NCBI GenBank assembly: GCA_026397505.1
Contig: JAPLUR010000062.1
Coordinates: 1-57,328, forward strand
DNA from: Candidatus Zixiibacteriota bacterium
Lineage (GTDB): Bacteria > Zixibacteria > MSB-5A5 > GN15 > PGXB01
Reading direction: 5' to 3'
Length of the DNA stretch: 57,328 nucleotides
Shown one piece after another: positions 1 to 57,328 of the stretch. A program made the translations under genes and the position numbers. The notes beneath the pieces were generated by a model. The model worked only from the letters and a program-made list of their open reading frames with translations. It had not been told where the DNA came from and did not search any database. Position 1 is the stretch's first letter. Every line of letters starts with the position of its first letter.

Positions 1-510
1 GACCGTACAGTCATGCCCGGTATTCAGGGCGGCCCGCTGATGCACATTATAGCTGCCAAGGCAGTGGCACTCAAAGAAGCCTTGACCGATGAGTTCAAAG
101 TTTACCAGAAAAGAATCGTTGAGAATGCCGCGGCTCTGGCCGGGGAATTGAAAAGGGCCGGTTATCATATAGTCTCCGGCGGAACCGATACGCACCTGAT
201 GCTGATATCGTTTATTGAATCGGGATTAACCGGCAAGAAAGTGGAGAAGGCGCTCGATGCGGCCGGTATCACCGTGAACAAGAACACCGTGCCCTTTGAC
301 CCGCAGAAACCGTTCGTGACCTCCGGTATCAGAATCGGTACCCCGGCTATTACGACCCGTGGGATGGGTGTCAACGAAATGAAAGTGATCGCCGAATTCA
401 TAGACCGGGTCATCAAGAATATGGATAATGAGACGGTTCTGGCGCAAGTGGCCAAAGAGGTCAAGGCGCTCTGTGATAAATTTCCACTTTATCCTGAGAA
501 AAAGACCTGA
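1..510 (+). CDS. glyA: Serine hydroxymethyltransferase, C-terminal part
   Basis: This is the 3' end of a gene that begins before the window. The reading frame is open from base 1 and ends at TGA 508-510. The translation opens with the GlyA segment [18 protein letters not shown], which follows the PLP-lysine region in this family. It continues through the C-terminal small domain ([14 protein letters not shown]). The enzyme is cytosolic and PLP-dependent. It converts serine plus tetrahydrofolate to glycine plus methylene-tetrahydrofolate. The PLP lysine itself lies upstream of the window. The assignment is secure; only the N-terminal portion is missing. Confidence 0.96.
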
Positions 511-532
511 ACCAGCCTTAACGGTAACATTG

Positions 533-2176
533 GTGAATTCTGGAGAAGATTGTCCGCCCCTCGAAAAAAAAAGGACATTCTTTAATGATTTCTGGGCATA
601 CCTGATCCTTTTCATTTTCATAATCGGTTATAATTACTTCTTTCTCGGCCAGGGGTTTGCACCCAGTTTGGACGAAGGGTTTCTTCAGTCGCTCGGCCAG
701 AGAATTGTGAATGGCGAAATCCCTTATGGGGATTTCTACCTTCTTCGCACTCCGCTGTCAATCTATATTCAGGCCGGACTGATATGGGTATTCGGTCACA
801 GTTACACGTTGTTTGCCGCCCGCATCTGGTTGGCAATAGAGACGATGCTAATCGTGATTTTTCTATCCATGTTTTATCGCCGTTTTGTTCGTCCCCTGGA
901 ATTGCTGTTATTGCTATTTATCACTTATATTATTGCAACCCTTCTGCTTAATTTTCCCTGGTACAGCTACGATGCTCTCTTTTTTGCTGTCCTGGCATTG
1001 CTGTTTTTTGACCGGAGAAGATACTTCCTTTCCGGAGCGGCTATATTTATGGCTGGTATGGCCAAACAGAATTATATGATGATGCTCCCTCTGATTATTC
1101 TCCTCTCCCTGGTCATTAATCATGTTGCCAAAGAGATTAAGATTATCACCTATGATGCCGCCCGCCGGATGATTATCGGATTTTTTGCTCCCTTCTTATT
1201 ATATATGTTATACCTGAGTATCACCGGGACAATAGCCGCATTCTACCGGGACGTTGTCATTCTCCCGGGGCAATGCAGTTCCGTAGGTATAGTCTTTGCC
1301 CTGTTTCAGGATAATCCTAAAGCGTTCCTTTGGTCTCTGCCTTTTATGATTTCCATGGCACTTATTTTTGGGGGACGGCGATGGAGATTACCATTGATTG
1401 CAGTGGCGCTGGGAGTATTTGCCCTATTGGGAGAAATTTTGATAAAAAATGTCTATAGCTTTGTCTATTTCATCGTTTACTTAAATTATTTGGCCGTCCT
1501 GCTGTTGGTTAAAGAATATGTTGTCGGCATGGATGATGCCGGTAAGGAGATGGCGGCGAAAATAATTCCTCTGTTCGCTCTGGCACTCATTGTTCAATAT
1601 CTGTCGGGATTCAATTATAGCGGACTTATCTATGCCTATATGGGAGCACTGGTCGCCCTTCCTTTTACCTATGTAATTCTTCGGGACTGCATTCAAATGC
1701 GGCTGCGAAAAGCGGTGGTTGTTTTACTTTTTTTGGCAATTTTAGTCTTGGGACAATACCATAAATATCGATATGTCTATAACGATGCGCCGCGCTCGAA
1801 CCTCAATGTCGAGTTTGTTTCGCCCCGATTGCGGCACATTAAATCGACGCCCGAGAAGGTCAAATCACTGGAGAGTGTAATTGCAGCCATAAAGGCCAAT
1901 AGTTCGGAAAAGGATCATATTTTCATTTTTCCTTCTTTTTCATCTCTCTATTACTTAACAGGGAGAAGAAACCCTACTCCGATTGAATGGTATTGTGAGG
2001 CGGAATATAATGAAGAAATGCTGATGGAATCGATGAAGGCGGTCGAAGCCAAAAGGCCAAGGCTGGTTATAGTTACGCACCTGGATATCCCGGTACATCT
2101 GAACAATATTTTGATTAATTATTATCGGGAACTTCCGCCGATCGGGTTATTTCGTCTGTTTGAGCTCAAAACATAA
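533..2176 (+). CDS. Polytopic membrane glycosyltransferase (GT39/ArnT-PMT-like)
   Basis: An integral membrane protein of about 547 residues with roughly 10-12 hydrophobic segments. The first periplasmic loop has the acidic pattern SLDEGFLQSLGQRIVNGEIP followed by YGDFYLLRTPL. This resembles the catalytic Asp loop of polyprenyl-phosphate-sugar-dependent glycosyltransferases (PMT/ArnT/RgtA-like fold). A soluble C-terminal region of about 110 residues follows the last helices. The likely role is transfer of a sugar from a lipid carrier to an envelope glycan; donor and acceptor are unknown. The start is uncertain. No ATG lies in frame between glyA and the first helix, so GTG 533 (or TTG 530) is proposed. 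An ATG at 428 would overlap glyA and add residues that look like a shadow translation. Confidence 0.75.
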   Translation: MNSGEDCPPLEKKRTFFNDFWAYLILFIFIIGYNYFFLGQGFAPSLDEGFLQSLGQRIVNGEIPYGDFYLLRTPLSIYIQAGLIWVFGHSYTLFAARIWLAIETMLIVIFLSMFYRRFVRPLELLLLLFITYIIATLLLNFPWYSYDALFFAVLALLFFDRRRYFLSGAAIFMAGMAKQNYMMMLPLIILLSLVINHVAKEIKIITYDAARRMIIGFFAPFLLYMLYLSITGTIAAFYRDVVILPGQCSSVGIVFALFQDNPKAFLWSLPFMISMALIFGGRRWRLPLIAVALGVFALLGEILIKNVYSFVYFIVYLNYLAVLLLVKEYVVGMDDAGKEMAAKIIPLFALALIVQYLSGFNYSGLIYAYMGALVALPFTYVILRDCIQMRLRKAVVVLLFLAILVLGQYHKYRYVYNDAPRSNLNVEFVSPRLRHIKSTPEKVKSLESVIAAIKANSSEKDHIFIFPSFSSLYYLTGRRNPTPIEWYCEAEYNEEMLMESMKAVEAKRPRLVIVTHLDIPVHLNNILINYYRELPPIGLFRLFELKT

Positions 2177-2230
2177 AGACCGGTGGCGATCGTCCTATGC
2201 CGGAAATGGCCTGAGAGATTTTAAATTTCA

Positions 2231-2259
2231 TTGAAACTCCTGGTGATTGTTTTTATATT
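2231..2259 (+). promoter_or_regulatory. Sigma-70-type promoter
   Basis: TTGAAA at 2231-2236, a 17-nt spacer and TATATT at 2254-2259, followed by about 35 nt of leader before the Shine-Dalgarno of the gene at 2303. It would drive the 2303-2937 genes and possibly those beyond. Confidence 0.6.
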
Positions 2260-2302
2260 TAATCTGATATATTGTGTTCATGAAGTTTCAGGAGGTATCA
2301 TT

Positions 2303-2608
2303 ATGCTGGTCCAGTTTGCCATGTTCCCGATCGGGAAAAAGGAATCAGCTTCAGGAGAGGTCTCCAAAATTATCAATATCATTGATAAGTCCGGTCTTCA
2401 ATATAAAACCACGGCCATGTCAACCGTAGTCGAGGGGGAATGGGACCAGATCATGAAGCTGATCAACAAATGCCGTCTCAAATTGAGACAATCCAATAAT
2501 CGAGTCTATATGATATTGACCATGGATGACCGGAAAGGGGCGAAAAGCCGCCTGACCGGGAAAGTCAAATCAATCGAATTGAAATTGGGTAGAACCATAA
2601 AATCCTAA
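2303..2608 (+). CDS. Thiamine-binding-fold protein, MTH1187/YkoF family
   Basis: A protein of 101 residues with the compact ferredoxin-like fold of the MTH1187/UPF0045 family. The N-terminus MLVQFAMFPIG is followed by the family's T-x-M-S-T-x-V-E-G-x-W/F signature, seen here as TTAMSTVVEGEWDQIM. Members bind thiamine or related small ligands and are cytosolic; the exact ligand here is unknown. The start is set by GGAGG at 2291-2295, 7 nt before ATG 2303. A longer frame from TTG 2231 would translate the promoter region and has no ribosome-binding site. Length matches the family (about 95-105 residues). Confidence 0.82.
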   Translation: MLVQFAMFPIGKKESASGEVSKIINIIDKSGLQYKTTAMSTVVEGEWDQIMKLINKCRLKLRQSNNRVYMILTMDDRKGAKSRLTGKVKSIELKLGRTIKS

Positions 2609-2622
2609 AACAGGGAAGATTT

Positions 2623-2937
2623 ATGTCCGCCTTTAGAGTTGTTTTTGTCACCGTTTCGCAGGATAAGGCCGAGGAGCTTTCTCGCGAGATTATCGAAAAC
2701 AGGTTGGCCGCCTGTGTCAATATCGTGGAGAAAGTGCATTCATTTTATCGTTGGAAAGGGAAAATCACCAAAGATGTCGAAGCCCTGCTGGTTATCAAAA
2801 CCGCCACCAAGAAGGTGGAAAATCTTATCAAATTCGTGAAGGAGAACCATAATTACGATATCCCGGAGGTGGTCTCGCTGAATATCGCCGAGGGGAATCC
2901 GGACTATCTCGACTGGATCGATGAAGAAACCAAATAG
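2623..2937 (+). CDS. cutA: Divalent-cation tolerance protein CutA
   Basis: A protein of 104 residues, the normal CutA1 length. Family features in order are an N-terminal beta strand (FRVVFVTVSQ), RLAACVNI (the conserved A-A-C-V-N segment), the hairpin SFYRWKGKI, then VEALLVIKT and the C-terminal Y-x-x-P-E-V/I motif seen as YDIPEVVSLNI. CutA1 forms a small trimeric ferredoxin-like cytosolic protein linked genetically to copper tolerance, though its biochemical role is unsettled. GGGAAG lies 5 nt before the ATG. It starts 14 nt after the preceding gene, so co-transcription is likely. Confidence 0.93.
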   Translation: MSAFRVVFVTVSQDKAEELSREIIENRLAACVNIVEKVHSFYRWKGKITKDVEALLVIKTATKKVENLIKFVKENHNYDIPEVVSLNIAEGNPDYLDWIDEETK

Positions 2938-2948
2938 CGGGGTATCGG

Positions 2949-3746
2949 GTGGCTAATGTCGACACGGAGCGGCCCTTGATTGCGCTGCTATCTGATTTTG
3001 GCATTCAGGACAACTATGTCGGAATTATGAAAGGGGTCATTTTCGGGCTGAATCCAAAGGCAAGCCTGATTGACATTTCCCATGAAATTCCGCCATATAA
3101 TATAACTGCCGGCCGGTATATTCTGGAAACCTCTTATGGCCAGTTTCCGCAGGGCACTATTTATCTGGCGGTGGTTGATCCCGGGGTTGGCACCGCTTGC
3201 AGGCCAGTTCTTATCGAAACGGAGAATTATTTTTTTATCGGGCCGGATAACGGCCTTTTTTCTTTCCTGAGGGAAAGAGAAATAAAAAGGATATTGGTTC
3301 TCAATAGGAGCAAATATCATCTGCAGGAGATCTCCGCAACTTTCCACGGCCGGGACATTTTCGCCCCGGTGGCGGGCTATCTTTCTCTTGGAGTGGCCCC
3401 GGAAGAAATGGGCAGCAAGATGAAATCGATTCTTCGCCCGCAGGCAAAGTCATATAAGAAAATGGGGAAATTCACCATTGGAACGGTCATATATATTGAC
3501 CGTTTCGGCAATTTGGTGACTTCGTTGAGGAAAGAAGACCTTCCCGGCGGCAAGTATCTTGTGCATCTCAATCAGAAAAGTGTGGGGCTGCTCAAAAAGA
3601 CTTTCGGGTCGGTCGAGACAGGTGAGCCTGTCTGTTATATCAATTCTTTCGGCTATCTCGAAATTGCGATCCGCGAGGGGTCGGCCGCCGAGCATTTTGA
3701 GATCGATTATTCCGATGAAGCTAAGATTTTGATTGCGCCGGTATAG
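2949..3746 (+). CDS. SAM hydroxide adenosyltransferase (DUF62 family)
   Basis: A protein of 265 residues of the SAM hydrolase/chlorinase/fluorinase superfamily (PF01887). Seen motifs are LLSDFG near the N-terminus (the Asp that contacts the SAM ribose), YVGIMKGV, IDISHEIPPYN, VVDPGVGT, GPDNGLFS and FHGRDIFAPVAGYLS, with IDRFGNLVT in the C-terminal domain. Ordinary bacterial members split S-adenosylmethionine with water to adenosine and methionine. The dedicated halogenases are rare, and nothing here points to one. The start is GTG 2949, 11 nt after cutA, so it probably belongs to the same transcript. No signal peptide. Confidence 0.88.
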   Translation: MANVDTERPLIALLSDFGIQDNYVGIMKGVIFGLNPKASLIDISHEIPPYNITAGRYILETSYGQFPQGTIYLAVVDPGVGTACRPVLIETENYFFIGPDNGLFSFLREREIKRILVLNRSKYHLQEISATFHGRDIFAPVAGYLSLGVAPEEMGSKMKSILRPQAKSYKKMGKFTIGTVIYIDRFGNLVTSLRKEDLPGGKYLVHLNQKSVGLLKKTFGSVETGEPVCYINSFGYLEIAIREGSAAEHFEIDYSDEAKILIAPV

Positions 3747-3770
3747 TGTCTCTGTTAGATTTGCCCTGTT

Positions 3771-4271
3771 ATGAACCGCAACAACCTTCCCAGACGTCCC
3801 TCATGGAACGAATACTTCATGCGGATAGCCCAACTGGCGGCCACTCGCTCAACCTGCCTGCGTCGGCAGGTGGGGGCGGTCATTGTCAAGAATAAGAAGG
3901 TGCTGGCGACCGGATACAACGGTTCCCCGATGGGCCTTCGCCACTGCCTCGATATCGGTTGCCTGCGCGAGGAGCTGGGAATCCCCTCGGGGCAGAGGCA
4001 TGAGCTCTGCCGGGCGATTCATGCCGAACAGAATGCCATCATTCAGGCGGCCACCTCGGGGATATCGATTGATGGAGGGATACTTTATTCGACCACATTC
4101 CCGTGCATACTTTGCGCCAAGATGCTTATCAATGTCGGGGTGAAGGAGATTTATGTCGGGGAGGGGTATCCTGATGATCTATCGCGGAGTATGATAGAGG
4201 AAGCGGGGGTGGTGGTGCACCATCTGGTGCTGGATAAGCCGGAAACTAAGGTGGAAAATCTGAAGCCATGA
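3771..4271 (+). CDS. dCMP/cytidine deaminase family protein
   Basis: A protein of 166 residues with the zinc site of deoxycytidylate deaminases: His84-Ala-Glu86 (IHAEQNAI) and Pro111-Cys112-x-x-Cys115 (PCILC). The N-terminal [19 protein letters not shown] and [18 protein letters not shown] segments match ComEB/dCMP deaminase. The expected reaction is dCMP to dUMP for dTTP supply, in the cytosol. The stop overlaps the nrdR start (ATGA at 4268), so translation of the two is coupled. That pairs a pyrimidine-deoxynucleotide enzyme with the ribonucleotide-reductase repressor. Confidence 0.9.
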
Positions 4272-4717
4272 AATGCCCTTTCTGCGGACATGAGGAAGAC
4301 AAGGTAGTCGATTCCCGTTCGGCGCAGGATGGGCGGGCGGTGCGCCGCCGCCGCGAGTGTCTTAAGTGCAAGGAACGATTCACCACTTACGAATATATCG
4401 AGAATGTGACGCTGGCGGTGCTGAAGTCGGATAATCGGCGCGAACCGTTTGACAGGCAGAAGCTGATTCACGGGATGAAACTGGCCTGCAATAAGCGGCC
4501 GGTTTCGGCCAAGAAGATTGAATCGCTGGCCGATGAGATTGAGGCGCGTCTGCAGGAGCTTTCCAAAAGCGAAGTGACCAGCAAGTTCATAGGCGAGCTG
4601 GTGATGGAGAAGCTGAAAGCGACCGATGAGATCGCCTATGTTCGTTTTGCTTCGGTGTACCGCAAATTCCAGGATAAGACGGAATTCTTCGAAGAGCTGA
4701 AAAAACTGTTGGGTTAG
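4268..4717 (+). CDS. nrdR: Transcriptional repressor NrdR
   Basis: A protein of 149 residues, the standard NrdR length. The N-terminal zinc ribbon is CPFC at residues 3-6 and CLKCKERF at about 32-39, with the VDSR segment between. An ATP-cone follows (about residues 46-136), including [19 protein letters not shown]. NrdR senses ATP/dATP and represses ribonucleotide reductase operons by binding NrdR boxes. It overlaps the upstream deaminase gene by 4 nt. No nrd operon is in the window, so its targets are elsewhere. Confidence 0.97.
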
Positions 4718-4779
4718 AACATTTCGGGGCGCAATCACTCCAATTTCGTAGATATGGGGCGGGCCGCCCACAGGAAAGC

Positions 4780-4802
4780 GGCACGAGCGCGGGGCTCGTG
4801 CC
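4780..4802. repeat. GC-rich palindrome (REP-like)
   Basis: A perfect 9-bp inverted repeat, GGCACGAGC (4780-4788) and GCTCGTGCC (4794-4802), with a 5-nt loop. No T-run follows, so it is not a canonical terminator. With its neighbour at 4846-4874 it looks like dispersed REP-type intergenic DNA. Confidence 0.6.
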
Positions 4803-4845
4803 CTACACTGGTCGAGAGTCCGTGCGGGATGGCAAATTTGCACGG

Positions 4846-4874
4846 TGGGGCCGATGTGGACATCGGCCGCCCAC
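4846..4874. repeat. GC-rich palindrome (REP-like)
   Basis: Inner perfect arms GCCGATGT and ACATCGGC (about 4850-4866) are separated by GG. They are extended by the imperfect outer arms GTGGG and CCCAC. Similar in style to the palindrome at 4780. There is no T-run. Confidence 0.55.
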
Positions 4875-5369
4875 AAAATGTGCAGCGGTGGGGCACCCTG
4901 CAAAAGGGGTTCGTCTTTCAAATTCCGGTTCCGCCAAAAAACTTAATCACTTTCTGTTTATTTGTTGCCGGAGAATGGTTTAAGGCGTCTAGGGCCTGTC
5001 GGCAAAATGGGTTTGTTTCTTCGTTTTTTAAAAGATTCATTTTGTCTCTCTTGTTGATTTGGGGGTGCGGCCCGGTTGGAGGAGGCGGCTATTCCCCGGC
5101 CGGTTTTGGGGCTTGATGGCTTTAGGGCATTGGCACAATTGGCGTTAAGTTGTTTTTCGCTGCCTGACATATGAATAAACACTCCTTCTACATAAGAGGG
5201 TGGGGGGATAAATCACCATCGATGCGATACAGATTTTGCAGATGGTGAAGAAAAACTCATCTCCAGGTCGCCCGCGCGAAGCGAACGGCCTGAGAATGCC
5301 ACCCAGTCGTGGGTTTTTGAAGCGCTGAAGAAGCTGCTGGATTGGGGGCATAAAGGGGATAAAAAGCGC

Positions 5370-5413
5370 TTGACTTTTAATGCCGCAAAGTAGATACTAT
5401 TTGCGGCATTTTT
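5370..5413 (+). promoter_or_regulatory. Sigma-70-like promoter overlapped by a palindrome
   Basis: TTGACT (5370-5375), a 17-nt spacer and GATACT (5393-5398) form a reasonable promoter. A perfect 9-bp inverted repeat, TGCCGCAAA (5381-5389) and TTTGCGGCA (5400-5408), flanks the -10 box. Five Ts follow (5409-5413). It can be read as an operator over the promoter of the alarmone-synthetase gene, or as an intrinsic terminator. The sequence alone does not decide. Confidence 0.45.
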
Positions 5414-5444
5414 ATTGAGGGTTTGCAAGAAGATAAGAAGAGCT

Positions 5445-5471
5445 GGTAGCCCACCTCATGGGTGGCGTACC
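5445..5471. repeat. Island repeat, copy A
   Basis: An imperfect palindrome with arms GGTAGCCCACC and GGTGGCGTACC around TCATG. A related unit (6554-6582) precedes the next gene. Both are followed by an ACGTCGC segment and a GACA/TCT-rich stretch, so the similarity extends beyond the hairpin. Confidence 0.6.
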
Positions 5472-5558
5472 AATTATAAGGACAGGTAGCCAGAACGTCG
5501 CATCTTTTGCGGACAAGTCTAATTATTGTTATGCCTGACACTGAGAGTAGAAGAGCGT

Positions 5559-6551
5559 ATGCGAAGAATCTTTATCTCCCGCCTCCAGGAGGAGTACCGG
5601 GACTTGGCCCCGCTTGCTCAGCGATTTGCGGAAGTGCTCGCCTCCGAGCTTCAGCAACTCGTGCAGCGGGACAAGCTCGCCCTGGCTGTGCCCATCGAAC
5701 ACCGCGTGAAGGCGTGGTCTTCGATCGAAGAAAAGCTCGGGCGCATCGACTTTCATGGCGCGTCCCTGACTGAGCTTCATGACTTAGTGGGCGTTCGAGT
5801 GATCCTGCTGTTTCAGCGTGACCTACCAGCCGCGTGCCGCTTGGTAGAAGAAGCCTTCCAGGTCACGGCCCGATACAACAAGAGTGAGCAGTTGTCTCCT
5901 GAGGAGTTCGGCTACCAGTCCATCCACTTTATCGTCCGCCCGCGGGAGGAGTGGCTGACCGTTCCCACCTTTTCCGCATTTGGCGAGTTTCAGGCCGAGT
6001 TCCAGGTCCGCACCCTTGCTCAGCACATGTGGGCTGCCGCGTCCCACAAGCTCCAATACAAGCAGGAGGCGTCTGTCCCACCGCCCGTCCGCCGTTCGAT
6101 CCACCGGGTGTCTGCTCTGCTGGAGATGGTTGACATGGAATTCGAAAGAGCACTGGCGGAGAGAGACGACTATCGGGCAACGATCCTCAAGGAACAGGGA
6201 TCCAGACGGCTCAACGCCGATGTGCTGGAGGCCAACCTAGATGCACTACTACCCCTCAGGAACAAGGGCGCGTTCGAGCCGTACTCACTTCTCTTGTGGG
6301 AACTCGAGAAGCTCGGCATCAAGACTACGGCCGACCTTCAGGCGCTGCTGGCGAAGCATCTGTCTGCGGTGATTGCGAAGGATGCGGAGTACGTGGCCCA
6401 AGGCAACGAGAGGGGACAAACCGATGCCCGAACAAAGGCCGGGGTATTCCTAAAACACAGCGGCCTTGTCCGCTTGGTCTTGGAGCAGGAGTTTGGGCAG
6501 GGTTTCTATAGTCGAATCTGGGACAAGGGGGAGAAGGACGAGCAGTCATGA
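5559..6551 (+). CDS. RelA/SpoT-domain (p)ppGpp synthetase-like protein
   Basis: A protein of 330 residues. The N-terminal half is a RelA/SpoT nucleotide-pyrophosphokinase domain with its key positions intact: HRVKAWSSIEEKL (48-60), Asp75 and Arg80 in DLVGVR, Tyr119 to His123 in GYQSIH, then E147-x-Q-x-R-T, Trp158-Ala, His163 and Tyr167-Lys168. There is no HD hydrolase domain, TGS or ACT. The C-terminal ~140 residues are mostly helical by eye and not recognised. It could be a housekeeping-type small alarmone synthetase or a toxic one (toxSAS/CapRel-like, where a C-terminal domain controls the enzyme). The start is ATG 5559 behind AGAAGAG; TTG 5526 would add 11 residues. The gene is visibly more GC-rich than its neighbours and flanked by repeats, which suggests transfer. 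Confidence 0.85.
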   Translation: MRRIFISRLQEEYRDLAPLAQRFAEVLASELQQLVQRDKLALAVPIEHRVKAWSSIEEKLGRIDFHGASLTELHDLVGVRVILLFQRDLPAACRLVEEAFQVTARYNKSEQLSPEEFGYQSIHFIVRPREEWLTVPTFSAFGEFQAEFQVRTLAQHMWAAASHKLQYKQEASVPPPVRRSIHRVSALLEMVDMEFERALAERDDYRATILKEQGSRRLNADVLEANLDALLPLRNKGAFEPYSLLLWELEKLGIKTTADLQALLAKHLSAVIAKDAEYVAQGNERGQTDARTKAGVFLKHSGLVRLVLEQEFGQGFYSRIWDKGEKDEQS

Positions 6552-6553
6552 GT

Positions 6554-6582
6554 CGGTAGCCCACCCGCTGGGCGAATTACCG
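6554..6582. repeat. Island repeat, copy B
   Basis: It shares GGTAGCCCACC with copy A at 5445 and ends TTACCG, so the outer arms CGGTA and TACCG pair. Downstream it carries GACGTCGC and GACAGTCT, matching the flank of copy A. It sits between the two accessory genes. A decayed third version (GGTAGCCAGCCC) begins at the stop of the second gene, about 7610. Confidence 0.6.
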
Positions 6583-6651
6583 TTTTTGATGGACGTCGCC
6601 GACAGTCTGTTATTAATTTGGCCCATTATTATGGAGGCATAAGGTATCTGT

Positions 6652-7614
6652 ATGTCGATACAATATCCAACAGAAATGCGCATTGCCGGTCCCTGGCTTC
6701 TTAATGATGAAGCATTGCAGCAATTAGATAATATACTGGACGAAGAGTGGAAGCGATTAGAATCCAGCCGTGAATCTCTCCTCACTAAGGATGCGGAGGA
6801 AAGACTGCAATACAGGCAGGAACAAGGATTACACAAAGATATTTCAGAAGGTGAGAGAATAAGTTTAATCAATGAGTTGAGGGAATCTGCATCGTACCCT
6901 CTTAGAAGGAGTAATCGAAACATAAATATCACGTTAAAAGGTGGTGGAACGTACAAAGCCGAGCGGTTTTCAACGGTAATGCGTGATAATACATTGCTCA
7001 ACGAAATAGCAACCGGTTTTTCCACAGACCTTGAGTCGGCTGACATGCGCTATAGAATAAATGTAAGCAGTGAGCAAAATGAATTGCGCATTGATGTTTC
7101 CCCGGAACAGGCCCCAGCCGCGAGAGAAGCATTTGTTGCATTCAGGCAATGGGCAATAAAAAATAGCGCACCATCCTGGCAGAGAATATTGGGTCGATTC
7201 TCAGAATTTGGGCTGCCTATTCTTATTGCATTGTTTATGGGCATGTTATTTTCTATAATGGCTATTAATACGACCCAAGATGCAAGAAGGCGTGCCAAGG
7301 CCCTTCTAGAGCAAGGAATAACACAACAAAATGAAACTGAAGCAATCGAGTTATTGCTGATTATGCGAACAGATTATGATCCAAAATCGTCAGGCGTTTT
7401 GATTCCTTATTGGTTCAAAGTAGTTTTTGGGGGCGGATTATTATCCGCTATTGTACTATCAATTAAGCCAAAGACAATTTTGGGAATAGGTAGGGGAACC
7501 AAGATTATAGGTCGTTGGCGATTATGGCATCGTATTGTATCTATTATAATACCGGGCCTGTTGTTTACTAGTTTTATTTTGCCTACAATTGTTGATTGGA
7601 TTAAGAGTTGGTAG
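6652..7614 (+). CDS. Membrane protein of unknown function
   Basis: A protein of 320 residues with no recognised family. The first ~175 residues are soluble, highly charged and partly coiled-coil-like (EEWKRLESSRESLLTKDAEE). A hydrophobic segment follows (about 184-206, LPILIALFMGMLFSIMAI). Then come a ~45-residue loop, a second segment (about 248-268) and a third at the C-terminus (about 288-312, IVSIIIPGLLFTSFILPTIV). The last residues are WIKSW. The gene is clearly AT-rich next to the GC-rich gene upstream and the moderate-GC core genes. An effector or sensor role at the membrane is conceivable from the neighbourhood but is only inference. A weak AAGGT precedes ATG 6652. Confidence 0.7.
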   Translation: MSIQYPTEMRIAGPWLLNDEALQQLDNILDEEWKRLESSRESLLTKDAEERLQYRQEQGLHKDISEGERISLINELRESASYPLRRSNRNINITLKGGGTYKAERFSTVMRDNTLLNEIATGFSTDLESADMRYRINVSSEQNELRIDVSPEQAPAAREAFVAFRQWAIKNSAPSWQRILGRFSEFGLPILIALFMGMLFSIMAINTTQDARRRAKALLEQGITQQNETEAIELLLIMRTDYDPKSSGVLIPYWFKVVFGGGLLSAIVLSIKPKTILGIGRGTKIIGRWRLWHRIVSIIIPGLLFTSFILPTIVDWIKSW

Positions 7615-7658
7615 CCAGCCCGAAGGCAGGGTTCCTCGAGTCCCCTCCCAAAAACCGA

Positions 7659-7687
7659 TTGACTTAAGCCATGTTTTCCGCTTAATT
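7659..7687 (+). promoter_or_regulatory. Sigma-70-type promoter of tatC
   Basis: TTGACT (7659-7664), a 17-nt spacer and TTAATT (7682-7687). Expected transcription start is about 7694, giving a very short leader before ATG 7698. Confidence 0.5.
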
Positions 7688-7697
7688 CCGCCCTGAA

Positions 7698-8456
7698 ATG
7701 GGTGAGAAAGAGGAAATCTACGAGACCGAGCCGGCCCCCAAAAAAGGGGCCATGCCGTTCCTTGAACATATCGAGGAACTGCGCCGGCGACTCATAAAAT
7801 CGTTTCTGGCCGTCATTATTGCCGCGGCGGTGGCCTTTGTCTTTGCCGAACGGCTTTATAAATTCGTCACGCTCCCGCTGGGGGATGTCAAACTCCATTT
7901 CACCGAAATCACCGGCTCGTTCATGGCTTATTTCAAAATCGCCATCTATACCGGCTTAATTGTCGCCTCGCCGTTCATCCTCTACCAACTCTGGAGATTT
8001 GTCTCGCCGGGGCTGCATCTTAAAGAGAAAAGGGCGGTATTTCCGTTGGTCATTTCCTCAACCCTGTTATTCTTGGCGGGGGCGGCGTTCTGTTTCTTTG
8101 TGGTGCTCCCTTTTGCCATTCAGTTTCTGGTGAGCTACGCGGAGGGGGAGATGATTCCGATTATCACGGTCTCCAGCTACATCTCTTTTGCCGGGATGAT
8201 GCTTCTGGGGTTCGGGCTTTCTTTCGAGCTTCCGGTAGTGGGGTATGTGCTGGGAAGAATCGGCGTGGTCAATGCCCGGAGTTTGAGCAAGGGGAGAGCC
8301 TATGCGGTTATCGTTATCCTGGTCGTGGCGGCCATTCTGACTCCGACGCCGGATATTTTCAACCAGCTCTTAATGGCGGTGCCGTTATATCTTCTGTATG
8401 AAGTAACAATCATCGTGGTCAGGCTGACCGGGAAGAAAAAGGAGATTCAGGGGTAA
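7698..8456 (+). CDS. tatC: Sec-independent protein translocase TatC
   Basis: A protein of 252 residues with six membrane segments. Family marks are MPFLEHIEELRRRLIKS near residue 20 (the cytosolic N-terminal motif that reads twin-arginine signals), the FMAYFKIAIYTGLIVASPF segment, YQLWRFVSPGL and SFELPVV. TatC forms the receptor complex of the twin-arginine pathway in the inner membrane and exports folded, often cofactor-containing, proteins. No tatA or tatB gene is adjacent. The N-terminal ~17 residues (EKEEIYETEPAPKK) are an acidic extension before the conserved part. Confidence 0.96.
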   Translation: MGEKEEIYETEPAPKKGAMPFLEHIEELRRRLIKSFLAVIIAAAVAFVFAERLYKFVTLPLGDVKLHFTEITGSFMAYFKIAIYTGLIVASPFILYQLWRFVSPGLHLKEKRAVFPLVISSTLLFLAGAAFCFFVVLPFAIQFLVSYAEGEMIPIITVSSYISFAGMMLLGFGLSFELPVVGYVLGRIGVVNARSLSKGRAYAVIVILVVAAILTPTPDIFNQLLMAVPLYLLYEVTIIVVRLTGKKKEIQG

Positions 8457-8465
8457 AAACTTAAG

Positions 8466-8492
8466 TTTAGAGCCTGTTTTGAGTCGTATAAT
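8466..8492 (+). promoter_or_regulatory. Possible promoter of menA
   Basis: A perfect -10 hexamer TATAAT at 8487-8492, with only a weak -35 (TTTAGA at 8466, 15-nt spacing). Position before the menA Shine-Dalgarno (AGGAG at 8511-8515) supports it. Confidence 0.4.
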
Positions 8493-8524
8493 TTGGTTAT
8501 GGAAATAATTAGGAGATTCAATAG

Positions 8525-9445
8525 ATGAACGCTTTCAAGAAATGGATTATGGCGGTCCGGGCGCCGTTTTTTACCGGGATTGCGATGCCGATTATATTCG
8601 GCGCCGCTCTGGCCTATTATGAGACCGGCGGATTCCACTGGGGATTATTCTTTATCACCCTTTTCGGCGGGATATGCGCCCACGCCGGGGCCAATCTGGC
8701 CAACGATTATTTTGACCATAAAACCACTGATGATGATATCAACCCCAATTTCACCCCATTTTCGGGAGGGAGCAGGGTTATCCAGAATAAGACACTTTCG
8801 GCGCGGGCGGTTCTAAATGGGGCACTGGTGAGTTACGCGCTGGCGTTGATAGCCGGTATTTACCTTACCACCCAGACCCCCGGGTATTGGGTGCTGATAC
8901 TGGCGGCGGCAGGATTTCTCTTTGGGTTTTTCTACACGGCCGGGCGGATTGCATTCTCTTACCACGGGCTGGGAGAACTGGCGGTGTTGATTGGTTTCGG
9001 GACCCTGCCGGTGATGGGTTCCTACTTTGTTCAGACCGGCATGTTTAGCTGGTCATCATTCTGGACCTCTTTTCCGATTGGATTTCTAATCACGGCCATT
9101 CTCTATATCAACCAGTTTCCCGATTATGATGCCGATAAGGCGGTCAACAAGAACCATCTGGTGGTCACATGGGGCAAAAGAAAGGCGAGAGCCGGCTACT
9201 ATTTTCTGATTTTCGGGAGTTATCTGGGCGTGGTGCTGGCGGTGATAGCCGGTTATCTGACGCCATATGCGCTGATTACTCTTCTCTCGCTTCCGGTGGC
9301 CCTCAAGACAGCCGGGATTTTTGCGCGGAATTATGAGAGAATCAAAGAACTGATACCGGCGCAGGCGGGGACAATTCAGGTTCATGCCCTGGTCGGGCTT
9401 TTGATGTCGATCGGGTGTATAACCGGCGCTCTCCTGAAAGGTTAG
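8525..9445 (+). CDS. menA: 1,4-dihydroxy-2-naphthoate polyprenyltransferase (UbiA family)
   Basis: A protein of 306 residues with about eight membrane segments. The two prenyl-diphosphate-binding motifs of UbiA enzymes are visible: NDYFDHKTTDDD (about residues 60-71) and DYDADKAVNKNHLVV (about 200-214). FSGGSRVIQ after the first motif is typical of MenA rather than UbiA or haem O synthase. It attaches a polyprenyl chain to dihydroxynaphthoate to give demethylmenaquinone, in the inner membrane. This implies menaquinone-based respiration. It stands alone, without other men genes. AGGAG lies 9 nt before ATG 8525. Confidence 0.88.
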   Translation: MNAFKKWIMAVRAPFFTGIAMPIIFGAALAYYETGGFHWGLFFITLFGGICAHAGANLANDYFDHKTTDDDINPNFTPFSGGSRVIQNKTLSARAVLNGALVSYALALIAGIYLTTQTPGYWVLILAAAGFLFGFFYTAGRIAFSYHGLGELAVLIGFGTLPVMGSYFVQTGMFSWSSFWTSFPIGFLITAILYINQFPDYDADKAVNKNHLVVTWGKRKARAGYYFLIFGSYLGVVLAVIAGYLTPYALITLLSLPVALKTAGIFARNYERIKELIPAQAGTIQVHALVGLLMSIGCITGALLKG

Positions 9446-9455
9446 GACAAACCGC

Positions 9456-9484
9456 TTGACTTATAGAAGAGCAAAAGGTAAATT
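9456..9484 (+). promoter_or_regulatory. Sigma-70-type promoter of tRNA-Gly
   Basis: TTGACT (9456-9461), a 17-nt spacer and TAAATT (9479-9484), about 20 nt before the tRNA 5' end. The same box pair and spacing recur before the gene at 54682. Confidence 0.6.
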
Positions 9485-9504
9485 TTAATCGAAACGCTTA
9501 ATAA

Positions 9505-9576
9505 GCGGGCGTAATTCAGCGGTAGAATGCAAGCTTCCCAAGCTTGACGTCGTGGGTTCGACCCCCATCGCCCGCT
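9505..9576 (+). tRNA. tRNA-Gly (anticodon CCC)
   Basis: A 72-nt cloverleaf. The acceptor arms are GCGGGCG (9505-9511) and CGCCCGC (9569-9575), with discriminator T. The anticodon stem CAAGC/GCTTG encloses the loop TTCCCAA, so the anticodon is CCC, reading GGG. The T arm is GTGGG-TTCGACC-CCCAT with one G-U pair. The 3' CCA is not encoded. It lies just upstream of the DUF512 gene and probably shares the transcript. Confidence 0.93.
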
Positions 9577-9590
9577 TTATTTATTTAGTT

Positions 9591-10871
9591 ATGAAAATCA
9601 TTTCGGTAGATCCCGGTTCCCCGCTCTTTGGCCTCATCCGTCCCGGATACAAGCTAATCAAAATCAACGGCGAAAAAGTGCGCGATAATCTTGATTACCG
9701 CTATAAGATCGCCGAGGAGGCGGTTGCGCTGGAATTCGAGGATACCCGCGGGGAGCGTTTTGGATTCAAGGTCAGATTCGAGACGACCGGCGATTTGGGG
9801 TTGAGTTTTGAGGAGGATAAGATTCTCACCTGCCATAACCGCTGCGTTTTCTGTTTCGTGCACCAGCAGCCGAAAGGGATGCGGCGGCCGCTGTATGTTC
9901 GCGATGACGATTATCGTCTCTCGTTCACGCACGGGAATTTTATATCGTTATCCAATCTTGATGATGAAGACACTTCGCGCATCATAGAGCAAAAGCTGTC
10001 GCCCTTATATATCTCGGTGCATGCCACGGATGACAATTTGCGCCGTGCCCTTTTCCGGAATGATAAGCTTCCCCCAATTATGCCGCTTCTACAGCGAATG
10101 ATAGACGGCGGCATCAATTTTCATACACAGGTTGTGGTTTGTCCCGACATTAATGACGGTGCCGCGCTGGAAAAGACAATTGATGACCTGTTTGATTTAT
10201 TTCCCGGGGTCATCACGGTCGGTGTCGTGCCGGTGGGGCTGACCAAATACCGGCAGCGTCTTCCGCAATTGAAATCTTTCGATTGCGAAACGGCGGCGGC
10301 TATTCTCGAATATCTCCATCGCCGGCAGAAGGAGTTCAAGAAGAAATCATCGACACGATTTGTTTATGCGGCCGATGAATTTTATATCCTGGCGGAAGAG
10401 GATTTTCCAGCTCTCGCGGCCTATGAAGAAATGGCTCAATTCGAAAATGGCATCGGCATGATGCGGCTGCTTCTGTCAGATTTTAGCCGGCGCCGGCGCT
10501 TTCTGAAACTCGGGAATACGCATTCCCGAATCGCCATGCTGACCGGAGTCTCGGCTTTTGAGGCGCTCAGAAAGGGGATTGTCCAACCGTTGAGAAAAGA
10601 AGGCTTGCGGCTCGATTTATATCAGGTCGAAAATCGTTTCTGGGGAGAAAGGGTGACCGTGAGCGGCCTTCTGACCGGCCGCGACATAATGGCGAAAATA
10701 AAGAGCCTTCCGAAAGAATATGATATCATTCTGCTGCCTCCCAACTGTCTCAATAGCGACAGGCTTTTCCTGGATGATCTCAGCTTTGATGATTTGCAGA
10801 AAAAGGTCGCATCTGAGGTTAAAGTTGGGTATTATAGCATGATTGACACTCTCAATGAGGTAACAGGATGA
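9591..10871 (+). CDS. DUF512 family protein with PDZ and radical-SAM-like cysteine motif
   Basis: A protein of 426 residues. An N-terminal PDZ-like segment (about 1-65: ISVDPGSPLFGLIRPGYKL) is followed by Cys81-x3-Cys85-x2-Cys88 (CHNRCVFC), the iron-sulphur pattern of radical SAM enzymes. The DUF512 domain follows (from about residue 190). The family is widespread, often encoded directly before der as here (ATGA overlap at 10868), and its substrate is not established. Cytosolic. ATG 9591 is chosen; a longer frame from GTG 9552 would start inside the tRNA. Confidence 0.85.
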   Translation: MKIISVDPGSPLFGLIRPGYKLIKINGEKVRDNLDYRYKIAEEAVALEFEDTRGERFGFKVRFETTGDLGLSFEEDKILTCHNRCVFCFVHQQPKGMRRPLYVRDDDYRLSFTHGNFISLSNLDDEDTSRIIEQKLSPLYISVHATDDNLRRALFRNDKLPPIMPLLQRMIDGGINFHTQVVVCPDINDGAALEKTIDDLFDLFPGVITVGVVPVGLTKYRQRLPQLKSFDCETAAAILEYLHRRQKEFKKKSSTRFVYAADEFYILAEEDFPALAAYEEMAQFENGIGMMRLLLSDFSRRRRFLKLGNTHSRIAMLTGVSAFEALRKGIVQPLRKEGLRLDLYQVENRFWGERVTVSGLLTGRDIMAKIKSLPKEYDIILLPPNCLNSDRLFLDDLSFDDLQKKVASEVKVGYYSMIDTLNEVTG

Positions 10872-12178
10872 ACTATCCTTTGGTGGCCCTTATTGGCCGT
10901 CCCAATGTGGGGAAATCTTCGCTTTTCAACCGTTTCTTGAAAAAGCGGCTGGCCATTGTCGATGATGCGCCGGGCATCACCCGCGATCGCAATTATGCCT
11001 TATGCGACTGGGCGGGAAGATACTTCTACCTGATTGATACCGGCGGCATGATTCCCGGCTCCAAACGCGGGATTGAGAAACTGGTTCTGGAGCAGTCGGA
11101 AACGGCGGTGGCGCAGGCCGATCTCGTGGTTCTGATAGTTGATTGCCAGATCGGGCCGGACAGCGTAGACGAGAAGATTGCGGCCCGGCTGCTGAAATCG
11201 GAAAAGAAAGTGATTTTGCTGGCCAATAAAGCGGATAATGCCATTCTTGAGAATGAACGATTCCAATTTGCACGTCTCGGACTGGGGGAGCCGTTGCCGG
11301 TTGCGGCCACGGTCGGCCTGGGTGTCGGCGAGGTGCTGGATGAAATAGTGCGGCGTTTGCCCGAAGCAACCGCTGAAAAGGAAGTAACCGAGGCGATAAG
11401 AATCGCGGTGATCGGACGCCCCAATGTCGGCAAATCATCTTTTATCAATCGTTTGATCGGGCAGGAGCGGGTGATAGTTTCGCCCGTGCCGGGAACGACC
11501 AGGGACGCGGTTGACACTCCGTTCGAGTACAACGGTAAGGAATATATGCTTTTGGACACCGCCGGATTGCGGCGCAAGGCGAAGGTATCCGAGGACCTGG
11601 AATTCTATACCACATTGCGAACCCTGAGAGCGATTGAAAGTTGTCATATCGCAATGGTGCTGGTCGATGCCAGTGAAGGGCTTCTGGTGCAGGACCTGAA
11701 AGTAATCGAGGATGCCGCCGAGGCGCGCCGGGGAATAATTCTGGCGGTTAATAAATGGGATCTGGTCGAAAAAGATGAAAAGACAGCCGACATTTTTACC
11801 TCCCAAATCAAAGAGATGACCGGGACTTTCGCCTTTATTCCGGTCATTTATATATCCTGCCTTACAGGGCAACGGGTAACCAAAACTATTTCTATGGTGG
11901 ATAAAGTATTTGAAAACTGGAATCGGGAGATTGCGACCGGGGAGTTGAACAAAATGGTGGAAGAGATGGTGCGGAGACAGCCTCCGGCCGCGGCCCGAGG
12001 AAAGCATATCAAGATCAATTATGCCTCTCAGGCGGGAAATCGTCCGCCGACTTTTCTGTTCTTCAGCAATTTCCCCGAGCTGATTCAAAAGAGTTATCTT
12101 CGCTATATCGAAAATCAGCTAAGGGAGAAGTATGATTTCGAGGGAATTCCCCTACTGATTAAGTTCCGGAAGAAATAG
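10868..12178 (+). CDS. der: Ribosome-biogenesis GTPase Der (EngA)
   Basis: A protein of 436 residues with two consecutive G domains and a C-terminal KH-like domain, the Der architecture. P-loops are GRPNVGKSSLFNR (near residue 10) and GRPNVGKSSFINR (near 185). DTGG and DTAG G3 motifs are present. G4 motifs are NKAD and NKWD. The GxTRD switch region appears as GITRD and GTTRD. Der acts in assembly of the 50S subunit in the cytosol. It is translationally coupled to the DUF512 gene and ends at a strong bidirectional terminator. Confidence 0.97.
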   Translation: MNYPLVALIGRPNVGKSSLFNRFLKKRLAIVDDAPGITRDRNYALCDWAGRYFYLIDTGGMIPGSKRGIEKLVLEQSETAVAQADLVVLIVDCQIGPDSVDEKIAARLLKSEKKVILLANKADNAILENERFQFARLGLGEPLPVAATVGLGVGEVLDEIVRRLPEATAEKEVTEAIRIAVIGRPNVGKSSFINRLIGQERVIVSPVPGTTRDAVDTPFEYNGKEYMLLDTAGLRRKAKVSEDLEFYTTLRTLRAIESCHIAMVLVDASEGLLVQDLKVIEDAAEARRGIILAVNKWDLVEKDEKTADIFTSQIKEMTGTFAFIPVIYISCLTGQRVTKTISMVDKVFENWNREIATGELNKMVEEMVRRQPPAAARGKHIKINYASQAGNRPPTFLFFSNFPELIQKSYLRYIENQLREKYDFEGIPLLIKFRKK

Positions 12179-12227
12179 TTCCGGCGAATGCAGAAGACCC
12201 GGTGTTTGTTGCCCGGGCGTACAAAAG

Positions 12228-12258
12228 AAAACGAGAGATGAGGCATCTCTCGTTTTTT
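12228..12258. terminator. Bidirectional intrinsic terminator
   Basis: Perfect 10-bp arms ACGAGAGATG (12231-12240) and CATCTCTCGT (12244-12253) with an AGG loop. Six Ts follow on the + strand and an A-rich run precedes it, giving a T-run on the - strand. It separates der from the convergent PEP-CTERM gene and can stop both. Confidence 0.88.
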
Positions 12259-12275
12259 GATATCGCGGACTTACT

Positions 12276-12599
12276 TTATTTGTTTGGTTTTCTAATCAAG
12301 CTTAAGCCGAGCGCCCCGAGACCGAATAGAGTTAGGGTCATCGGTTCGGGCACAGGGCACTGCGGTATTGTCGGAGGCATATTCTGTCCCCATCTCAGGT
12401 GCCAGGGACGATGGTGGCCACCAAAATCAATCATGCCGCGGCCGAAATTGGAATCCGAGTTATCTCCCACCCAGCCGATATTCTGACTTCTCTCACCACG
12501 GGCGTGACTGGAAAACGGTTGAAAGCCGGTGGGTAGTGCATAAGCTGAGAAGGAAAGAATCAATAAGGCCAATCCACAGAGTATAATGATCTTCTTCAT
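12276..12599 (-). CDS. Small PEP-CTERM-anchored exported protein
   Basis: A protein of 107 residues. The N-terminal signal peptide is MKKIIILCGLALLILSFSAYA (about 1-21). The C-terminus is a PEP-CTERM sorting tail: Val-Pro-Glu-Pro, a hydrophobic helix (LTLFGLGALGLSLI) and a basic end (RKPNK). Such proteins are exported by Sec and processed at the tail by an exosortase in organisms with an exopolysaccharide/EPS system. The short middle part (about 60 residues) is rich in Gly, His, Trp and Asn and matches nothing recognisable. A GGAAG Shine-Dalgarno precedes the ATG. Function unknown. No exosortase gene is in the window. Confidence 0.85.
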   Translation of the reverse strand: MKKIIILCGLALLILSFSAYALPTGFQPFSSHARGERSQNIGWVGDNSDSNFGRGMIDFGGHHRPWHLRWGQNMPPTIPQCPVPEPMTLTLFGLGALGLSLIRKPNK

Positions 12600-13047
12600 G
12601 TTTCTAACTTCCGTTTTTTCTGGTTATAGTCATTCTTATTGTCGTAGGAGCATATAATATGCCATTCGACAAAGAGGTTAGACTATTGCAGAATGCAAGA
12701 CTTGCCGCCGGGGAAATAAGAGAGCCTGGGACAATGCATTACACGGCGATGAATATATTGTTAACTTCCGAAAGGGCGGGAGATCGCGGCCAAATAGGTG
12801 CATCAACACAAAATTGTTCAATTATGGAACATAAGTAGGGGCCAAAGATCGGTGCTATAAAAGTGGATGTCATATATCCCGTATTAGTCATCTGACTTGC
12901 TTTTCAAGTAATAGGAAATCAATTGTAATATTTCTGAACGAAGTTACTCATATTGCATTTTGCATTAGTACTCTGTTATGGCGGCTGGAATAGAAGAAAA
13001 CGGGAGGCCGGCGGCCTCCCGTTCTGAATGCAGTTTTAAGATCGGAG
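12600..13047. other. Non-coding stretch between the two PEP-CTERM genes
   Basis: No gene is supported. The left end should hold the promoter of the minus-strand gene at 12276-12599 (an AT-rich ATATTATAT stretch is visible near 12652 on the minus strand, without a good -35). The right end holds the terminator of the next minus-strand gene. Nothing recognisable lies between. Confidence 0.55.
12991..13023 (-). terminator. Intrinsic terminator of the 13048 gene
   Basis: Perfect 11-bp arms AACGGGAGGCC (12999-13009) and GGCCTCCCGTT (13013-13023) with a 3-nt loop. Read on the minus strand, it is followed by TTTTCTTCT. It lies 25 nt past the stop of the PEP-CTERM gene. Confidence 0.85.
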
Positions 13048-13710
13048 CTATTTGCGGAATTTCCGAACCAGACCCATGCCCAGGCTGCCCAGGCCCAATA
13101 GAGTCAGGGTACCCGGTTCCGGAACGGCGCCGGGCTGAGACTCAGCATCGTGTGAGAATGGAGCAAATCTGATTCTGGTCCTGCCATTGTTTCCCCGGAA
13201 ATAGAAGAAACCATCAAAATGGGCGTAGTCAGCACCAGAGAGCGAAATCGTAAATTTCTTGAACTGACCAAGGGTATTCGAAGAAGCCAGATACCCCTGA
13301 GTGGAAGGATCATAGTAATCCGGCCCGCCGGCATTGCCGACACCGCCGACCAGACCATAGTTGCCGGAGTTGAACTCGCTATACCAGGTGGGGAAAATAT
13401 CGTGGGGAGGAAGGAGATTGGGAGTTCCATAAACCCAACTGTTATAGGCGGTTCCATTGACATCGATACTGGCTACCCCGTTGGGATTTTCCGAGTGGGG
13501 CATGTTTAACGCCATACTGACCATGACATTGGACATGGCCTGATTGGCGCCGATGATATAAAGATCAAAGGTGCTGGCGTTGGTGACCCAGGTTTCGGTG
13601 CCCATATCATAAGTTCCGCCTGCGACAAAGAGTTGCAGGTCGGGAACGGCATTGGCGGAGCCGAAAACTCCAAGCACTAACATAGAGAACAGCAGAAGAA
13701 TTCTTTTCAT
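13048..13710 (-). CDS. PEP-CTERM-anchored exported protein
   Basis: A protein of 220 residues. The signal peptide is MKRILLLFSMLVLGVFGSANA (about 1-21). The C-terminal sorting tail is VPEPGTLTLLGLGSLGMGLV followed by RKFRK. The central ~170 residues are rich in Gly, Asn, Tyr and Thr, as in secreted beta-rich domains (TYDMGTETWVTNASTFDLYI). They resemble choice-of-anchor/PEP-CTERM ectodomains rather than any enzyme. The start at 13710 is chosen because a GAGGT Shine-Dalgarno lies 5 nt upstream and the signal peptide begins there. An upstream extension to 13800 lacks both. Its tail closely matches that of the neighbour at 12276, so both probably use the same exosortase. Confidence 0.85.
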   Translation of the reverse strand: MKRILLLFSMLVLGVFGSANAVPDLQLFVAGGTYDMGTETWVTNASTFDLYIIGANQAMSNVMVSMALNMPHSENPNGVASIDVNGTAYNSWVYGTPNLLPPHDIFPTWYSEFNSGNYGLVGGVGNAGGPDYYDPSTQGYLASSNTLGQFKKFTISLSGADYAHFDGFFYFRGNNGRTRIRFAPFSHDAESQPGAVPEPGTLTLLGLGSLGMGLVRKFRK

Positions 13711-14028
13711 GAATACCTCATGAGCCAAGGTTGATTTTATCATACTCGGTATGGATAGAAGCAAATGGCATTCCCATGTTTTGGGGGTTAAAACGGGCAA
13801 ACGTCTGGTCTTAATTCCGGCTTGAAAGTTGTCTTAATTAGTCTATTATAGGCTGAATGGGGGACATAGACCCAAGTCCGTAACTTATTGTAAATCTTCT
13901 TATTAAACTAACAAGAAAAGACTGCCGGCATTTTGACTGGCCAGATGGGTTCATCGGCCACTTTTAAGTAGCTGGAAACATCAGGTAAAATATTTATTAT
14001 AAGTATGAAGTCTTATTATCTTTGGGTA

Positions 14029-14105
14029 ATTATTCCCCGCTGTTGCCGGGGCATAACGTAGCGACTGGCGGAGAAAGTCACAGTTTGTGCGTTATGTTGC
14101 ATAAT
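14029..14105. other. Foldable three-way-junction-like element
   Basis: Nested inverted repeats are visible. ATTAT (14029-14033) pairs with ATAAT (14101-14105). CCCCG/CGGGG (14035-14039/14047-14051) has a 7-nt loop. CATAACG (14052-14058) pairs with CGTTATG (14090-14096), with GACT/AGTC (14063-14066/14076-14079) inside. It could be a structured RNA, a recombination site, or a protein-binding palindrome. It matches no riboswitch that I recognise. Confidence 0.4.
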
Positions 14106-14161
14106 AGCGGTGGCTTAATTCATACCTAATGTGTCTTCAATAACCAGAGGGGGGAGCAAGG

Positions 14162-14188
14162 TCAAGTCGAGTGTGAAGTTGCCGATTA
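14162..14188 (+). promoter_or_regulatory. Sigma-28-like (FliA) promoter
   Basis: TCAAGTCG, exactly 11 nt, then GCCGATTA. The FliA consensus is TAAAGTTT, 11 nt, GCCGATAA. The -10 matches 7 of 8 and the -35 matches 5 of 8. The expected transcription start is at about 14195, right at the GTG start of the next gene. Confidence 0.6.
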
Positions 14189-14195
14189 ATTCTAT

Positions 14196-15500
14196 GTGAC
14201 AGAAATCGTTGAGACAGAGGATAAAATCTTCGATCTGGAAAATCGGCTGGAAGAAACCAAGCTCAAGCTTCGTGACCTGGCCACCATGGGCGCCATAATC
14301 GCCTCAATCCTTGATATTGATACGATTCTTTCGGTAGTCATGGAGATGTCGATTCGGACGGTCGAGGGTGAGGTGGGCCTGATACAGTTATCTGAGAAGG
14401 GGAAACTCATTTCTAAGATCACCTGGGGCGTCGATGATACTTCAATAAGGAACATCCTTTATCAGAATGATGAGGATATTTCCAATTACTGTTTTCATAA
14501 CGAAGAGGCAATAGCCTGGAATGACCTGGATAAGACTTTCAAATTCGGTCCAACTATCACCGGCATTCTGGCGTTACCGATAAAGTCGCGGGCTCGCTGC
14601 CATGGAACCATTGTCATAATAAATAAGACCTCCGGCGCCGAATTTACCGATGAAGACAAGAGCAATCTTGAGATACTTACCAACTACGCCGCGGTGGCCA
14701 TAGAAAATTCGATGCTTCTCAAGGATTCGCTGCATAATCAGAAAATCGAGCAGGAGTTAGCGTTAGCCCGACAGGTCCAGGAAACGATTCTCCCGGACAG
14801 AGAAATAAAGATAAGAGGAGTCGATATTGGGACAATATACTGTCCGGCGCGGGCGGTCGGGGGGGACTTTTATGATATCATGAAAATCAGCGAATCTGAC
14901 TTCCTGATGATCATTGGTGATGTCTCCAACAAGGGGGTCCCGGCGGCGATGGTGATGTCGGCGACCGCGGCCATTATCCGGACAGAACTGAGCAATTGCC
15001 CGCGGATCCGTCCCTCGCAACTGATGAATAACTTAAATGGCATTCTTTGCAATGGCGTAATCAAGTCACGTGATATGTTTGTGACCTTATTTATCGCCAG
15101 CTTTAATTTGGCAGAAAGGAGAATGCTTTTTTGCAATGCCGGCCACCTGCCGCCTCTTTTCTGGGATGCCGATAAACAGAGCATGGAGGAACTGAGAGCG
15201 GGTGGAACCTTTGTCGGGCAATTCCCGGAGATGTCATATTCAGAAGGGGAGGTCGGGATTCATCCGGGGGATAGGATTTTCGCCTTCACCGATGGGTTGA
15301 CCGAGGCGATGGATATTAACAATAATCTCCTCGGACTCAACCGGGTCAAACAGTTGTTTCTTGCAGAAAAAGACTTGCCGGCCAACCGCTTCTGCATCAG
15401 AGTCAAGGATTGGGTCGATCGCTACATTGAGGGGGCAGGCGAGGAAACCATAGATGATTTCACTCTCTTTGAAATCAGAATCTTACCGGAGGGGGTATGA
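14196..15500 (+). CDS. RsbU-like PP2C phosphatase with GAF domain
   Basis: A protein of 434 residues. A short N-terminal coiled coil (DKIFDLENRLEETKLKLRDL) leads into a GAF domain (about 30-175, ending NLEILTNYAAVAIENSMLL). A linker helix (ELALARQVQETILP) and a SpoIIE/PP2C phosphatase domain (about 195-430) follow. Metal-binding aspartates are seen in GGDFYD, IGDVSNKG and FTDGLTEA. Such enzymes dephosphorylate STAS anti-anti-sigma proteins, and the next gene encodes exactly that partner, overlapping by 4 nt. Soluble. GTG 14196 is the only start before the coiled coil and has no Shine-Dalgarno, in line with a near-leaderless message from the promoter at 14162. Confidence 0.88.
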   Translation: MTEIVETEDKIFDLENRLEETKLKLRDLATMGAIIASILDIDTILSVVMEMSIRTVEGEVGLIQLSEKGKLISKITWGVDDTSIRNILYQNDEDISNYCFHNEEAIAWNDLDKTFKFGPTITGILALPIKSRARCHGTIVIINKTSGAEFTDEDKSNLEILTNYAAVAIENSMLLKDSLHNQKIEQELALARQVQETILPDREIKIRGVDIGTIYCPARAVGGDFYDIMKISESDFLMIIGDVSNKGVPAAMVMSATAAIIRTELSNCPRIRPSQLMNNLNGILCNGVIKSRDMFVTLFIASFNLAERRMLFCNAGHLPPLFWDADKQSMEELRAGGTFVGQFPEMSYSEGEVGIHPGDRIFAFTDGLTEAMDINNNLLGLNRVKQLFLAEKDLPANRFCIRVKDWVDRYIEGAGEETIDDFTLFEIRILPEGV

Positions 15501-16297
15501 AAAGAAAAACTTATAAGTACCATTCCGTGCTTGAATCGGAAGGGCGCATGTATGCCGACATTAAGAGTCTAATGGCCGAAATCGGCCTGGAAAAGAAAAG
15601 GCTTTTCAATATAATGCTGGCCATTTCCGAGGCGTTCACCAATGCCCTGATTCATGGTAATTGCTTCAACCCGGACAAAATGGTCGAAGTCACCATCACC
15701 GTTAATGATGAAGCGATGATTGCCGATATTATGGATGAAGGAAATGGCTTCAATCAGGAGTCGTCAGGTCATGATTGTCCCGACCTTCTCTCAGAGGGGG
15801 GAAGAGGAATCGGCCTCATGAGATCGATCGCAGATGAGTTTGTTATTGGACGCAATGGAAGGACCGGTGGGACGCAGATTACGATGAGGTTTAATTTGAG
15901 GAAAGATAAGGTAAATAAGAAATCGATGAACGATATGGAGGATAAAATGGAAATGAACAAGAAAGATGAAGGGAATGTGATGGTCTTGACCCTCTCGGGC
16001 CGGCTGGATTTGAGCAACGGAAACAGGCTTAAAGAGGAGGTCAAGAGCATTCTTTCCGGCGGAAGGACTTCTATCCATCTGAATCTCAGAGAGGTTGAAT
16101 TTGTCAACAGCTCCGGTCTGGGTGCGCTGGTTTCGATAATGAAAGAAATCCGTATACACCGCGGGCGTTTGACACTCTCGGATATGGCTGATTATGTGCG
16201 AGAAATATTCGACATTACCCAGCTTTCTCATATATTCGAGATCTTTGCGACGGAGGAAGAAGCGCTTCATTCCTATCATTTGGTGCCGAGTAACTGA
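15497..16297 (+). CDS. RsbW-like kinase fused to a STAS anti-anti-sigma domain
   Basis: A protein of 266 residues with two partner-switching modules normally made as separate proteins. Residues ~1-135 are an HATPase_c anti-sigma kinase domain, with ISEAFTNALIHGN as the N box, DEGNGF as G1 and GGRGIGLMRSIAD as G2. Residues ~151-262 are a STAS domain, with the phosphoacceptor Ser205/Ser206 in VNSSGLGAL. A Lys/Met-rich linker joins them. An internal Shine-Dalgarno and ATG (15937-15949) lie exactly at the STAS start. The kinase would phosphorylate STAS, and the upstream PP2C protein would reverse it. The ultimate target (a sigma factor, FlgM, or another partner) is unknown. Confidence 0.87.
   Translation: MKRKTYKYHSVLESEGRMYADIKSLMAEIGLEKKRLFNIMLAISEAFTNALIHGNCFNPDKMVEVTITVNDEAMIADIMDEGNGFNQESSGHDCPDLLSEGGRGIGLMRSIADEFVIGRNGRTGGTQITMRFNLRKDKVNKKSMNDMEDKMEMNKKDEGNVMVLTLSGRLDLSNGNRLKEEVKSILSGGRTSIHLNLREVEFVNSSGLGALVSIMKEIRIHRGRLTLSDMADYVREIFDITQLSHIFEIFATEEEALHSYHLVPSN
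15937..15949 (+). promoter_or_regulatory. Internal ribosome-binding site before the STAS domain
   Basis: GGAGG (15937-15941), 5 nt, then an in-frame ATG (15947-15949) at residue 151 of the fusion protein. It could yield a free STAS protein as well as the fusion. Confidence 0.5.
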
Positions 16298-16339
16298 GTC
16301 GTTCCAGAAATTCATCAATTCATGCGGGAGAGCAGTTAA

Positions 16340-16750
16340 ATGATCAGGAATACCATTATTGTCATCGACGACGAGCTTCTTATCAGAGATTTGCTCTACG
16401 ATTTTTTCTCGGAGCGAAACTGGGTGGTCTCGGTCTCCGAATCGGGGGAGAAATGCAGCGAGCTGCTCAAGAATCGAGCCTATGATATCGCCCTGGTGGA
16501 TATCAAAATGCCGGAGGAAGAGGGTTTGTCGCTTATTAGAAGGATGAAGGCTCTTCATCCGGCCATGGCGATCGTGGTCATTACGGGGTTCCCGAGTGTG
16601 GAGACGGCAGTCGAGGCTCTCCGTCTTAAAGTCGATGATTATTTCATAAAACCCTTCAATATCAACAAACTGTATAAGACTATCGAAAGCTTGCTGGAGC
16701 AGCGCCGGGAAAATAAAGAGGCTATTCGAGTTCAAGACGTCCCTCTTTGA
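16340..16750 (+). CDS. Single-domain response regulator
   Basis: A protein of 136 residues, essentially one receiver domain plus a short tail. The acidic pocket is Asp10-Asp11, the phosphoacceptor is Asp54 in ALVDIKMPEEEG, and the conserved Thr and Lys are in VVITGF and YFIKPF. There is no output domain, so it works by protein contact, like CheY or Spo0F. It lies between the STAS fusion and the histidine kinase, 42 nt after the former. The likely phosphodonor is the kinase at 16873. Whether it feeds the phosphatase, the flagellar switch or the sigma-54 activator cannot be told. Confidence 0.88.
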   Translation: MIRNTIIVIDDELLIRDLLYDFFSERNWVVSVSESGEKCSELLKNRAYDIALVDIKMPEEEGLSLIRRMKALHPAMAIVVITGFPSVETAVEALRLKVDDYFIKPFNINKLYKTIESLLEQRRENKEAIRVQDVPL

Positions 16751-16872
16751 TTGCGGCCGGGCTGGGCGCGATTACCCCAGCCAAATGACCAAAGGCCGAT
16801 ATCACAAATAATTTTATATTTTTGTTGCAATGGGCCGACGAAGTCGGTAATTTTTTCCCATTGGAATTGGAG

Positions 16873-18207
16873 ATGGCGAACATGGATGATCGCAAAATGA
16901 CCGACCCGACAACGACAGGTGAAATAGAACGATTTACCGAGACCTATTCCTCCTTCAATAAAATCATCAACAGGCTTCAACGGCAATATCTCACTCTCCG
17001 TGAGACTTATGCCCGACAAAGCGAAAAATTGCAGGCAACGAATCAGGCGCTCCAGTCCGCTATGGAGGATAACCGATCCGTTACGGAATTCCTCAATGGC
17101 ATTCTTACTTCTTTAGCTTCCGGAGTCATTGCCATTGATAAGACAGGGCGGGTAACACACTTAAATCCGGCCGCGCGGGAATTATTGGGTTTGGAGGAGG
17201 AGATTCACCGACGGGCAGATATTCGTTATGAAGAGATTATCACCGCGACCGAAGGCCGGGAATTCTCGGCCATGGAAACCATTCGGAGCGGCCGAACCTT
17301 TGATGGCGCTGAAAAGAAGGTAAAAATCGCATCGGGTTTGGTGCTGATTCTTTCGGTCTCCACTTCTATACTCAAGAACGGCGTGGGAGAGACAGTCGGG
17401 GCGGTGGAATTGTTTCATGACATTTCCGGAATTCGCCGGATGGAGGAGCAACTCTCGAGGATGAAGATACTGGCCGGACTGGGAGAAATGGCCGCCTCGG
17501 TGGCTCATGAGATTCGCAGCCCCCTGGGCGGAGTCGGCGGGTTTGCCTCACTTCTGGCACGCGATCTCAAAGACGACCCGGCGAAAAAAGAAATGGCGGA
17601 AAAAATAGTGGCCGGGGTTCAGAATATCAATCAGACAATTGAAACGCTTCTTGCTTTTGCACGTCACGAGGAGGTGCATAAAAAGCGGGTCAATTTAAGA
17701 GAATATATTGACGCTGCTCTCGATAGCTTTACCGAGGAGCACGGGCATAACGGCTATCTCGGCGGCATAAACCGTGAATATGATCGGGAGTTGAATCTAA
17801 ATGTTGAGATCGACCCGCAGCTATTCCGACAAGCCATATTTAACCTGGTCAAAAACGGCCTCGAGGCGGGTCGGGCCGATACCTGTGTCACGGTCAGATG
17901 CCGGCGGATCACTATTCAGGAGGCATCAGAGACACTGGGCAACGATGCCGAGCTCTATGGTTGCGCTCTTGCGGCTGCAGTGGAAATCGAGGATAACGGA
18001 ACCGGCATCCCCGCGCAAGACCTGGGCCGGATTTTCTCACCTTTTTATTCCACCAAGCAAAATGGAACCGGACTGGGTCTATCCATTGCCTGGAAGATCA
18101 TCAAGGCTCACGGCGGAGATATCAGAGCAGAATCGAAAGTGGGACAGGGGACCAAATTTACGATAGTGCTGCCGGTCAAATCCGGCGATAAGAGGGAGAC
18201 ATTATGA
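16873..18207 (+). CDS. Soluble PAS-sensor histidine kinase (NtrB/FleS-like)
   Basis: A protein of about 444 residues with no membrane segment. A coiled coil (about 20-75) leads into a PAS domain (about 80-195: ASGVIAIDKTGRVTHLNPAA). A HisKA domain follows with the H box MAASVAHEIRSPLGG. Then comes an HATPase_c domain with the N box FRQAIFNLVKNGLEA, the G1 box EIEDNGTGIP and the G2 box GTGLGLSIAWKII. It overlaps the NtrC-type activator by 4 nt. Cytosolic kinases of this kind (FleS, FlrB, FlgS) switch on sigma-54-dependent flagellar genes. ATG 16873 is preferred, with ATG 16882 as the alternative; a TTG at 16822 would add a tail without family support. Confidence 0.9.
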   Translation: MANMDDRKMTDPTTTGEIERFTETYSSFNKIINRLQRQYLTLRETYARQSEKLQATNQALQSAMEDNRSVTEFLNGILTSLASGVIAIDKTGRVTHLNPAARELLGLEEEIHRRADIRYEEIITATEGREFSAMETIRSGRTFDGAEKKVKIASGLVLILSVSTSILKNGVGETVGAVELFHDISGIRRMEEQLSRMKILAGLGEMAASVAHEIRSPLGGVGGFASLLARDLKDDPAKKEMAEKIVAGVQNINQTIETLLAFARHEEVHKKRVNLREYIDAALDSFTEEHGHNGYLGGINREYDRELNLNVEIDPQLFRQAIFNLVKNGLEAGRADTCVTVRCRRITIQEASETLGNDAELYGCALAAAVEIEDNGTGIPAQDLGRIFSPFYSTKQNGTGLGLSIAWKIIKAHGGDIRAESKVGQGTKFTIVLPVKSGDKRETL

Positions 18208-19556
18208 GGATGAATATTCTGGTCGTTGACGATGACAAGTACATTAATGAATTCATGACGGAAACTTTATCTCGGGTCGGTCACAATGTGGAATCGGTGC
18301 TATCGGCCGAGGGCGCTCTGGAGAGAGTCGAAGACAAGAACTATGATATAGTCATTTCCGATATAAAGATGAAGGGGATGGACGGCATTACGATGCTTCA
18401 GAAGATAAAAAATTCCCGGCCGGATATCGTGATTATTATGATAACCGGCTTTGGAACGATTGAGGTCGCCGTTCAGGCCATGAAACTGGGCGCCTATGAT
18501 TTCCTTCTCAAGCCGATTTCACCGGATGCCATTGAACTGGTTGTGGAGCGGGTGGCGGAGGTCATCCGGCTGCGGCAAGAGGTCAAGCAATTCCGTTCCG
18601 ATGTTGCAAACAGCTATCAGAATATTGTGGGGAAATCGTCCAAAATGAAGCAGATTTATGATCTGATAGAGACCACCGCTGATGCCCGTTCGACGGTTCT
18701 TATAACCGGGGAATCAGGAACCGGCAAGGAGCTGTTCGCCCGCGCGGTCCATTATGCTTCCTGCAGAAAGGATAAACCTTTTATCAAGCTCAATTGTGCT
18801 GCTTTGCCGGAGAATCTGGTGGAGGCGGAAATGTTCGGATATGAGAAAGGAGCCTTTACCGGCGCGGTCCGGCAGCATAAGGGACGGTTTGAGCTCGCCC
18901 ACACCGGCACCCTTCTTCTGGATGAAATCTCCGAAATGCCTTTGGGCTTGCAGGCCAAATTACTTCGGGTTCTGCAGGAAAAGGAATTCGAGAGAGTCGG
19001 TTCGGGGGCAACAATCAGTGTCGATGTGAGAATAATTGCGACCTCGAACAGAAATCTTAAGGAAGCGATAAGCGAAAAGAAATTCCGGGAGGATCTCTAT
19101 TTCAGGCTCAATGTGATTCCCCTACATATTTTACCGTTACGTGAGCGTCTTGAAGATATCCCCTTGTTAACCAGCCACTTCATTCAGAAATCGAACGCCG
19201 AAAACAAGAAAAATGTTCAGGCGGTGGATGAAAATGTGATTCGTCTCTTCATGAAATATCATTGGCCGGGAAATGTAAGAGAGCTTGAGAATTATGTTGA
19301 ACGGGCGGTTGTCACCACTTCCGGCACAAAGCTGACTCAGGATGATTTTCCGAAAGACCTGGTCTTGGGGAAATTGGCCGATGAGGTTAAGGCTCTAAGG
19401 GCGGATATGACTTTGGCCGAGGGGGAGAAGTATTTGATCTTGAAAACCCTACAACGTTTTGAGGGAAATAAGACGCGGGCAGCCGAGGCCCTTAATATCA
19501 CCCCTCGAACGATCAGGAATAAGCTGGCTGAATACAACATCGAAGATAGAGATTGA
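18204..19556 (+). CDS. Sigma-54-dependent response regulator (FlgR/FleR/NtrC type)
   Basis: A protein of 450 residues with the full NtrC layout. The receiver has Asp53 as acceptor (ISDIKMKGMDG). The AAA+ central domain (about 145-380) has Walker A GESGTGKE, the sigma-54 contact loop GAFTGA, Walker B LLLDEI and a WPGNVREL sensor region. A C-terminal Fis-type helix-turn-helix follows (NKTRAAEALNITPRTIRNKL). It activates RNA polymerase carrying sigma-54. Its coupling to the soluble kinase, its place directly before motAB, and the two -24/-12 promoters at flgB and flgF make it the probable class-II flagellar master activator. Confidence 0.92.
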   Translation: MRMNILVVDDDKYINEFMTETLSRVGHNVESVLSAEGALERVEDKNYDIVISDIKMKGMDGITMLQKIKNSRPDIVIIMITGFGTIEVAVQAMKLGAYDFLLKPISPDAIELVVERVAEVIRLRQEVKQFRSDVANSYQNIVGKSSKMKQIYDLIETTADARSTVLITGESGTGKELFARAVHYASCRKDKPFIKLNCAALPENLVEAEMFGYEKGAFTGAVRQHKGRFELAHTGTLLLDEISEMPLGLQAKLLRVLQEKEFERVGSGATISVDVRIIATSNRNLKEAISEKKFREDLYFRLNVIPLHILPLRERLEDIPLLTSHFIQKSNAENKKNVQAVDENVIRLFMKYHWPGNVRELENYVERAVVTTSGTKLTQDDFPKDLVLGKLADEVKALRADMTLAEGEKYLILKTLQRFEGNKTRAAEALNITPRTIRNKLAEYNIEDRD

Positions 19557-19603
19557 AGCTTTTTTTCGGGACCTTTCCCTGTTTTTCATTCAAAAGGGCG
19601 GTT

Positions 19604-19628
19604 TAAATTCCGCCATAACTGCCGATAT
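19604..19628 (+). promoter_or_regulatory. Possible sigma-28 promoter of motAB
   Basis: The -10 element GCCGATAT (19621-19628) matches 7 of 8 of the FliA consensus. TAAA (19604-19607) is 2 nt closer than the usual 15-nt spacing, or TTTA (19602-19605) sits at exactly 15. This is weaker than the fliC promoter but in the right place. Confidence 0.45.
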
Positions 19629-19698
19629 TCCTATTGATTGGGCTTAAGACCCTGCCATTCAAATTATGGCCGGCTTGGCCCGATATTTTGATAACGAT

Positions 19699-20463
19699 AT
19701 GGATATAGCAACTATCGGCGGTCTCATATTGGGTATCGGCGCTGTCCTCGTATCCTTTGTCATGGAAGGAGGACACCTCAGCGCCATCGTACAGCCTCCG
19801 GCGATGCTGATTGTAATCGGCGGAACAATAGGGGCGACGATTGTAACAACCTCAATAAAGACAATTGTGAATGTCCCTCAATTTATCAAGCTGGCCATTT
19901 TTGCCCGATCGATTAATCCCCTCCGGACGATTGATATGATTGTCAGCATGTCGGAGAAAGCACGTCGTGAGGGAATTCTCGGATTGGAGAACGATCTGCC
20001 CAATATAAGAGACCCGTTCTTCAGAAAAGCGATACAATTGGTGATTGATGGGACGGAAATAACCGCGCTGAAAACGATTCTGGAAACGGAGATTGCTTAT
20101 ATCGAGGATCGTCATAAAAGGGGGATATTATTTTTCCAAAAGATGGGGGGCTTTTCTCCCACCCTCGGAATCATCGGGACTGTCTTGGGGTTAATCCATA
20201 CTCTGGGAAACACCGCGAACGCCGACCGTATGGCCGAGGCAATTGCGGGAGCCTTTATCGCCACACTCTGGGGCGTCGCTCTGGCCAACCTCGTCTATCT
20301 ACCCGTAAGCGACAAATTGAAAATGCGTCATGAAGAGGAACTGGCCAATCTGGATCTGGTTATGGAAGGAGTTGTCTCCATTCAATCGGGTGACAATCCG
20401 CGGGTGGTCAAAACCAAGCTTCTTTCATTCATCGCGCCGGGGATGCGGGGCGGCGAGGAATAA
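19699..20463 (+). CDS. motA: Flagellar motor stator protein MotA
   Basis: A protein of about 254 residues with four membrane segments. The N-terminus MDIATIGGLILGIGAVLV is the usual MotA start, which is why ATG 19699 is preferred over ATG 19666 (11 residues longer); neither has a clear Shine-Dalgarno. Other marks are PPAMLIVIGGTIGAT (helix 2), the charged cytosolic loop that meets FliG, GFSPTLGIIGTVLGLIHTL (helix 3) and AFIATLWGVALANLVYLPV (helix 4). It forms the inner-membrane ion channel with MotB, encoded 6 nt downstream. Confidence 0.93.
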   Translation: MDIATIGGLILGIGAVLVSFVMEGGHLSAIVQPPAMLIVIGGTIGATIVTTSIKTIVNVPQFIKLAIFARSINPLRTIDMIVSMSEKARREGILGLENDLPNIRDPFFRKAIQLVIDGTEITALKTILETEIAYIEDRHKRGILFFQKMGGFSPTLGIIGTVLGLIHTLGNTANADRMAEAIAGAFIATLWGVALANLVYLPVSDKLKMRHEEELANLDLVMEGVVSIQSGDNPRVVKTKLLSFIAPGMRGGEE

Positions 20464-20469
20464 GCCGTT

Positions 20470-21207
20470 ATGGCGCGTCGCAGAAAATCAGATGAACATG
20501 AAAATCTGGAGCGATGGCTTCTCACCTATGCCGATCTCATCACTCTCCTCCTGGCGTTCTTTATTGTCATGTACTCCATGTCCAAGGTCGATGCCAAAAA
20601 GTTCGGCAGGATGACTGAGGCTTTATCGGGCGTTCTCAAGGGCGGGACAATGGTAATAAAGAAAGGGGACCAGCCGGGAGCACTTCCGGGGCAGGGAGTC
20701 CTGAATATCGGCCATCTCAAGACTCTTGGCCAGCAGATTAAGGAGAGCGCCGATAAAATGGGTGACGACAAAGTGATCAGTACCGATGTTTCCGAACGGG
20801 GATTGGTCATACATATCATGGAATCGGCTCTTTTTCGGGAGGGATCGGCCGAACTGGAATCGAAGGCCAAGGATATTCTGAATATGATAGCGGAAAAGGT
20901 GCGAGAGCTTCCCAACCACATCCGTATCGAGGGACACACCGATAACCAGCCGATCAAGACCGCCCGATATCCCTCCAATTGGGAGCTTTCCTCGGCGCGC
21001 GCCACGGAGGTAGTACGATACCTGGCCGATGTGCACAGTTTTGACCCCAAGAGGATTTCGGCGCTGGGGTTTGGCGAGTTTCGTCCGATTGCAGATAATG
21101 ATACCGATTTGAACCGGTCCAAGAATCGCCGGGTTGATATTGTGGTTCTTACTATGGAGATGACCGAAGCCGAGCCGAGCTCACAGTATTACGCTCCCCG
21201 TCCCTGA
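20470..21207 (+). CDS. motB: Flagellar motor stator protein MotB
   Basis: A protein of 245 residues. A basic N-terminus and one membrane helix carry the ion-binding aspartate, Asp22, in TYADLITLLLAFFIVMYSMS. A linker/plug region follows. The OmpA-like peptidoglycan-binding domain (about 100-235) contains RIEGHTDNQPI, NWELSSARA and NRRVDIVV. With MotA it forms the stator that couples ion flow to rotation and is anchored to the cell wall. The Asp22 context does not settle whether protons or sodium are used. Confidence 0.96.
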   Translation: MARRRKSDEHENLERWLLTYADLITLLLAFFIVMYSMSKVDAKKFGRMTEALSGVLKGGTMVIKKGDQPGALPGQGVLNIGHLKTLGQQIKESADKMGDDKVISTDVSERGLVIHIMESALFREGSAELESKAKDILNMIAEKVRELPNHIRIEGHTDNQPIKTARYPSNWELSSARATEVVRYLADVHSFDPKRISALGFGEFRPIADNDTDLNRSKNRRVDIVVLTMEMTEAEPSSQYYAPRP

Positions 21208-21325
21208 TTCTGAGGAAAACTTTTTCCGATTCGACGGCATCAATTTCCTTCACCAACTTCAAAAGAATCTTATCAGAAAATTGTAAATCGTTGTCTTTCT
21301 GCCTGATATGGCGTCGGAAACAGTT

Positions 21326-21341
21326 TGGCACCGCCCTTGCT
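21326..21341 (+). promoter_or_regulatory. Sigma-54 (-24/-12) promoter of the flgB operon
   Basis: TGGCACC (21326-21332), 4 nt, TTGCT (21337-21341). This is an essentially perfect RpoN site (consensus TGGCACG, 4 nt, TTGCA/T) with GG and GC correctly spaced. Transcription should start at about 21352, only ~12 nt before ATG 21364. The NtrC-type regulator at 18204 is the obvious activator. Confidence 0.85.
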
Positions 21342-21363
21342 CAAAGGTTTTCCGGATAATGGT

Positions 21364-21780
21364 ATGTCTGACTTATTAAAAAAAGCTGTTTTCGACAAGT
21401 GTGGCGTTCCGCTGATGCAGAAATTTCTGGATATGGCCTCTATTCGCCATAAGATGATTTCGGGGAACATCGCCAATATCTCGACACCCAAGTATCAGAG
21501 CAAAGATATAGATTTTCACAGCGAACTGAAAAAAGCTGTTAATGATAAGGGACACATTCAAGGAACCGTCACTCATCCGGCGCATATTCCAGTCGGGAAG
21601 AGTCGCGACCGGGGACCGGAACTGATTGTGAACAGGTCGAAAGAGAGTAACGGCATCAATAATGTCGATGCCGACGCCGAAGTGGCTCACCTGGCAGAGA
21701 ATCAGATTTATTATAGTGTCGGGGCCACTCTTCTGGCCAAGAAATTTGAAGGTTTGAGAACCGCCATTAGAAGCAAGTAG
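21364..21780 (+). CDS. flgB: Flagellar basal-body rod protein FlgB
   Basis: A protein of 138 residues, a proximal-rod subunit. Typical marks are FLDMASIRHKMISGNIANISTP (the N-terminal rod signature with an N-x-A-N-x-x-T-P pattern) and the C-terminal heptad helix (LAENQIYYSVGATLLAKKF) that packs in the rod. Exported by the flagellar type III system without a cleaved signal. ATG 21364 is the start; frames opening at 21325 would include the sigma-54 promoter. It is the first gene of the flgB-fliJ operon. Confidence 0.94.
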   Translation: MSDLLKKAVFDKCGVPLMQKFLDMASIRHKMISGNIANISTPKYQSKDIDFHSELKKAVNDKGHIQGTVTHPAHIPVGKSRDRGPELIVNRSKESNGINNVDADAEVAHLAENQIYYSVGATLLAKKFEGLRTAIRSK

Positions 21781-21790
21781 GTGATATATT

Positions 21791-22285
21791 ATGTCGGGAC
21801 TATTCAATTCCATTGAGATTTCGGCAACGGGGATGACCCTGCAGCGGAAAAAAATGGATGTCGTGGCGCAGAACATCGCCAATGTGGAAACGACCCGCAC
21901 CGATAAGGGCGGCCCTTATCGTCGGAAACGGGTAATGGTATCGGCGGAGGAAGAAAATGTTCCTTTCCGGAATGTCATGGATGGGGCCCGCACCAAGCTT
22001 CTGCGCACCAATGTCAATCATTTAAATGGGGTTTCGAAACTCACACGCGATGATATCGAAGTGTCCAAGGCAAAGGGTGAGGAAGTGGATGACCCGGCTT
22101 CGAAATTTCGTCTGGTGTATGACCCTGGGCATCCTGACGCCGACGAACAGGGATATGTGAAAGTTCCGGATATTGAGATTGTCAATGAGATGGTCGATAT
22201 GATCGCGGCTTCGCGGGCTTATGAAGCCAACACAACCGCGATTCTTTCGGCCAAAGAGATGGCTAAGAATGCTCTTGAGATATAA
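21791..22285 (+). CDS. flgC: Flagellar basal-body rod protein FlgC
   Basis: A protein of 164 residues. The N-terminus FNSIEISATGMTLQRKKMDV leads into QNIANVETTRT, the conserved rod motif. The C-terminus has VPDIEIVNEMVDMIAASRAYEANTTAI, the family end signature. It is slightly longer than the usual ~135-150 residues, with the extra in the middle. It builds the proximal rod with FlgB and FlgF, and is exported by the flagellar type III system. It starts 10 nt after flgB. Confidence 0.95.
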   Translation: MSGLFNSIEISATGMTLQRKKMDVVAQNIANVETTRTDKGGPYRRKRVMVSAEEENVPFRNVMDGARTKLLRTNVNHLNGVSKLTRDDIEVSKAKGEEVDDPASKFRLVYDPGHPDADEQGYVKVPDIEIVNEMVDMIAASRAYEANTTAILSAKEMAKNALEI

Positions 22286-22303
22286 AGGAAGGAAAGAATA
22301 GGT

Positions 22304-22633
22304 ATGAAGATTAACTCTGTTGGAATTGAGGCCTATCGTCAGTTGACCGGCGATAGCCAGGTCAATAAGAAGACAGTGTCAAGTGAGAATGCCTCCAAGG
22401 CCGAGCAGAGCAACCGCATTGCCATTCCGGGCCAGGGGAAAATCCCCGGCTCGAAGCTGGCGGTACAGCTTCAGAAAGGGAGTTTCCTTGACATGCTTAC
22501 GGTCGAGGAAAAGAAGGCGCTGGAGTTGCTCTTTGAGCGATTCCGCTCGGCTGAACTGGAAAGCGGCTCTTATGGGAAAAAGAGCGCCGCAGACGCCAGT
22601 CACCTGGGCAAGATCGTGGATGTAAAATTATGA
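22304..22633 (+). CDS. Unknown small protein encoded between flgC and fliE
   Basis: A protein of 109 residues that matches no flagellar family I know. The N-terminus MKINSVGIEAYRQLTG is followed by a polar, disordered-looking stretch. The C-terminal half is a helical, charged region (LDMLTVEEKKALELLFERF) ending KIVDVKL. No signal peptide or membrane segment. It has a GGAAGG ribosome-binding site and overlaps fliE by 4 nt (ATGA), so it is clearly expressed with the rod genes. The MKI start and polar first half recall FlgM, but the C-terminus does not fit, and a good FlgM is at 48412. A rod-export or chaperone role is only a guess. Confidence 0.75.
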   Translation: MKINSVGIEAYRQLTGDSQVNKKTVSSENASKAEQSNRIAIPGQGKIPGSKLAVQLQKGSFLDMLTVEEKKALELLFERFRSAELESGSYGKKSAADASHLGKIVDVKL

Positions 22634-22941
22634 GCGGTATTGTCGGACAGGTCAGTCGGTTGGTGCCGGGACTTCAGAACGGTATTCAGAACAGCACTTC
22701 TCTTGTAAAGGAAGCCGGCGGAGTGGATTTTACGGAGTTACTGGGGAAAATGGTCAACTCGGTGAATACACTTCAGAGCGAGGCGGCCAACGCCCAGCAA
22801 CTGGCGGCCACCGGCGAGGCGGCCGACCTGCATCAGGTGATGATTGCGGCCGAAGAAGCGGGTATCGCCATGGATCTTCTCCTGGAAATCAGGAACAGAC
22901 TGGTTGAGGCCTATCAGACTTTGATAAGAATGCCTATGTAA
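22630..22941 (+). CDS. fliE: Flagellar hook-basal-body complex protein FliE
   Basis: A protein of 103 residues, normal FliE length. The C-terminal two-thirds fit the family: VDFTELLGKMVNSVNTLQSEA, then the conserved ATGEAADLHQVMIAAEEAGIA segment shortened here to the A-x-G-x-x-x-D-x-H-x-V-M-I-A pattern, and LLLEIRNRLVEAYQTLIRMPM. FliE joins the MS ring (FliF) to the proximal rod. Its stop codon TAA is directly in frame with fliF downstream, an arrangement described in the findings. Confidence 0.94.
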   Translation: MSGIVGQVSRLVPGLQNGIQNSTSLVKEAGGVDFTELLGKMVNSVNTLQSEAANAQQLAATGEAADLHQVMIAAEEAGIAMDLLLEIRNRLVEAYQTLIRMPM

Positions 22942-22986
22942 TACCTAAAACAGCTATCAAAGAATATCTCCGGGGTTGCCCGGGCA

Positions 22987-24507
22987 ATGTCTCCCAGTCA
23001 GGCCATGCTGCTTATCGCCGTTATTACCGGCCTTATTGTCGGCGTGGTGGTGCTTGGCAACTGGGTCAAGAACGTCAATTATGCCGTTCTTTATTCGAAT
23101 CTGGAACCGGCTGAGGCCGGTGAGGTGGCCGGGCAGTTGACCGAACAAAAAATATCCTATAAGCTGACAGACGGCGGTACGACCATTTCGGTTCCCTCTG
23201 ACGATGTTTACAAGGTCAGAATTTCTCTGGCCTCACAAGGGTTGCCCCGTTCCGGAAATGTCGGTTATGCCATTTTTGACAAATCCAATCTGGGTATGAC
23301 CGAGTTTCTGCAGAACCTGAATTTCCGCCGGGCCCTGGAGGGAGAATTGATGAAAACAATCATGCAACTGTCCGATGTCCAGGCCGCTCGGGTGCATATC
23401 GTCATGCCGAAAGACCGCCTCTTTAGAGAAGACAAGCTGGAAGCGACCGCCTCGGTGGTTTTAAAACTGCGTCATACCGGGGGAATGTCAAAATCCCAGT
23501 TGGCCGGTATCACCCATCTGGTGGCTTCCTCGGTGGAAGGTTTGAAACCGCAGAATATCTCCATTATCGATTATAACGGGGAGCTTCTTTCTTCCCAGAA
23601 TCAGTCCGACCCGCTGGCCGGCTTAAGCTCATCGCAGCTTGAGGTACGGCAGAATGTCGAGCAGAATCTGGAGGGAAAGGCGCAATCGATGCTGAATGGT
23701 GTCATCGGCCAGGGGAAATCAATTGTGCGCGTGACGGCCGAGCTTGATTTTCAGCAGGTGGAAAAAACCAATGAATTGTATGATCCCAATTCGGCCGTAA
23801 TTCGCAGCCAGGAAAATACGCAGGAGACGAAGAGTTCTTCGGATAAGCAGGAGCAGAACGCGGAAACCCGGGATGATAATCGGACCGAGACGACGGTCAC
23901 GAACTACGAAATAAATAAGACGGTGGAGCATATCATAAACTCCATCGGGAATATAAAGCGTCTCTCGGTGGCGGTGCTCTTAGATGGTACATATAAGGCT
24001 GCGCCGGGAACCGAGGGCGGCGCCGAGCAGGTTTATGAACCTCGGCCGCAGGAGGAAATCGACCGGATTACCGCCATTGTGCGAAATGCGGTCGGATATG
24101 ATGCCCAGCGCAATGACCAGATTGAAGTGGTCAATCTGCCCTTTGATCGCACCGCGATTGAAGTTGAACAGCAGAAATTGGATAAAATAGTCCAGCAGGA
24201 TTTCTATTTTGATATCGGTAAGAAGGTGGGGCTTCTTCTGCTGGCCGTGCTGGCTTTCCTATTTATCAGAAAATTACTGAAGAAGGCTTTTTCCTCACTG
24301 GCGAGAGTCCTCCCGCCGGCACCGACCGCCCGCGGTCCCAGGATGCCTATCCCGGGATATTCCGGCGCCTCGGGTGAGGAAGAAACAGAAATACTGCCGA
24401 TTCTTCCGGAAAATCGCAAGCCCAAATTGGTTGACCAGATGCAGAACGCGGCTAAGGGGCGGCCGGAAGAGATCGCCAAAGTTATCAAGACCTTGATGAT
24501 AGATTAG
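22987..24507 (+). CDS. fliF: Flagellar MS-ring protein FliF
   Basis: A protein of 506 residues. The first membrane helix is AMLLIAVITGLIVGVVVLGNW. A periplasmic ring-building region follows, with YSNLEPAEAGEVAGQL, LASQGLPRSGNVGYAIFD and ARVHIVMPKDRLFRE. A second helix (about 408-426, KKVGLLLLAVLAFLFIRKLL) precedes a cytosolic tail that binds FliG. The first available start after the fliE stop is ATG 22987. The 15 in-frame codons between read YLKQLSKNISGVARA, which looks like the normal FliF N-terminus, so the annotated start may be short. Confidence 0.94.
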   Translation: MSPSQAMLLIAVITGLIVGVVVLGNWVKNVNYAVLYSNLEPAEAGEVAGQLTEQKISYKLTDGGTTISVPSDDVYKVRISLASQGLPRSGNVGYAIFDKSNLGMTEFLQNLNFRRALEGELMKTIMQLSDVQAARVHIVMPKDRLFREDKLEATASVVLKLRHTGGMSKSQLAGITHLVASSVEGLKPQNISIIDYNGELLSSQNQSDPLAGLSSSQLEVRQNVEQNLEGKAQSMLNGVIGQGKSIVRVTAELDFQQVEKTNELYDPNSAVIRSQENTQETKSSSDKQEQNAETRDDNRTETTVTNYEINKTVEHIINSIGNIKRLSVAVLLDGTYKAAPGTEGGAEQVYEPRPQEEIDRITAIVRNAVGYDAQRNDQIEVVNLPFDRTAIEVEQQKLDKIVQQDFYFDIGKKVGLLLLAVLAFLFIRKLLKKAFSSLARVLPPAPTARGPRMPIPGYSGASGEEETEILPILPENRKPKLVDQMQNAAKGRPEEIAKVIKTLMID

Positions 24508-24518
24508 GGAGACTTCCA

Positions 24519-25529
24519 ATGGATTTTGAAACTCTTACGCCAACACAAAAAGCGGCCATTGCTCTGGTGGCTTTTGGAACCGAAGTCTCGGCGCTGGTCT
24601 TGAAAAGCCTCTCGGAGCAGGAAATGGAACGGCTCACGGTCGAGATTGCCAATCTGCGCGATGTGCCGGCGGCGGTGGAAGAAAAGGTGATCGGCGAGTG
24701 CTATCAGATATTTATGGCCCGCCAGTATATATCGCAGGGCGGGGTCGATTTCGCCCGGGAAATATTGGAAAAAGCAGTCGGGCATCAGAAGGCGATGGAA
24801 ATCCTTTCCCGACTCGAATCATCTTTCCGCACCTCCGGCTTCAATCTTCTGAAAAACATTGACTCCCGCCAATTGGTGGGGTTCATTCAGAACGAACATC
24901 CTCAGACTATCGCGCTGATACTTACCCAGCTCACCCCTCAGCAGGCGGCCGCGGTCCTTTCCGAATTACCCTCGGAATTGCAGGCCGAGGTGGCGCTGCG
25001 TATAGCCACGATGGAAAAAATCTCGCCCGATATTCTAAAGGAAATTGAGTCAACTCTGGAAGGGCATTTCCAATCATCGGCGGAGGGAGATTTGTCTGTT
25101 TCCGGCGGCGCCAAGACTATGGCTGAGATTCTCAACCTGATCGAAAGCTCGGCGGAAAAGAATATTCTTCATTCTCTTGAAGCGGAAAATGGCGAACTGG
25201 CCGCGAAGATCAAGAACATGATGTTCGTCTTTGACGACCTGATTCTTCTGGATGACCGTTCCATTCAAAGACTGCTGAAAGAAGTGGAAACGAAGGATCT
25301 ATCAATTGCCCTTAAAGCAGCCTCCGAAGAAGTAAAAGCCAAAATATATTCCAATGTCTCGGAGCGGGTGGCGGTGATGATTAAAGAGGAAATGGAATTC
25401 ATGGGGCCGATGCGTCTTTCCGATGTTGAAGCCGCCCAGCAGAGAATCGTTGAAGCAGTCAGGAAGCTTGAAGAAGACGGTCAGGTGATCATATCCGGTC
25501 GCGGCGGCAAGGAGGATATAATTGTCTAA
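24519..25529 (+). CDS. fliG: Flagellar motor switch protein FliG
   Basis: A protein of 336 residues with the three FliG domains. The N-terminal FliF-binding part opens with LTPTQKAAIALVAFG. The middle domain has the EHPQTIALILTQL motif. The C-terminal torque domain has MFVFDDLILLDDRSIQRLLKEV and the charged ridge facing MotA. It sits on the cytosolic face of the MS ring and determines torque and switching. The fliH start lies inside its last codons. Confidence 0.97.
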   Translation: MDFETLTPTQKAAIALVAFGTEVSALVLKSLSEQEMERLTVEIANLRDVPAAVEEKVIGECYQIFMARQYISQGGVDFAREILEKAVGHQKAMEILSRLESSFRTSGFNLLKNIDSRQLVGFIQNEHPQTIALILTQLTPQQAAAVLSELPSELQAEVALRIATMEKISPDILKEIESTLEGHFQSSAEGDLSVSGGAKTMAEILNLIESSAEKNILHSLEAENGELAAKIKNMMFVFDDLILLDDRSIQRLLKEVETKDLSIALKAASEEVKAKIYSNVSERVAVMIKEEMEFMGPMRLSDVEAAQQRIVEAVRKLEEDGQVIISGRGGKEDIIV

Positions 25530-26223
25530 GCTCCTGCATCGCCCCCTGCTCAACGACAAAGTGATCATAGGGGAGTACCGGGTTGATATTGAGGCCGACC
25601 AACTGTCCGAAAAGAAGCTGGCAACCAAATTCAGCGATATCAATGTCATTACCTCGGTGGAGGGGCGAAAGCTTATCCCCATTCAGGAAATCATCAAAAT
25701 CGAACAGCGGCTGATACGCGATAAGGAAACAGAATACAAAAGAGGTTGTCAAGATGGATATCGGCAGGGGAAAGCCGAGGGTCATTTGGAGGCGCAGAAA
25801 GTTATAGATAACTTTGCCACACTTATAATGGATGCTGTCAGGCAGCGAGAGATATTGTATGAAGAGGCCCACAGCAAAATTCTTGACATGGTAATAAATA
25901 TCTCGCGCAAGGTTACTTTTGAGGCTGCCCGGGTTGACCCGGATATCACGGCGCAAATAATCTCCGGGGCGATCAAGAAACTGGTCGATAAATCAAAAAT
26001 AAAAGTGAAAGTGCATCAGGACCATCTGCCTCTGCTGGAGCAGCAGATTGAGCAATTCCGTGGCGACTCAACCGCCATTAAGGAATTGGCCATAGAAGCT
26101 GATTCGCGCGTGCGGTATGGCGGCTGCTTTATTGAGACGCCGACCGGAGATATTGACGCGCGGCTGGAATCCCAAATTGAAATTATCGCCGAAGCACTGG
26201 GCGAAGTCGAGGCGACCACGTGA
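25522..26223 (+). CDS. fliH: Flagellar export stator protein FliH
   Basis: A protein of 233 residues of the FliH/YscL family. A poorly conserved N-terminus is followed by a G-x-x-x-G-type helix (YKRGCQDGYRQGKAEGHLEA, about 73-92). The C-terminal domain (about 110-230) contains ITAQIISGAIKKLVDKSKIKV and SRVRYGGCFIETPTGDIDA. It binds the ATPase FliI and docks it at the export gate. The start is TTG 25522, set by GGAGG at 25511-25515; it overlaps the fliG stop by 8 nt. Confidence 0.92.
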   Translation: MSKLLHRPLLNDKVIIGEYRVDIEADQLSEKKLATKFSDINVITSVEGRKLIPIQEIIKIEQRLIRDKETEYKRGCQDGYRQGKAEGHLEAQKVIDNFATLIMDAVRQREILYEEAHSKILDMVINISRKVTFEAARVDPDITAQIISGAIKKLVDKSKIKVKVHQDHLPLLEQQIEQFRGDSTAIKELAIEADSRVRYGGCFIETPTGDIDARLESQIEIIAEALGEVEATT

Positions 26224-27569
26224 GTCCAATACCTTATGAGCTCTATGCCGACCGCCTAAAAAAAATAAATACAATCAAGCAGTCCGGACGGGTGGTACAG
26301 ATTATCGGCCTGGTGGTGGAATCGATCGGACCGGCGGTATCGGTCGGGGATCTCTGCCGCATCGAAAATCCCGAAACAGGAGAGAAGATAAAAGCCGAGG
26401 TAGTCGGCTTTCGGGATAATCGCATTCTTTTGATGCCGCTTGGCTCCATTGCCGGCATTACTCCCGGCTCCATCGTTGTCTCAACCGGGGAGCAGTTGCG
26501 GATACCGGTGGGTGAGGAACTGATTGGGCGGGTGCTGGGTGGACTGGGACAGCCGATCGACGGAAAAGGGCCGATTCTGAGCACAAAGACACGGATCATT
26601 GATAGTCCGCCTATTCCGGCCCTGAAAAGAAATCGGATAAGTCGGGCGGTTCGTACCGGGATAAAAGCGATGGATATCATGGCGGCCTGCGGACAGGGAC
26701 AAAGGATGGGAATTTTTGCCGGCTCGGGTGTCGGGAAATCGGTCTTGTTGGGAATGATCGCCCGGGGTTCTTCCGCCGATGTCAATGTGGTTGCCCTGGT
26801 TGGAGAACGGGGGAGGGAAGTTCGGGAGTTTATCGAAAAGGATTTAGGCGAAGAAGGGTTGAAACGGTCGGTAGTCGTGGTGGTTACCTCCGATCAACCG
26901 TCGCTCATCAGAATTAAGGGTGCCAATGTGGCTACCGCCATTGCAGAGTATTTTCGCGACCAGGGGATGAATGTAATGCTTCTCATGGACTCGGTGACCC
27001 GAATCGCCATCGCTCAGAGAGAAATTGGCCTGGCCGTCGGCGAACCACCGGCTACAAAAGGTTACACGCCCTCGGTCTTTGCCATGCTTCCCCGACTTCT
27101 GGAACGGGCCGGAAATAATGAGCGAGGTTCTATCACCGGTCTTTATACCGTACTGGTCGAGGGAGATGATTTCAACGAACCTATTTCTGATGCGGTGCGC
27201 TCGATTCTGGATGGGCATGTGGCCCTTTCGCGGAGATTGGCCGCGGTTAATCAGTACCCAGCGATTGATATTCTCGATTCGATAAGCCGTCTCATGATTG
27301 ATGTCTCCACGCCGGAGCATCTCACGCTGGCGGCAAGGGTCAGAGAAATTGTCGCCACCTATCGTGAATCGGAGGACTTGATAAATATCGGGGCCTACGT
27401 CAAAGGTTCTTCAAGCAAAATTGACTATGCCATTTCAAAGATAGGGGAGATCAATCAATTCTTTCGCCAGGCGATCGAAGAGCGATGCGATTTTGATGAA
27501 TCTCTAAGCAGGCTTGCGGCAATATTCGCCGGCGGGCCAAATCCGAACAACCCCAATGAAAAAGTTTAA
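26220..27569 (+). CDS. fliI: Flagellum-specific ATPase FliI
   Basis: A protein of 449 residues, F1-beta-like. Walker A is GIFAGSGVGKSVLLG, Walker B is MLLMDSVTRIA, and GERGREV and PATKGYTPSVFAMLPRLLER are FliI/YscN signatures. The N-terminal beta barrel contains a GNRILLMPLG-like segment. It energises unfolding and loading of export substrates. The start is GTG 26220, overlapping the fliH stop (GTGA). Length is normal for the family. Confidence 0.97.
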   Translation: MSPIPYELYADRLKKINTIKQSGRVVQIIGLVVESIGPAVSVGDLCRIENPETGEKIKAEVVGFRDNRILLMPLGSIAGITPGSIVVSTGEQLRIPVGEELIGRVLGGLGQPIDGKGPILSTKTRIIDSPPIPALKRNRISRAVRTGIKAMDIMAACGQGQRMGIFAGSGVGKSVLLGMIARGSSADVNVVALVGERGREVREFIEKDLGEEGLKRSVVVVVTSDQPSLIRIKGANVATAIAEYFRDQGMNVMLLMDSVTRIAIAQREIGLAVGEPPATKGYTPSVFAMLPRLLERAGNNERGSITGLYTVLVEGDDFNEPISDAVRSILDGHVALSRRLAAVNQYPAIDILDSISRLMIDVSTPEHLTLAARVREIVATYRESEDLINIGAYVKGSSSKIDYAISKIGEINQFFRQAIEERCDFDESLSRLAAIFAGGPNPNNPNEKV

Positions 27570-28011
27570 GTTTCGCCTTGAGCCGCTCCTTAAGATAAAA
27601 GCGCACATCGAAAGGGAAAAACAGAAACATCTGGCGCTGGCGGCCCAGCAAGTGGTCGCTCAGGAGACCTATCTGCACGAACTGAATCGAGACCGTCAGG
27701 CGGCGCAGAACGAGCAGCGGGGATATCTGTCAGGGACGCTCAGACCAAATCTGCTGCTGAATTATTCCCGATATTTCCTGAAATTGAAAAAAAATGAATT
27801 GACCGGCTCTGAAATCCTAAAAGTTTACCGCATCGAAAGAGAAAAGAGGCGGCAGGAGCTTCTTGAGGCGACCAAACAGAAAAAAATATACGAGAAATTG
27901 AAAGAGCACAAAAAGGATAGCTATCAGAAGGAGATGGAGACAATCATCCGGAAGGAGCAGGATGACATTGCCTCAAAAATGTTTCATCGCAAAAAAAAGC
28001 TCCCGTTATGA
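27556..28011 (+). CDS. fliJ: Flagellar FliJ protein
   Basis: A protein of 151 residues, almost all antiparallel coiled coil. The N-terminus MKKFKFRLEPLLKIKAHIER is the FliJ signature (F-x-F-x-L-x-x-L-L-x-x-K). Basic, Gln-rich helices continue to the end. FliJ fits into the FliI hexamer like the gamma subunit of F1 and helps escort chaperones. ATG 27556 lies within the end of fliI (14-nt overlap). It is the last gene of this operon; the usual fliK-flgD-flgE successors are absent. Confidence 0.92.
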   Translation: MKKFKFRLEPLLKIKAHIEREKQKHLALAAQQVVAQETYLHELNRDRQAAQNEQRGYLSGTLRPNLLLNYSRYFLKLKKNELTGSEILKVYRIEREKRRQELLEATKQKKIYEKLKEHKKDSYQKEMETIIRKEQDDIASKMFHRKKKLPL

Positions 28012-28020
28012 GCGGAAGCT
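27991..28020 (-). terminator. Intrinsic terminator for the minus-strand gene
   Basis: Arms AGCTCCCG (27998-28005) and CGGAAGCT (28013-28020), with one mismatch, and a run of eight As at 27991-27998. Read on the minus strand this is a hairpin followed by a U-tract, 33 nt past the stop of the gene at 28053. It lies over the last codons of fliJ. Confidence 0.65.
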
Positions 28021-28052
28021 TTGGGATGATAGAATAATTTCCATAAACCAAA

Positions 28053-29318
28053 TTACTTCAGTAACATCATCGGCCTGCTCTGGGCGAATTCCTCCGCCTT
28101 GAGGCGGTAGAAATAGATGCCCGAAGCTAACTGCCTTTTATTATCACCTCTTCCATCAAAAGTTACGTTATATGTGCCGGCCGGCAGCTGCCGGTCGATT
28201 ATCGTTCTGATTTTCTGACCAAGGATATTAAAGACATCAAGAGTTACATGGCCGGATTTGGGCACTGCAAATCTGATGATCGTCGCCGGATTAAACGGAT
28301 TGGGATAATTCTGCGCCAGAAGATACTCTTTGGGCAGTTTTATCTCCGGTCTGTCATCGACCGGTGAACTGATGCTGATGTTAACATAACCGGCCCGGAA
28401 ATAGGGCGCAAAAGGAAGACCGACGGCAGGACGGAATTCCAGTCGCTGGATGCCCAGATAGCTGACCGAGTCGATGATCACTATCTCATCCGGAGCAGCC
28501 GGCTTGATATCAAAAATGATCTTCGCCAATGGGCCGCTGCCGGGTGTGAGGGGATTAAGCGTAGAGTATGATAGGGTTATCAATAATTGCCGGTTCTGGG
28601 CATTGGGAGTGATAGTGCGGCTGTATGCCGTAGCACCACGGGTATTGTCAAAAATGACACTGTCGAAAACGAGATTATCCGAAGAATATGTTAGCGCCAG
28701 ATTGATATCGGTCAGGTTATCCTCATTGAAACCATAAACATTGACCGCGACCGCACGGCCGGGGCCGGAGGTCACCGTATCAACCCAGACCGAATCCTGA
28801 TTGGGGGGCAGTTCGCCCACGGTGATATAACCACGAACAAACTGCGGGAATATGGCATGCTCGGCGGTTGAATCTGTAAACATGGTCTGTTGCGAGGGAG
28901 GGAAGAAGGAGGAATCGATGATGATTGTCTGCCCGGCGGCCGAGGGACTGATGGAAAAGTAAAGATTGCATAATAGACCGTTGCCGAGCGGTATCCATGA
29001 CATAGTCTGCCAATCCTGCACCGAAAGGTCGAATAGATTAGCGGTTGATTTACTGAAAACGGTATTGTCAGGGATATAACTGAGGCGGCCATTTTTCAGT
29101 GAGAAAGAATCGAGAGTCACATAATTTGAATCAAAGGTAAGCACCATTTCAACGGCGCTGAGAACCTCATCGTTATAAAAGAATACCGGAACAATCACTT
29201 TGCTGCCCGGCATGGCGCCGACCGAATCAATCCGAAGGGTATCGGGAATGCCGGGATCGGCCAGGGCCATTGAAAACAGTATCGGCAATATGAAAATCGC
29301 TCTGATCATAATCCTCAT
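28053..29318 (-). CDS. Secreted protein with cohesin-like repeats and type IX sorting domain
   Basis: A protein of 421 residues. The signal peptide is about 1-20 (IRAIFILPILFSMALA). Two similar beta-sandwich modules of ~130 residues follow, cohesin-like by pattern (GSKVIVPVFFYNDEVLSAVEM and GRAVAVNVYGFNEDNLTDINL), each built around S-A-V/T-D-I and L-x-F-D-S-N motifs. The last ~80 residues are a Por-secretion/type IX tail: NYPNPFNPATIIRFAVP, then LDVFNILGQKI, LPAGTYNVTFDG and ASGIYFYRLKA. Expected fate is export across the outer membrane and attachment to the surface. Start 29318 has a GGGAAG site; upstream Met codons do not. It lies opposite to the flagellar operons it interrupts. Its role is unknown. 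Confidence 0.88.
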   Translation of the reverse strand: MRIMIRAIFILPILFSMALADPGIPDTLRIDSVGAMPGSKVIVPVFFYNDEVLSAVEMVLTFDSNYVTLDSFSLKNGRLSYIPDNTVFSKSTANLFDLSVQDWQTMSWIPLGNGLLCNLYFSISPSAAGQTIIIDSSFFPPSQQTMFTDSTAEHAIFPQFVRGYITVGELPPNQDSVWVDTVTSGPGRAVAVNVYGFNEDNLTDINLALTYSSDNLVFDSVIFDNTRGATAYSRTITPNAQNRQLLITLSYSTLNPLTPGSGPLAKIIFDIKPAAPDEIVIIDSVSYLGIQRLEFRPAVGLPFAPYFRAGYVNISISSPVDDRPEIKLPKEYLLAQNYPNPFNPATIIRFAVPKSGHVTLDVFNILGQKIRTIIDRQLPAGTYNVTFDGRGDNKRQLASGIYFYRLKAEEFAQSRPMMLLK

Positions 29319-29767
29319 AATGAAACTTCCCATTTTGAATGCATCATCCATCAGAGCAAACGAAATGCAAAAACCGGATTTTTTTTCAAAGCAAATGTTC
29401 CGGCCAGTAAAAACGCAGTAACTTCGTCGGATTCAATATAATAACTCTCTCCCGCCGACACAAGAGCAATTTCCTGTTTTCATTCAGTCTGTGAAATTTT
29501 TTGCAGCTTTTCATAATATTTGAGAACCGATCTGAAGATGGATTTAATCATTAATTAGGGTCTGGAAACAATCTAACTGTGGAATAAGGGGCACCAAAGG
29601 GGTGGAAATTTTTTCCGTTTTTCTTGATGAAAGACTCAATTGCAGATAAAAATAGGCTTTGAATTGCTCTCGTAATATAAAGCTACATAATGAGATATGA
29701 TTCGGCCTGGCGAGTTGGAGAGGCATGGTACAGGGCTTGCTTAAAACAAAGTCGGAGAAATAGTATC
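29319..29767. other. Divergent intergenic region before flgF
   Basis: No gene is supported. The region must hold the minus-strand promoter of the type IX-sorted gene, where no clear box was found. It also holds the sigma-54 site of the flgF operon at 29726-29741. The centre is AT-rich and without obvious repeats. Confidence 0.6.
29726..29741 (+). promoter_or_regulatory. Sigma-54 (-24/-12) promoter of the flgF operon
   Basis: TGGTACA (29726-29732), 4 nt, TTGCT (29737-29741). GG and GC have the required spacing, and the -12 box is the same as that before flgB. The predicted start is about 29752, followed by GGAGA and ATG 29768. Confidence 0.75.
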
Positions 29768-30499
29768 ATGATAAAAGGATTATACCGTTCCGCTTCGGCC
29801 ATGTTGCCGCGAATCAAAATGCAGGAGATTACAGCCAACAATCTGGCTAATGCATCCGCTCCGGGATTCAAACGGGATATGCTTTTTACCAAAGAGCTGT
29901 CGGCGGCAGAGGCGCGGCAAATACCGCGCAAGTCGGATTGGGAAACCCCGATGATCGATCAGGTTTATACCGAATATGAGCAGGGGATGCTGGAAAAGAC
30001 CGACAACCCCCTGGACCTCGGTCTGGAAGGGGATGGATTCTTTGTCATGGAAACAGATGATGGTCAGACCATGCTTTCCCGTGCCGGCTCTTTTACAGTC
30101 AGCCCGGGCGGTTTTTTGGTCAGCTCTGAGGGACATAGGATTCTTGGTGACGGGGGACCGATTGCGGTGGGTGAAGGTTCTGTCACAATTTCGGAGTCGG
30201 GACAGGTGGAAGTGGATAATAGCGTCATCGGGAGCATCCGTGTGGCCAATGTTGCCGACAAAACGGCCCTTCAAAAAGTGGGCAAAAGCGAATTCATGAT
30301 TCCGGAAGGGGTTGAGCCGATTGCGGCCGTGAACTACACCATCCGGCAGGGATATCTGGAATCCTCCAATGTCAACCTCATCAAGGAGATGGTCGATATG
30401 ATCATTTCTTTTCGCAATTATGAGGCCGACGCCCAATCGCTCAAAACACAGGATGATTCATTGGAGAAATTGATTAACAATGTGGGGCGAGTCAGATAG
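29768..30499 (+). CDS. flgF: Flagellar rod protein FlgF
   Basis: A protein of 243 residues of the FlgE/F/G family. The N-terminal rod motif is GLYRSASAMLPRIKMQEITANNLANAS, quoted here as the pattern ITANNLANASAPGFKR. A DNPLDLGLEGDGFFVM segment follows. The C-terminus has GYLESSNVNLIKEMVDMI and FRNYEADAQSLKTQD. FlgF is the short junction segment between proximal and distal rod. It differs from FlgG below by shorter length and weaker motifs. ATG 29768 is preceded by GGAGA; longer frames from 29690 include the promoter. Confidence 0.88.
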   Translation: MIKGLYRSASAMLPRIKMQEITANNLANASAPGFKRDMLFTKELSAAEARQIPRKSDWETPMIDQVYTEYEQGMLEKTDNPLDLGLEGDGFFVMETDDGQTMLSRAGSFTVSPGGFLVSSEGHRILGDGGPIAVGEGSVTISESGQVEVDNSVIGSIRVANVADKTALQKVGKSEFMIPEGVEPIAAVNYTIRQGYLESSNVNLIKEMVDMIISFRNYEADAQSLKTQDDSLEKLINNVGRVR

Positions 30500-30523
30500 A
30501 ATGGATAAAGAGGGAGAATTAGC

Positions 30524-31312
30524 ATGATAAAAGCGATGCGTACTGCCGCCTCGGGCATGATTGCCCAGCAGATGAATGTGGATAATATCGCCAACAATCT
30601 GGCCAACGTCAATACGACCGGTTTCAAACGCAGTAAGGTTGAATTTCAGGATGTCCTGTACCAGAACCTTCGCAAGGCCGGCACAGCCACGGCCATCGGC
30701 ACGGTTGTCCCGACCAATCTCGATGTGGGGTACGGCACCAGGGCCGTGGCCACGGTAAGAGAGTTTTCGGTCGGCGATCTGACCCAGAGCGGCAACCCGC
30801 TCGATCTCGCGATTTCCGGAAATGGTTTTTTCCAGATTCAGATGCCGGATGGTACACTCAACTACACTCGTGACGGCGCTTTCAAGGTGTCGGCTGAGGG
30901 AAGAGTGGTGACTTCGGATGGATTTTTTCTTTACCCGGAATTAACGATTCCGGAAGACGCCACTTCGATTGCGGTGGGAATGGACGGTGATGTTTCCGTG
31001 CAACTGGTGGGAAATGATATGCCCCAGTCCATCGGTCGAATTGAACTGGCCAAATTTATCAATCCGGCCGGTCTTTCCGCGGTCGGACATAACCTCTATG
31101 TGCGGAATGCGGCCTCGGGTTCGCCGACGGTAGGCACGCCCGCCGAGGAAGGTCTGGGGAAAATCGACCAGGGATATCTGGAAATCTCCAATGTCAAAGT
31201 GGTTGATGAAATGGTCAACATGATTGTGGCTCAGAGAGCTTATGAACTCAATTCCAAGGTTATCCAGACCAGTGAAGACATGACCCAGATTGTGAACAAT
31301 CTGAAACGATAG
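30524..31312 (+). CDS. flgG: Flagellar distal rod protein FlgG
   Basis: A protein of 262 residues, the standard FlgG length. Family motifs are AMRTAASGMIAQQMNVDNIA, NNLANVNTTGFKRSKVEFQD, TQSGNPLDLAISGNGFFQI, the GYLEISNVKVVDEMVNMI helix and AYELNSKVIQTSEDM. It polymerises into the distal rod through the LP rings and is exported by the flagellar type III system. AGGGAGAA is the ribosome-binding region, 25 nt after flgF. Confidence 0.97.
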   Translation: MIKAMRTAASGMIAQQMNVDNIANNLANVNTTGFKRSKVEFQDVLYQNLRKAGTATAIGTVVPTNLDVGYGTRAVATVREFSVGDLTQSGNPLDLAISGNGFFQIQMPDGTLNYTRDGAFKVSAEGRVVTSDGFFLYPELTIPEDATSIAVGMDGDVSVQLVGNDMPQSIGRIELAKFINPAGLSAVGHNLYVRNAASGSPTVGTPAEEGLGKIDQGYLEISNVKVVDEMVNMIVAQRAYELNSKVIQTSEDMTQIVNNLKR

Positions 31313-31321
31313 GAATAAACA

Positions 31322-32020
31322 ATGAATAAAGACATAGGGAATTGTCTTTCTGTCCTGGCCCTGTTGCTGCTCTTATGCGCCGGTACGCTCCGGGCGGAAA
31401 GCCTCGAGGGGGAGTTGGCCCGGGGCGTTGCAGCGCTCTATAATCTTGATACGGCAAAGACGACGATTGAAATCCAGAAACACCCTTTGACTCTTGATTC
31501 CTGTGCCTATGATAGTCTGAATATTATTCCACTTACTCAAACGCCGCCCCGCGGTTCGGTTTCATTCCAGGTAATCTTGTACCGGGACAGACAAATTGTG
31601 GGCCAGGGACAGGTGCGTTTCAGCATAAGCTGCTATGACTGGGTGATGGTTACCGATGATAGAATCAAACGCAACGAAATAATCACGCCTGACAAATGCC
31701 ATGTTGAGCGCAAGGAGATCACCTGGCTGACAGAACAGCCGATAAAATCATTTACCGAACTCGACGGTCGATGGACCAAAAGGAGCATTAATAAAGCCCA
31801 GATTATCAGCAGCGGGATGCTGGAGAAGATTCCGGATATTGTGACCGGCAAAGAGATTTCCATTCTCTATCAGACTTCCGGTCTGGAAATTTCGACACGA
31901 GGAACGGCCATGGCGCCGGGATATATCGGGGCCGATATCCGCGTTAAGAATAATCAATCAGGGAAAATAATAAACGGTACTGTCATTGACGGCGGCACCG
32001 TAAGGATAGGAACCATATAA
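31322..32020 (+). CDS. flgA: Flagellar P-ring assembly chaperone FlgA
   Basis: A protein of 232 residues. The N-terminal signal peptide is about 1-25 (LLLLLCAGTLRA). The C-terminal SAF/FlgA domain (about 110-232) contains IKRNEIITPDKCHVERKEI, the Ile-x-x-G-x-x-L/I region as SSGMLEKIPDIVTGKEI, and GYIGADIRVKNNQSGKIING. FlgA assists FlgI assembly in the periplasm. It starts 10 nt after flgG and sits directly before the ring genes it serves. Confidence 0.92.
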   Translation: MNKDIGNCLSVLALLLLLCAGTLRAESLEGELARGVAALYNLDTAKTTIEIQKHPLTLDSCAYDSLNIIPLTQTPPRGSVSFQVILYRDRQIVGQGQVRFSISCYDWVMVTDDRIKRNEIITPDKCHVERKEITWLTEQPIKSFTELDGRWTKRSINKAQIISSGMLEKIPDIVTGKEISILYQTSGLEISTRGTAMAPGYIGADIRVKNNQSGKIINGTVIDGGTVRIGTI

Positions 32021-32030
32021 GGCAGGAAAT

Positions 32031-32618
32031 ATGAGCATCAGGAAGATTTTATTTTTCATCCTTATTCTGCTCCTTCTCCCGTTCTCGCTTCGCGTCTGGT
32101 CGGGGGATTTTGGGCAGGCAAACTCACTTTTCACCGATATTAAGGCACACAAAGTGGGTGATATACTGACGGTATTGATCTATGAAAATTCGAATGCCAC
32201 CAGTCAGTCGGAAACCAAGACTCAGAAAGACGGGCAGTTTTCCACCGACGGCGGTCCGGGGATCGGAAGTCTGGATTTCATCCCGCTCTTCGGCGCCAAG
32301 GGAGAGAATAAGAGCAGCTTCAACGGCAAGGGGGAGAATCTGCGAAATCAGTCGCTCCGAGCCAAAATGTCGGTAACAGTTATATCTGTCAGGGACAACG
32401 GCGACCTGATCGTCAAGGGGACCCGCACGGTCGGGATCTCTAAGGACAAAGAGACGATGACACTTTCGGGGGTTGTCCGTCAAAAAGATGTCACGGCGGC
32501 CAATACCGTGGATTCTTATCTAATAGCCGATGCGGACATAACTTATACCGGCAAGGGAGTCGCCAATAACTCCAGCCGGCCGGGATTCATCATGCGTTTC
32601 CTCAACTGGCTCTTTTAG
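32031..32618 (+). CDS. flgH: Flagellar L-ring protein FlgH
   Basis: A protein of 195 residues. After a hydrophobic export signal (about 5-20) come NSLFTDIKAHKVGDILTVLI, the FlgH-conserved D-x-R/K-A-x-x-V-G-D-I motif, and VSVRDNGDLIVKGTR-type sequence. The last part is VDSYLIADADITYTGKG then FLNWLF. FlgH forms the outer-membrane L ring. Unlike the enterobacterial protein, this one has no cysteine, so it cannot be a lipoprotein of the usual kind. The presence of L- and P-ring genes shows a two-membrane cell envelope. Confidence 0.93.
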   Translation: MSIRKILFFILILLLLPFSLRVWSGDFGQANSLFTDIKAHKVGDILTVLIYENSNATSQSETKTQKDGQFSTDGGPGIGSLDFIPLFGAKGENKSSFNGKGENLRNQSLRAKMSVTVISVRDNGDLIVKGTRTVGISKDKETMTLSGVVRQKDVTAANTVDSYLIADADITYTGKGVANNSSRPGFIMRFLNWLF

Positions 32619-32626
32619 GAGGTGAT

Positions 32627-33760
32627 ATGAGCAATCTGATTTGCACACGAGCTTCGATACCTTCTTTCATGATCGCGCTGCTGCTGTTCATTCTTGCCTG
32701 GTATTCTCCCGAGGCAGAGGCGGGCGTAAGAATCAAGGATATTGCCCGGATACAGGGCGACGCCGAGATGGACTTTTTCGGCTATGGATTGGTGATTGGT
32801 CTCGATGGAACCGGTGACGGCAAGGGGACCCAATTCACCATGCAGTCACTCGCCAATATGATGCAACGGATGGGAATGACGGTCGATCCCGAAAAACTCA
32901 AGGTGAAGAATGTGGCGGCGGTGATAGTCACCGGTCGCCTGTCATCAACCCACAAAATTGGTGACCGGGTCGATGTGACGGTTTCCTCAATCGGTGACGC
33001 CTCCTCATTACAGGGGGGAACTCTGCTTATGACACAACTGGCCATGTCCGATGGCGAGGTTTATGCGACAGCTCAAGGGCCGGTGTCGATCGGCGGATTC
33101 AATGTCCAGGTGGAAGATGGCAACAAAATCATCAACAACTACACGCTGGTCGGACGTGTACCCAACGGCGGCATTGTCACCCGCCCGATAATCAAGCAAT
33201 CGAATGTGTCCGAGCTTGTGCTTTCATTGCAGACGCCCGATTACGCCACTGCCTCGCGCATGGCCGAGGCGATCAATAGCCGGTACGGTCATACCGCCAT
33301 TGTCGATGATGCCGGGACGATAAGGATCAATGTTCCCGAATCAATGGCCGCGGCTAACAGCCGGATTCAGTTCATTGCCGATATCGGCACACTGCAGGTC
33401 GAACCGGATCAGGTCGCCCGGGTGATTATCAACGAGAGAACCGGGACCATTGTGGCCGGGCAGAATGTGACGATTGCGCCGGTGGCCATTGCCCATGGCA
33501 ATATTATGGTGAATATCAAATCGGTGCCGGTTATTTCCCAGCCGGAGCCGTTCTCTAAAGGGGAAACGGTGGTGACATCGGAATATCAGCTTACGGTGGA
33601 TAATGAGAAGGCGCGGGTGCTGTATCTGCAGGAGGCCGTTTCGCTGGCCGATATCGCCTCCGCACTCAATCAGATTGGAGCCGCGCCGCGCGATATCATT
33701 GCCATTTTTGAATCTCTCAAACAGGCGGGAGCGCTCCGCGCGGAGCTGGTAATTATCTAA
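32627..33760 (+). CDS. flgI: Flagellar P-ring protein FlgI
   Basis: A protein of 377 residues, typical length. An export signal (about 12-34) precedes RIKDIARIQG, then GLVIGLDGTGD, NMMQRMGMTV, NVAAVIVTGRL and GDRVDVTVSSIGDASSLQGG, the hallmark FlgI series. VAPVAIAHGNI and LNQIGAAPRDIIAIFESLK close the protein. It builds the periplasmic P ring around the rod with FlgA help. GGAGG lies 6 nt before the ATG. Confidence 0.97.
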   Translation: MSNLICTRASIPSFMIALLLFILAWYSPEAEAGVRIKDIARIQGDAEMDFFGYGLVIGLDGTGDGKGTQFTMQSLANMMQRMGMTVDPEKLKVKNVAAVIVTGRLSSTHKIGDRVDVTVSSIGDASSLQGGTLLMTQLAMSDGEVYATAQGPVSIGGFNVQVEDGNKIINNYTLVGRVPNGGIVTRPIIKQSNVSELVLSLQTPDYATASRMAEAINSRYGHTAIVDDAGTIRINVPESMAAANSRIQFIADIGTLQVEPDQVARVIINERTGTIVAGQNVTIAPVAIAHGNIMVNIKSVPVISQPEPFSKGETVVTSEYQLTVDNEKARVLYLQEAVSLADIASALNQIGAAPRDIIAIFESLKQAGALRAELVII

Positions 33761-33771
33761 TAGGGAATAAT

Positions 33772-34794
33772 GTGACCAACCCGATAAATAACAATTTTAG
33801 GGCGGGAAATCCCGCCTCGATTCCCCTTAAGAAATCACCGGATGTTGAGGGGGAAAAGAAGAAGCTTTACAACTCTGCCCGGGAAATGGAGTCCCTTTTC
33901 CTCTATCATATGCTTAAGGAAATGCGCAAGACGGTTCCGCAGAACGAGGGGAGCAATGCCCTGGGTCTGGGAAACGGTTTGGGCAAAGATATTTACACAC
34001 AGGTCTTTGACGAAGAACTTTCCAGGAAAATAGCGGGCAACGGTGATAAGTCATTGACCAACCTTCTTTACCATGCGCTGGAAAAGGCCTTTGACCGGCA
34101 GCATGGCGAGGCTGAAAGCAAAGCGATAGTTTCCGCAAAGCTGCTGCCCGAGGCAAAATACATAAGCATCAACCGTCAGGAAGAGAAATTCATCGACCTG
34201 AATGGCCGGGTGACTCCCCGGAAAGGTAAGCAGCCCGTTGCCGGAAATGCGGTCGAAGTGAACGCCCAATTGACACGCAAAGGGGGCGCAAGGATGATCA
34301 CCAATGACCCCGATCAAATTGACCTGGTCGGCCGGAATAAGTCAATTGATGCGAAAGTTGAGAGCAAAGCGATAAATGCATCACCGGAGCAAAAAACCGA
34401 TTCTTCCGATTACAAGGAAATCATCAAAGAAGCATCGGAGAAATTCAATCTTGATCCGACGCTGCTGGAGTCGATTATCGAGGCCGAGTCGGCGGGAAAT
34501 CCTCAGGCGGTATCCTTGGCGGGGGCTAAAGGCCTGATGCAATTGGCCGACACCACGGCCGCCGATATGGGGGTCAGAAATGTTTTTGACCCGCAGGAAA
34601 ATATCCACGCCGGGGCGAAATTCTTGCGACGCCTTATCGATCGTTTCGGTGATATCAAAAAGGCTCTGGCCGCCTACAACGCCGGGCCGGAAACGGTGGA
34701 ACGATATAGGGGAATTCCCCCGTACCCCGAGACCAGACGCTATGTGCAAAAGGTTTTGCAGGGAGTTACCGGCAAAACCAAGAACTATGAATAA
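33772..34794 (+). CDS. flgJ: FlgJ-type rod-binding protein fused to a lytic transglycosylase
   Basis: A protein of 340 residues. The N-terminal rod-binding domain (about 20-105) contains AREMESLFLYHMLKEMRKTV and DIYTQVFDEELSRKIA. A polar linker of ~110 residues follows. The C-terminal SLT domain (about 225-330) contains DPTLLESIIEAESAGNP with the catalytic Glu, AGAKGLMQLA, AGAKFLRRLIDRFGD and ALAAYNAGP. It would cut peptidoglycan to let the rod pass. Enterobacterial FlgJ carries a glucosaminidase domain instead. The start is GTG 33772. Confidence 0.93.
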   Translation: MTNPINNNFRAGNPASIPLKKSPDVEGEKKKLYNSAREMESLFLYHMLKEMRKTVPQNEGSNALGLGNGLGKDIYTQVFDEELSRKIAGNGDKSLTNLLYHALEKAFDRQHGEAESKAIVSAKLLPEAKYISINRQEEKFIDLNGRVTPRKGKQPVAGNAVEVNAQLTRKGGARMITNDPDQIDLVGRNKSIDAKVESKAINASPEQKTDSSDYKEIIKEASEKFNLDPTLLESIIEAESAGNPQAVSLAGAKGLMQLADTTAADMGVRNVFDPQENIHAGAKFLRRLIDRFGDIKKALAAYNAGPETVERYRGIPPYPETRRYVQKVLQGVTGKTKNYE

Positions 34795-34821
34795 CCGAAT
34801 GCCCTAAAGAGATTTGCCGAT

Positions 34822-35346
34822 ATGCCGAAAGAAATAATTGAGGATAGTTCAAATTCTGAACTGACCTGGGAACTGATGAGAGTCCTGGAAAAGGAAGCGT
34901 CTCTATTTGAAACATTCCTGGATCTGCTGGAGCAGCAACAAGAAGCTCTGGTTCGGAATGATGTTAATCGTCTTAACGAAATTACCGAGAGGCAAAAAGA
35001 GAAACTCGTGTCCGCCGGGCAATTGTCAAAAAACCGGGAGGAACTGATCAGGAGATTGTCGGAACAGGGGAAAGCTTCGGAGAACCTCACCATATCGAGG
35101 TTGATTGAATCGGCATCTTCGGGACAAGCGACCATGATGGAACAACTCCGTGAAACCATCCTGGAACTGAATGAAAAGATCATGAAAGTGCGCTCACAAA
35201 ATGAGATGCTGATCAATCGTTCGCGTGAAAATATAATGAAAACCATTGAACTGCTAGGGCGGATTAAGATGCCTGATGATCAATATCACAGTGAGGGAAA
35301 GCGGAACGTCGTGCAGGGCAGCCTGGCCCTGGATAGGAGAGCATAA
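34822..35346 (+). CDS. flgN: FlgN-family export chaperone
   Basis: A protein of 174 residues, almost fully helical and coiled-coil. The features of FlgN are visible: an N-terminal helix with KEASLFETFLDLLEQQQEAL, then RNDVNRLNEITERQKEKLVSA, and a C-terminal helix that would hold substrates (about 110-150). FlgN keeps FlgK and FlgL unpolymerised and delivers them to FliJ/FlhA. Its stop overlaps the flgK start (ATAATG at 35343), right before its client. Confidence 0.85.
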   Translation: MPKEIIEDSSNSELTWELMRVLEKEASLFETFLDLLEQQQEALVRNDVNRLNEITERQKEKLVSAGQLSKNREELIRRLSEQGKASENLTISRLIESASSGQATMMEQLRETILELNEKIMKVRSQNEMLINRSRENIMKTIELLGRIKMPDDQYHSEGKRNVVQGSLALDRRA

Positions 35347-36740
35347 TGGCCGGATTGTTCGATGGATTGGAACTGGGGAAAAGGGCTCTTAACACTCATC
35401 AGCTGTGGCTGAATACAATCGGGCATAATATTGCCAACGTGAATACGCCGGGGTACACTCGTCAGAGGGTTAATATCAGTACCACTCCCCCGCAGGAATT
35501 GCCGCAGGGGATGGTCGGCACCGGCGTAAGTGCCGACAATATCAGACACGTCCGCGATCTGTTCCTCAACCGGCAATATCGCAATGAAAATAAGTCGCTG
35601 GGACAATGGACCGGGCAGGAGAAAATCCTCTCGCAGATAGAGGCTCTGTTCACGGAACCGAATGCCGAGTCGCTTGGGGACCTTCTGGATAAATTCTGGG
35701 CCGGCTGGTCGGATCTGGCCAATAATCCGGAGTCGGTCGGGGCCCGCACCGCTCTGAAAGAACAGACCAATCTTCTGACCAGCGGTTTTCATCGTATCTA
35801 TTCCAACCTTCAGGATCTCCGCAAATCGGTGGATGACGAGATCGTTCTGACAGTCGATAATGTCAACAGCCTGGCCTCGGAAATCGCCTTAATCAATCAG
35901 CAAATAGCCCGCACCGAGTTGGGTGGGCAGAAAGCCAACGACCTGCGCGACCGCCGTGACTATCTGATTGACCAGTTGTCTGAATTTGTGGATGTCAATG
36001 TGGCGGAGCAGAAAAATAATACCGCCACGGTCTATATCGGTTCGCTGGCCATCGTTGACGGGACCACTTCATTCCGCATTGATACCCGAAAAGTCGGGGC
36101 CGGCGAAGTGACCAGCAGCGAAATTGTCTGGGAAGGAACCACCATGACCATCAAAAATCTGAACGGTCAGTTGAAGGCGCTGGTTGATGCGCGCGACCAG
36201 ATCGTTCCACAGTATTTATCAAAACTGGATGCCATGGCGCAGGCGCTGATTACCAATGTCAACACGCAGCACCAGAAAGGCATTGGACTGGATGGTTCGA
36301 TCGGGCTGAATTTCTTCGATCCACGGAATTTCGGCGCCGCCACGATATCATTGAATGACACCATTGCGAACAATGTTATCAAGATCGCCGCTTCAAAGTC
36401 GGGCGAAGTCGGAGACAATGTCAATGCTCTGGCCATCGCCGACCTGAAAAACGCGTCAGTCTTGATGAGGAATACCGCCTCCCTGAGTGAGTTTTACAAT
36501 TCCCTGATCGGAGAAATTGGCGTGAATACCGGGAAGGCCAAAAATCTGAAAGAAAATTATGAACTATTGGTGGGACAGTTGGATAATGCCCGTCAGTCAG
36601 TGCAGGGGGTATCGCTGGATGAAGAAATGGCGCAAATGATCAAATACCAACATGCTTTTGATGCGGCCGCGCGCGTGATAACGACCATGGATCAGGCACT
36701 GGAGACTGTTATCAAGGGAATGGGAATAGTCGGACGGTAG
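35346..36740 (+). CDS. flgK: Flagellar hook-associated protein 1, FlgK
   Basis: A protein of 464 residues. N-terminal rod/hook motif LNTIGHNIANVNTPGYTRQR. The FlgK-specific GTGVSADNIRHVRDLFLNRQ and NPESVGARTALKEQ segments follow. The C-terminus has VSLDEEMAQMIKYQHAFDAA and ARVITTMDQALETVI. It forms the first junction zone between hook and filament and is exported with FlgN. Shorter than the enterobacterial protein, mainly in the central domain. Confidence 0.95.
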   Translation: MAGLFDGLELGKRALNTHQLWLNTIGHNIANVNTPGYTRQRVNISTTPPQELPQGMVGTGVSADNIRHVRDLFLNRQYRNENKSLGQWTGQEKILSQIEALFTEPNAESLGDLLDKFWAGWSDLANNPESVGARTALKEQTNLLTSGFHRIYSNLQDLRKSVDDEIVLTVDNVNSLASEIALINQQIARTELGGQKANDLRDRRDYLIDQLSEFVDVNVAEQKNNTATVYIGSLAIVDGTTSFRIDTRKVGAGEVTSSEIVWEGTTMTIKNLNGQLKALVDARDQIVPQYLSKLDAMAQALITNVNTQHQKGIGLDGSIGLNFFDPRNFGAATISLNDTIANNVIKIAASKSGEVGDNVNALAIADLKNASVLMRNTASLSEFYNSLIGEIGVNTGKAKNLKENYELLVGQLDNARQSVQGVSLDEEMAQMIKYQHAFDAAARVITTMDQALETVIKGMGIVGR

Positions 36741-36785
36741 CCAAGTAAACATTAACAGGTCTGAACCAAGACCACGGAGGGTGTT

Positions 36786-37109
36786 TTGCTGATACTAACA
36801 AGGAAGTTAGGCGAATCGATAACGATCGGTGACGATATCAAAGTGACGGTCCTGGGTGTCTTTGGAAGGCAGGTCAGGATCGGCATAGATGCACCGTCAA
36901 AAGTGGTTGTGCACCGAGAAGAGATATACGTCAAGATTCAAAACGAGAATCGGAAAGCGGCCAAATCGGTCAGACAGGATTTGGTTAATGTGGTAAAACT
37001 GCTCAAGGACAAAATCTCCGGCGACACCCGCAGAAAAGCAAAAGCGCCGGAAATAAAGTACAAAAAGACGACGCGAAAAACACCGGATGATCAGCAATCG
37101 GGACATTAA
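36786..37109 (+). CDS. csrA: Carbon storage regulator CsrA with extended C-terminus
   Basis: A protein of 107 residues. The first ~60 are a complete Csr[37 protein letters not shown] and [13 protein letters not shown], including the RNA-binding Leu4/Arg6 and Arg44-region residues (VHREE). The remaining ~45 residues are a Lys/Arg-rich tail not found in short CsrA. CsrA represses translation by binding GGA hairpins; the fliC leader has such motifs and fliW is nearby. The start is TTG 36786 behind GGAGGG. Confidence 0.94.
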
Positions 37110-37121
37110 CGGGAGGCGAAA

Positions 37122-37292
37122 ATGTTTTGGAATAAGAAAAAGGACAAAAAAGGCAATGATGATTACAAATCAAACCGGTCAGGAAACTCCGGCAAAGATA
37201 AAGACACCGGCGCGAAACCGACACGCGCTTCTTTGATGCAGAAGATGTTCAAGGACGGATGCGATAAGGACTTCGTCTATTACGAAGAATAG
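37122..37292 (+). CDS. Small Lys/Asp-rich protein between csrA and flgL
   Basis: A protein of 56 residues, not matching any family I know. It opens MFWNKKKDKKGNDDYK, continues with a Ser/Gly/Lys-rich segment and ends DGCDKDFVYYEE. The middle has a short amphipathic helix (RASLMQKMFKD). It is very likely real. GGGAGG lies 5 nt before ATG 37122, the stop TAG is 6 nt before flgL, and it starts 12 nt after csrA. No signal peptide or membrane segment. Its place in a csrA-x-flgL-fliW order suggests a regulator or chaperone, which is inference. Confidence 0.75.
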   Translation: MFWNKKKDKKGNDDYKSNRSGNSGKDKDTGAKPTRASLMQKMFKDGCDKDFVYYEE

Positions 37293-37298
37293 GATCCG

Positions 37299-39227
37299 AT
37301 GAGAGTAACCAATAAAATGATCAATGACCAGGTGGCCTTCAACCTGAATCGCTCGCTTGACCGTTTCATGCGCATGCAGGCGATGATGTCCACCGGGCGG
37401 CGGATCAATCAACCCTCCGATGATCCGATCGGAACACAGAAGGATCTGGGATACCGAAAGGTTTTGACCGAGATCAGCCAGTACAAGAAAAACATCTCCA
37501 GCGGTCTGAATACCCTTTCCACCTATGATAATATTCTGGGAAACATGAAGGATATGGTGTCCTCGGCTTATGAGGTGGCGGTATCACTCTCCAATGACAC
37601 TTATGATGCGACCGCCCGGATGGGCGCCGCCAATGAGGTGGAATCGCTCTTCAAGCAGGTGGTTGATATGGCCAATTCTCAGATAGAAGGGCGATATATA
37701 TTTTCGGGATTCCGCACCAAGACCAAACCGCTTGCGATAAGCGCCACGGGCGTGGATTATTTGGGGGACCACGGCCGGATTGAGATTGAGGCCGAAGCCT
37801 CATCGAAAGTTGATGTGAATCTGATTGGCGCCGATATTCTCTTCAAGCAACTCAGCAAACTTGGAGAAACCGCCGATCTGAAAGCCGGCATTACCGGCAC
37901 GACACAATTATCCGACTTGAATCTTGGTCGCGGAGTAGACCTGGCGTCCGGAACATTCGAGGTAAGAGACAATAATCTCGGCTTAAATGTCATGGTCGAT
38001 ATCAGTATTGCTAATACTGTCGATGAGGCCATCACCCTGATTAACAGCGAACTGGCAATGAGCGGCATAACCAATCTGAAGGTCGATTTCGGCGCTGAGG
38101 GAAACAATCTAAAGTGGGTTACGACCAATAGCGGCCGGATCGCCGCCGGAACCTTGCTGTCTAATCTGAATGCCGGGCATGGAGTCGACCTGTCTACCGG
38201 AAAAATTGCGGTGCATAATATCGACAATAGTATTAATATCGAGGTTGACTTCTCGGGCACCGCCAATATTGGCGATGTCATCGCCAGAATCAACAGCACC
38301 CTTTCAGCCGGCGGAGTCAATAATGTTACGGCGGCCATTGATGCCGCCGGAACCGGTATCAGCATTATCGATGCCAACGGCACATCGCTGGGGCTGACAA
38401 TTGATGAAGTCTCCGGCTCCAGCACCACGGCCGCCGATTTGGGCCTTATGGGCTCGATAAACCCGGTTCTGAATGGACAGGCACTCAATCCGCGCCTCGA
38501 CTTTTCGGTCACGGAGTCGGCCCCCGGGCTGACAACGGCCACCGACCTGGGATTGCAGGGTAGTGTGACCGGAGACAGGGGCGGAGATGCCATTGCCCCT
38601 CGTCTTTTAGCCACAACCTCGCTCTCCCTTCTCAATAATGGTGATGGATTTGACCTGGGACAGATAAAAATTTCGAAAGGGCGAGAGGTGGCCTATCTTG
38701 ATCTGGGCAACTCGGCTTTTACCACCGTGGGTGACTTGATTGATGCCATTAACAACAGCGGCCTGGATATTGTTGCGGCCATTAATTCATCGCAGACGGG
38801 AATTCAGATTGAGCCAACCTCAAATGACAGCTCATTTATGATCGAGGAAGTCGGCGCCGGCCGTACGGCACACGTCTTGGGAATTTTCGGATCCTCGGAT
38901 TTACTTGGATCGCTCATAGTTCTGGAAAAGGCGCTGCGCAATAATGACCGGGAAGTGACCGGGCAGTTGATAGGCAATCTCAATCTGGGGATGCAGGAGC
39001 TTCTGAATCATCGGGCCGGTGTGGGCGCCAAGGTTATCAGGCTGGAGACAACTGATTCGCGGCTCGCTGACCTCAATTACAACTTTACCAAATTACTGAG
39101 TGAGGTCGAGGATGCCGATTTAACCAAGCTTGTATCCGACCTGGCCCAGCAGGAGAACAGCTATCGCGCCGCTCTGATTGCCTCATCGAAAGTAATACAG
39201 CCTTCACTTTTGGATTTTCTGGACTAG
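37299..39227 (+). CDS. flgL: Flagellar hook-associated protein 3, FlgL, with hook-IN inserts
   Basis: A protein of 642 residues, about twice the usual FlgL length. The N-terminal flagellin-like part has MRVTNKMINDQVAFNLNRSL and STGRRINQPSDDPIGTQK. IEGRYIFSGFRT follows. The C-terminal helix (about 535-642) ends LAQQENSYRAALIASSKVI. Between them lie three related blocks of the flagellin-IN type, each with a VDLASGTFEV/VDLSTGKIAV/FDLGQIKIS strand, then a V-D-E/D-A/V-I-x-x-I-N helix. It forms the second hook-filament junction. It starts 6 nt after the small gene. The inserts probably make a large surface-exposed domain. Confidence 0.9.
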   Translation: MRVTNKMINDQVAFNLNRSLDRFMRMQAMMSTGRRINQPSDDPIGTQKDLGYRKVLTEISQYKKNISSGLNTLSTYDNILGNMKDMVSSAYEVAVSLSNDTYDATARMGAANEVESLFKQVVDMANSQIEGRYIFSGFRTKTKPLAISATGVDYLGDHGRIEIEAEASSKVDVNLIGADILFKQLSKLGETADLKAGITGTTQLSDLNLGRGVDLASGTFEVRDNNLGLNVMVDISIANTVDEAITLINSELAMSGITNLKVDFGAEGNNLKWVTTNSGRIAAGTLLSNLNAGHGVDLSTGKIAVHNIDNSINIEVDFSGTANIGDVIARINSTLSAGGVNNVTAAIDAAGTGISIIDANGTSLGLTIDEVSGSSTTAADLGLMGSINPVLNGQALNPRLDFSVTESAPGLTTATDLGLQGSVTGDRGGDAIAPRLLATTSLSLLNNGDGFDLGQIKISKGREVAYLDLGNSAFTTVGDLIDAINNSGLDIVAAINSSQTGIQIEPTSNDSSFMIEEVGAGRTAHVLGIFGSSDLLGSLIVLEKALRNNDREVTGQLIGNLNLGMQELLNHRAGVGAKVIRLETTDSRLADLNYNFTKLLSEVEDADLTKLVSDLAQQENSYRAALIASSKVIQPSLLDFLD

Positions 39228-39257
39228 AAATAAGACATTGGATAAGGAATAGATTTT

Positions 39258-39743
39258 ATGAAGATTACGACACAGCGATTCGGTGACCTGATGATCCCGG
39301 AAGAGAAGATTATCACGATGCCAAAACCGGTATTGGGATTTGAGCACTTAAAGAGGTACTGCCTGATCGAAAGAGAAGACACCGCGCCTTTTCTCTGGTT
39401 CCAGTCGATCGATGACCCGGCCGTGGCATTTATTATTGTCAATCCGGTTTACTTCTATTCCGATTATCGAATCGAAGTAAATCCGAAAGAAATCGAGGAA
39501 CTGGATATCTCCGACGTTCGGATGGTGGAGACATATGTCATTGTGACGATCCCAGCCGATCCGAGCCAGATGACCATTAATCTCCAGGGTCCAATCCTGA
39601 TAAACACCGAAACCCGGCTGGCCAAGCAATTGGTGCTGGTCAATTCCGAGTACGGAGTCAGGAATCGCCTCATCGCCGATGGAGAAAAAGTCCCGGTCGA
39701 GAGTGTCGTAGAGGAAAACGCAGAAGCGCCGGTACTGGTTTGA
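39258..39743 (+). CDS. fliW: Flagellar assembly factor FliW
   Basis: A protein of 161 residues. Family features are the N-terminal beta barrel with ITMPKPVLGFEHLKRYCLI, PFLWFQSIDDPAVAFIIVNP, a VIVTIPADPSQMTINLQGPI strand pair and NTETRLAKQLVL near the C-terminus. FliW binds either flagellin or CsrA. When flagellin is exported, FliW frees itself to trap CsrA and relieve repression of flagellin translation. All three partners (csrA, fliW, fliC) are encoded within 8 kb here. Confidence 0.96.
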   Translation: MKITTQRFGDLMIPEEKIITMPKPVLGFEHLKRYCLIEREDTAPFLWFQSIDDPAVAFIIVNPVYFYSDYRIEVNPKEIEELDISDVRMVETYVIVTIPADPSQMTINLQGPILINTETRLAKQLVLVNSEYGVRNRLIADGEKVPVESVVEENAEAPVLV

Positions 39744-39745
39744 GC

Positions 39746-42418
39746 ATGGCAATGCCCTCCGGAAGAAGTCGACATGCTCATGGGCGGAAGCGAAATCATT
39801 CCGACTCCCGCCGATCTTTCGCCAAGAAAGAAAAGGGGAAATTGTGCCCCCCGCCTGCGGCGGTACTAATCGAAAAAGCCGAGGAATTATTCGCCCATAA
39901 TCGTTTTGAAGAAGTGGTCGCGGCGCTGGAATCGTTTAAACCGGAACCGGAGATGCCCGGCCAAAAGGAAGAACTTTGCCTTACCAGACTCCTGGCGCTG
40001 GCGCTGTCACATCTTGGACAGCACATGGAAGCTGAAAGATATGCCCGGAGGGGGCTGGAAGTTGCGCCCGATGATGGTGATTTCCATTTTGTTCTTGCTG
40101 TTACGGCCGCAGCCATCAAAGACTATGATCGCTGTATTGAATACGGGCGACGCTGCCTTGAATTGACCCAAAATGTCGATCGGGGCGATCCAATGAGAAA
40201 AGCTTTCAGTGCCGCATATCATCATCTTCTTTATAACCACCTCGGCACCGCCTTTCGCGCCAAAAATGATTTCATAAAAGCTGAGCAGGCCTTTCGCAAG
40301 GCGATTGAAAATGCCCCCCACTATAATCATCCCTATCTGAACCTGGCCAATCTGTATTTACAGCAAAAGGAATATGATAAGGCCTCGGAAATTGTCAAGA
40401 GCGGCCTGAGGAATTGCTCACAGATACAGGAACTTCGGATACTCGAAAAGGTCATAGAAAACAGGGCGACCGTTTCGGCCTGCATGATTGTCAAAGACGA
40501 AGAGGAATTACTAGCGCAATGTCTGGAATCGATACGCAGCTGGGTGGATGAAATCATTGTGGTCGATACCGGTTCGACCGACCGGACAGTAGAAATCGCC
40601 CAATCATACGGAGCCAGAGTATTCTTTCAACCCTGGAAGGGGGATTTTTCCAGGCCCCGCAATCTTTCACATTCGAAAGCGACCGGCGACTGGATATTCA
40701 TCATTGATGCCGATGAGGAATTCGTTCAGGATGATATTTCCCTGATACGACAGGTCATGGCCCAGGATAAATTTCGTCTTATTTCCATCAATGTCTACAA
40801 TACCAAAAAGGAGACAGGGGAATGTACTTCATTCCTGCCGTCATATCGTCTTTATAAACGTGAAGCCGGTTTTTATTATGATGGTATAGTGCACAACCAG
40901 TTGAAATATGACCCGGATGAACCGGCTCTGCGGGTAGGTATCAGGCTCAAGCACTATGGCTACAGTCTTTCGCCGCAAAAAATGAAGAAAAAGATAGCCC
41001 GTTCGCGGGAGTTGTTGGAAAGACAATTGGCCGAACACCCCGATGATGCATATGTCCATTTTAATTATGCCCAACTGCTGCGGGGCACCGAAACCGAATT
41101 GCCTCCGGATATCAGCGACCTGATTATAGAACACGCTCGCCGGGCCATCAAGTTGACCGATCGCGAAGACCGTCGCTACCTTCACGTGCACCTGATGGCG
41201 CATCATCAGTTGATCACGACCTTTCTTCACCTGAAAAAATATGAAGAAGCCGAAAAGTTGTGCCATGAGGCTCTGGACATCAAGCCGGACTATCTGGATC
41301 CGCTTCTTTCTCTGGGGCAGGTGTATGTTCACCTGGGGCGCTGGAAGGAGGCGGAAGAAGCCTTTCAGCGATATCTTGAGGTCCAGCAATCATATGATGA
41401 ATCAAAGGAAACGGCCAACATCATATTGCTCTATGTTCGGGCCAGGCATATTGCCTATTATGGCCTGGGGCTTGTGGCCCATATTAAAGGGGAGACTGGT
41501 AATGCGGAGAACTGGTATCTGAAAGTGCTGGAGGAATTCGGACCTTATTTGGATACCCATTTGCGGTTGGCACGCATCCACCTTGACCGTCTGGAATTGG
41601 ATAAGGGGCGAGAATATCTGGAAAAAGAACTCGCCATGAATCCCGGCTCTGATCTTTGCTGCCTTTATTTGGCAGAGTATCATGCCCGGAGCGGCAATCC
41701 ATTGGAGTCGGAAATATGGCTGAAGAAAGCTCTGGAATTGACTAAAGATAGTCCCGAAGTATATGAGAAGGCCGGCTGTTTTTATGCCAATAGTGGGCAG
41801 TATGACCGGGCCATTCCGTTATTTAGAAAATTGGTAGCCATTAAAGGTCAGTATGCCAACGGCTTCCGGCTATTAGGTAAAGCATTTTATGATAATGGTG
41901 ACAATTCGGAAGCGCTTGAGTCATATCTGAAATTTCTTGGTCTGGATTCATCAAATCCAGAAATTCTCAATGATGCCGCCAACTGCTATTTTCAGATGAA
42001 TGATTTTGCGAATGCTGAAGACCTTTATCAGCGGGCCCTGGATGCAAAAGCAACTCGTTCAGTTACTTATCGCAATCTTGGCCTGACCAAATTTCATCTG
42101 GGCAAGTATGAAGAGGCTCTTACACTGTTTGATAAATATGGTGAAATAGTGCCCGATGATGCCGATCTTACTCTGGCGAAGGGGCTTACGCTGGTTCGAA
42201 TGGACCGTTTTTCGGACGCCATTCCTCATTTCGAGAAGTATCTTGCTACCCACCCGGAAAACGTTGAGGGACTATTCAATATATCGGAATGCTATTTTTG
42301 TCTCGGGTATGTCGATTCCGCCGCAATCGGATATAAGCATGTTCTGCAAATGAATCCTGGACATCAACTATCCCATGAGCGGCTGGCACAAATAAGAGCC
42401 GAAGGGGTCACAGTATAG
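39746..42418 (+). CDS. TPR protein with internal GT2 glycosyltransferase, probably for flagellin
   Basis: A protein of about 890 residues in three parts. The N-terminal TPR region is about 40-245. A family-2 glycosyltransferase follows (about 248-480), with ACMIVKDEEELLAQCLESI, VDTGSTDRTVEIAQSYGA, WKGDFSRPRN and WIFIIDADEEF; the D-A-D is the metal-binding motif. A long C-terminal TPR array (about 490-890) ends the protein. No membrane segment, so it acts in the cytosol. Its position between fliW and the flagellin gene, and the serine/threonine-rich flagellin, point to O-glycosylation of FliC before export. The start (TTG 39740, ATG 39746 or ATG 39752) is unsettled. Confidence 0.85.
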   Translation: MAMPSGRSRHAHGRKRNHSDSRRSFAKKEKGKLCPPPAAVLIEKAEELFAHNRFEEVVAALESFKPEPEMPGQKEELCLTRLLALALSHLGQHMEAERYARRGLEVAPDDGDFHFVLAVTAAAIKDYDRCIEYGRRCLELTQNVDRGDPMRKAFSAAYHHLLYNHLGTAFRAKNDFIKAEQAFRKAIENAPHYNHPYLNLANLYLQQKEYDKASEIVKSGLRNCSQIQELRILEKVIENRATVSACMIVKDEEELLAQCLESIRSWVDEIIVVDTGSTDRTVEIAQSYGARVFFQPWKGDFSRPRNLSHSKATGDWIFIIDADEEFVQDDISLIRQVMAQDKFRLISINVYNTKKETGECTSFLPSYRLYKREAGFYYDGIVHNQLKYDPDEPALRVGIRLKHYGYSLSPQKMKKKIARSRELLERQLAEHPDDAYVHFNYAQLLRGTETELPPDISDLIIEHARRAIKLTDREDRRYLHVHLMAHHQLITTFLHLKKYEEAEKLCHEALDIKPDYLDPLLSLGQVYVHLGRWKEAEEAFQRYLEVQQSYDESKETANIILLYVRARHIAYYGLGLVAHIKGETGNAENWYLKVLEEFGPYLDTHLRLARIHLDRLELDKGREYLEKELAMNPGSDLCCLYLAEYHARSGNPLESEIWLKKALELTKDSPEVYEKAGCFYANSGQYDRAIPLFRKLVAIKGQYANGFRLLGKAFYDNGDNSEALESYLKFLGLDSSNPEILNDAANCYFQMNDFANAEDLYQRALDAKATRSVTYRNLGLTKFHLGKYEEALTLFDKYGEIVPDDADLTLAKGLTLVRMDRFSDAIPHFEKYLATHPENVEGLFNISECYFCLGYVDSAAIGYKHVLQMNPGHQLSHERLAQIRAEGVTV

Positions 42419-42463
42419 ATTGCCGCAAACCAAAGGGGGATTTCTTTTTTGTGATGAGGGGCA

Positions 42464-42490
42464 TCAAGTTTCGACGGATTTTGCCGATTT
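42464..42490 (+). promoter_or_regulatory. Sigma-28 (FliA) promoter of fliC
   Basis: TCAAGTTT (42464-42471), exactly 11 nt, then GCCGATTT (42483-42490). The consensus is TAAAGTTT, 11 nt, GCCGATAA. Seven of 8 positions match in the -35 and six of 8 in the -10. The message would start at about 42497, leaving a leader of about 180 nt. Confidence 0.78.
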
Positions 42491-42553
42491 TAGAATCATG
42501 AATAAAGATGCCTGAATTGGGCCAAACTTTAAACCTGACTGGGGGAGGTGTAA

Positions 42554-42667
42554 AAGGATAAAGTAATTTCCTAAAAAATTAATAGGATTGGTGACATCGG
42601 AAGCAGCTCAAAACATGGGCTCAATGTCTTATCAGGGGTAAGGATACCTCGAAATATTCAAGGAGGA
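42554..42667 (+). promoter_or_regulatory. Probable CsrA-binding leader of fliC
   Basis: The leader carries GGA motifs in the A-N-GGA context at 42554-42558 (AAGGA), 42583-42587 (TAGGA), 42640-42644 (AAGGA) and 42660-42667 (AAGGAGGA). The last one is the Shine-Dalgarno itself. This is the pattern of CsrA-repressed flagellin messages. Confidence 0.55.
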
Positions 42668-42675
42668 AATGACAG

Positions 42676-44850
42676 ATGTCACTTCGAATTAACAACAATA
42701 TTGCCGCCATCAACGCGCATCGCAACCTGGTGCTGACCGAAATGAACCTTTCCAAGTCGATGGAAAAGTTGTCATCCGGTTACCGGATTAACCGCGCCGC
42801 CGATAACCCGGCTGGTTTAGTTATATCCGAGCAGTTCCGGGCGCAGATTGCCGGTTTGAATCGTGCTATTGAAAACTCCGAAGGTTCAATAAATATGATT
42901 CAGACGGCGGAAGGGGCTCTCACCGAATTGAACAATCTTTTGATTTCGATGAGAGAACTGGCCATTCATGCCGCCAACGAAGGTTTCAATGATGCCAATC
43001 AGCTGGCCGCCGATCAGGCGGAAATAGACAATGCTATCAAGACGATTGATAGAATTGCCGCCAACACCCAGTTTGGTACGAAGAAGCTTCTCGACGGCAC
43101 CAAGGCCAATATCGCCACCATTACGAGTTCCAACTCTTCACTGCTGGCCATTAAGGAAAGCAACCTGGCCACCGGCACGCACTCGGTGACCTCGACCAAG
43201 ACGGCCGATTCGAGCGCCACTCTGAATACCACCTCGCTTGGTCTTTCCGTCAATTCGACGGTGGTGCCCTACAATCTATCCGAAGGAATCCATAATATTG
43301 GCGTTCTTCAGGCTTCAGCCGGCGCCACCAAGACTTCCGGTGCGATCGACCTGGTCGATGCTTTTGGTAATGGTGTTACCTTTGCGGCCGCCGCGACATC
43401 GGCCCAGATTACCTCGGGCGCTCCCCTCGGCGCCGCCGCTACGGCATCCAATGCCGGCACTTATACGGTCGTCCTGAACTATCAGGAAAATGGTGAGGCA
43501 GTCTCGGGTGCTCAGACTCTTTCCGTCACCGTTGCTGACACCGAAACCGACGCCAACGTTGTGGCCGCCTGGAATACGGCTATTGCCAACAACGCCGCTC
43601 TTACGGGTAAGGTCACAGCCGAATTGACCGCCGGGAACAATATTGTTTTCAAGTCGGTCAACAACGGCGCCCAGTATTCTCTGGCTCTGACTGATTCGAC
43701 CACGACGGCCGTCACCGCCTATTTTGACTTTGCCGCGGCCGATTCACGCGGTGCCTCGATGAACACGATGGCTTTCACCGTGAAGGATGCCAAGAATCCG
43801 ACCGGTCACAGCGCTACCATAGCCATCGCCGCCGCCGAGTACAGCTCGATGACGACGCTCATCAATGAGATCAACACTCAGCTGGGCGCCACCCTCGAAC
43901 TGGGTACCGCCGCCACCGGCGTGAATAACATTACGGCGTATCTGAGCGGTACCAACCAGATCAGATTCACGACGGCTGATGAAGGCAGCGACTATAGCGT
44001 TCAGGTAAACAGTACCGGAACGGGCACTGGCGAAGCCTGGAACATTCTCCAGTTGACGCCCGATTCGATTGCTAACACCGGTACCGACGCTCTGGTGAGT
44101 TTTGACAATTACACTACTGCTATTACTTCGGTCAACTATGCTTCCACCAGAAACGTCACTATCGCCAACAAGGCCGACGGCGCTACCGGCCGCGGGACGT
44201 TTGGTTTCACCGTCGCCACCGCCGCCAATGGTGTCAATGTCGGCAACCTGTTGCTTGATGTTTCCGCGGCCCGGTTCGACGTCCGTCTGGACGGCGGCCC
44301 CGCCACGGCTTTAACGGCCGGCGAAAACACAGTCGTTTTCAACGCCGATCGCAGCCAGTCTGTTAAATTCAATCTTGGCCTCACCTCCAATGGCGGGACC
44401 GAGACTATCAACAATACCGACCAGTCGCTGGTCTTCCAGATTGGCGCCAATGTCGGGCAGACGGCTAAGATCGGTTTGCCGAATATGGCTGCTTCCTCAC
44501 TGGGACGCGGCTGGTCCGGTAACATGTTCACTTCGCTGGCTCAGATCAACGTGACCACAGTGCAGGGTGCTCAGGATGCGCAGTCGCTCATCGACGCTGC
44601 CATCGACGAGGTTTCCACGACCAGAGGAACTCTGGGTAGTTTCACCAAGAATACTCTGGAATCGAACCTTCGTAACCTTCGCATCGCGTCTCAGAACCTG
44701 GCCTCTTCGGAGTCCAATATTCGCGATACCGACATGGCGAAAGAAATGTCGGAATTCGTGAAGAATCAGATTCTGCTGCAGGCCGGCACTTCGATGCTGG
44801 CTCAGGCCAATCAGATTCCAAAGGTCATCCTGTCCCTGTTTGGTGGTTAA
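42676..44850 (+). CDS. fliC: Flagellin FliC
   Basis: A protein of 724 residues, large for a flagellin. The conserved D0/D1 ends are intact: SLRINNNIAAINAHRNLVLTE and KLSSGYRINRAADNPAGL at the N-terminus; LRIASQNLASSESNIRDTDM and LLQAGTSMLAQANQIPKVIL at the C-terminus. Between about 180 and 610 lies a variable domain very rich in Ala, Thr, Ser, Asn and Gly, likely surface-exposed and a target for glycosylation. It has its own sigma-28 promoter and a terminator, so it is monocistronic. AGGAGG sits 9 nt before the ATG. Confidence 0.97.
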   Translation: MSLRINNNIAAINAHRNLVLTEMNLSKSMEKLSSGYRINRAADNPAGLVISEQFRAQIAGLNRAIENSEGSINMIQTAEGALTELNNLLISMRELAIHAANEGFNDANQLAADQAEIDNAIKTIDRIAANTQFGTKKLLDGTKANIATITSSNSSLLAIKESNLATGTHSVTSTKTADSSATLNTTSLGLSVNSTVVPYNLSEGIHNIGVLQASAGATKTSGAIDLVDAFGNGVTFAAAATSAQITSGAPLGAAATASNAGTYTVVLNYQENGEAVSGAQTLSVTVADTETDANVVAAWNTAIANNAALTGKVTAELTAGNNIVFKSVNNGAQYSLALTDSTTTAVTAYFDFAAADSRGASMNTMAFTVKDAKNPTGHSATIAIAAAEYSSMTTLINEINTQLGATLELGTAATGVNNITAYLSGTNQIRFTTADEGSDYSVQVNSTGTGTGEAWNILQLTPDSIANTGTDALVSFDNYTTAITSVNYASTRNVTIANKADGATGRGTFGFTVATAANGVNVGNLLLDVSAARFDVRLDGGPATALTAGENTVVFNADRSQSVKFNLGLTSNGGTETINNTDQSLVFQIGANVGQTAKIGLPNMAASSLGRGWSGNMFTSLAQINVTTVQGAQDAQSLIDAAIDEVSTTRGTLGSFTKNTLESNLRNLRIASQNLASSESNIRDTDMAKEMSEFVKNQILLQAGTSMLAQANQIPKVILSLFGG

Positions 44851-44858
44851 TTCCTTTA

Positions 44859-44896
44859 AACTGGTGGGGGGAAATTTTCCTCCCACCAGTTCTTTT
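44859..44896 (+). terminator. Intrinsic terminator of fliC
   Basis: Perfect 10-bp arms AACTGGTGGG (44859-44868) and CCCACCAGTT (44882-44891), with further pairing inside, then TCTTTT. It lies 8 nt past the fliC stop. Confidence 0.88.
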
Positions 44897-44954
44897 ATCA
44901 GATTTCCAGGCTCTCTACAGCGTTTAATTCCTTCATGATTATGGCCTTGCGGGC

Positions 44955-44981
44955 TGAATTTATCCGAAATTATTCCGATAA
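44955..44981 (+). promoter_or_regulatory. Sigma-28-like promoter of the fliD operon
   Basis: TGAATTTA (44955-44962), exactly 11 nt, then TCCGATAA (44974-44981). The -10 matches 7 of 8 and the -35 matches 5 of 8 of the FliA consensus. The expected leader is about 120 nt. It stands directly after the fliC terminator. Confidence 0.6.
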
Positions 44982-45106
44982 GATTATTAGTAAATAATAA
45001 CCTGTGCAAAAGTGGTACTCGGCCGAGGTTGCCTGTTTCGGCGGGCCGCAAAAGCCGGGAATGTGTAATTGAAAACAGGACATGACGCTAAACCATAGGA
45101 GGCCAA

Positions 45107-47446
45107 ATGCCCGGTTCCCAGTCAATACAGGGACTTGCGTCTAATCTCGACATAAATTCCATCGTCGATGCCATAATCAAGTCCGAAAGGACGCCGGTCG
45201 TTTATCTTGAGAATGACAAGACTTTGAAAACGCAGCAGGTGGCTGCCTATCAAGCGGTCCTGGCAAAATTCCTGGCGCTGAAAAGCAGTTCTGTGCTTCT
45301 GATGAAAGAGGCCTCTTTCGATAAATCGACCGTCGAGGTCTCCGATGATACCGTTCTATCGGCGGTGGCGGAGGGGCAGATCGGCTCGGGAGCATACAGC
45401 CTGAGGGTGCTGTCTCTGGCCGGCAATCATCAGGTGGCCAGCCAGGGTTTCGATAGTGCCTCGGCCACGGATATGGGAACCGGTACCATTCGCATTTCCG
45501 TGGGCAACGCCGGTTTGACGACATTGAATATTGATGCCGGGAAAAATAGTCTTCTGGGAATTAAGGGAGCCATAAACAACGCTCATATCGGTGTCACGGC
45601 TTCGATTATTAATGACGGTTCATCCTCTAAACCCTATCGTCTGCTATTAACCGCCGACGCAACGGGTGCGGCCCAAAAGATAAATTTCGAATCCTCTCTT
45701 ACGGGCGGCGAAACAATCGATCTGGTCGGCCGCTCTTTCGATAATCCGGAGGAGCTATCGTTCTCCGCCGGTTCCACTTCAAATGTTTCACTGGGAGCCA
45801 CTGCTCTTTACAACGGGACGAAGAATAAGAATTATACTTTCACGGTTGCCGGAACCGGAATCCAGACGATCGGGTCGAATAATGTGACAATAAATTGGAC
45901 TGACGGCACCAATTCCGGCTCCATTCTGGTGACGCAATCCGATACCGAGTACGAATTGAATGGCCCTGGGGCCGACGGTTTAAAACTCACCTTTTCGGCC
46001 GGCACTCTGACCGCGGGCGATACCTTTCAAGTGGGCACTTTTGCTCCTCTTCTGCAAGCGGCCAGTGACGCGCGGGTGGCGATTGGGGCGGATGGTACCG
46101 GTGAAGGTTCCGCTATCACCATTAATTCCGCCACCAACCGCTTCGATGATTTGATCCCCGGTTTGCAGTTGACCGTCAAAAAAGTCAGCGATCCGGGCAC
46201 ATTGGTGACGATCAAGACAGATATCGATGTGCCGGCAATAAAACAGATGCTGACCGATTTTATCGACAGATATAACGATGCGATGAAATTTATCGACGAT
46301 CAGTTTACTTATAACAAAGACACCAAGGAATCGGGCGTTCTTTTCTCGGATTTCTCTTTGCAGGTGATGCAATCGACACTCCGTTCCGCGACAACATCGC
46401 CGATAAGCGATATTCAGGATCAGATAAAAATGCTGGCTGCATTGGGCATCCGTTCCAATGCCAGCGGCCGGTTATCGCTGAGCAACTCGGCCAAACTGAC
46501 CGATGCCATAAAGAATGATTTCACCGCTTTCAAGAATCTCTTTATCGATTCCGGATCGTCTTCGTCGCCCTACATTGAGTTTCTTTCGGCGGGCGCGAAG
46601 ACTGCAGCCGGGAAAGACTATGATGTGAATATCACTCAGGCCGCCACCAAAGCATACTACCAGGGAGCGGTCATTGCGGATCCGGCGGTGACACCAATTA
46701 CTTTTAATGCCGGCAACAATATCATCAAATTAAAAATCGACGGAGTCGTTTCCAACGATATTGCTCTTTCCGCCCGCGTCTATCAGTCGGGGGCGGATCT
46801 GGCCGGGGAGATTCAGTCCAAGATCTCTGCCGATTCCAAGATCGGTACCCGGGGAGTGAGCGTGGAGTGGGTCGATTTAGGCAGCACCGGATATCTTAAG
46901 TTCACGGGCGGCAGTTATGGCTCGAGTTCCCGAGTAGAAATGGTGACCTCAATCACCAATGGCGCCTATGGAATTCTGGGCCTTCTGGCCGGAACCGGAC
47001 AAACCGGGGTGGATGTGGCAGGGACGATTAATGGGGAGGCGGCCACAGGTGCGGGGCAAATATTGAGCGGCAAAGAGGGTAATCGGACGACCGAGGGTTT
47101 GAAGCTGAAAGTCACCCTTTCCGGCCGTGAACTGATAAATGGAGCGGAGGGGACGATTTCGATTATCAGAGGGCTGGGGTCGAGAATCGATAAGAATCTT
47201 GACAATATCACCAAGAGCATTGATGGGTCGGTGGCGCGCCGAACCACGGCTCTGAACAATCAGATTGAAAATCTAACCAAACAGATATCCGATTATGATA
47301 AGCGCCTGGAGGCGAGGCGGGAGGATCTTCTTCAGCAATTTAACGCGATGGAAGAGGCTCTTTCGCGCTATCAGTCGGAGGGTAGTTTCCTTACAACACA
47401 GCTGGCGAGTCTGAGCAGCAACCTTCAACAATCAACATCAGGGTAG
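45107..47446 (+). CDS. fliD: Flagellar filament cap protein FliD
   Basis: A protein of 779 residues, longer than the usual 450-680. The N-terminus has QGLASNLDINSIVDAIIKSE, the FliD start motif, and TLKTQQVAAYQAVLAKFLAL. A central region with flagellin-IN-like repeats follows. FliD_C (about 380-780) contains MLTDFIDRYNDAMKFIDDQF. The C-terminal coiled coil has ALNNQIENLTKQISDYDKRL and LLQQFNAMEEALSRYQSEGS. It caps the filament and folds incoming flagellin. AGGAGG lies 6 nt before the ATG. Confidence 0.95.
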   Translation: MPGSQSIQGLASNLDINSIVDAIIKSERTPVVYLENDKTLKTQQVAAYQAVLAKFLALKSSSVLLMKEASFDKSTVEVSDDTVLSAVAEGQIGSGAYSLRVLSLAGNHQVASQGFDSASATDMGTGTIRISVGNAGLTTLNIDAGKNSLLGIKGAINNAHIGVTASIINDGSSSKPYRLLLTADATGAAQKINFESSLTGGETIDLVGRSFDNPEELSFSAGSTSNVSLGATALYNGTKNKNYTFTVAGTGIQTIGSNNVTINWTDGTNSGSILVTQSDTEYELNGPGADGLKLTFSAGTLTAGDTFQVGTFAPLLQAASDARVAIGADGTGEGSAITINSATNRFDDLIPGLQLTVKKVSDPGTLVTIKTDIDVPAIKQMLTDFIDRYNDAMKFIDDQFTYNKDTKESGVLFSDFSLQVMQSTLRSATTSPISDIQDQIKMLAALGIRSNASGRLSLSNSAKLTDAIKNDFTAFKNLFIDSGSSSSPYIEFLSAGAKTAAGKDYDVNITQAATKAYYQGAVIADPAVTPITFNAGNNIIKLKIDGVVSNDIALSARVYQSGADLAGEIQSKISADSKIGTRGVSVEWVDLGSTGYLKFTGGSYGSSSRVEMVTSITNGAYGILGLLAGTGQTGVDVAGTINGEAATGAGQILSGKEGNRTTEGLKLKVTLSGRELINGAEGTISIIRGLGSRIDKNLDNITKSIDGSVARRTTALNNQIENLTKQISDYDKRLEARREDLLQQFNAMEEALSRYQSEGSFLTTQLASLSSNLQQSTSG

Positions 47447-47448
47447 TC

Positions 47449-47889
47449 ATGAACGAAAAACTACAAAATTATCAGGCGGCCGATATTCTCGGGAAATCGG
47501 GCCCTGAACTGGTCGTCAAAGTCTATGACGGTGCCATCGGCAGCATGAACAACGCTGTCGAAAATTACAAGGCGCAGGATTATGAATCCGGATATGAGGC
47601 GATGGAAAAGGCAAAGAAATTTATTGTCCACCTTTATACTACTCTTGATAAGGATCGGGGCGGTGATATTGCCGAAAATCTGGCCAAGCTTTATGCCTTC
47701 ATCGTGGAACAGATAAATTTCGTTCAGGCGACCAAAGACCTGACGAAAATAACCGATTCGGTCCAGATCCTGCAGAACATTCGGGAGGGGTGGGTGCAAC
47801 TGGCCCAGGATGTAAAAGGCAAGAACGATCCGGTGGGGGAATCGGGCAGGGAGGCGGCAAATGTGAAGAATATATCAATGTCAATATAA
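47449..47889 (+). CDS. fliS: Flagellin export chaperone FliS
   Basis: A protein of 146 residues, all helical. FliS features are an N-terminal NYQAADILGKSGPELVVKVY region, YDGAIGSMNNAVENYKAQDY (family pattern L-Y-D-x-A-I-x-x-L) and LDKDRGGDIAENLAKLYAFI (pattern L-x-x-x-x-G-G-x-I-A-x-N-L-x-x-L-Y). It binds the flagellin C-terminus in the cytosol. It begins 2 nt after fliD. Confidence 0.95.
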   Translation: MNEKLQNYQAADILGKSGPELVVKVYDGAIGSMNNAVENYKAQDYESGYEAMEKAKKFIVHLYTTLDKDRGGDIAENLAKLYAFIVEQINFVQATKDLTKITDSVQILQNIREGWVQLAQDVKGKNDPVGESGREAANVKNISMSI

Positions 47890-47901
47890 GAGGCGTCTGA
47901 T

Positions 47902-48354
47902 ATGGAATTTAATCAGATCACACAGTTGGAACGGGAACTCATCTTTGTTCTCAAGGAAGAGTATTCCTTTTATCAATCGCTCTATATCCTCATTGACAAA
48001 CAGAAGGATATGGTCAAATTTGAGCGGGATGACAAGCTTCTGGAACTATTCACCGAGATGGAACGATGCCATCAGCGGATTCAGCAGTCCGAGACTAAAA
48101 TCGCCGAATTGAAAGATAAGAATCCCAAGTTATTTCAGATTGCGGCATCTTCACCGGAAGTCAAGAAGCTAATCAACAGCATCATGACTCTGGTCAAAAA
48201 GAATATCAGTCTGGTGAAGGAGAATGAAGAGTACCTTAAGACTCGGCACGATCGCATTAAGAACGAGCTGAAAGAGCTGCAAAACAGCCATAAGATTCTG
48301 CGTTATATGCGCGAGACGGAAACAGCGCCGCTGTTTGTCGACGGCAAGAACTAA
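47902..48354 (+). CDS. Coiled-coil export chaperone, FlgN/FliT-like
   Basis: A protein of 150 residues, entirely helical and highly charged (LERELIFVLKEEYSFYQSLY; DKQKDMVKFERDDKLLELFT). Its organisation parallels the FlgN protein at 34822, and its place after fliD and fliS is that of FliT in other bacteria. A chaperone for FliD or another late substrate is therefore likely. The sequence is too degenerate to choose between FliT and a second FlgN. It starts 12 nt after fliS. Confidence 0.75.
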   Translation: MEFNQITQLERELIFVLKEEYSFYQSLYILIDKQKDMVKFERDDKLLELFTEMERCHQRIQQSETKIAELKDKNPKLFQIAASSPEVKKLINSIMTLVKKNISLVKENEEYLKTRHDRIKNELKELQNSHKILRYMRETETAPLFVDGKN

Positions 48355-48411
48355 TCAGTTAATTGCAGGACTGATTTATTTCGCCATGAATAGGATGCAA
48401 AGAGGTGCATT

Positions 48412-48837
48412 GTGGAAATAGGACCCCTGAATAAAGATAGTTCTCTGCCCGGGAAAAAACCGGAATCTCATGAAACCGCGCCCGGACAAGTAACGGACAA
48501 CAGCGAAGAGCGGGACAAACTTGCCATTTCGGAGGAGGCTCGGAGGCTGGGAGGCGGTAAGGTTGAAGACAAAGGAATCTCTGAAGCCGAGAGCGCGCGT
48601 CTGGAGAAGCTCAGGGCAGTCAGAAGAAGAGTCGAGAACGGCTTTTACAATCGACCGGATATTATAGAGAAAATGGCGGAGATGATGTCGGAAAGGGAAG
48701 AGTTCACGGAAACCATACCTGAGGCAAATATGGAACCAAATCCGGATGACACGGGAAATATCGAAAAGGATGGTCTCTCGGGTGATGAAAAGACAGGTGA
48801 CCATGACCGGCCCGCGCAAGATAGGGCAACTCAATAG
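48412..48837 (+). CDS. flgM: Anti-sigma-28 factor FlgM with acidic tail
   Basis: A protein of 141 residues. A disordered polar N-terminus leads to the FlgM core: DKLAISEEARRLGGG (pattern D-x-V/L-x-I-S-x-x-A-x-x-L), then RLEKLRAVRRRVENGFYNRP and IIEKMAEMM (pattern I-x-x-G-x-Y-x-V/R-x-x-x-I-A-x-x-M). The last ~45 residues are an unusual acidic, proline-containing extension. FlgM holds sigma-28 inactive until it is exported through the finished hook. The start is GTG 48412 with GAGGT upstream. Several sigma-28-type promoters in the window support this role. Confidence 0.82.
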   Translation: MEIGPLNKDSSLPGKKPESHETAPGQVTDNSEERDKLAISEEARRLGGGKVEDKGISEAESARLEKLRAVRRRVENGFYNRPDIIEKMAEMMSEREEFTETIPEANMEPNPDDTGNIEKDGLSGDEKTGDHDRPAQDRATQ

Positions 48838-48870
48838 TAAAGAACAGGATTCGCTTGATAAGGTTGAGAT

Positions 48871-49761
48871 ATGACGGTAACGACAGCAGCTTCACTGGAA
48901 AACAGGCTGAGACAGATAATCGGCAATATAAGAAACCTTCCCACGCCGCCGATCGTTTTTGAGCAGATTCAGAAAGTAATGAGCGACCCGGATGCTTCCA
49001 TGGGTGATGTTGCCGCCATATTGGCGGAAGACCCGGCCATGTCGGTGAAAGTCCTGAAGCTCACTAACTCCGCATTCTATGGACTCTCCCGAGAAATTGA
49101 TTCGGTCAAGCACGCCGTTATGATAATTGGTCTGGAAGCAGTGAAAAATCTGGTGCTTTCGGCCTCGGTTCTTAATATGTTCAAAGCCAATGAGGGGAAT
49201 AAGGAGTACCACGAGAGTTTCTGGAGGCACTCGCTGGCCGCGGCCTTTGCTTCACGTATCATCGCCCAGAGATTGCCCAAGGGAAAGATATTTAATCCCG
49301 ACCCGGCTTTTTCCTCGGGATTGGTGCACGATATCGGCAAGATGGTTTTCTGTTGTTTCATGCCGAAAGAATTGAAGGCCATTAATGAATACCTGCAGGA
49401 ACATCCGGCCATTCCCGACACGGAAGCCGAAGTGGCGGTTTTGGGGTTTACGCACGCACAACTGGGACGTCAACTGGCGATCAATTGGAAACTTCCGTCC
49501 CGGATGGCCGATACGATTGGATATCACCACAATCCGCAATTGACTAATTCCAGCGATGATTTTGCTTATTTGATAAATCTGGCCGATTATTTGGCCCTTC
49601 AGACTTTTTCTGTTGATATCCTGGAAAGAACCCCTGCCCATCTCAGTCAAGCGGTGCTGAATTTCTTTGCTATGGATGAATCGGAAATTGAGGCTTTAAA
49701 GGCGCTTCTGGTCGAGGAATACATGAAAGCCGAGACCTTTATAGCCATTGCGGCGACTTGA
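48871..49761 (+). CDS. HDOD-domain signalling protein
   Basis: A protein of 296 residues. The HDOD domain (about 20-220) contains RNLPTPPIVFEQIQKVMSDP, AAILAEDPAMSVKVLKLTNS and FYGLSREIDSVKHAVMIIGL. HSLAAAFASRIIAQ, the GLVHDIGKMVFC stretch and GYHHNP resemble HD-phosphohydrolase metal motifs, so weak catalytic potential cannot be excluded. HDOD proteins act in signalling, in several species affecting motility. It is the last gene of the fliD operon (33 nt after flgM) and is followed by a terminator, which ties it to late flagellar expression. Confidence 0.9.
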   Translation: MTVTTAASLENRLRQIIGNIRNLPTPPIVFEQIQKVMSDPDASMGDVAAILAEDPAMSVKVLKLTNSAFYGLSREIDSVKHAVMIIGLEAVKNLVLSASVLNMFKANEGNKEYHESFWRHSLAAAFASRIIAQRLPKGKIFNPDPAFSSGLVHDIGKMVFCCFMPKELKAINEYLQEHPAIPDTEAEVAVLGFTHAQLGRQLAINWKLPSRMADTIGYHHNPQLTNSSDDFAYLINLADYLALQTFSVDILERTPAHLSQAVLNFFAMDESEIEALKALLVEEYMKAETFIAIAAT

Positions 49762-49791
49762 AATTTCTGAAAATTCAGAGGGGACAATATT

Positions 49792-49820
49792 GGCCGGAAT
49801 CCTCCGGCCATTTCTTTTTT
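49792..49820 (+). terminator. Intrinsic terminator ending the motility region
   Basis: Arms GGCCGGA (49792-49798) and TCCGGCC (49803-49809) with a 4-nt loop, followed by ATTTCTTTTTT. It lies 30 nt past the HDOD gene. Confidence 0.88.
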
Positions 49821-49898
49821 CCCGATGGACGGTCTCGCCCTAATATCCATTCAATCAGTGGATAGCGGTCTGAATGGGGGCGCACCGAAGGAATCAGC

Positions 49899-49928
49899 TT
49901 GACTTCCGGCGATTATTTGCCATCTTAT
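49899..49928 (+). promoter_or_regulatory. Possible sigma-70 promoter of queA
   Basis: TTGACT (49899-49904), an 18-nt spacer and TCTTAT (49923-49928). The -10 is weak, but the position before queA and after a terminator is right. Confidence 0.4.
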
Positions 49929-49950
49929 CGCGAACTTATGACTTATTCAT

Positions 49951-50997
49951 ATGACCATGAACATTTCCTTATTTGATTATAATCTTCCCGAGGCTCATAT
50001 TGCTTATCAGCCGGCTCGGCGACGGGATAGTTCCAAACTGATGGTTCTTGACCGCGCGACCGGAGACACGGTTCACAAGAAATTCCCTGCCATTATTGAT
50101 TACCTCAACCCGGGTGACGGGCTGGTCATTAACAATACCAAGGTCTTCAAAGCAAGGCTTTTTGCGCGTCGACCGACCGGGGGCAAGGTGGAACTATTCC
50201 TTTTGGAAGAAATCAAATATGAAGGGACAAATTGCTGGCAGGTGCTGACACATCCAACTCGGAGAGTCAAAGAGAATGAAACACTTTTGCTTGACGGGGA
50301 AGGAACGGTTAAAGTCATAAAGAAACTCCCGGACGGGAAGACCATCATAAAATTCAAATCCAAGACCGAGGCGCTGCGGTTGATCGCTTCTCTGGGGCAC
50401 GTGCCGCTGCCGATATATATCCACCGCCCGGATCAGAAGAGCGATGAGACACGCTATCAGACAGTCTATGCCGACGACCGAAAAGCGAGGGCCGTGGCCG
50501 CTCCGACCGCCGGTCTGCATTTCACCGAAAAGATACTGGAGAAAATTGCGGCCAGGGGGGTCAAGATTATCCCGGTCACTCTTCATGTCGGGTATGGCAC
50601 ATTCAAGAGCATAAAGACGGACAATATTGAGGAACACACTATTGACCCGGAATATGCCGAGATTTCAAAATCATCGGCCAACGCCATAAAGAAGATAAGA
50701 ACCAAAGGGGGAAAGATTTTCGCGGTCGGGACTACTTCAGTTCGCACTCTTGAGTCGGCGGAGATCATTGACGGTCAAATTCAGCCCTATCTTGGCTATA
50801 TTAATCTTTATATAAAACCGGGACATGATTTCCGGATCGTGGACCATATGATTACAAATTTCCATCTCCCCAAATCATCATTACTTATTCTTGTCTCCGC
50901 TTTTGCCGGACGCGAGATGATCCTGGCGGCATATGAGACGGCTGTTCTGGAAAAATATCGCTTCTACAGCTATGGCGACTGTATGCTGATTCTCTAG
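49951..50997 (+). CDS. queA: S-adenosylmethionine:tRNA ribosyltransferase-isomerase QueA
   Basis: A protein of 348 residues, the family's usual size. Motifs in order are LFDYNLPEAHIAYQPARRRD, INNTKVFKARLFA, KVELFLLEE, RYQTVYADD, GLHFTEKILEKI, TLHVGYGTFK and ITNFHLPKSSLLILVSAFAG. QueA builds epoxyqueuosine on tRNA by transferring the ribosyl part of SAM, in the cytosol. ATG 49951 is used, with ATG 49957 as the alternative; no clear Shine-Dalgarno is seen. No tgt or yajC gene lies beside it. Confidence 0.97.
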   Translation: MTMNISLFDYNLPEAHIAYQPARRRDSSKLMVLDRATGDTVHKKFPAIIDYLNPGDGLVINNTKVFKARLFARRPTGGKVELFLLEEIKYEGTNCWQVLTHPTRRVKENETLLLDGEGTVKVIKKLPDGKTIIKFKSKTEALRLIASLGHVPLPIYIHRPDQKSDETRYQTVYADDRKARAVAAPTAGLHFTEKILEKIAARGVKIIPVTLHVGYGTFKSIKTDNIEEHTIDPEYAEISKSSANAIKKIRTKGGKIFAVGTTSVRTLESAEIIDGQIQPYLGYINLYIKPGHDFRIVDHMITNFHLPKSSLLILVSAFAGREMILAAYETAVLEKYRFYSYGDCMLIL

Positions 50998-51053
50998 TTT
51001 TGCCCGGCAAAATAGTTGTTTCCTATCAATTATCAATGAGATATATTTCTGCC

Positions 51054-51749
51054 ATGAAAACGGTGGCATTGATTGTGGCCGGCGGAAGAGGAATTCGTTT
51101 TGGGGCTGATATCCCCAAGCAGTTCCGCAACCTTCTGGATCGGCCGCTGCTCTCATGGACCATCATGCAATTTGAACGGGCCGAGAAGGTTGATGAAATT
51201 GTCGTCGTGGTTCCGGAAGATTTCCTGCTGTATGCCAACGAGAGGGTGGTCAATCCCTATCCATTCCAGAAAGTAACCAAGATTGTTGTCGGCGGCGAGA
51301 ATCGCACCGAATCGGTCTCAATCGGATTGAAATCGATTCCTTATTCGACCGGCTATGTGGCCATCCATGACGGCGCTCGCCCGCTGGTCTATCATGGTGA
51401 TGTCGACCGGGTGATTGAGGTGGCGCAGAGAGATCGCGCGGCCATACTGGCTCGTCCCATTTCGGACACGGTTAAACGAGTCGAAGGGGAATTTATAATT
51501 TCGACCCTTGACCGCGCCCGCTTGTTTCTCGCAGAAACACCCCAGGTATTCCAATATGACCTGATAAATACGGCCCATAATAATCCCTCCGGCCCAAAAA
51601 CAGCCACCGATGATGCTTATCTGGTCGAAATTCTGGGATTCAAAGTCAAAGTGGTTATTCCCGAAAAGCCGAATCTGAAAGTAACCACCGAAGATGATTT
51701 GGCGATGGCCAGATATTTTCTGGAGGAGGAGTATGAATCCGGGAATTAG
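51054..51749 (+). CDS. ispD: 2-C-methyl-D-erythritol 4-phosphate cytidylyltransferase
   Basis: A protein of 231 residues. The nucleotidyltransferase start is MKTVALIVAGGRGIRFGADI, with PKQFRNLLDRPLLSW next, and VGGENRTESVSIGL, IHDGARPLV and TETPQVF-type sequence (LAETPQVFQYDLI) follow, then TDDAYLVE. It makes CDP-methylerythritol in the non-mevalonate isoprenoid pathway. ATG 51054 starts the conserved fold; an upstream GTG/ATG would add unrelated residues. The ispF gene overlaps its end, a common pairing. Confidence 0.95.
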   Translation: MKTVALIVAGGRGIRFGADIPKQFRNLLDRPLLSWTIMQFERAEKVDEIVVVVPEDFLLYANERVVNPYPFQKVTKIVVGGENRTESVSIGLKSIPYSTGYVAIHDGARPLVYHGDVDRVIEVAQRDRAAILARPISDTVKRVEGEFIISTLDRARLFLAETPQVFQYDLINTAHNNPSGPKTATDDAYLVEILGFKVKVVIPEKPNLKVTTEDDLAMARYFLEEEYESGN

Positions 51750-52245
51750 GATAGGAATCGGCTACGATGTCCATGAGCTGATAGTGGGCCGCCCGTTAGT
51801 TTTGGGAGGTGTGATCATTCCGCATGAACGCGGTCTGCTGGGACATAGCGATGCCGATGTCCTGCTCCACGCCATTGCCGATTCACTCTTGGGGGCCGCC
51901 GGGTTGGGAGATATTGGTATGCATTTTCCCAATTCCGACCCGAAATTCAAGGATATGGCATCGACCAAAATTCTGGCCGAGGTTTTCAGGATGATTGTCA
52001 AAAAGGGGTATCAAGTCGGCAATGTGGATGTCGTTGTCAATGCCGAGAAACCGCGGCTCGCTCCCCATATTCCGATCATGCGAGGGAAGATTGCCAGGAT
52101 ACTGGTCACACTGGAGGATGAGATTTCCATTAAAGCGACCTCCAATGAGAAAATGGGATTTGTCGGCCGGGGAGAGGGAATCGCGGCCATTGCAACCGCA
52201 CTTCTTTATAGAAATAATGGAGCACTCACTACACCTGATAAATAG
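51733..52245 (+). CDS. ispF: 2-C-methyl-D-erythritol 2,4-cyclodiphosphate synthase
   Basis: A protein of 170 residues. The zinc ligands are seen in GIGYDVHEL and LGHSDADVLLHAI (Asp/His of the active site). GDIGMHFPNSD and the C-terminal EKMGFVGRGEGIAAIATALL are typical. It forms the cyclic diphosphate two steps after IspD. GGAGGAG just before ATG 51733 fixes the start, 17 nt inside the end of ispD, so the two are coupled. Confidence 0.96.
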   Translation: MNPGIRIGIGYDVHELIVGRPLVLGGVIIPHERGLLGHSDADVLLHAIADSLLGAAGLGDIGMHFPNSDPKFKDMASTKILAEVFRMIVKKGYQVGNVDVVVNAEKPRLAPHIPIMRGKIARILVTLEDEISIKATSNEKMGFVGRGEGIAAIATALLYRNNGALTTPDK

Positions 52246-52849
52246 TTTTCTGGACCGGCTTTTTATCTATGGGCCGTTCTGGATTTACCTGGCCCTATTT
52301 GCGGCAGCCTTCATTGAAAACATCGTTCCCCCTTTCCCGGGCGACATGTTTACATTGGCGGGGGGGGCTCTTTCCGCTGCCGGGCGATTAAATATTATCC
52401 TGGTTTTTTTGGTTATTTACCTGGGTGGCATCTGTTCGATGATGGCCATTTATTATTTCGGGGCGAATTATGGCCGAGAATTTTTCCTGAAGAAAAACTA
52501 CTCTTTCTTTTCGGCCAATGATATACTGAGGCTGGAGGCTTGGTTTGCCAGAAAAGGTGCCCCGTTGCTCATCTTCAACCGCTTCGTTGTCGGCGGCCGG
52601 GCACTTATAGGATTAGTAGCCGGGATAGGGCGATACAATCCTGCCAGAATGTGCCTTTTCACTTCGATTTCCTTCTGGCTCTTCAACAGCATACTTCTTT
52701 TCAGCAGTTACATTTTTTTCGTCAAATTCGAGACAATTGCTTATTATTTTCATTTATATGAGAGGATCGTCTGGCCCATAATAATAATATTGGTTGCCGC
52801 ATTTATAATCGTGAAGCTACTGAAAATGAGAAGAAATGGAAAAAAATAG
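52217..52849 (+). CDS. DedA/SNARE-associated family membrane protein
   Basis: A protein of 210 residues with about five hydrophobic segments. The family features are FIENIVPPFPGDMFTLAGGA near residue 35 (the acidic E and the P-x-x-P-G-D re-entrant loop), GGICSMMAIYYFGANYGRE, and FNRFVVGGRALIGLVAGIGR with the essential arginines. DedA proteins are inner-membrane transporters, several now linked to recycling of undecaprenyl phosphate or phospholipid movement. ATG 52217 lies inside the end of ispF. A longer open frame upstream translates ispF out of phase. Confidence 0.88.
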   Translation: MEHSLHLINSFLDRLFIYGPFWIYLALFAAAFIENIVPPFPGDMFTLAGGALSAAGRLNIILVFLVIYLGGICSMMAIYYFGANYGREFFLKKNYSFFSANDILRLEAWFARKGAPLLIFNRFVVGGRALIGLVAGIGRYNPARMCLFTSISFWLFNSILLFSSYIFFVKFETIAYYFHLYERIVWPIIIILVAAFIIVKLLKMRRNGKK

Positions 52850-53870
52850 ATTAAAGATCCTTGTCCTGGCCGGAGGATTGTCGGAGGAGAGGGATGTCTC
52901 CCTGGCCTCGGCCGAAGCCATTACCGAATCACTAATCAGGCTCGGCCACGAAACCCACGTCATCGATTCTGCTTCAGGAAAGTCGCTGCTGAATCACGAG
53001 GGGCGCTACCTGTATGAAAAAAATAATGAATCCTCATCCAAAATTGCTCTCAAACAGGCCGGCAGTTTCGCGCTGACTCAGTCGCTCCATGCCGTCGAAT
53101 ACAGAGATATCGATCTGGTTTTTCTTGCCCTGCATGGCGGAACCGGCGAGGATGGCACTATCCAGGCCCTTCTGGAGCTGGCCAAGAAAAAATATACCGG
53201 ATCCGGTGTGCTCACCTCGGCGGTGGCGATGAATAAGGCCTTTGCCAAAAATCTTCTGCGGTATGAAAATTTTCCCACGCCCGGCTGGTTACTCCTAAAA
53301 ATTCCGCCTGATGACCGGTTTGAGGCTTGCATATCTAAGATCATTTCAAAATTCAAATTTCCATTAATCGTCAAGCCGAATGATTCCGGCTCTACGGTGG
53401 GGTTGACCCTGGTCAAACAGGAATCGGGCCTTCCCGAAGCCCTGGCGAAAGCATTTGCCGTCTCCCGCGAAGTGCTTATAGAGGAGTATATCAAGGGGCG
53501 CGAGATAACGGCTGCGGTTCTGGATGGGATGTCCCTGCCTCTGGTAGAAATAATCCCGACCAATGAATTGTATGATTACCAGTGCAAATATACGAGGGGG
53601 AAATCGCAGTATATCTGCCCGGCGGTGATACCGGATGAAATTACCTCCGAGATACAATTTTTGGCTGCTCGCGCCTGCGAAGTGATTGGCTGCAGCGGCC
53701 TGACCCGGGCAGATTTTATTCTTGATGAAACGAACCACCCCTACTTTCTGGAAGTCAATACCCTGCCGGGGATGACCGAGCTTTCGCTGGCTCCTATGGC
53801 GGCCAAAGAAGCAGGTATCAGCTTTGACCAATTGGTCGAAAGAATCTGCCGTGCGGCCCTTAGGAAATGA
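52836..53870 (+). CDS. ddl: D-alanine--D-alanine ligase
   Basis: A protein of 344 residues, ATP-grasp fold. The N-terminal motif is VLAGGLSEERDVSLASAEAI. ALHGGTGEDGTIQALLEL, VAMNKAFAKNLL, PLIVKPNDSGSTVGLTLV, EEYIKGREITAAVLDG and RADFILDETNHPYFLEVNTL follow, ending PGMTELSLAPMAA. It joins two D-alanines for peptidoglycan in the cytosol. It overlaps the DedA gene by 14 nt. Confidence 0.95.
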   Translation: MEKNRLKILVLAGGLSEERDVSLASAEAITESLIRLGHETHVIDSASGKSLLNHEGRYLYEKNNESSSKIALKQAGSFALTQSLHAVEYRDIDLVFLALHGGTGEDGTIQALLELAKKKYTGSGVLTSAVAMNKAFAKNLLRYENFPTPGWLLLKIPPDDRFEACISKIISKFKFPLIVKPNDSGSTVGLTLVKQESGLPEALAKAFAVSREVLIEEYIKGREITAAVLDGMSLPLVEIIPTNELYDYQCKYTRGKSQYICPAVIPDEITSEIQFLAARACEVIGCSGLTRADFILDETNHPYFLEVNTLPGMTELSLAPMAAKEAGISFDQLVERICRAALRK

Positions 53871-53883
53871 GGGTTGATTGAAA

Positions 53884-54612
53884 ATGAAAATCGACGGGAT
53901 ACTTTTCGACCTTGGCTCCACCCTTATAGAAAATGAAAATATCCCCTGGCCGGAATTGCATTTACTTTGCCTGAACGCGGGCTATCAATTCCTCAGAAAA
54001 GAGAATTATCCTGTTTCGCCGCTGGAGAATTTTACCGATAACTATCTGAACATCCGCAGTCATTTTCGGGACAGAGCGGGCATTTCTCTTCAGGAGTGGG
54101 TAGTAACTGATGCCATAAAAGAGCTGCTTCAAACGGACGGACTCGATGGCGGCCCCGGTTTGGCGGCAGAATTCTTTGAAGCATATTATCAATCGGTGGC
54201 CGAGCAACTGACCATATTTGAGGATACCCTTCCCGTGCTCGCCGAACTCAGGAAACAAGGGAAAAAGCTGGGATTAATTTCCAATACTATTTTCCCGGAA
54301 AATTACCATCAGCGGGAATTAGAACGATTTGGCCTTCAGGGCTTTTTCGATTTCACGATTTTCTCGTCTTCTTTCGGTTTTCGCAAACCTCACGCCTCGA
54401 TTTACCTTAAGGGGATTGAGTTACTTGAGTTGCCGACGGGAAATATCCTTTTTGTCGGAGACCGATATATTGAAGATTATATTGGGCCCCGGGCGGTTGG
54501 CTTGCAGGCGATGATAAAGTTTCGCGAGGGCCGCGATTACCCGGACCCGATGCCGTCGGGTCTTATTGTTCTGAAAACCCTTTCGGAATTGCTCCATTAT
54601 ATTCAGGATTGA
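53884..54612 (+). CDS. HAD-family phosphatase/hydrolase
   Basis: A protein of 242 residues. HAD motif I is DGILFDLGSTLIE, in which the second Asp is replaced by Gly-Ser (D-L-G-S-T instead of D-x-D), as in some haloacid-dehalogenase-type members. Motif II is LGLISNTIFP, motif III FRKPHASIY with the Lys, and motif IV VGDRYIEDYIG. An alpha-helical cap (about 20-100) fits subfamily IA. The substrate is unknown. The absence of the second Asp makes a phosphatase less certain. It starts 13 nt after ddl. A TTG at 53878 is an alternative start. Confidence 0.8.
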   Translation: MKIDGILFDLGSTLIENENIPWPELHLLCLNAGYQFLRKENYPVSPLENFTDNYLNIRSHFRDRAGISLQEWVVTDAIKELLQTDGLDGGPGLAAEFFEAYYQSVAEQLTIFEDTLPVLAELRKQGKKLGLISNTIFPENYHQRELERFGLQGFFDFTIFSSSFGFRKPHASIYLKGIELLELPTGNILFVGDRYIEDYIGPRAVGLQAMIKFREGRDYPDPMPSGLIVLKTLSELLHYIQD

Positions 54613-54613
54613 A

Positions 54614-54642
54614 TTGACGATCGGGTCTCTTATGAGTAAATT
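54614..54642 (+). promoter_or_regulatory. Sigma-70-type promoter of the M42 peptidase gene
   Basis: TTGACG (54614-54619), a 17-nt spacer and TAAATT (54637-54642). This is the same pair and spacing as before the tRNA gene. The Shine-Dalgarno GGGAG follows before TTG 54682. Confidence 0.6.
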
Positions 54643-54681
54643 AGGCTAATTATAGAATTGGGAAGATAAGGGAGTTTTGCT

Positions 54682-55755
54682 TTGGACAGTACAGAAACCT
54701 TGTTGAAAGAAATCACAGATGCCAATGGCGTCTCCGGCTTTGAGTCCGGTGCTGCAGAAGTAATGGTTCGCTATTTGAGAGGATTTGCCGAGGTCAAATA
54801 TGACAAGCTCGGCTCGGTGATAGGGAAGAAGGCGGGCAGCGCCGAAACCCCGCGTGTGCTTCTGGCGGGGCATCTCGATGAAATCGGATTCATGGTCAAG
54901 GAGATAACCAAAGAGGGATTTATCAAATTCCTATCGCTCGGAGGATGGTGGGGGCATGTAACGCTGGGACAGCGGTTCTGGGTTATCACATCTAAAGGGC
55001 CGGTTCTGGGCGTGGTAGGCTCGCGGCCGCCTCATTTGCTTCAGCAGAAGGACAGGGAAAAGGTGCTGGAAATTTCCGATATGTATATCGATGTCGGCGG
55101 CATGCAGAAATATGATATTACCAAGAAGCTGGGAGTCAGGGTAGGCGACCCGATTGTTCCGGATTCGAAATTTACTATTATGAACAATCCGCAGATTTAT
55201 ATGGCTAAGGCCTTTGATAATCGTGCCTCTTGCGCTCTGGTGGTCGATGTCATCCGCTATTTCAAGAAGATGGCGCATCCTAATACTATTTTTGGTATCG
55301 GCACGGTTCAGGAGGAGGTCGGAACCCGAGGCGCCATGACGGTTGCCTATCAGGTCGATCCCGATGTGGCCATTATCGCCGATGTCGGCATTGCCCAGGA
55401 TATGCCGCCTGATGGATACAGCAAGGCGGAAAGACTCGGCAACGGGCCGGCCATTCTTATTTATGACGCCGGCATGATTCCCAATCAGAGACTTCGCCAT
55501 CTGGTCATCAAAACGGCCGAGGAAAACAAAATTCCCTTCCATCTGACTTCCATGGAAAGAGGTGCAACCGACGGTCGGGAGATTCATAAGAGCCGCTCCG
55601 GGGTTCCCTCCATCTGCATCGGCGTTCCGGTGAGGTATGTCCATTCCCATAACAGCATTATGTACCGGGGCGATTACGACAACACGGTGAAATTGATTGC
55701 CGCGCTAATCAAGAAATTGAACCGGAAGACCGTCGATTCCCTGACGGCTGTATAA
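54682..55755 (+). CDS. M42 family metallopeptidase (glutamyl aminopeptidase-like)
   Basis: A protein of 357 residues. M42 features are GVSGFESGAAEVM, the first metal ligands AGHLDEIGFMV, AKAFDNRASCAL with the bridging Asp, VQEEVGTRGAM with the catalytic Glu pair, IADVGIAQD, and the last His in VPVRYVHSHNSIM. These are cytosolic, dodecameric tetrahedral aminopeptidases that trim peptides. The specificity here is not readable. The start is TTG 54682 with GGGAG upstream; no in-frame ATG precedes the fold. Confidence 0.93.
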   Translation: MDSTETLLKEITDANGVSGFESGAAEVMVRYLRGFAEVKYDKLGSVIGKKAGSAETPRVLLAGHLDEIGFMVKEITKEGFIKFLSLGGWWGHVTLGQRFWVITSKGPVLGVVGSRPPHLLQQKDREKVLEISDMYIDVGGMQKYDITKKLGVRVGDPIVPDSKFTIMNNPQIYMAKAFDNRASCALVVDVIRYFKKMAHPNTIFGIGTVQEEVGTRGAMTVAYQVDPDVAIIADVGIAQDMPPDGYSKAERLGNGPAILIYDAGMIPNQRLRHLVIKTAEENKIPFHLTSMERGATDGREIHKSRSGVPSICIGVPVRYVHSHNSIMYRGDYDNTVKLIAALIKKLNRKTVDSLTAV

Positions 55756-55765
55756 GCAGGTTGAT

Positions 55766-57163
55766 ATGACTTTACGATTCTTCAATACTCTGACGCGAAC
55801 GGTCGAGGAATTCCGGCCTCTTGAGGAAGGACATGTCCGGATGTATACCTGCGGGCCTACGGTCTACAATTTTGCCCATATCGGCAACTACCGCGCCTAT
55901 ACTTTCGAGGATCTATTGCGGCGATATCTCAAATTCAAAGGATATCGGGTGACCCAGGTGATGAATTTAACCGATATCGATGACAAAACCATCAAAGGCT
56001 GCATGGAAAAAGGTCTCACTTTAAATGAATATACCGCTCCTTATAAGAAAGCCTTTTTTGATGACATAGATGCGCTTGGGATCGAGCGGGCGGAACACTA
56101 TCCTGAGGCTACAAAGCATGTCGAGGAAATGGTCGCGTTGGTCAAGAAATTGATAACCAACGGACTGGCCTATGAGATAGGGGGAAATTACTATTTCCCG
56201 ATCTCCAAATTCCCCGAATACGGCAAACTTTCTCACCTTGACCTTTCCAGCCTGAAAGCGGGCGCGCGTGTCGCCAGCGATGAGTATGAGAAAGAATCAG
56301 TATCCGATTTTGCCCTCTGGAAGGCCTGGGATGAGAAGGATGGCGATGTTTTCTGGGAAACGGAACTGGGGAAAGGACGCCCGGGATGGCATCTCGAGTG
56401 CTCGGTTATGTCGATGAAGTATCTTGGCGAGACATTTGATATACATACCGGCGGTGTCGATAATATGTTTCCGCATCATGAGAATGAAATCGCCCAATCC
56501 GAGGGAGCCAACGGGAAGAAGTTTGTGAATTACTGGCTTCACTGCGAGCATTTGATTGTCGACGGCCGGAAAATGTCAAAGTCGCTGAATAATTACTATA
56601 CCTTGCGTGATATTCTGGAAAAGGGTAATCCGGCGGTTGCGGTCCGGGTTGTTCTGATCGCCACCCATTACCGTCAGCAATTGAATTTCACTTTCGAGGG
56701 TCTGGTGGCGGCTAAAAATGGTCTGGAACGATATAATGATTTCTACAATAACCTGCGTGATTATGGCGGGGGCGAGTCGGCGGGCGAGGCCGGGGCGATC
56801 ATTAAGAAGGTGCTTGCGGGATTTGAGGAAGCACTTGATGATGACCTGAATATTTCGGCTGCATTGGGAGAAGTATTCGATTTTATCCGTGATATTAACC
56901 GTCTCAAAGCGGAAAATAAGCTCTCTATTGAGGAGCGCGACCGCGCTCTGGCCGCCTTGCAGCGGATTGATTCGGTCTTGAATTTTCTTATCCTTAAAGG
57001 TACCGGCATTGACAGTCATATCGAAGCGCTTATTTCCGAGCGCACTGAGGCGAAGAAAAGGCGCGATTTCGCCGGAGCGGATAAAATCCGCAGCCGGTTG
57101 CTGGAGATGGGAATAATCCTTGAGGATACTCCCTCTGCTACCAAGTGGAAAAGAAAAATGTAG
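55766..57163 (+). CDS. cysS: Cysteinyl-tRNA synthetase
   Basis: A protein of 465 residues, normal length. The class-I signatures are CGPTVYNFAHIGNYRAY (HIGH-like) and GRKMSKSLNNY (KMSKS). The zinc-binding residues are Cys (CGPTVY), Cys and His in GWHLECSVMS and FPHHENEIAQSE. It charges tRNA-Cys in the cytosol. It starts 10 nt after the peptidase gene and closes this housekeeping block. No terminator is obvious in the 60 nt downstream. Confidence 0.97.
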   Translation: MTLRFFNTLTRTVEEFRPLEEGHVRMYTCGPTVYNFAHIGNYRAYTFEDLLRRYLKFKGYRVTQVMNLTDIDDKTIKGCMEKGLTLNEYTAPYKKAFFDDIDALGIERAEHYPEATKHVEEMVALVKKLITNGLAYEIGGNYYFPISKFPEYGKLSHLDLSSLKAGARVASDEYEKESVSDFALWKAWDEKDGDVFWETELGKGRPGWHLECSVMSMKYLGETFDIHTGGVDNMFPHHENEIAQSEGANGKKFVNYWLHCEHLIVDGRKMSKSLNNYYTLRDILEKGNPAVAVRVVLIATHYRQQLNFTFEGLVAAKNGLERYNDFYNNLRDYGGGESAGEAGAIIKKVLAGFEEALDDDLNISAALGEVFDFIRDINRLKAENKLSIEERDRALAALQRIDSVLNFLILKGTGIDSHIEALISERTEAKKRRDFAGADKIRSRLLEMGIILEDTPSATKWKRKM

Positions 57164-57223
57164 AATCAATTTTTCCGACTCATGGTAGGGGTAATATCTT
57201 TATAAGTGTGTAAAAACGACAAG

Positions 57224-57268
57224 AGGTGTATCCTTAAGATTTACAAGCTGATTCAAAAGGAGACACCT
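57224..57268 (+). promoter_or_regulatory. Hairpin that sequesters the ribosome-binding site
   Basis: Arms AGGTGTATCCTT (57224-57235) and AAGGAGACACCT (57257-57268) pair at 11 of 12 positions. The right arm contains the Shine-Dalgarno AAGGAG of the gene at 57270, so the folded leader would block translation. Confidence 0.6.
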
Positions 57269-57269
57269 A

Positions 57270-57328
57270 ATGTCGTATAACGAGTTAGATTTTAGCAGGA
57301 GAAACATAGTCTTTGCGCTTTCGGAAGT
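57270..57328 (+). CDS. Start of an unidentified gene, possibly a transposase (partial)
   Basis: The first 19 complete codons read MSYNELDFSRRNIVFALSE and run off the window. AAGGAG 7 nt before the ATG supports a real gene. The sequence is too short to identify. A leader hairpin that hides the ribosome-binding site is a common feature of insertion-sequence transposase genes. The AT-rich TTTATAAGTGTGTAAAAAC just upstream (about 57199-57217) looks like an IS256-type terminal region. Both points are inference only. Confidence 0.5.
   Translation, partial: MSYNELDFSRRNIVFALSE

What the first reader, a model, noticed from the sequence alone, without database searches (positions are those of the whole stretch)
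37122..37292. A 56-residue gene between csrA and flgL
It has a near-ideal ribosome-binding site and tight spacing on both sides, but falls below common length cutoffs and is easily missed. Its position between csrA and flgL-fliW makes a part in CsrA/FliW control or FlgL export plausible.
Basis: partly seen in the sequence, partly recalled or inferred. Interest (0 to 1): 0.5.

Follow-up and report, generated by a model that had tools for sequence, protein, structure and literature searches.

The report
Small protein gene tied to csrA
A tiny, easily missed gene sits right after the RNA-regulator gene csrA in many Zixibacteria, even in some that have lost their flagella, so it probably makes a new helper or brake for CsrA rather than a flagellar part.

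Summary
A 56-codon gene (here X) lies at 37122-37292, 12 nt after csrA and 6 nt before flgL, with a GGGAGG ribosome site. It is a real gene: homologues occur in 44 of 132 genomes of its phylum (Candidatus Zixiibacteriota), one per genome, just downstream of csrA in the 43 where csrA is on the contig; dN/dS is 0.07-0.36 where computable. Members are short, charged and probably disordered, and nearly all end in an acidic-aromatic tail, D-x-x-F-[V/C]-[Y/F]-Y-[E/D]-[E/D]. A strict DNA pattern for that tail finds only X in the 132 genomes. No curated Pfam or NCBIfam family fits, PHROGs gave nothing convincing, and 254 genomes outside the phylum gave no match. X is kept beside csrA in ten genomes with no match for flagellin, FlgL, FlgK or FlhA, two of them (99-100% complete) without FliW too. 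Best reading: a lineage-specific CsrA partner, most likely an antagonist or modulator acting through its tail. No binding was shown, and a thin AlphaFold run of a csrA-X read-through did not dock the tail.

The parts
36786..37109 (+). csrA (TTG start, 107 aa, with a C-terminal extension of about 50 aa)
   Evidence: Pfam CsrA E 6.4e-25 and NCBIfam csrA
37111..37116 (+). GGGAGG ribosome-binding site of X
   Evidence: sequence; 34 of 42 X genes have an SD-like core upstream
37122..37292 (+). X, 56-aa csrA-linked small protein
   Evidence: 44 of 132 genomes, downstream of csrA in 43 of 43 resolvable; dN/dS 0.07-0.36 in the 16 of 31 pairs where it could be computed
37122..37151 (+). N-terminal aromatic-basic segment MFWNKKKDKK; membrane or partner anchor only guessed
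   Evidence: 33 of 42 members have 3 or more K/R in the first 10 residues
37224..37253 (+). weakly predicted short helix RASLMQKMFK
   Evidence: AlphaFold read-through model, local pLDDT 54-59 only
37263..37289 (+). C-terminal tail motif DKDFVYYEE
   Evidence: D 41/42, F 42/42, V/C 41/42, Y/F/W 42/42 (members were partly picked by this motif); strict tail pattern finds only X in 132 genomes
37291..37294 (+). AGGA, likely flgL ribosome site, overlapping the X stop codon (suggests coupled translation; inference)
   Evidence: sequence
37299..39227 (+). flgL
   Evidence: Flagellin_N E 3.8e-16
39258..39743 (+). fliW
   Evidence: Pfam FliW E 9.5e-40

Best explanation
X is a small, probably disordered protein made from the csrA message, in many genomes probably by coupled translation, and it works with CsrA. 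Shown: a gene selected at the protein level, its place after csrA, its persistence without flagellar genes and without FliW, and the conserved C-terminal tail. Inferred: the tail (D-x-x-F-V/C-Y/F-Y-E/D-E/D) binds CsrA and modulates it. It most likely antagonises CsrA by offering acidic and aromatic side chains to CsrA's basic RNA-binding surface. It would act beside FliW, or in place of it where FliW is gone.
For: One match per genome in 44 of 132 genomes. In 43 of the 44 csrA is on the same contig and strand and X lies just downstream of it (coordinates compared; in 42 loci the X start is -4 to 103 nt after the csrA stop, 36 of them within -4 to 25 nt). In G027 the contig begins just before X, and flgL follows. 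Ten X-bearing genomes have no match for FlhA, Flagellin_N (G125 and G127 by elimination from a cut list), FlgK or FlgL: G069, G098, G104-G109, G125, G127; four of them (G069, G109, G125, G127) are at least 90% complete and at most 5% contaminated. G069 and G125 also lack FliW. G125 is the only one of 123 CsrA sequences read in which residue 55 is not N; mutating N55 of Campylobacter CsrA weakened FliW binding (PMC7829508, abstract; equivalence of the positions inferred). So X outlived both FliW and that residue there. The tail is the most conserved part, and its strict DNA pattern hits only X, 14 of 14 sites, with varied third codon positions. Known CsrA protein antagonists exist (FliW, CesT: PMC7652899, passages; PMC5864733, abstract).
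Against: No binding data. AlphaFold2 of the csrA-X read-through (6 rows, monomer) gave mean pLDDT 54.3 and left the tail (residues 159-168) under 50, so no docking was seen; the set-up was weak. No CsrA residue convincingly separates X-bearing from X-lacking genomes: T21 is T in 42 of 42 X-bearing and 22 of 80 other sequences, but the difference may just follow family f4, whose loci all lack X. The tree needs at least 10 changes of presence, so X is often dispensable and CsrA works without it in most of the phylum. G103 (76% complete), otherwise without FlhA and FlgK matches, still has a shortened FlgL-like gene (474 aa) between X and fliW that the Flagellin_N search missed, so a family search alone does not prove loss.
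Confidence: 0.45

Rival explanations
1. X is an adaptor: its aromatic-basic N-terminus (MF[F/W]xKKK) binds the membrane or a nucleic acid, and the tail recruits another partner (a ribonuclease, the ribosome or an assembly factor). It is linked to csrA for co-expression only, or to place CsrA-bound messages.
For: Two conserved ends joined by a variable linker; 33 of 42 have at least 3 K/R in the first 10 residues. In the non-flagellate G069 csrA-X lies upstream of threonyl-tRNA synthetase.
Against: No partner identified. The N-terminus is poorly kept in f5 (45-46-aa members without MF..K).
Confidence: 0.25
2. X is part of the flagellar checkpoint: it binds FliW, flagellin, FlgL, FlgN or FliS, or is exported.
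For: In the X-bearing loci of f1, f2, f3, f5, f10 and f18 and in 5 of 7 of f19 it lies between csrA and flgL; in G103 it lies before a shortened FlgL-like gene.
Against: Kept in ten genomes without FlhA, flagellin, FlgK or FlgL matches, two of them near-complete ones without FliW. Not found in 51 of 51 f4 csrA loci (one cut off inside csrA), 49 of which have flgL directly after csrA.
Confidence: 0.12
3. X is only a coupling ORF that sets spacing or translation between csrA and the next gene; its protein does nothing.
For: Tight spacing; the likely flgL ribosome site overlaps the X stop.
Against: Amino-acid conservation of the tail with codon third-position change, dN/dS 0.07-0.36, and conservation where the next gene is fliW or, in G069, an 84-aa frame without a Pfam match.
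Confidence: 0.05
4. Artefact: a chance ORF in the csrA-flgL gap.
Against: 44 of 132 genomes, two of them outside the profile's alignment; purifying selection.
Confidence: 0.01

Closest known systems
FliW (CsrA antagonist of Bacillus, Campylobacter and others)
   Same: small protein encoded near csrA in flagellar operons; would act on CsrA
   Different: FliW is a protein of about 160 aa (PF02623), present separately in this operon at 39258-39743; X has no FliW match and is kept where FliW is lost
CesT (T3SS chaperone that competes with mRNA for CsrA)
   Same: model of competitive protein antagonism of CsrA (PMC5864733, abstract)
   Different: a dimeric chaperone of a type III secretion system; X is 45-69 aa, probably disordered, and matches no Pfam family above its cut-off
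FlgM and other small flagellar regulators (recalled)
   Same: short, flagellar operon context in flagellate members
   Different: no FlgM match among 39 members; X lies beside csrA also where flagellar genes are gone
Hfq or SSB acidic C-terminal tips (recalled)
   Same: disordered linker ending in a short acidic or hydrophobic C-terminal motif
   Different: X is a separate protein with no known folded domain; no sequence relation tested

Membership tests
FliW | PF02623 domain | tested here: not met
   no FliW match for X at E<=1 nor for 39 members
FliW | direct binding to CsrA | not testable with these tools
   only a weak AlphaFold read-through, no docking
CesT-like T3SS chaperone | chaperone domain in Pfam | tested here: not met
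   no such match among 39 members; length 45-69 aa
FlgM anti-sigma factor | FlgM family match | tested here: not met
   no such match in Pfam or NCBIfam
known annotated family of any kind | match above a curated cut-off in Pfam or NCBIfam, or a convincing PHROG match | tested here: not met
   window X: best Pfam DUF5845 E 0.0092, 16.3 bits against a cut-off of 28.5; over 39 members each of 10 Pfam families is hit by one member only, best E 0.0046 (BAR_3); PHROG best 0.0029, one member; NCBIfam best 0.033, one member
csrA-linked X family (defined here) | csrA immediately upstream | tested here: met
   43 of 43 resolvable genomes of the genome-wide profile search
csrA-linked X family (defined here) | C-terminal DxxF[VC][YFW] within 14 residues of the end | tested here: met
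   window DKDFVYYEE; seen in the 42 measured members (one has H for D, one D for V), with the caution that a loose form of the motif was used to pick them; G019 and G027, found by profile, also carry it
protein antagonist of CsrA (works like) | releases mRNA from CsrA | not testable with these tools
   needs an RNA-binding assay

The most novel reading that the evidence does not exclude
X is the first member of a new class of CsrA control: a disordered, csrA-linked small protein whose acidic-aromatic tail mimics the GGA-bearing RNA ligand and titrates CsrA at a ratio set by coupled translation. It arose early in Zixibacteria and outlived flagella and FliW.
Probability: 0.22. Interest if true: 0.75.

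Novelty: new variant of a known kind. Interest (0 to 1): 0.5.

Why it matters
Few protein regulators of CsrA are described (FliW and CesT are those named in the review passages read, PMC7652899). A third, very small and unrelated one that persists without flagella and without FliW would show how CsrA is controlled in bacteria that kept it after losing motility. It would also give a peptide-sized CsrA ligand that can be tested in vitro. It is further a clear case of a conserved small gene that the family libraries searched do not hold.

Tried and rejected
AlphaFold2 on the csrA-X read-through (36786-37289, TAA read as Q; 6 rows): mean pLDDT 54.3, pTM 0.27, tail under 50. Inconclusive; a first alignment with X-only rows misaligned and was not used. 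The second prediction job was not used.

CsrA positions separating X-bearing from X-lacking genomes: T21 stands out but may just follow family f4; within f1 the best-separating columns lie in the variable C-terminal part. Dropped.

RNA reading: Rfam gave one chance hit, SNORD49 at E 0.14. The fold of 37070-37140 is not unusual, z -0.24. No sigma-70-like promoter was found at 36650-37400 (0.8 expected in shuffles); the four terminator-like sites are all on the minus strand.

Solved structures: best profile match E 1.1, chance. DUF5845 (E 0.0092, one member) rejected as below cut-off.

Outside the phylum: 88 of 254 genomes have csrA (212 of 386 less 124). I looked at 56 csrA loci from 51 of these 88 genomes; 55 gave a csrA hit and none a tail-bearing ORF within 500 nt, best X-profile E 0.029. 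L189 gave no csrA hit and was dropped. In one search at most 16 candidates per genome were scored.

My first count of genomes without flagellin or FlgL included G103. A check showed a shortened FlgL-like gene there, so G103 was taken out; FlgK and FlgL searches then agreed for the other ten.

Literature: seven searches showed no title or abstract start on such a gene: 'CsrA, FliW, small protein' (13 papers, 12 listed), 'Zixibacteria, CsrA' (0), 'CsrA, C-terminal extension, FliW, allosteric' (30 with at least 3 terms, 12 listed), 'CsrA, protein antagonist, CesT, FliW' (10 with at least 3 terms), 'Zixibacteria, flagell' (13, 10 listed), 'csrA, flgL, small open reading frame' (0), 'Zixiibacteriota, csrA' (0). 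Only the listings were read, plus the abstracts of PMC7829508 and PMC5864733 and passages of PMC7652899.

Full report
WHAT IS THERE. The 56-codon frame at 37122-37292 is real and as described. It has a GGGAGG ribosome site 5 nt before its ATG, csrA ends 12 nt upstream and flgL begins 6 nt downstream. The AGGA likely to serve flgL overlaps the stop codon of X. Neighbours are flgN, flgK, csrA, X, flgL, fliW. X matches no curated family above its cut-off and no solved structure beyond chance.

IT IS A GENE. A first search of 60 genomes with the window protein found 18 with a match at E<=10. Fourteen of the loci so fetched hold csrA, an X frame and flgL in that order. The csrA family was then sought in the whole class, which equals the phylum here (132 genomes; 124 with csrA). 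124 csrA loci, the window included, were examined; one duplicate of G022 was dropped, and G019 and some second csrA copies were not among them. An X frame was found in 42 and not in 82. By family: f1 7 of 14, f2 6 of 6, f3 2 of 2, f4 0 of 51, f5 4 of 5, f6 0 of 2, f7 0 of 2, f8 1 of 1, f9 0 of 4, f10 2 of 4, f11 1 of 1, f12 3 of 3, f13 5 of 5, f14 2 of 2, f15 0 of 4, f16 0 of 5, f17 0 of 4, f18 2 of 2, f19 7 of 7. Two of the X-lacking loci, one in f4 and one in f1, end inside csrA (L091, L102), so absence there is not shown. A profile search of the 132 genomes, not tied to csrA, gave 44 genomes with one X each, among them G019 and G027, which were not in the alignment; two further matches (E 0.024 and 0.067) were set aside as chance. 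dN/dS could be computed for 16 of 31 same-family pairs and ranged 0.07-0.36; five of these 16 have dS under 1 (0.07, 0.09, 0.24, 0.26, 0.36). The other 15 pairs were saturated, or, in one near-identical pair, had 3 replacement and 0 silent changes.

ORGANISM. The genome-contig scan returned five named loci, all Candidatus Zixiibacteriota (72 stretches matched the peptide pattern, 5 were confirmed). Their X proteins are identical to those of G029, G018, G003, G024 and G016; G003 is in the window's own family. So the window is from that phylum (inference).

ANATOMY. The 42 measured members are 45-69 aa (median 58), on average 21% K/R and 16% D/E, strongly hydrophilic. The best-kept part is the C-terminal tail: D 41/42, two free positions, F 42/42, V or C 41/42, Y/F/W 42/42, then mostly Y and two acidic residues; the stretch from the D to the end is 9-14 residues. 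Because the loose tail motif was used to pick members, these counts are partly built in; G019 and G027, found by profile, also carry the tail. A strict DNA pattern for the tail plus stop found 14 sites in 132 genomes, all of them X, and the reversed control found none. It covers only 14 of the 44 X genes, but no other protein of these genomes has that exact ending. Many members start M-F-[F/W] plus lysines (33 of 42 with 3 or more K/R in the first ten residues), and ten of 42 carry a central D-P-x-x-x-[Y/F/M]-x-R stretch.

IT FOLLOWS csrA, NOT THE FLAGELLUM. Comparing the coordinates, 43 of 44 X matches lie just downstream of csrA on the same strand; in G027 the contig starts just before X. 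X starts -4 to 25 nt after the csrA stop in 36 of 42 loci and 80-103 nt after it in the other six (starts chosen by eye in part). Flagellin_N was found in 108 of 132 genomes, FliW in 116 of 132, FlhA in 6 of 22 selected genomes, FlgK in 3 and FlgL in 4 of 17 selected genomes; three of those 17 (G000, G096, G123) served as flagellate controls and all matched. Ten X-bearing genomes have none of flagellin, FlhA, FlgK and FlgL: G069, G098, G104-G109, G125, G127; for G125 and G127 the Flagellin_N absence is read by elimination from a cut list. Four of the ten are at least 90% complete and at most 5% contaminated; several others are fragmentary. G103 is not counted: it keeps a shortened FlgL-like gene (474 aa) between X and fliW, which looks like a half-way stage. 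Family f12 (G100-G102) has X and FlhA but no flagellin, FlgK or FlgL match. G069 and G125 (99% and 100% complete) also lack FliW; so do G104 and G014 (89% and 86% complete), where gaps may explain it. In G125 the CsrA residue N55 is H, the only such case of 123 sequences read; mutating N55 of Campylobacter CsrA weakened FliW binding (PMC7829508, abstract; equivalence inferred from equal numbering). This argues that X serves CsrA itself.

HISTORY. On a quick tree of 116 rows (FlgK, CsrA, FlgL and FliW pieces; 37 rows with X) presence of X needs at least 10 changes (35 of 113 inner branches weakly supported). Since X is always in the same place, repeated loss is likelier than repeated gain (inference). 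None of 254 genomes from outside the phylum matched (44 of 386, all in the phylum; at most 16 candidates scored per genome), and none of 55 outside csrA loci carries a tail-bearing ORF within 500 nt.

MECHANISM. Shown: a selected small protein, fixed beside csrA, with a conserved tail. Inferred: it acts with CsrA, and the tail is the contact. Antagonism is the favoured direction because both protein regulators of CsrA named in the review passages (FliW, CesT) are antagonists (PMC7652899) and because the tail is acidic and aromatic while CsrA's RNA face is basic (recalled). The AlphaFold attempt did not show docking. It was a monomer with six rows, so it neither supports nor refutes.

NOVELTY. 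The family is new to the libraries searched, and no title or abstract start listed describes it. If it works as proposed, it is a new variant of a known kind: protein control of CsrA.

Noticed in passing
L064, L044, L022 (family f16: G114, G115, G116): A different conserved small ORF (65-66 aa...FQWHISG... / ...IEWEITG...) occupies the same slot between csrA and flgL; it does not match the X profile (best E 0.31).
   Followed up: partly
window 35346-39743 and relatives: csrA lies between flgK and flgL in flagellate Zixibacteria; in outside csrA loci where flgL or fliW was found the order is mostly flgL-fliW-csrA or flgL-csrA-fliW.
   Followed up: partly
families f6, f7, f11, f13, f14: FliW is kept in 11 of 12 genomes of these families (not G104), though none has a Flagellin_N match and the 11 tested for FlhA have none; an FlgN-like protein lies upstream of csrA in G109 (f14). 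FliW may have a non-flagellar role with CsrA there.
   Followed up: no
L217:935-2359 (G103): A shortened FlgL-like gene (474 aa, matching the window's FlgL only from about residue 59) between X and fliW in a genome without FlgK and FlhA matches: perhaps a decaying or repurposed FlgL.
   Followed up: partly
L142 (G069): In this non-flagellate the csrA-X pair follows a sigma-70-family gene, DUF2225, PilZ and alginate-export genes and precedes threonyl-tRNA synthetase.
   Followed up: no
family f12 (G100-G102): FlhA present in all three, and an FlgN-like gene upstream of csrA in G101, but no flagellin, FlgK or FlgL match; these may be lost, missed or very divergent.
   Followed up: partly
L075 (G125): Only CsrA of 123 with H instead of N at residue 55, in a genome without FliW.
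   Followed up: partly
G266: An outside-phylum genome with nine csrA matches.
   Followed up: no
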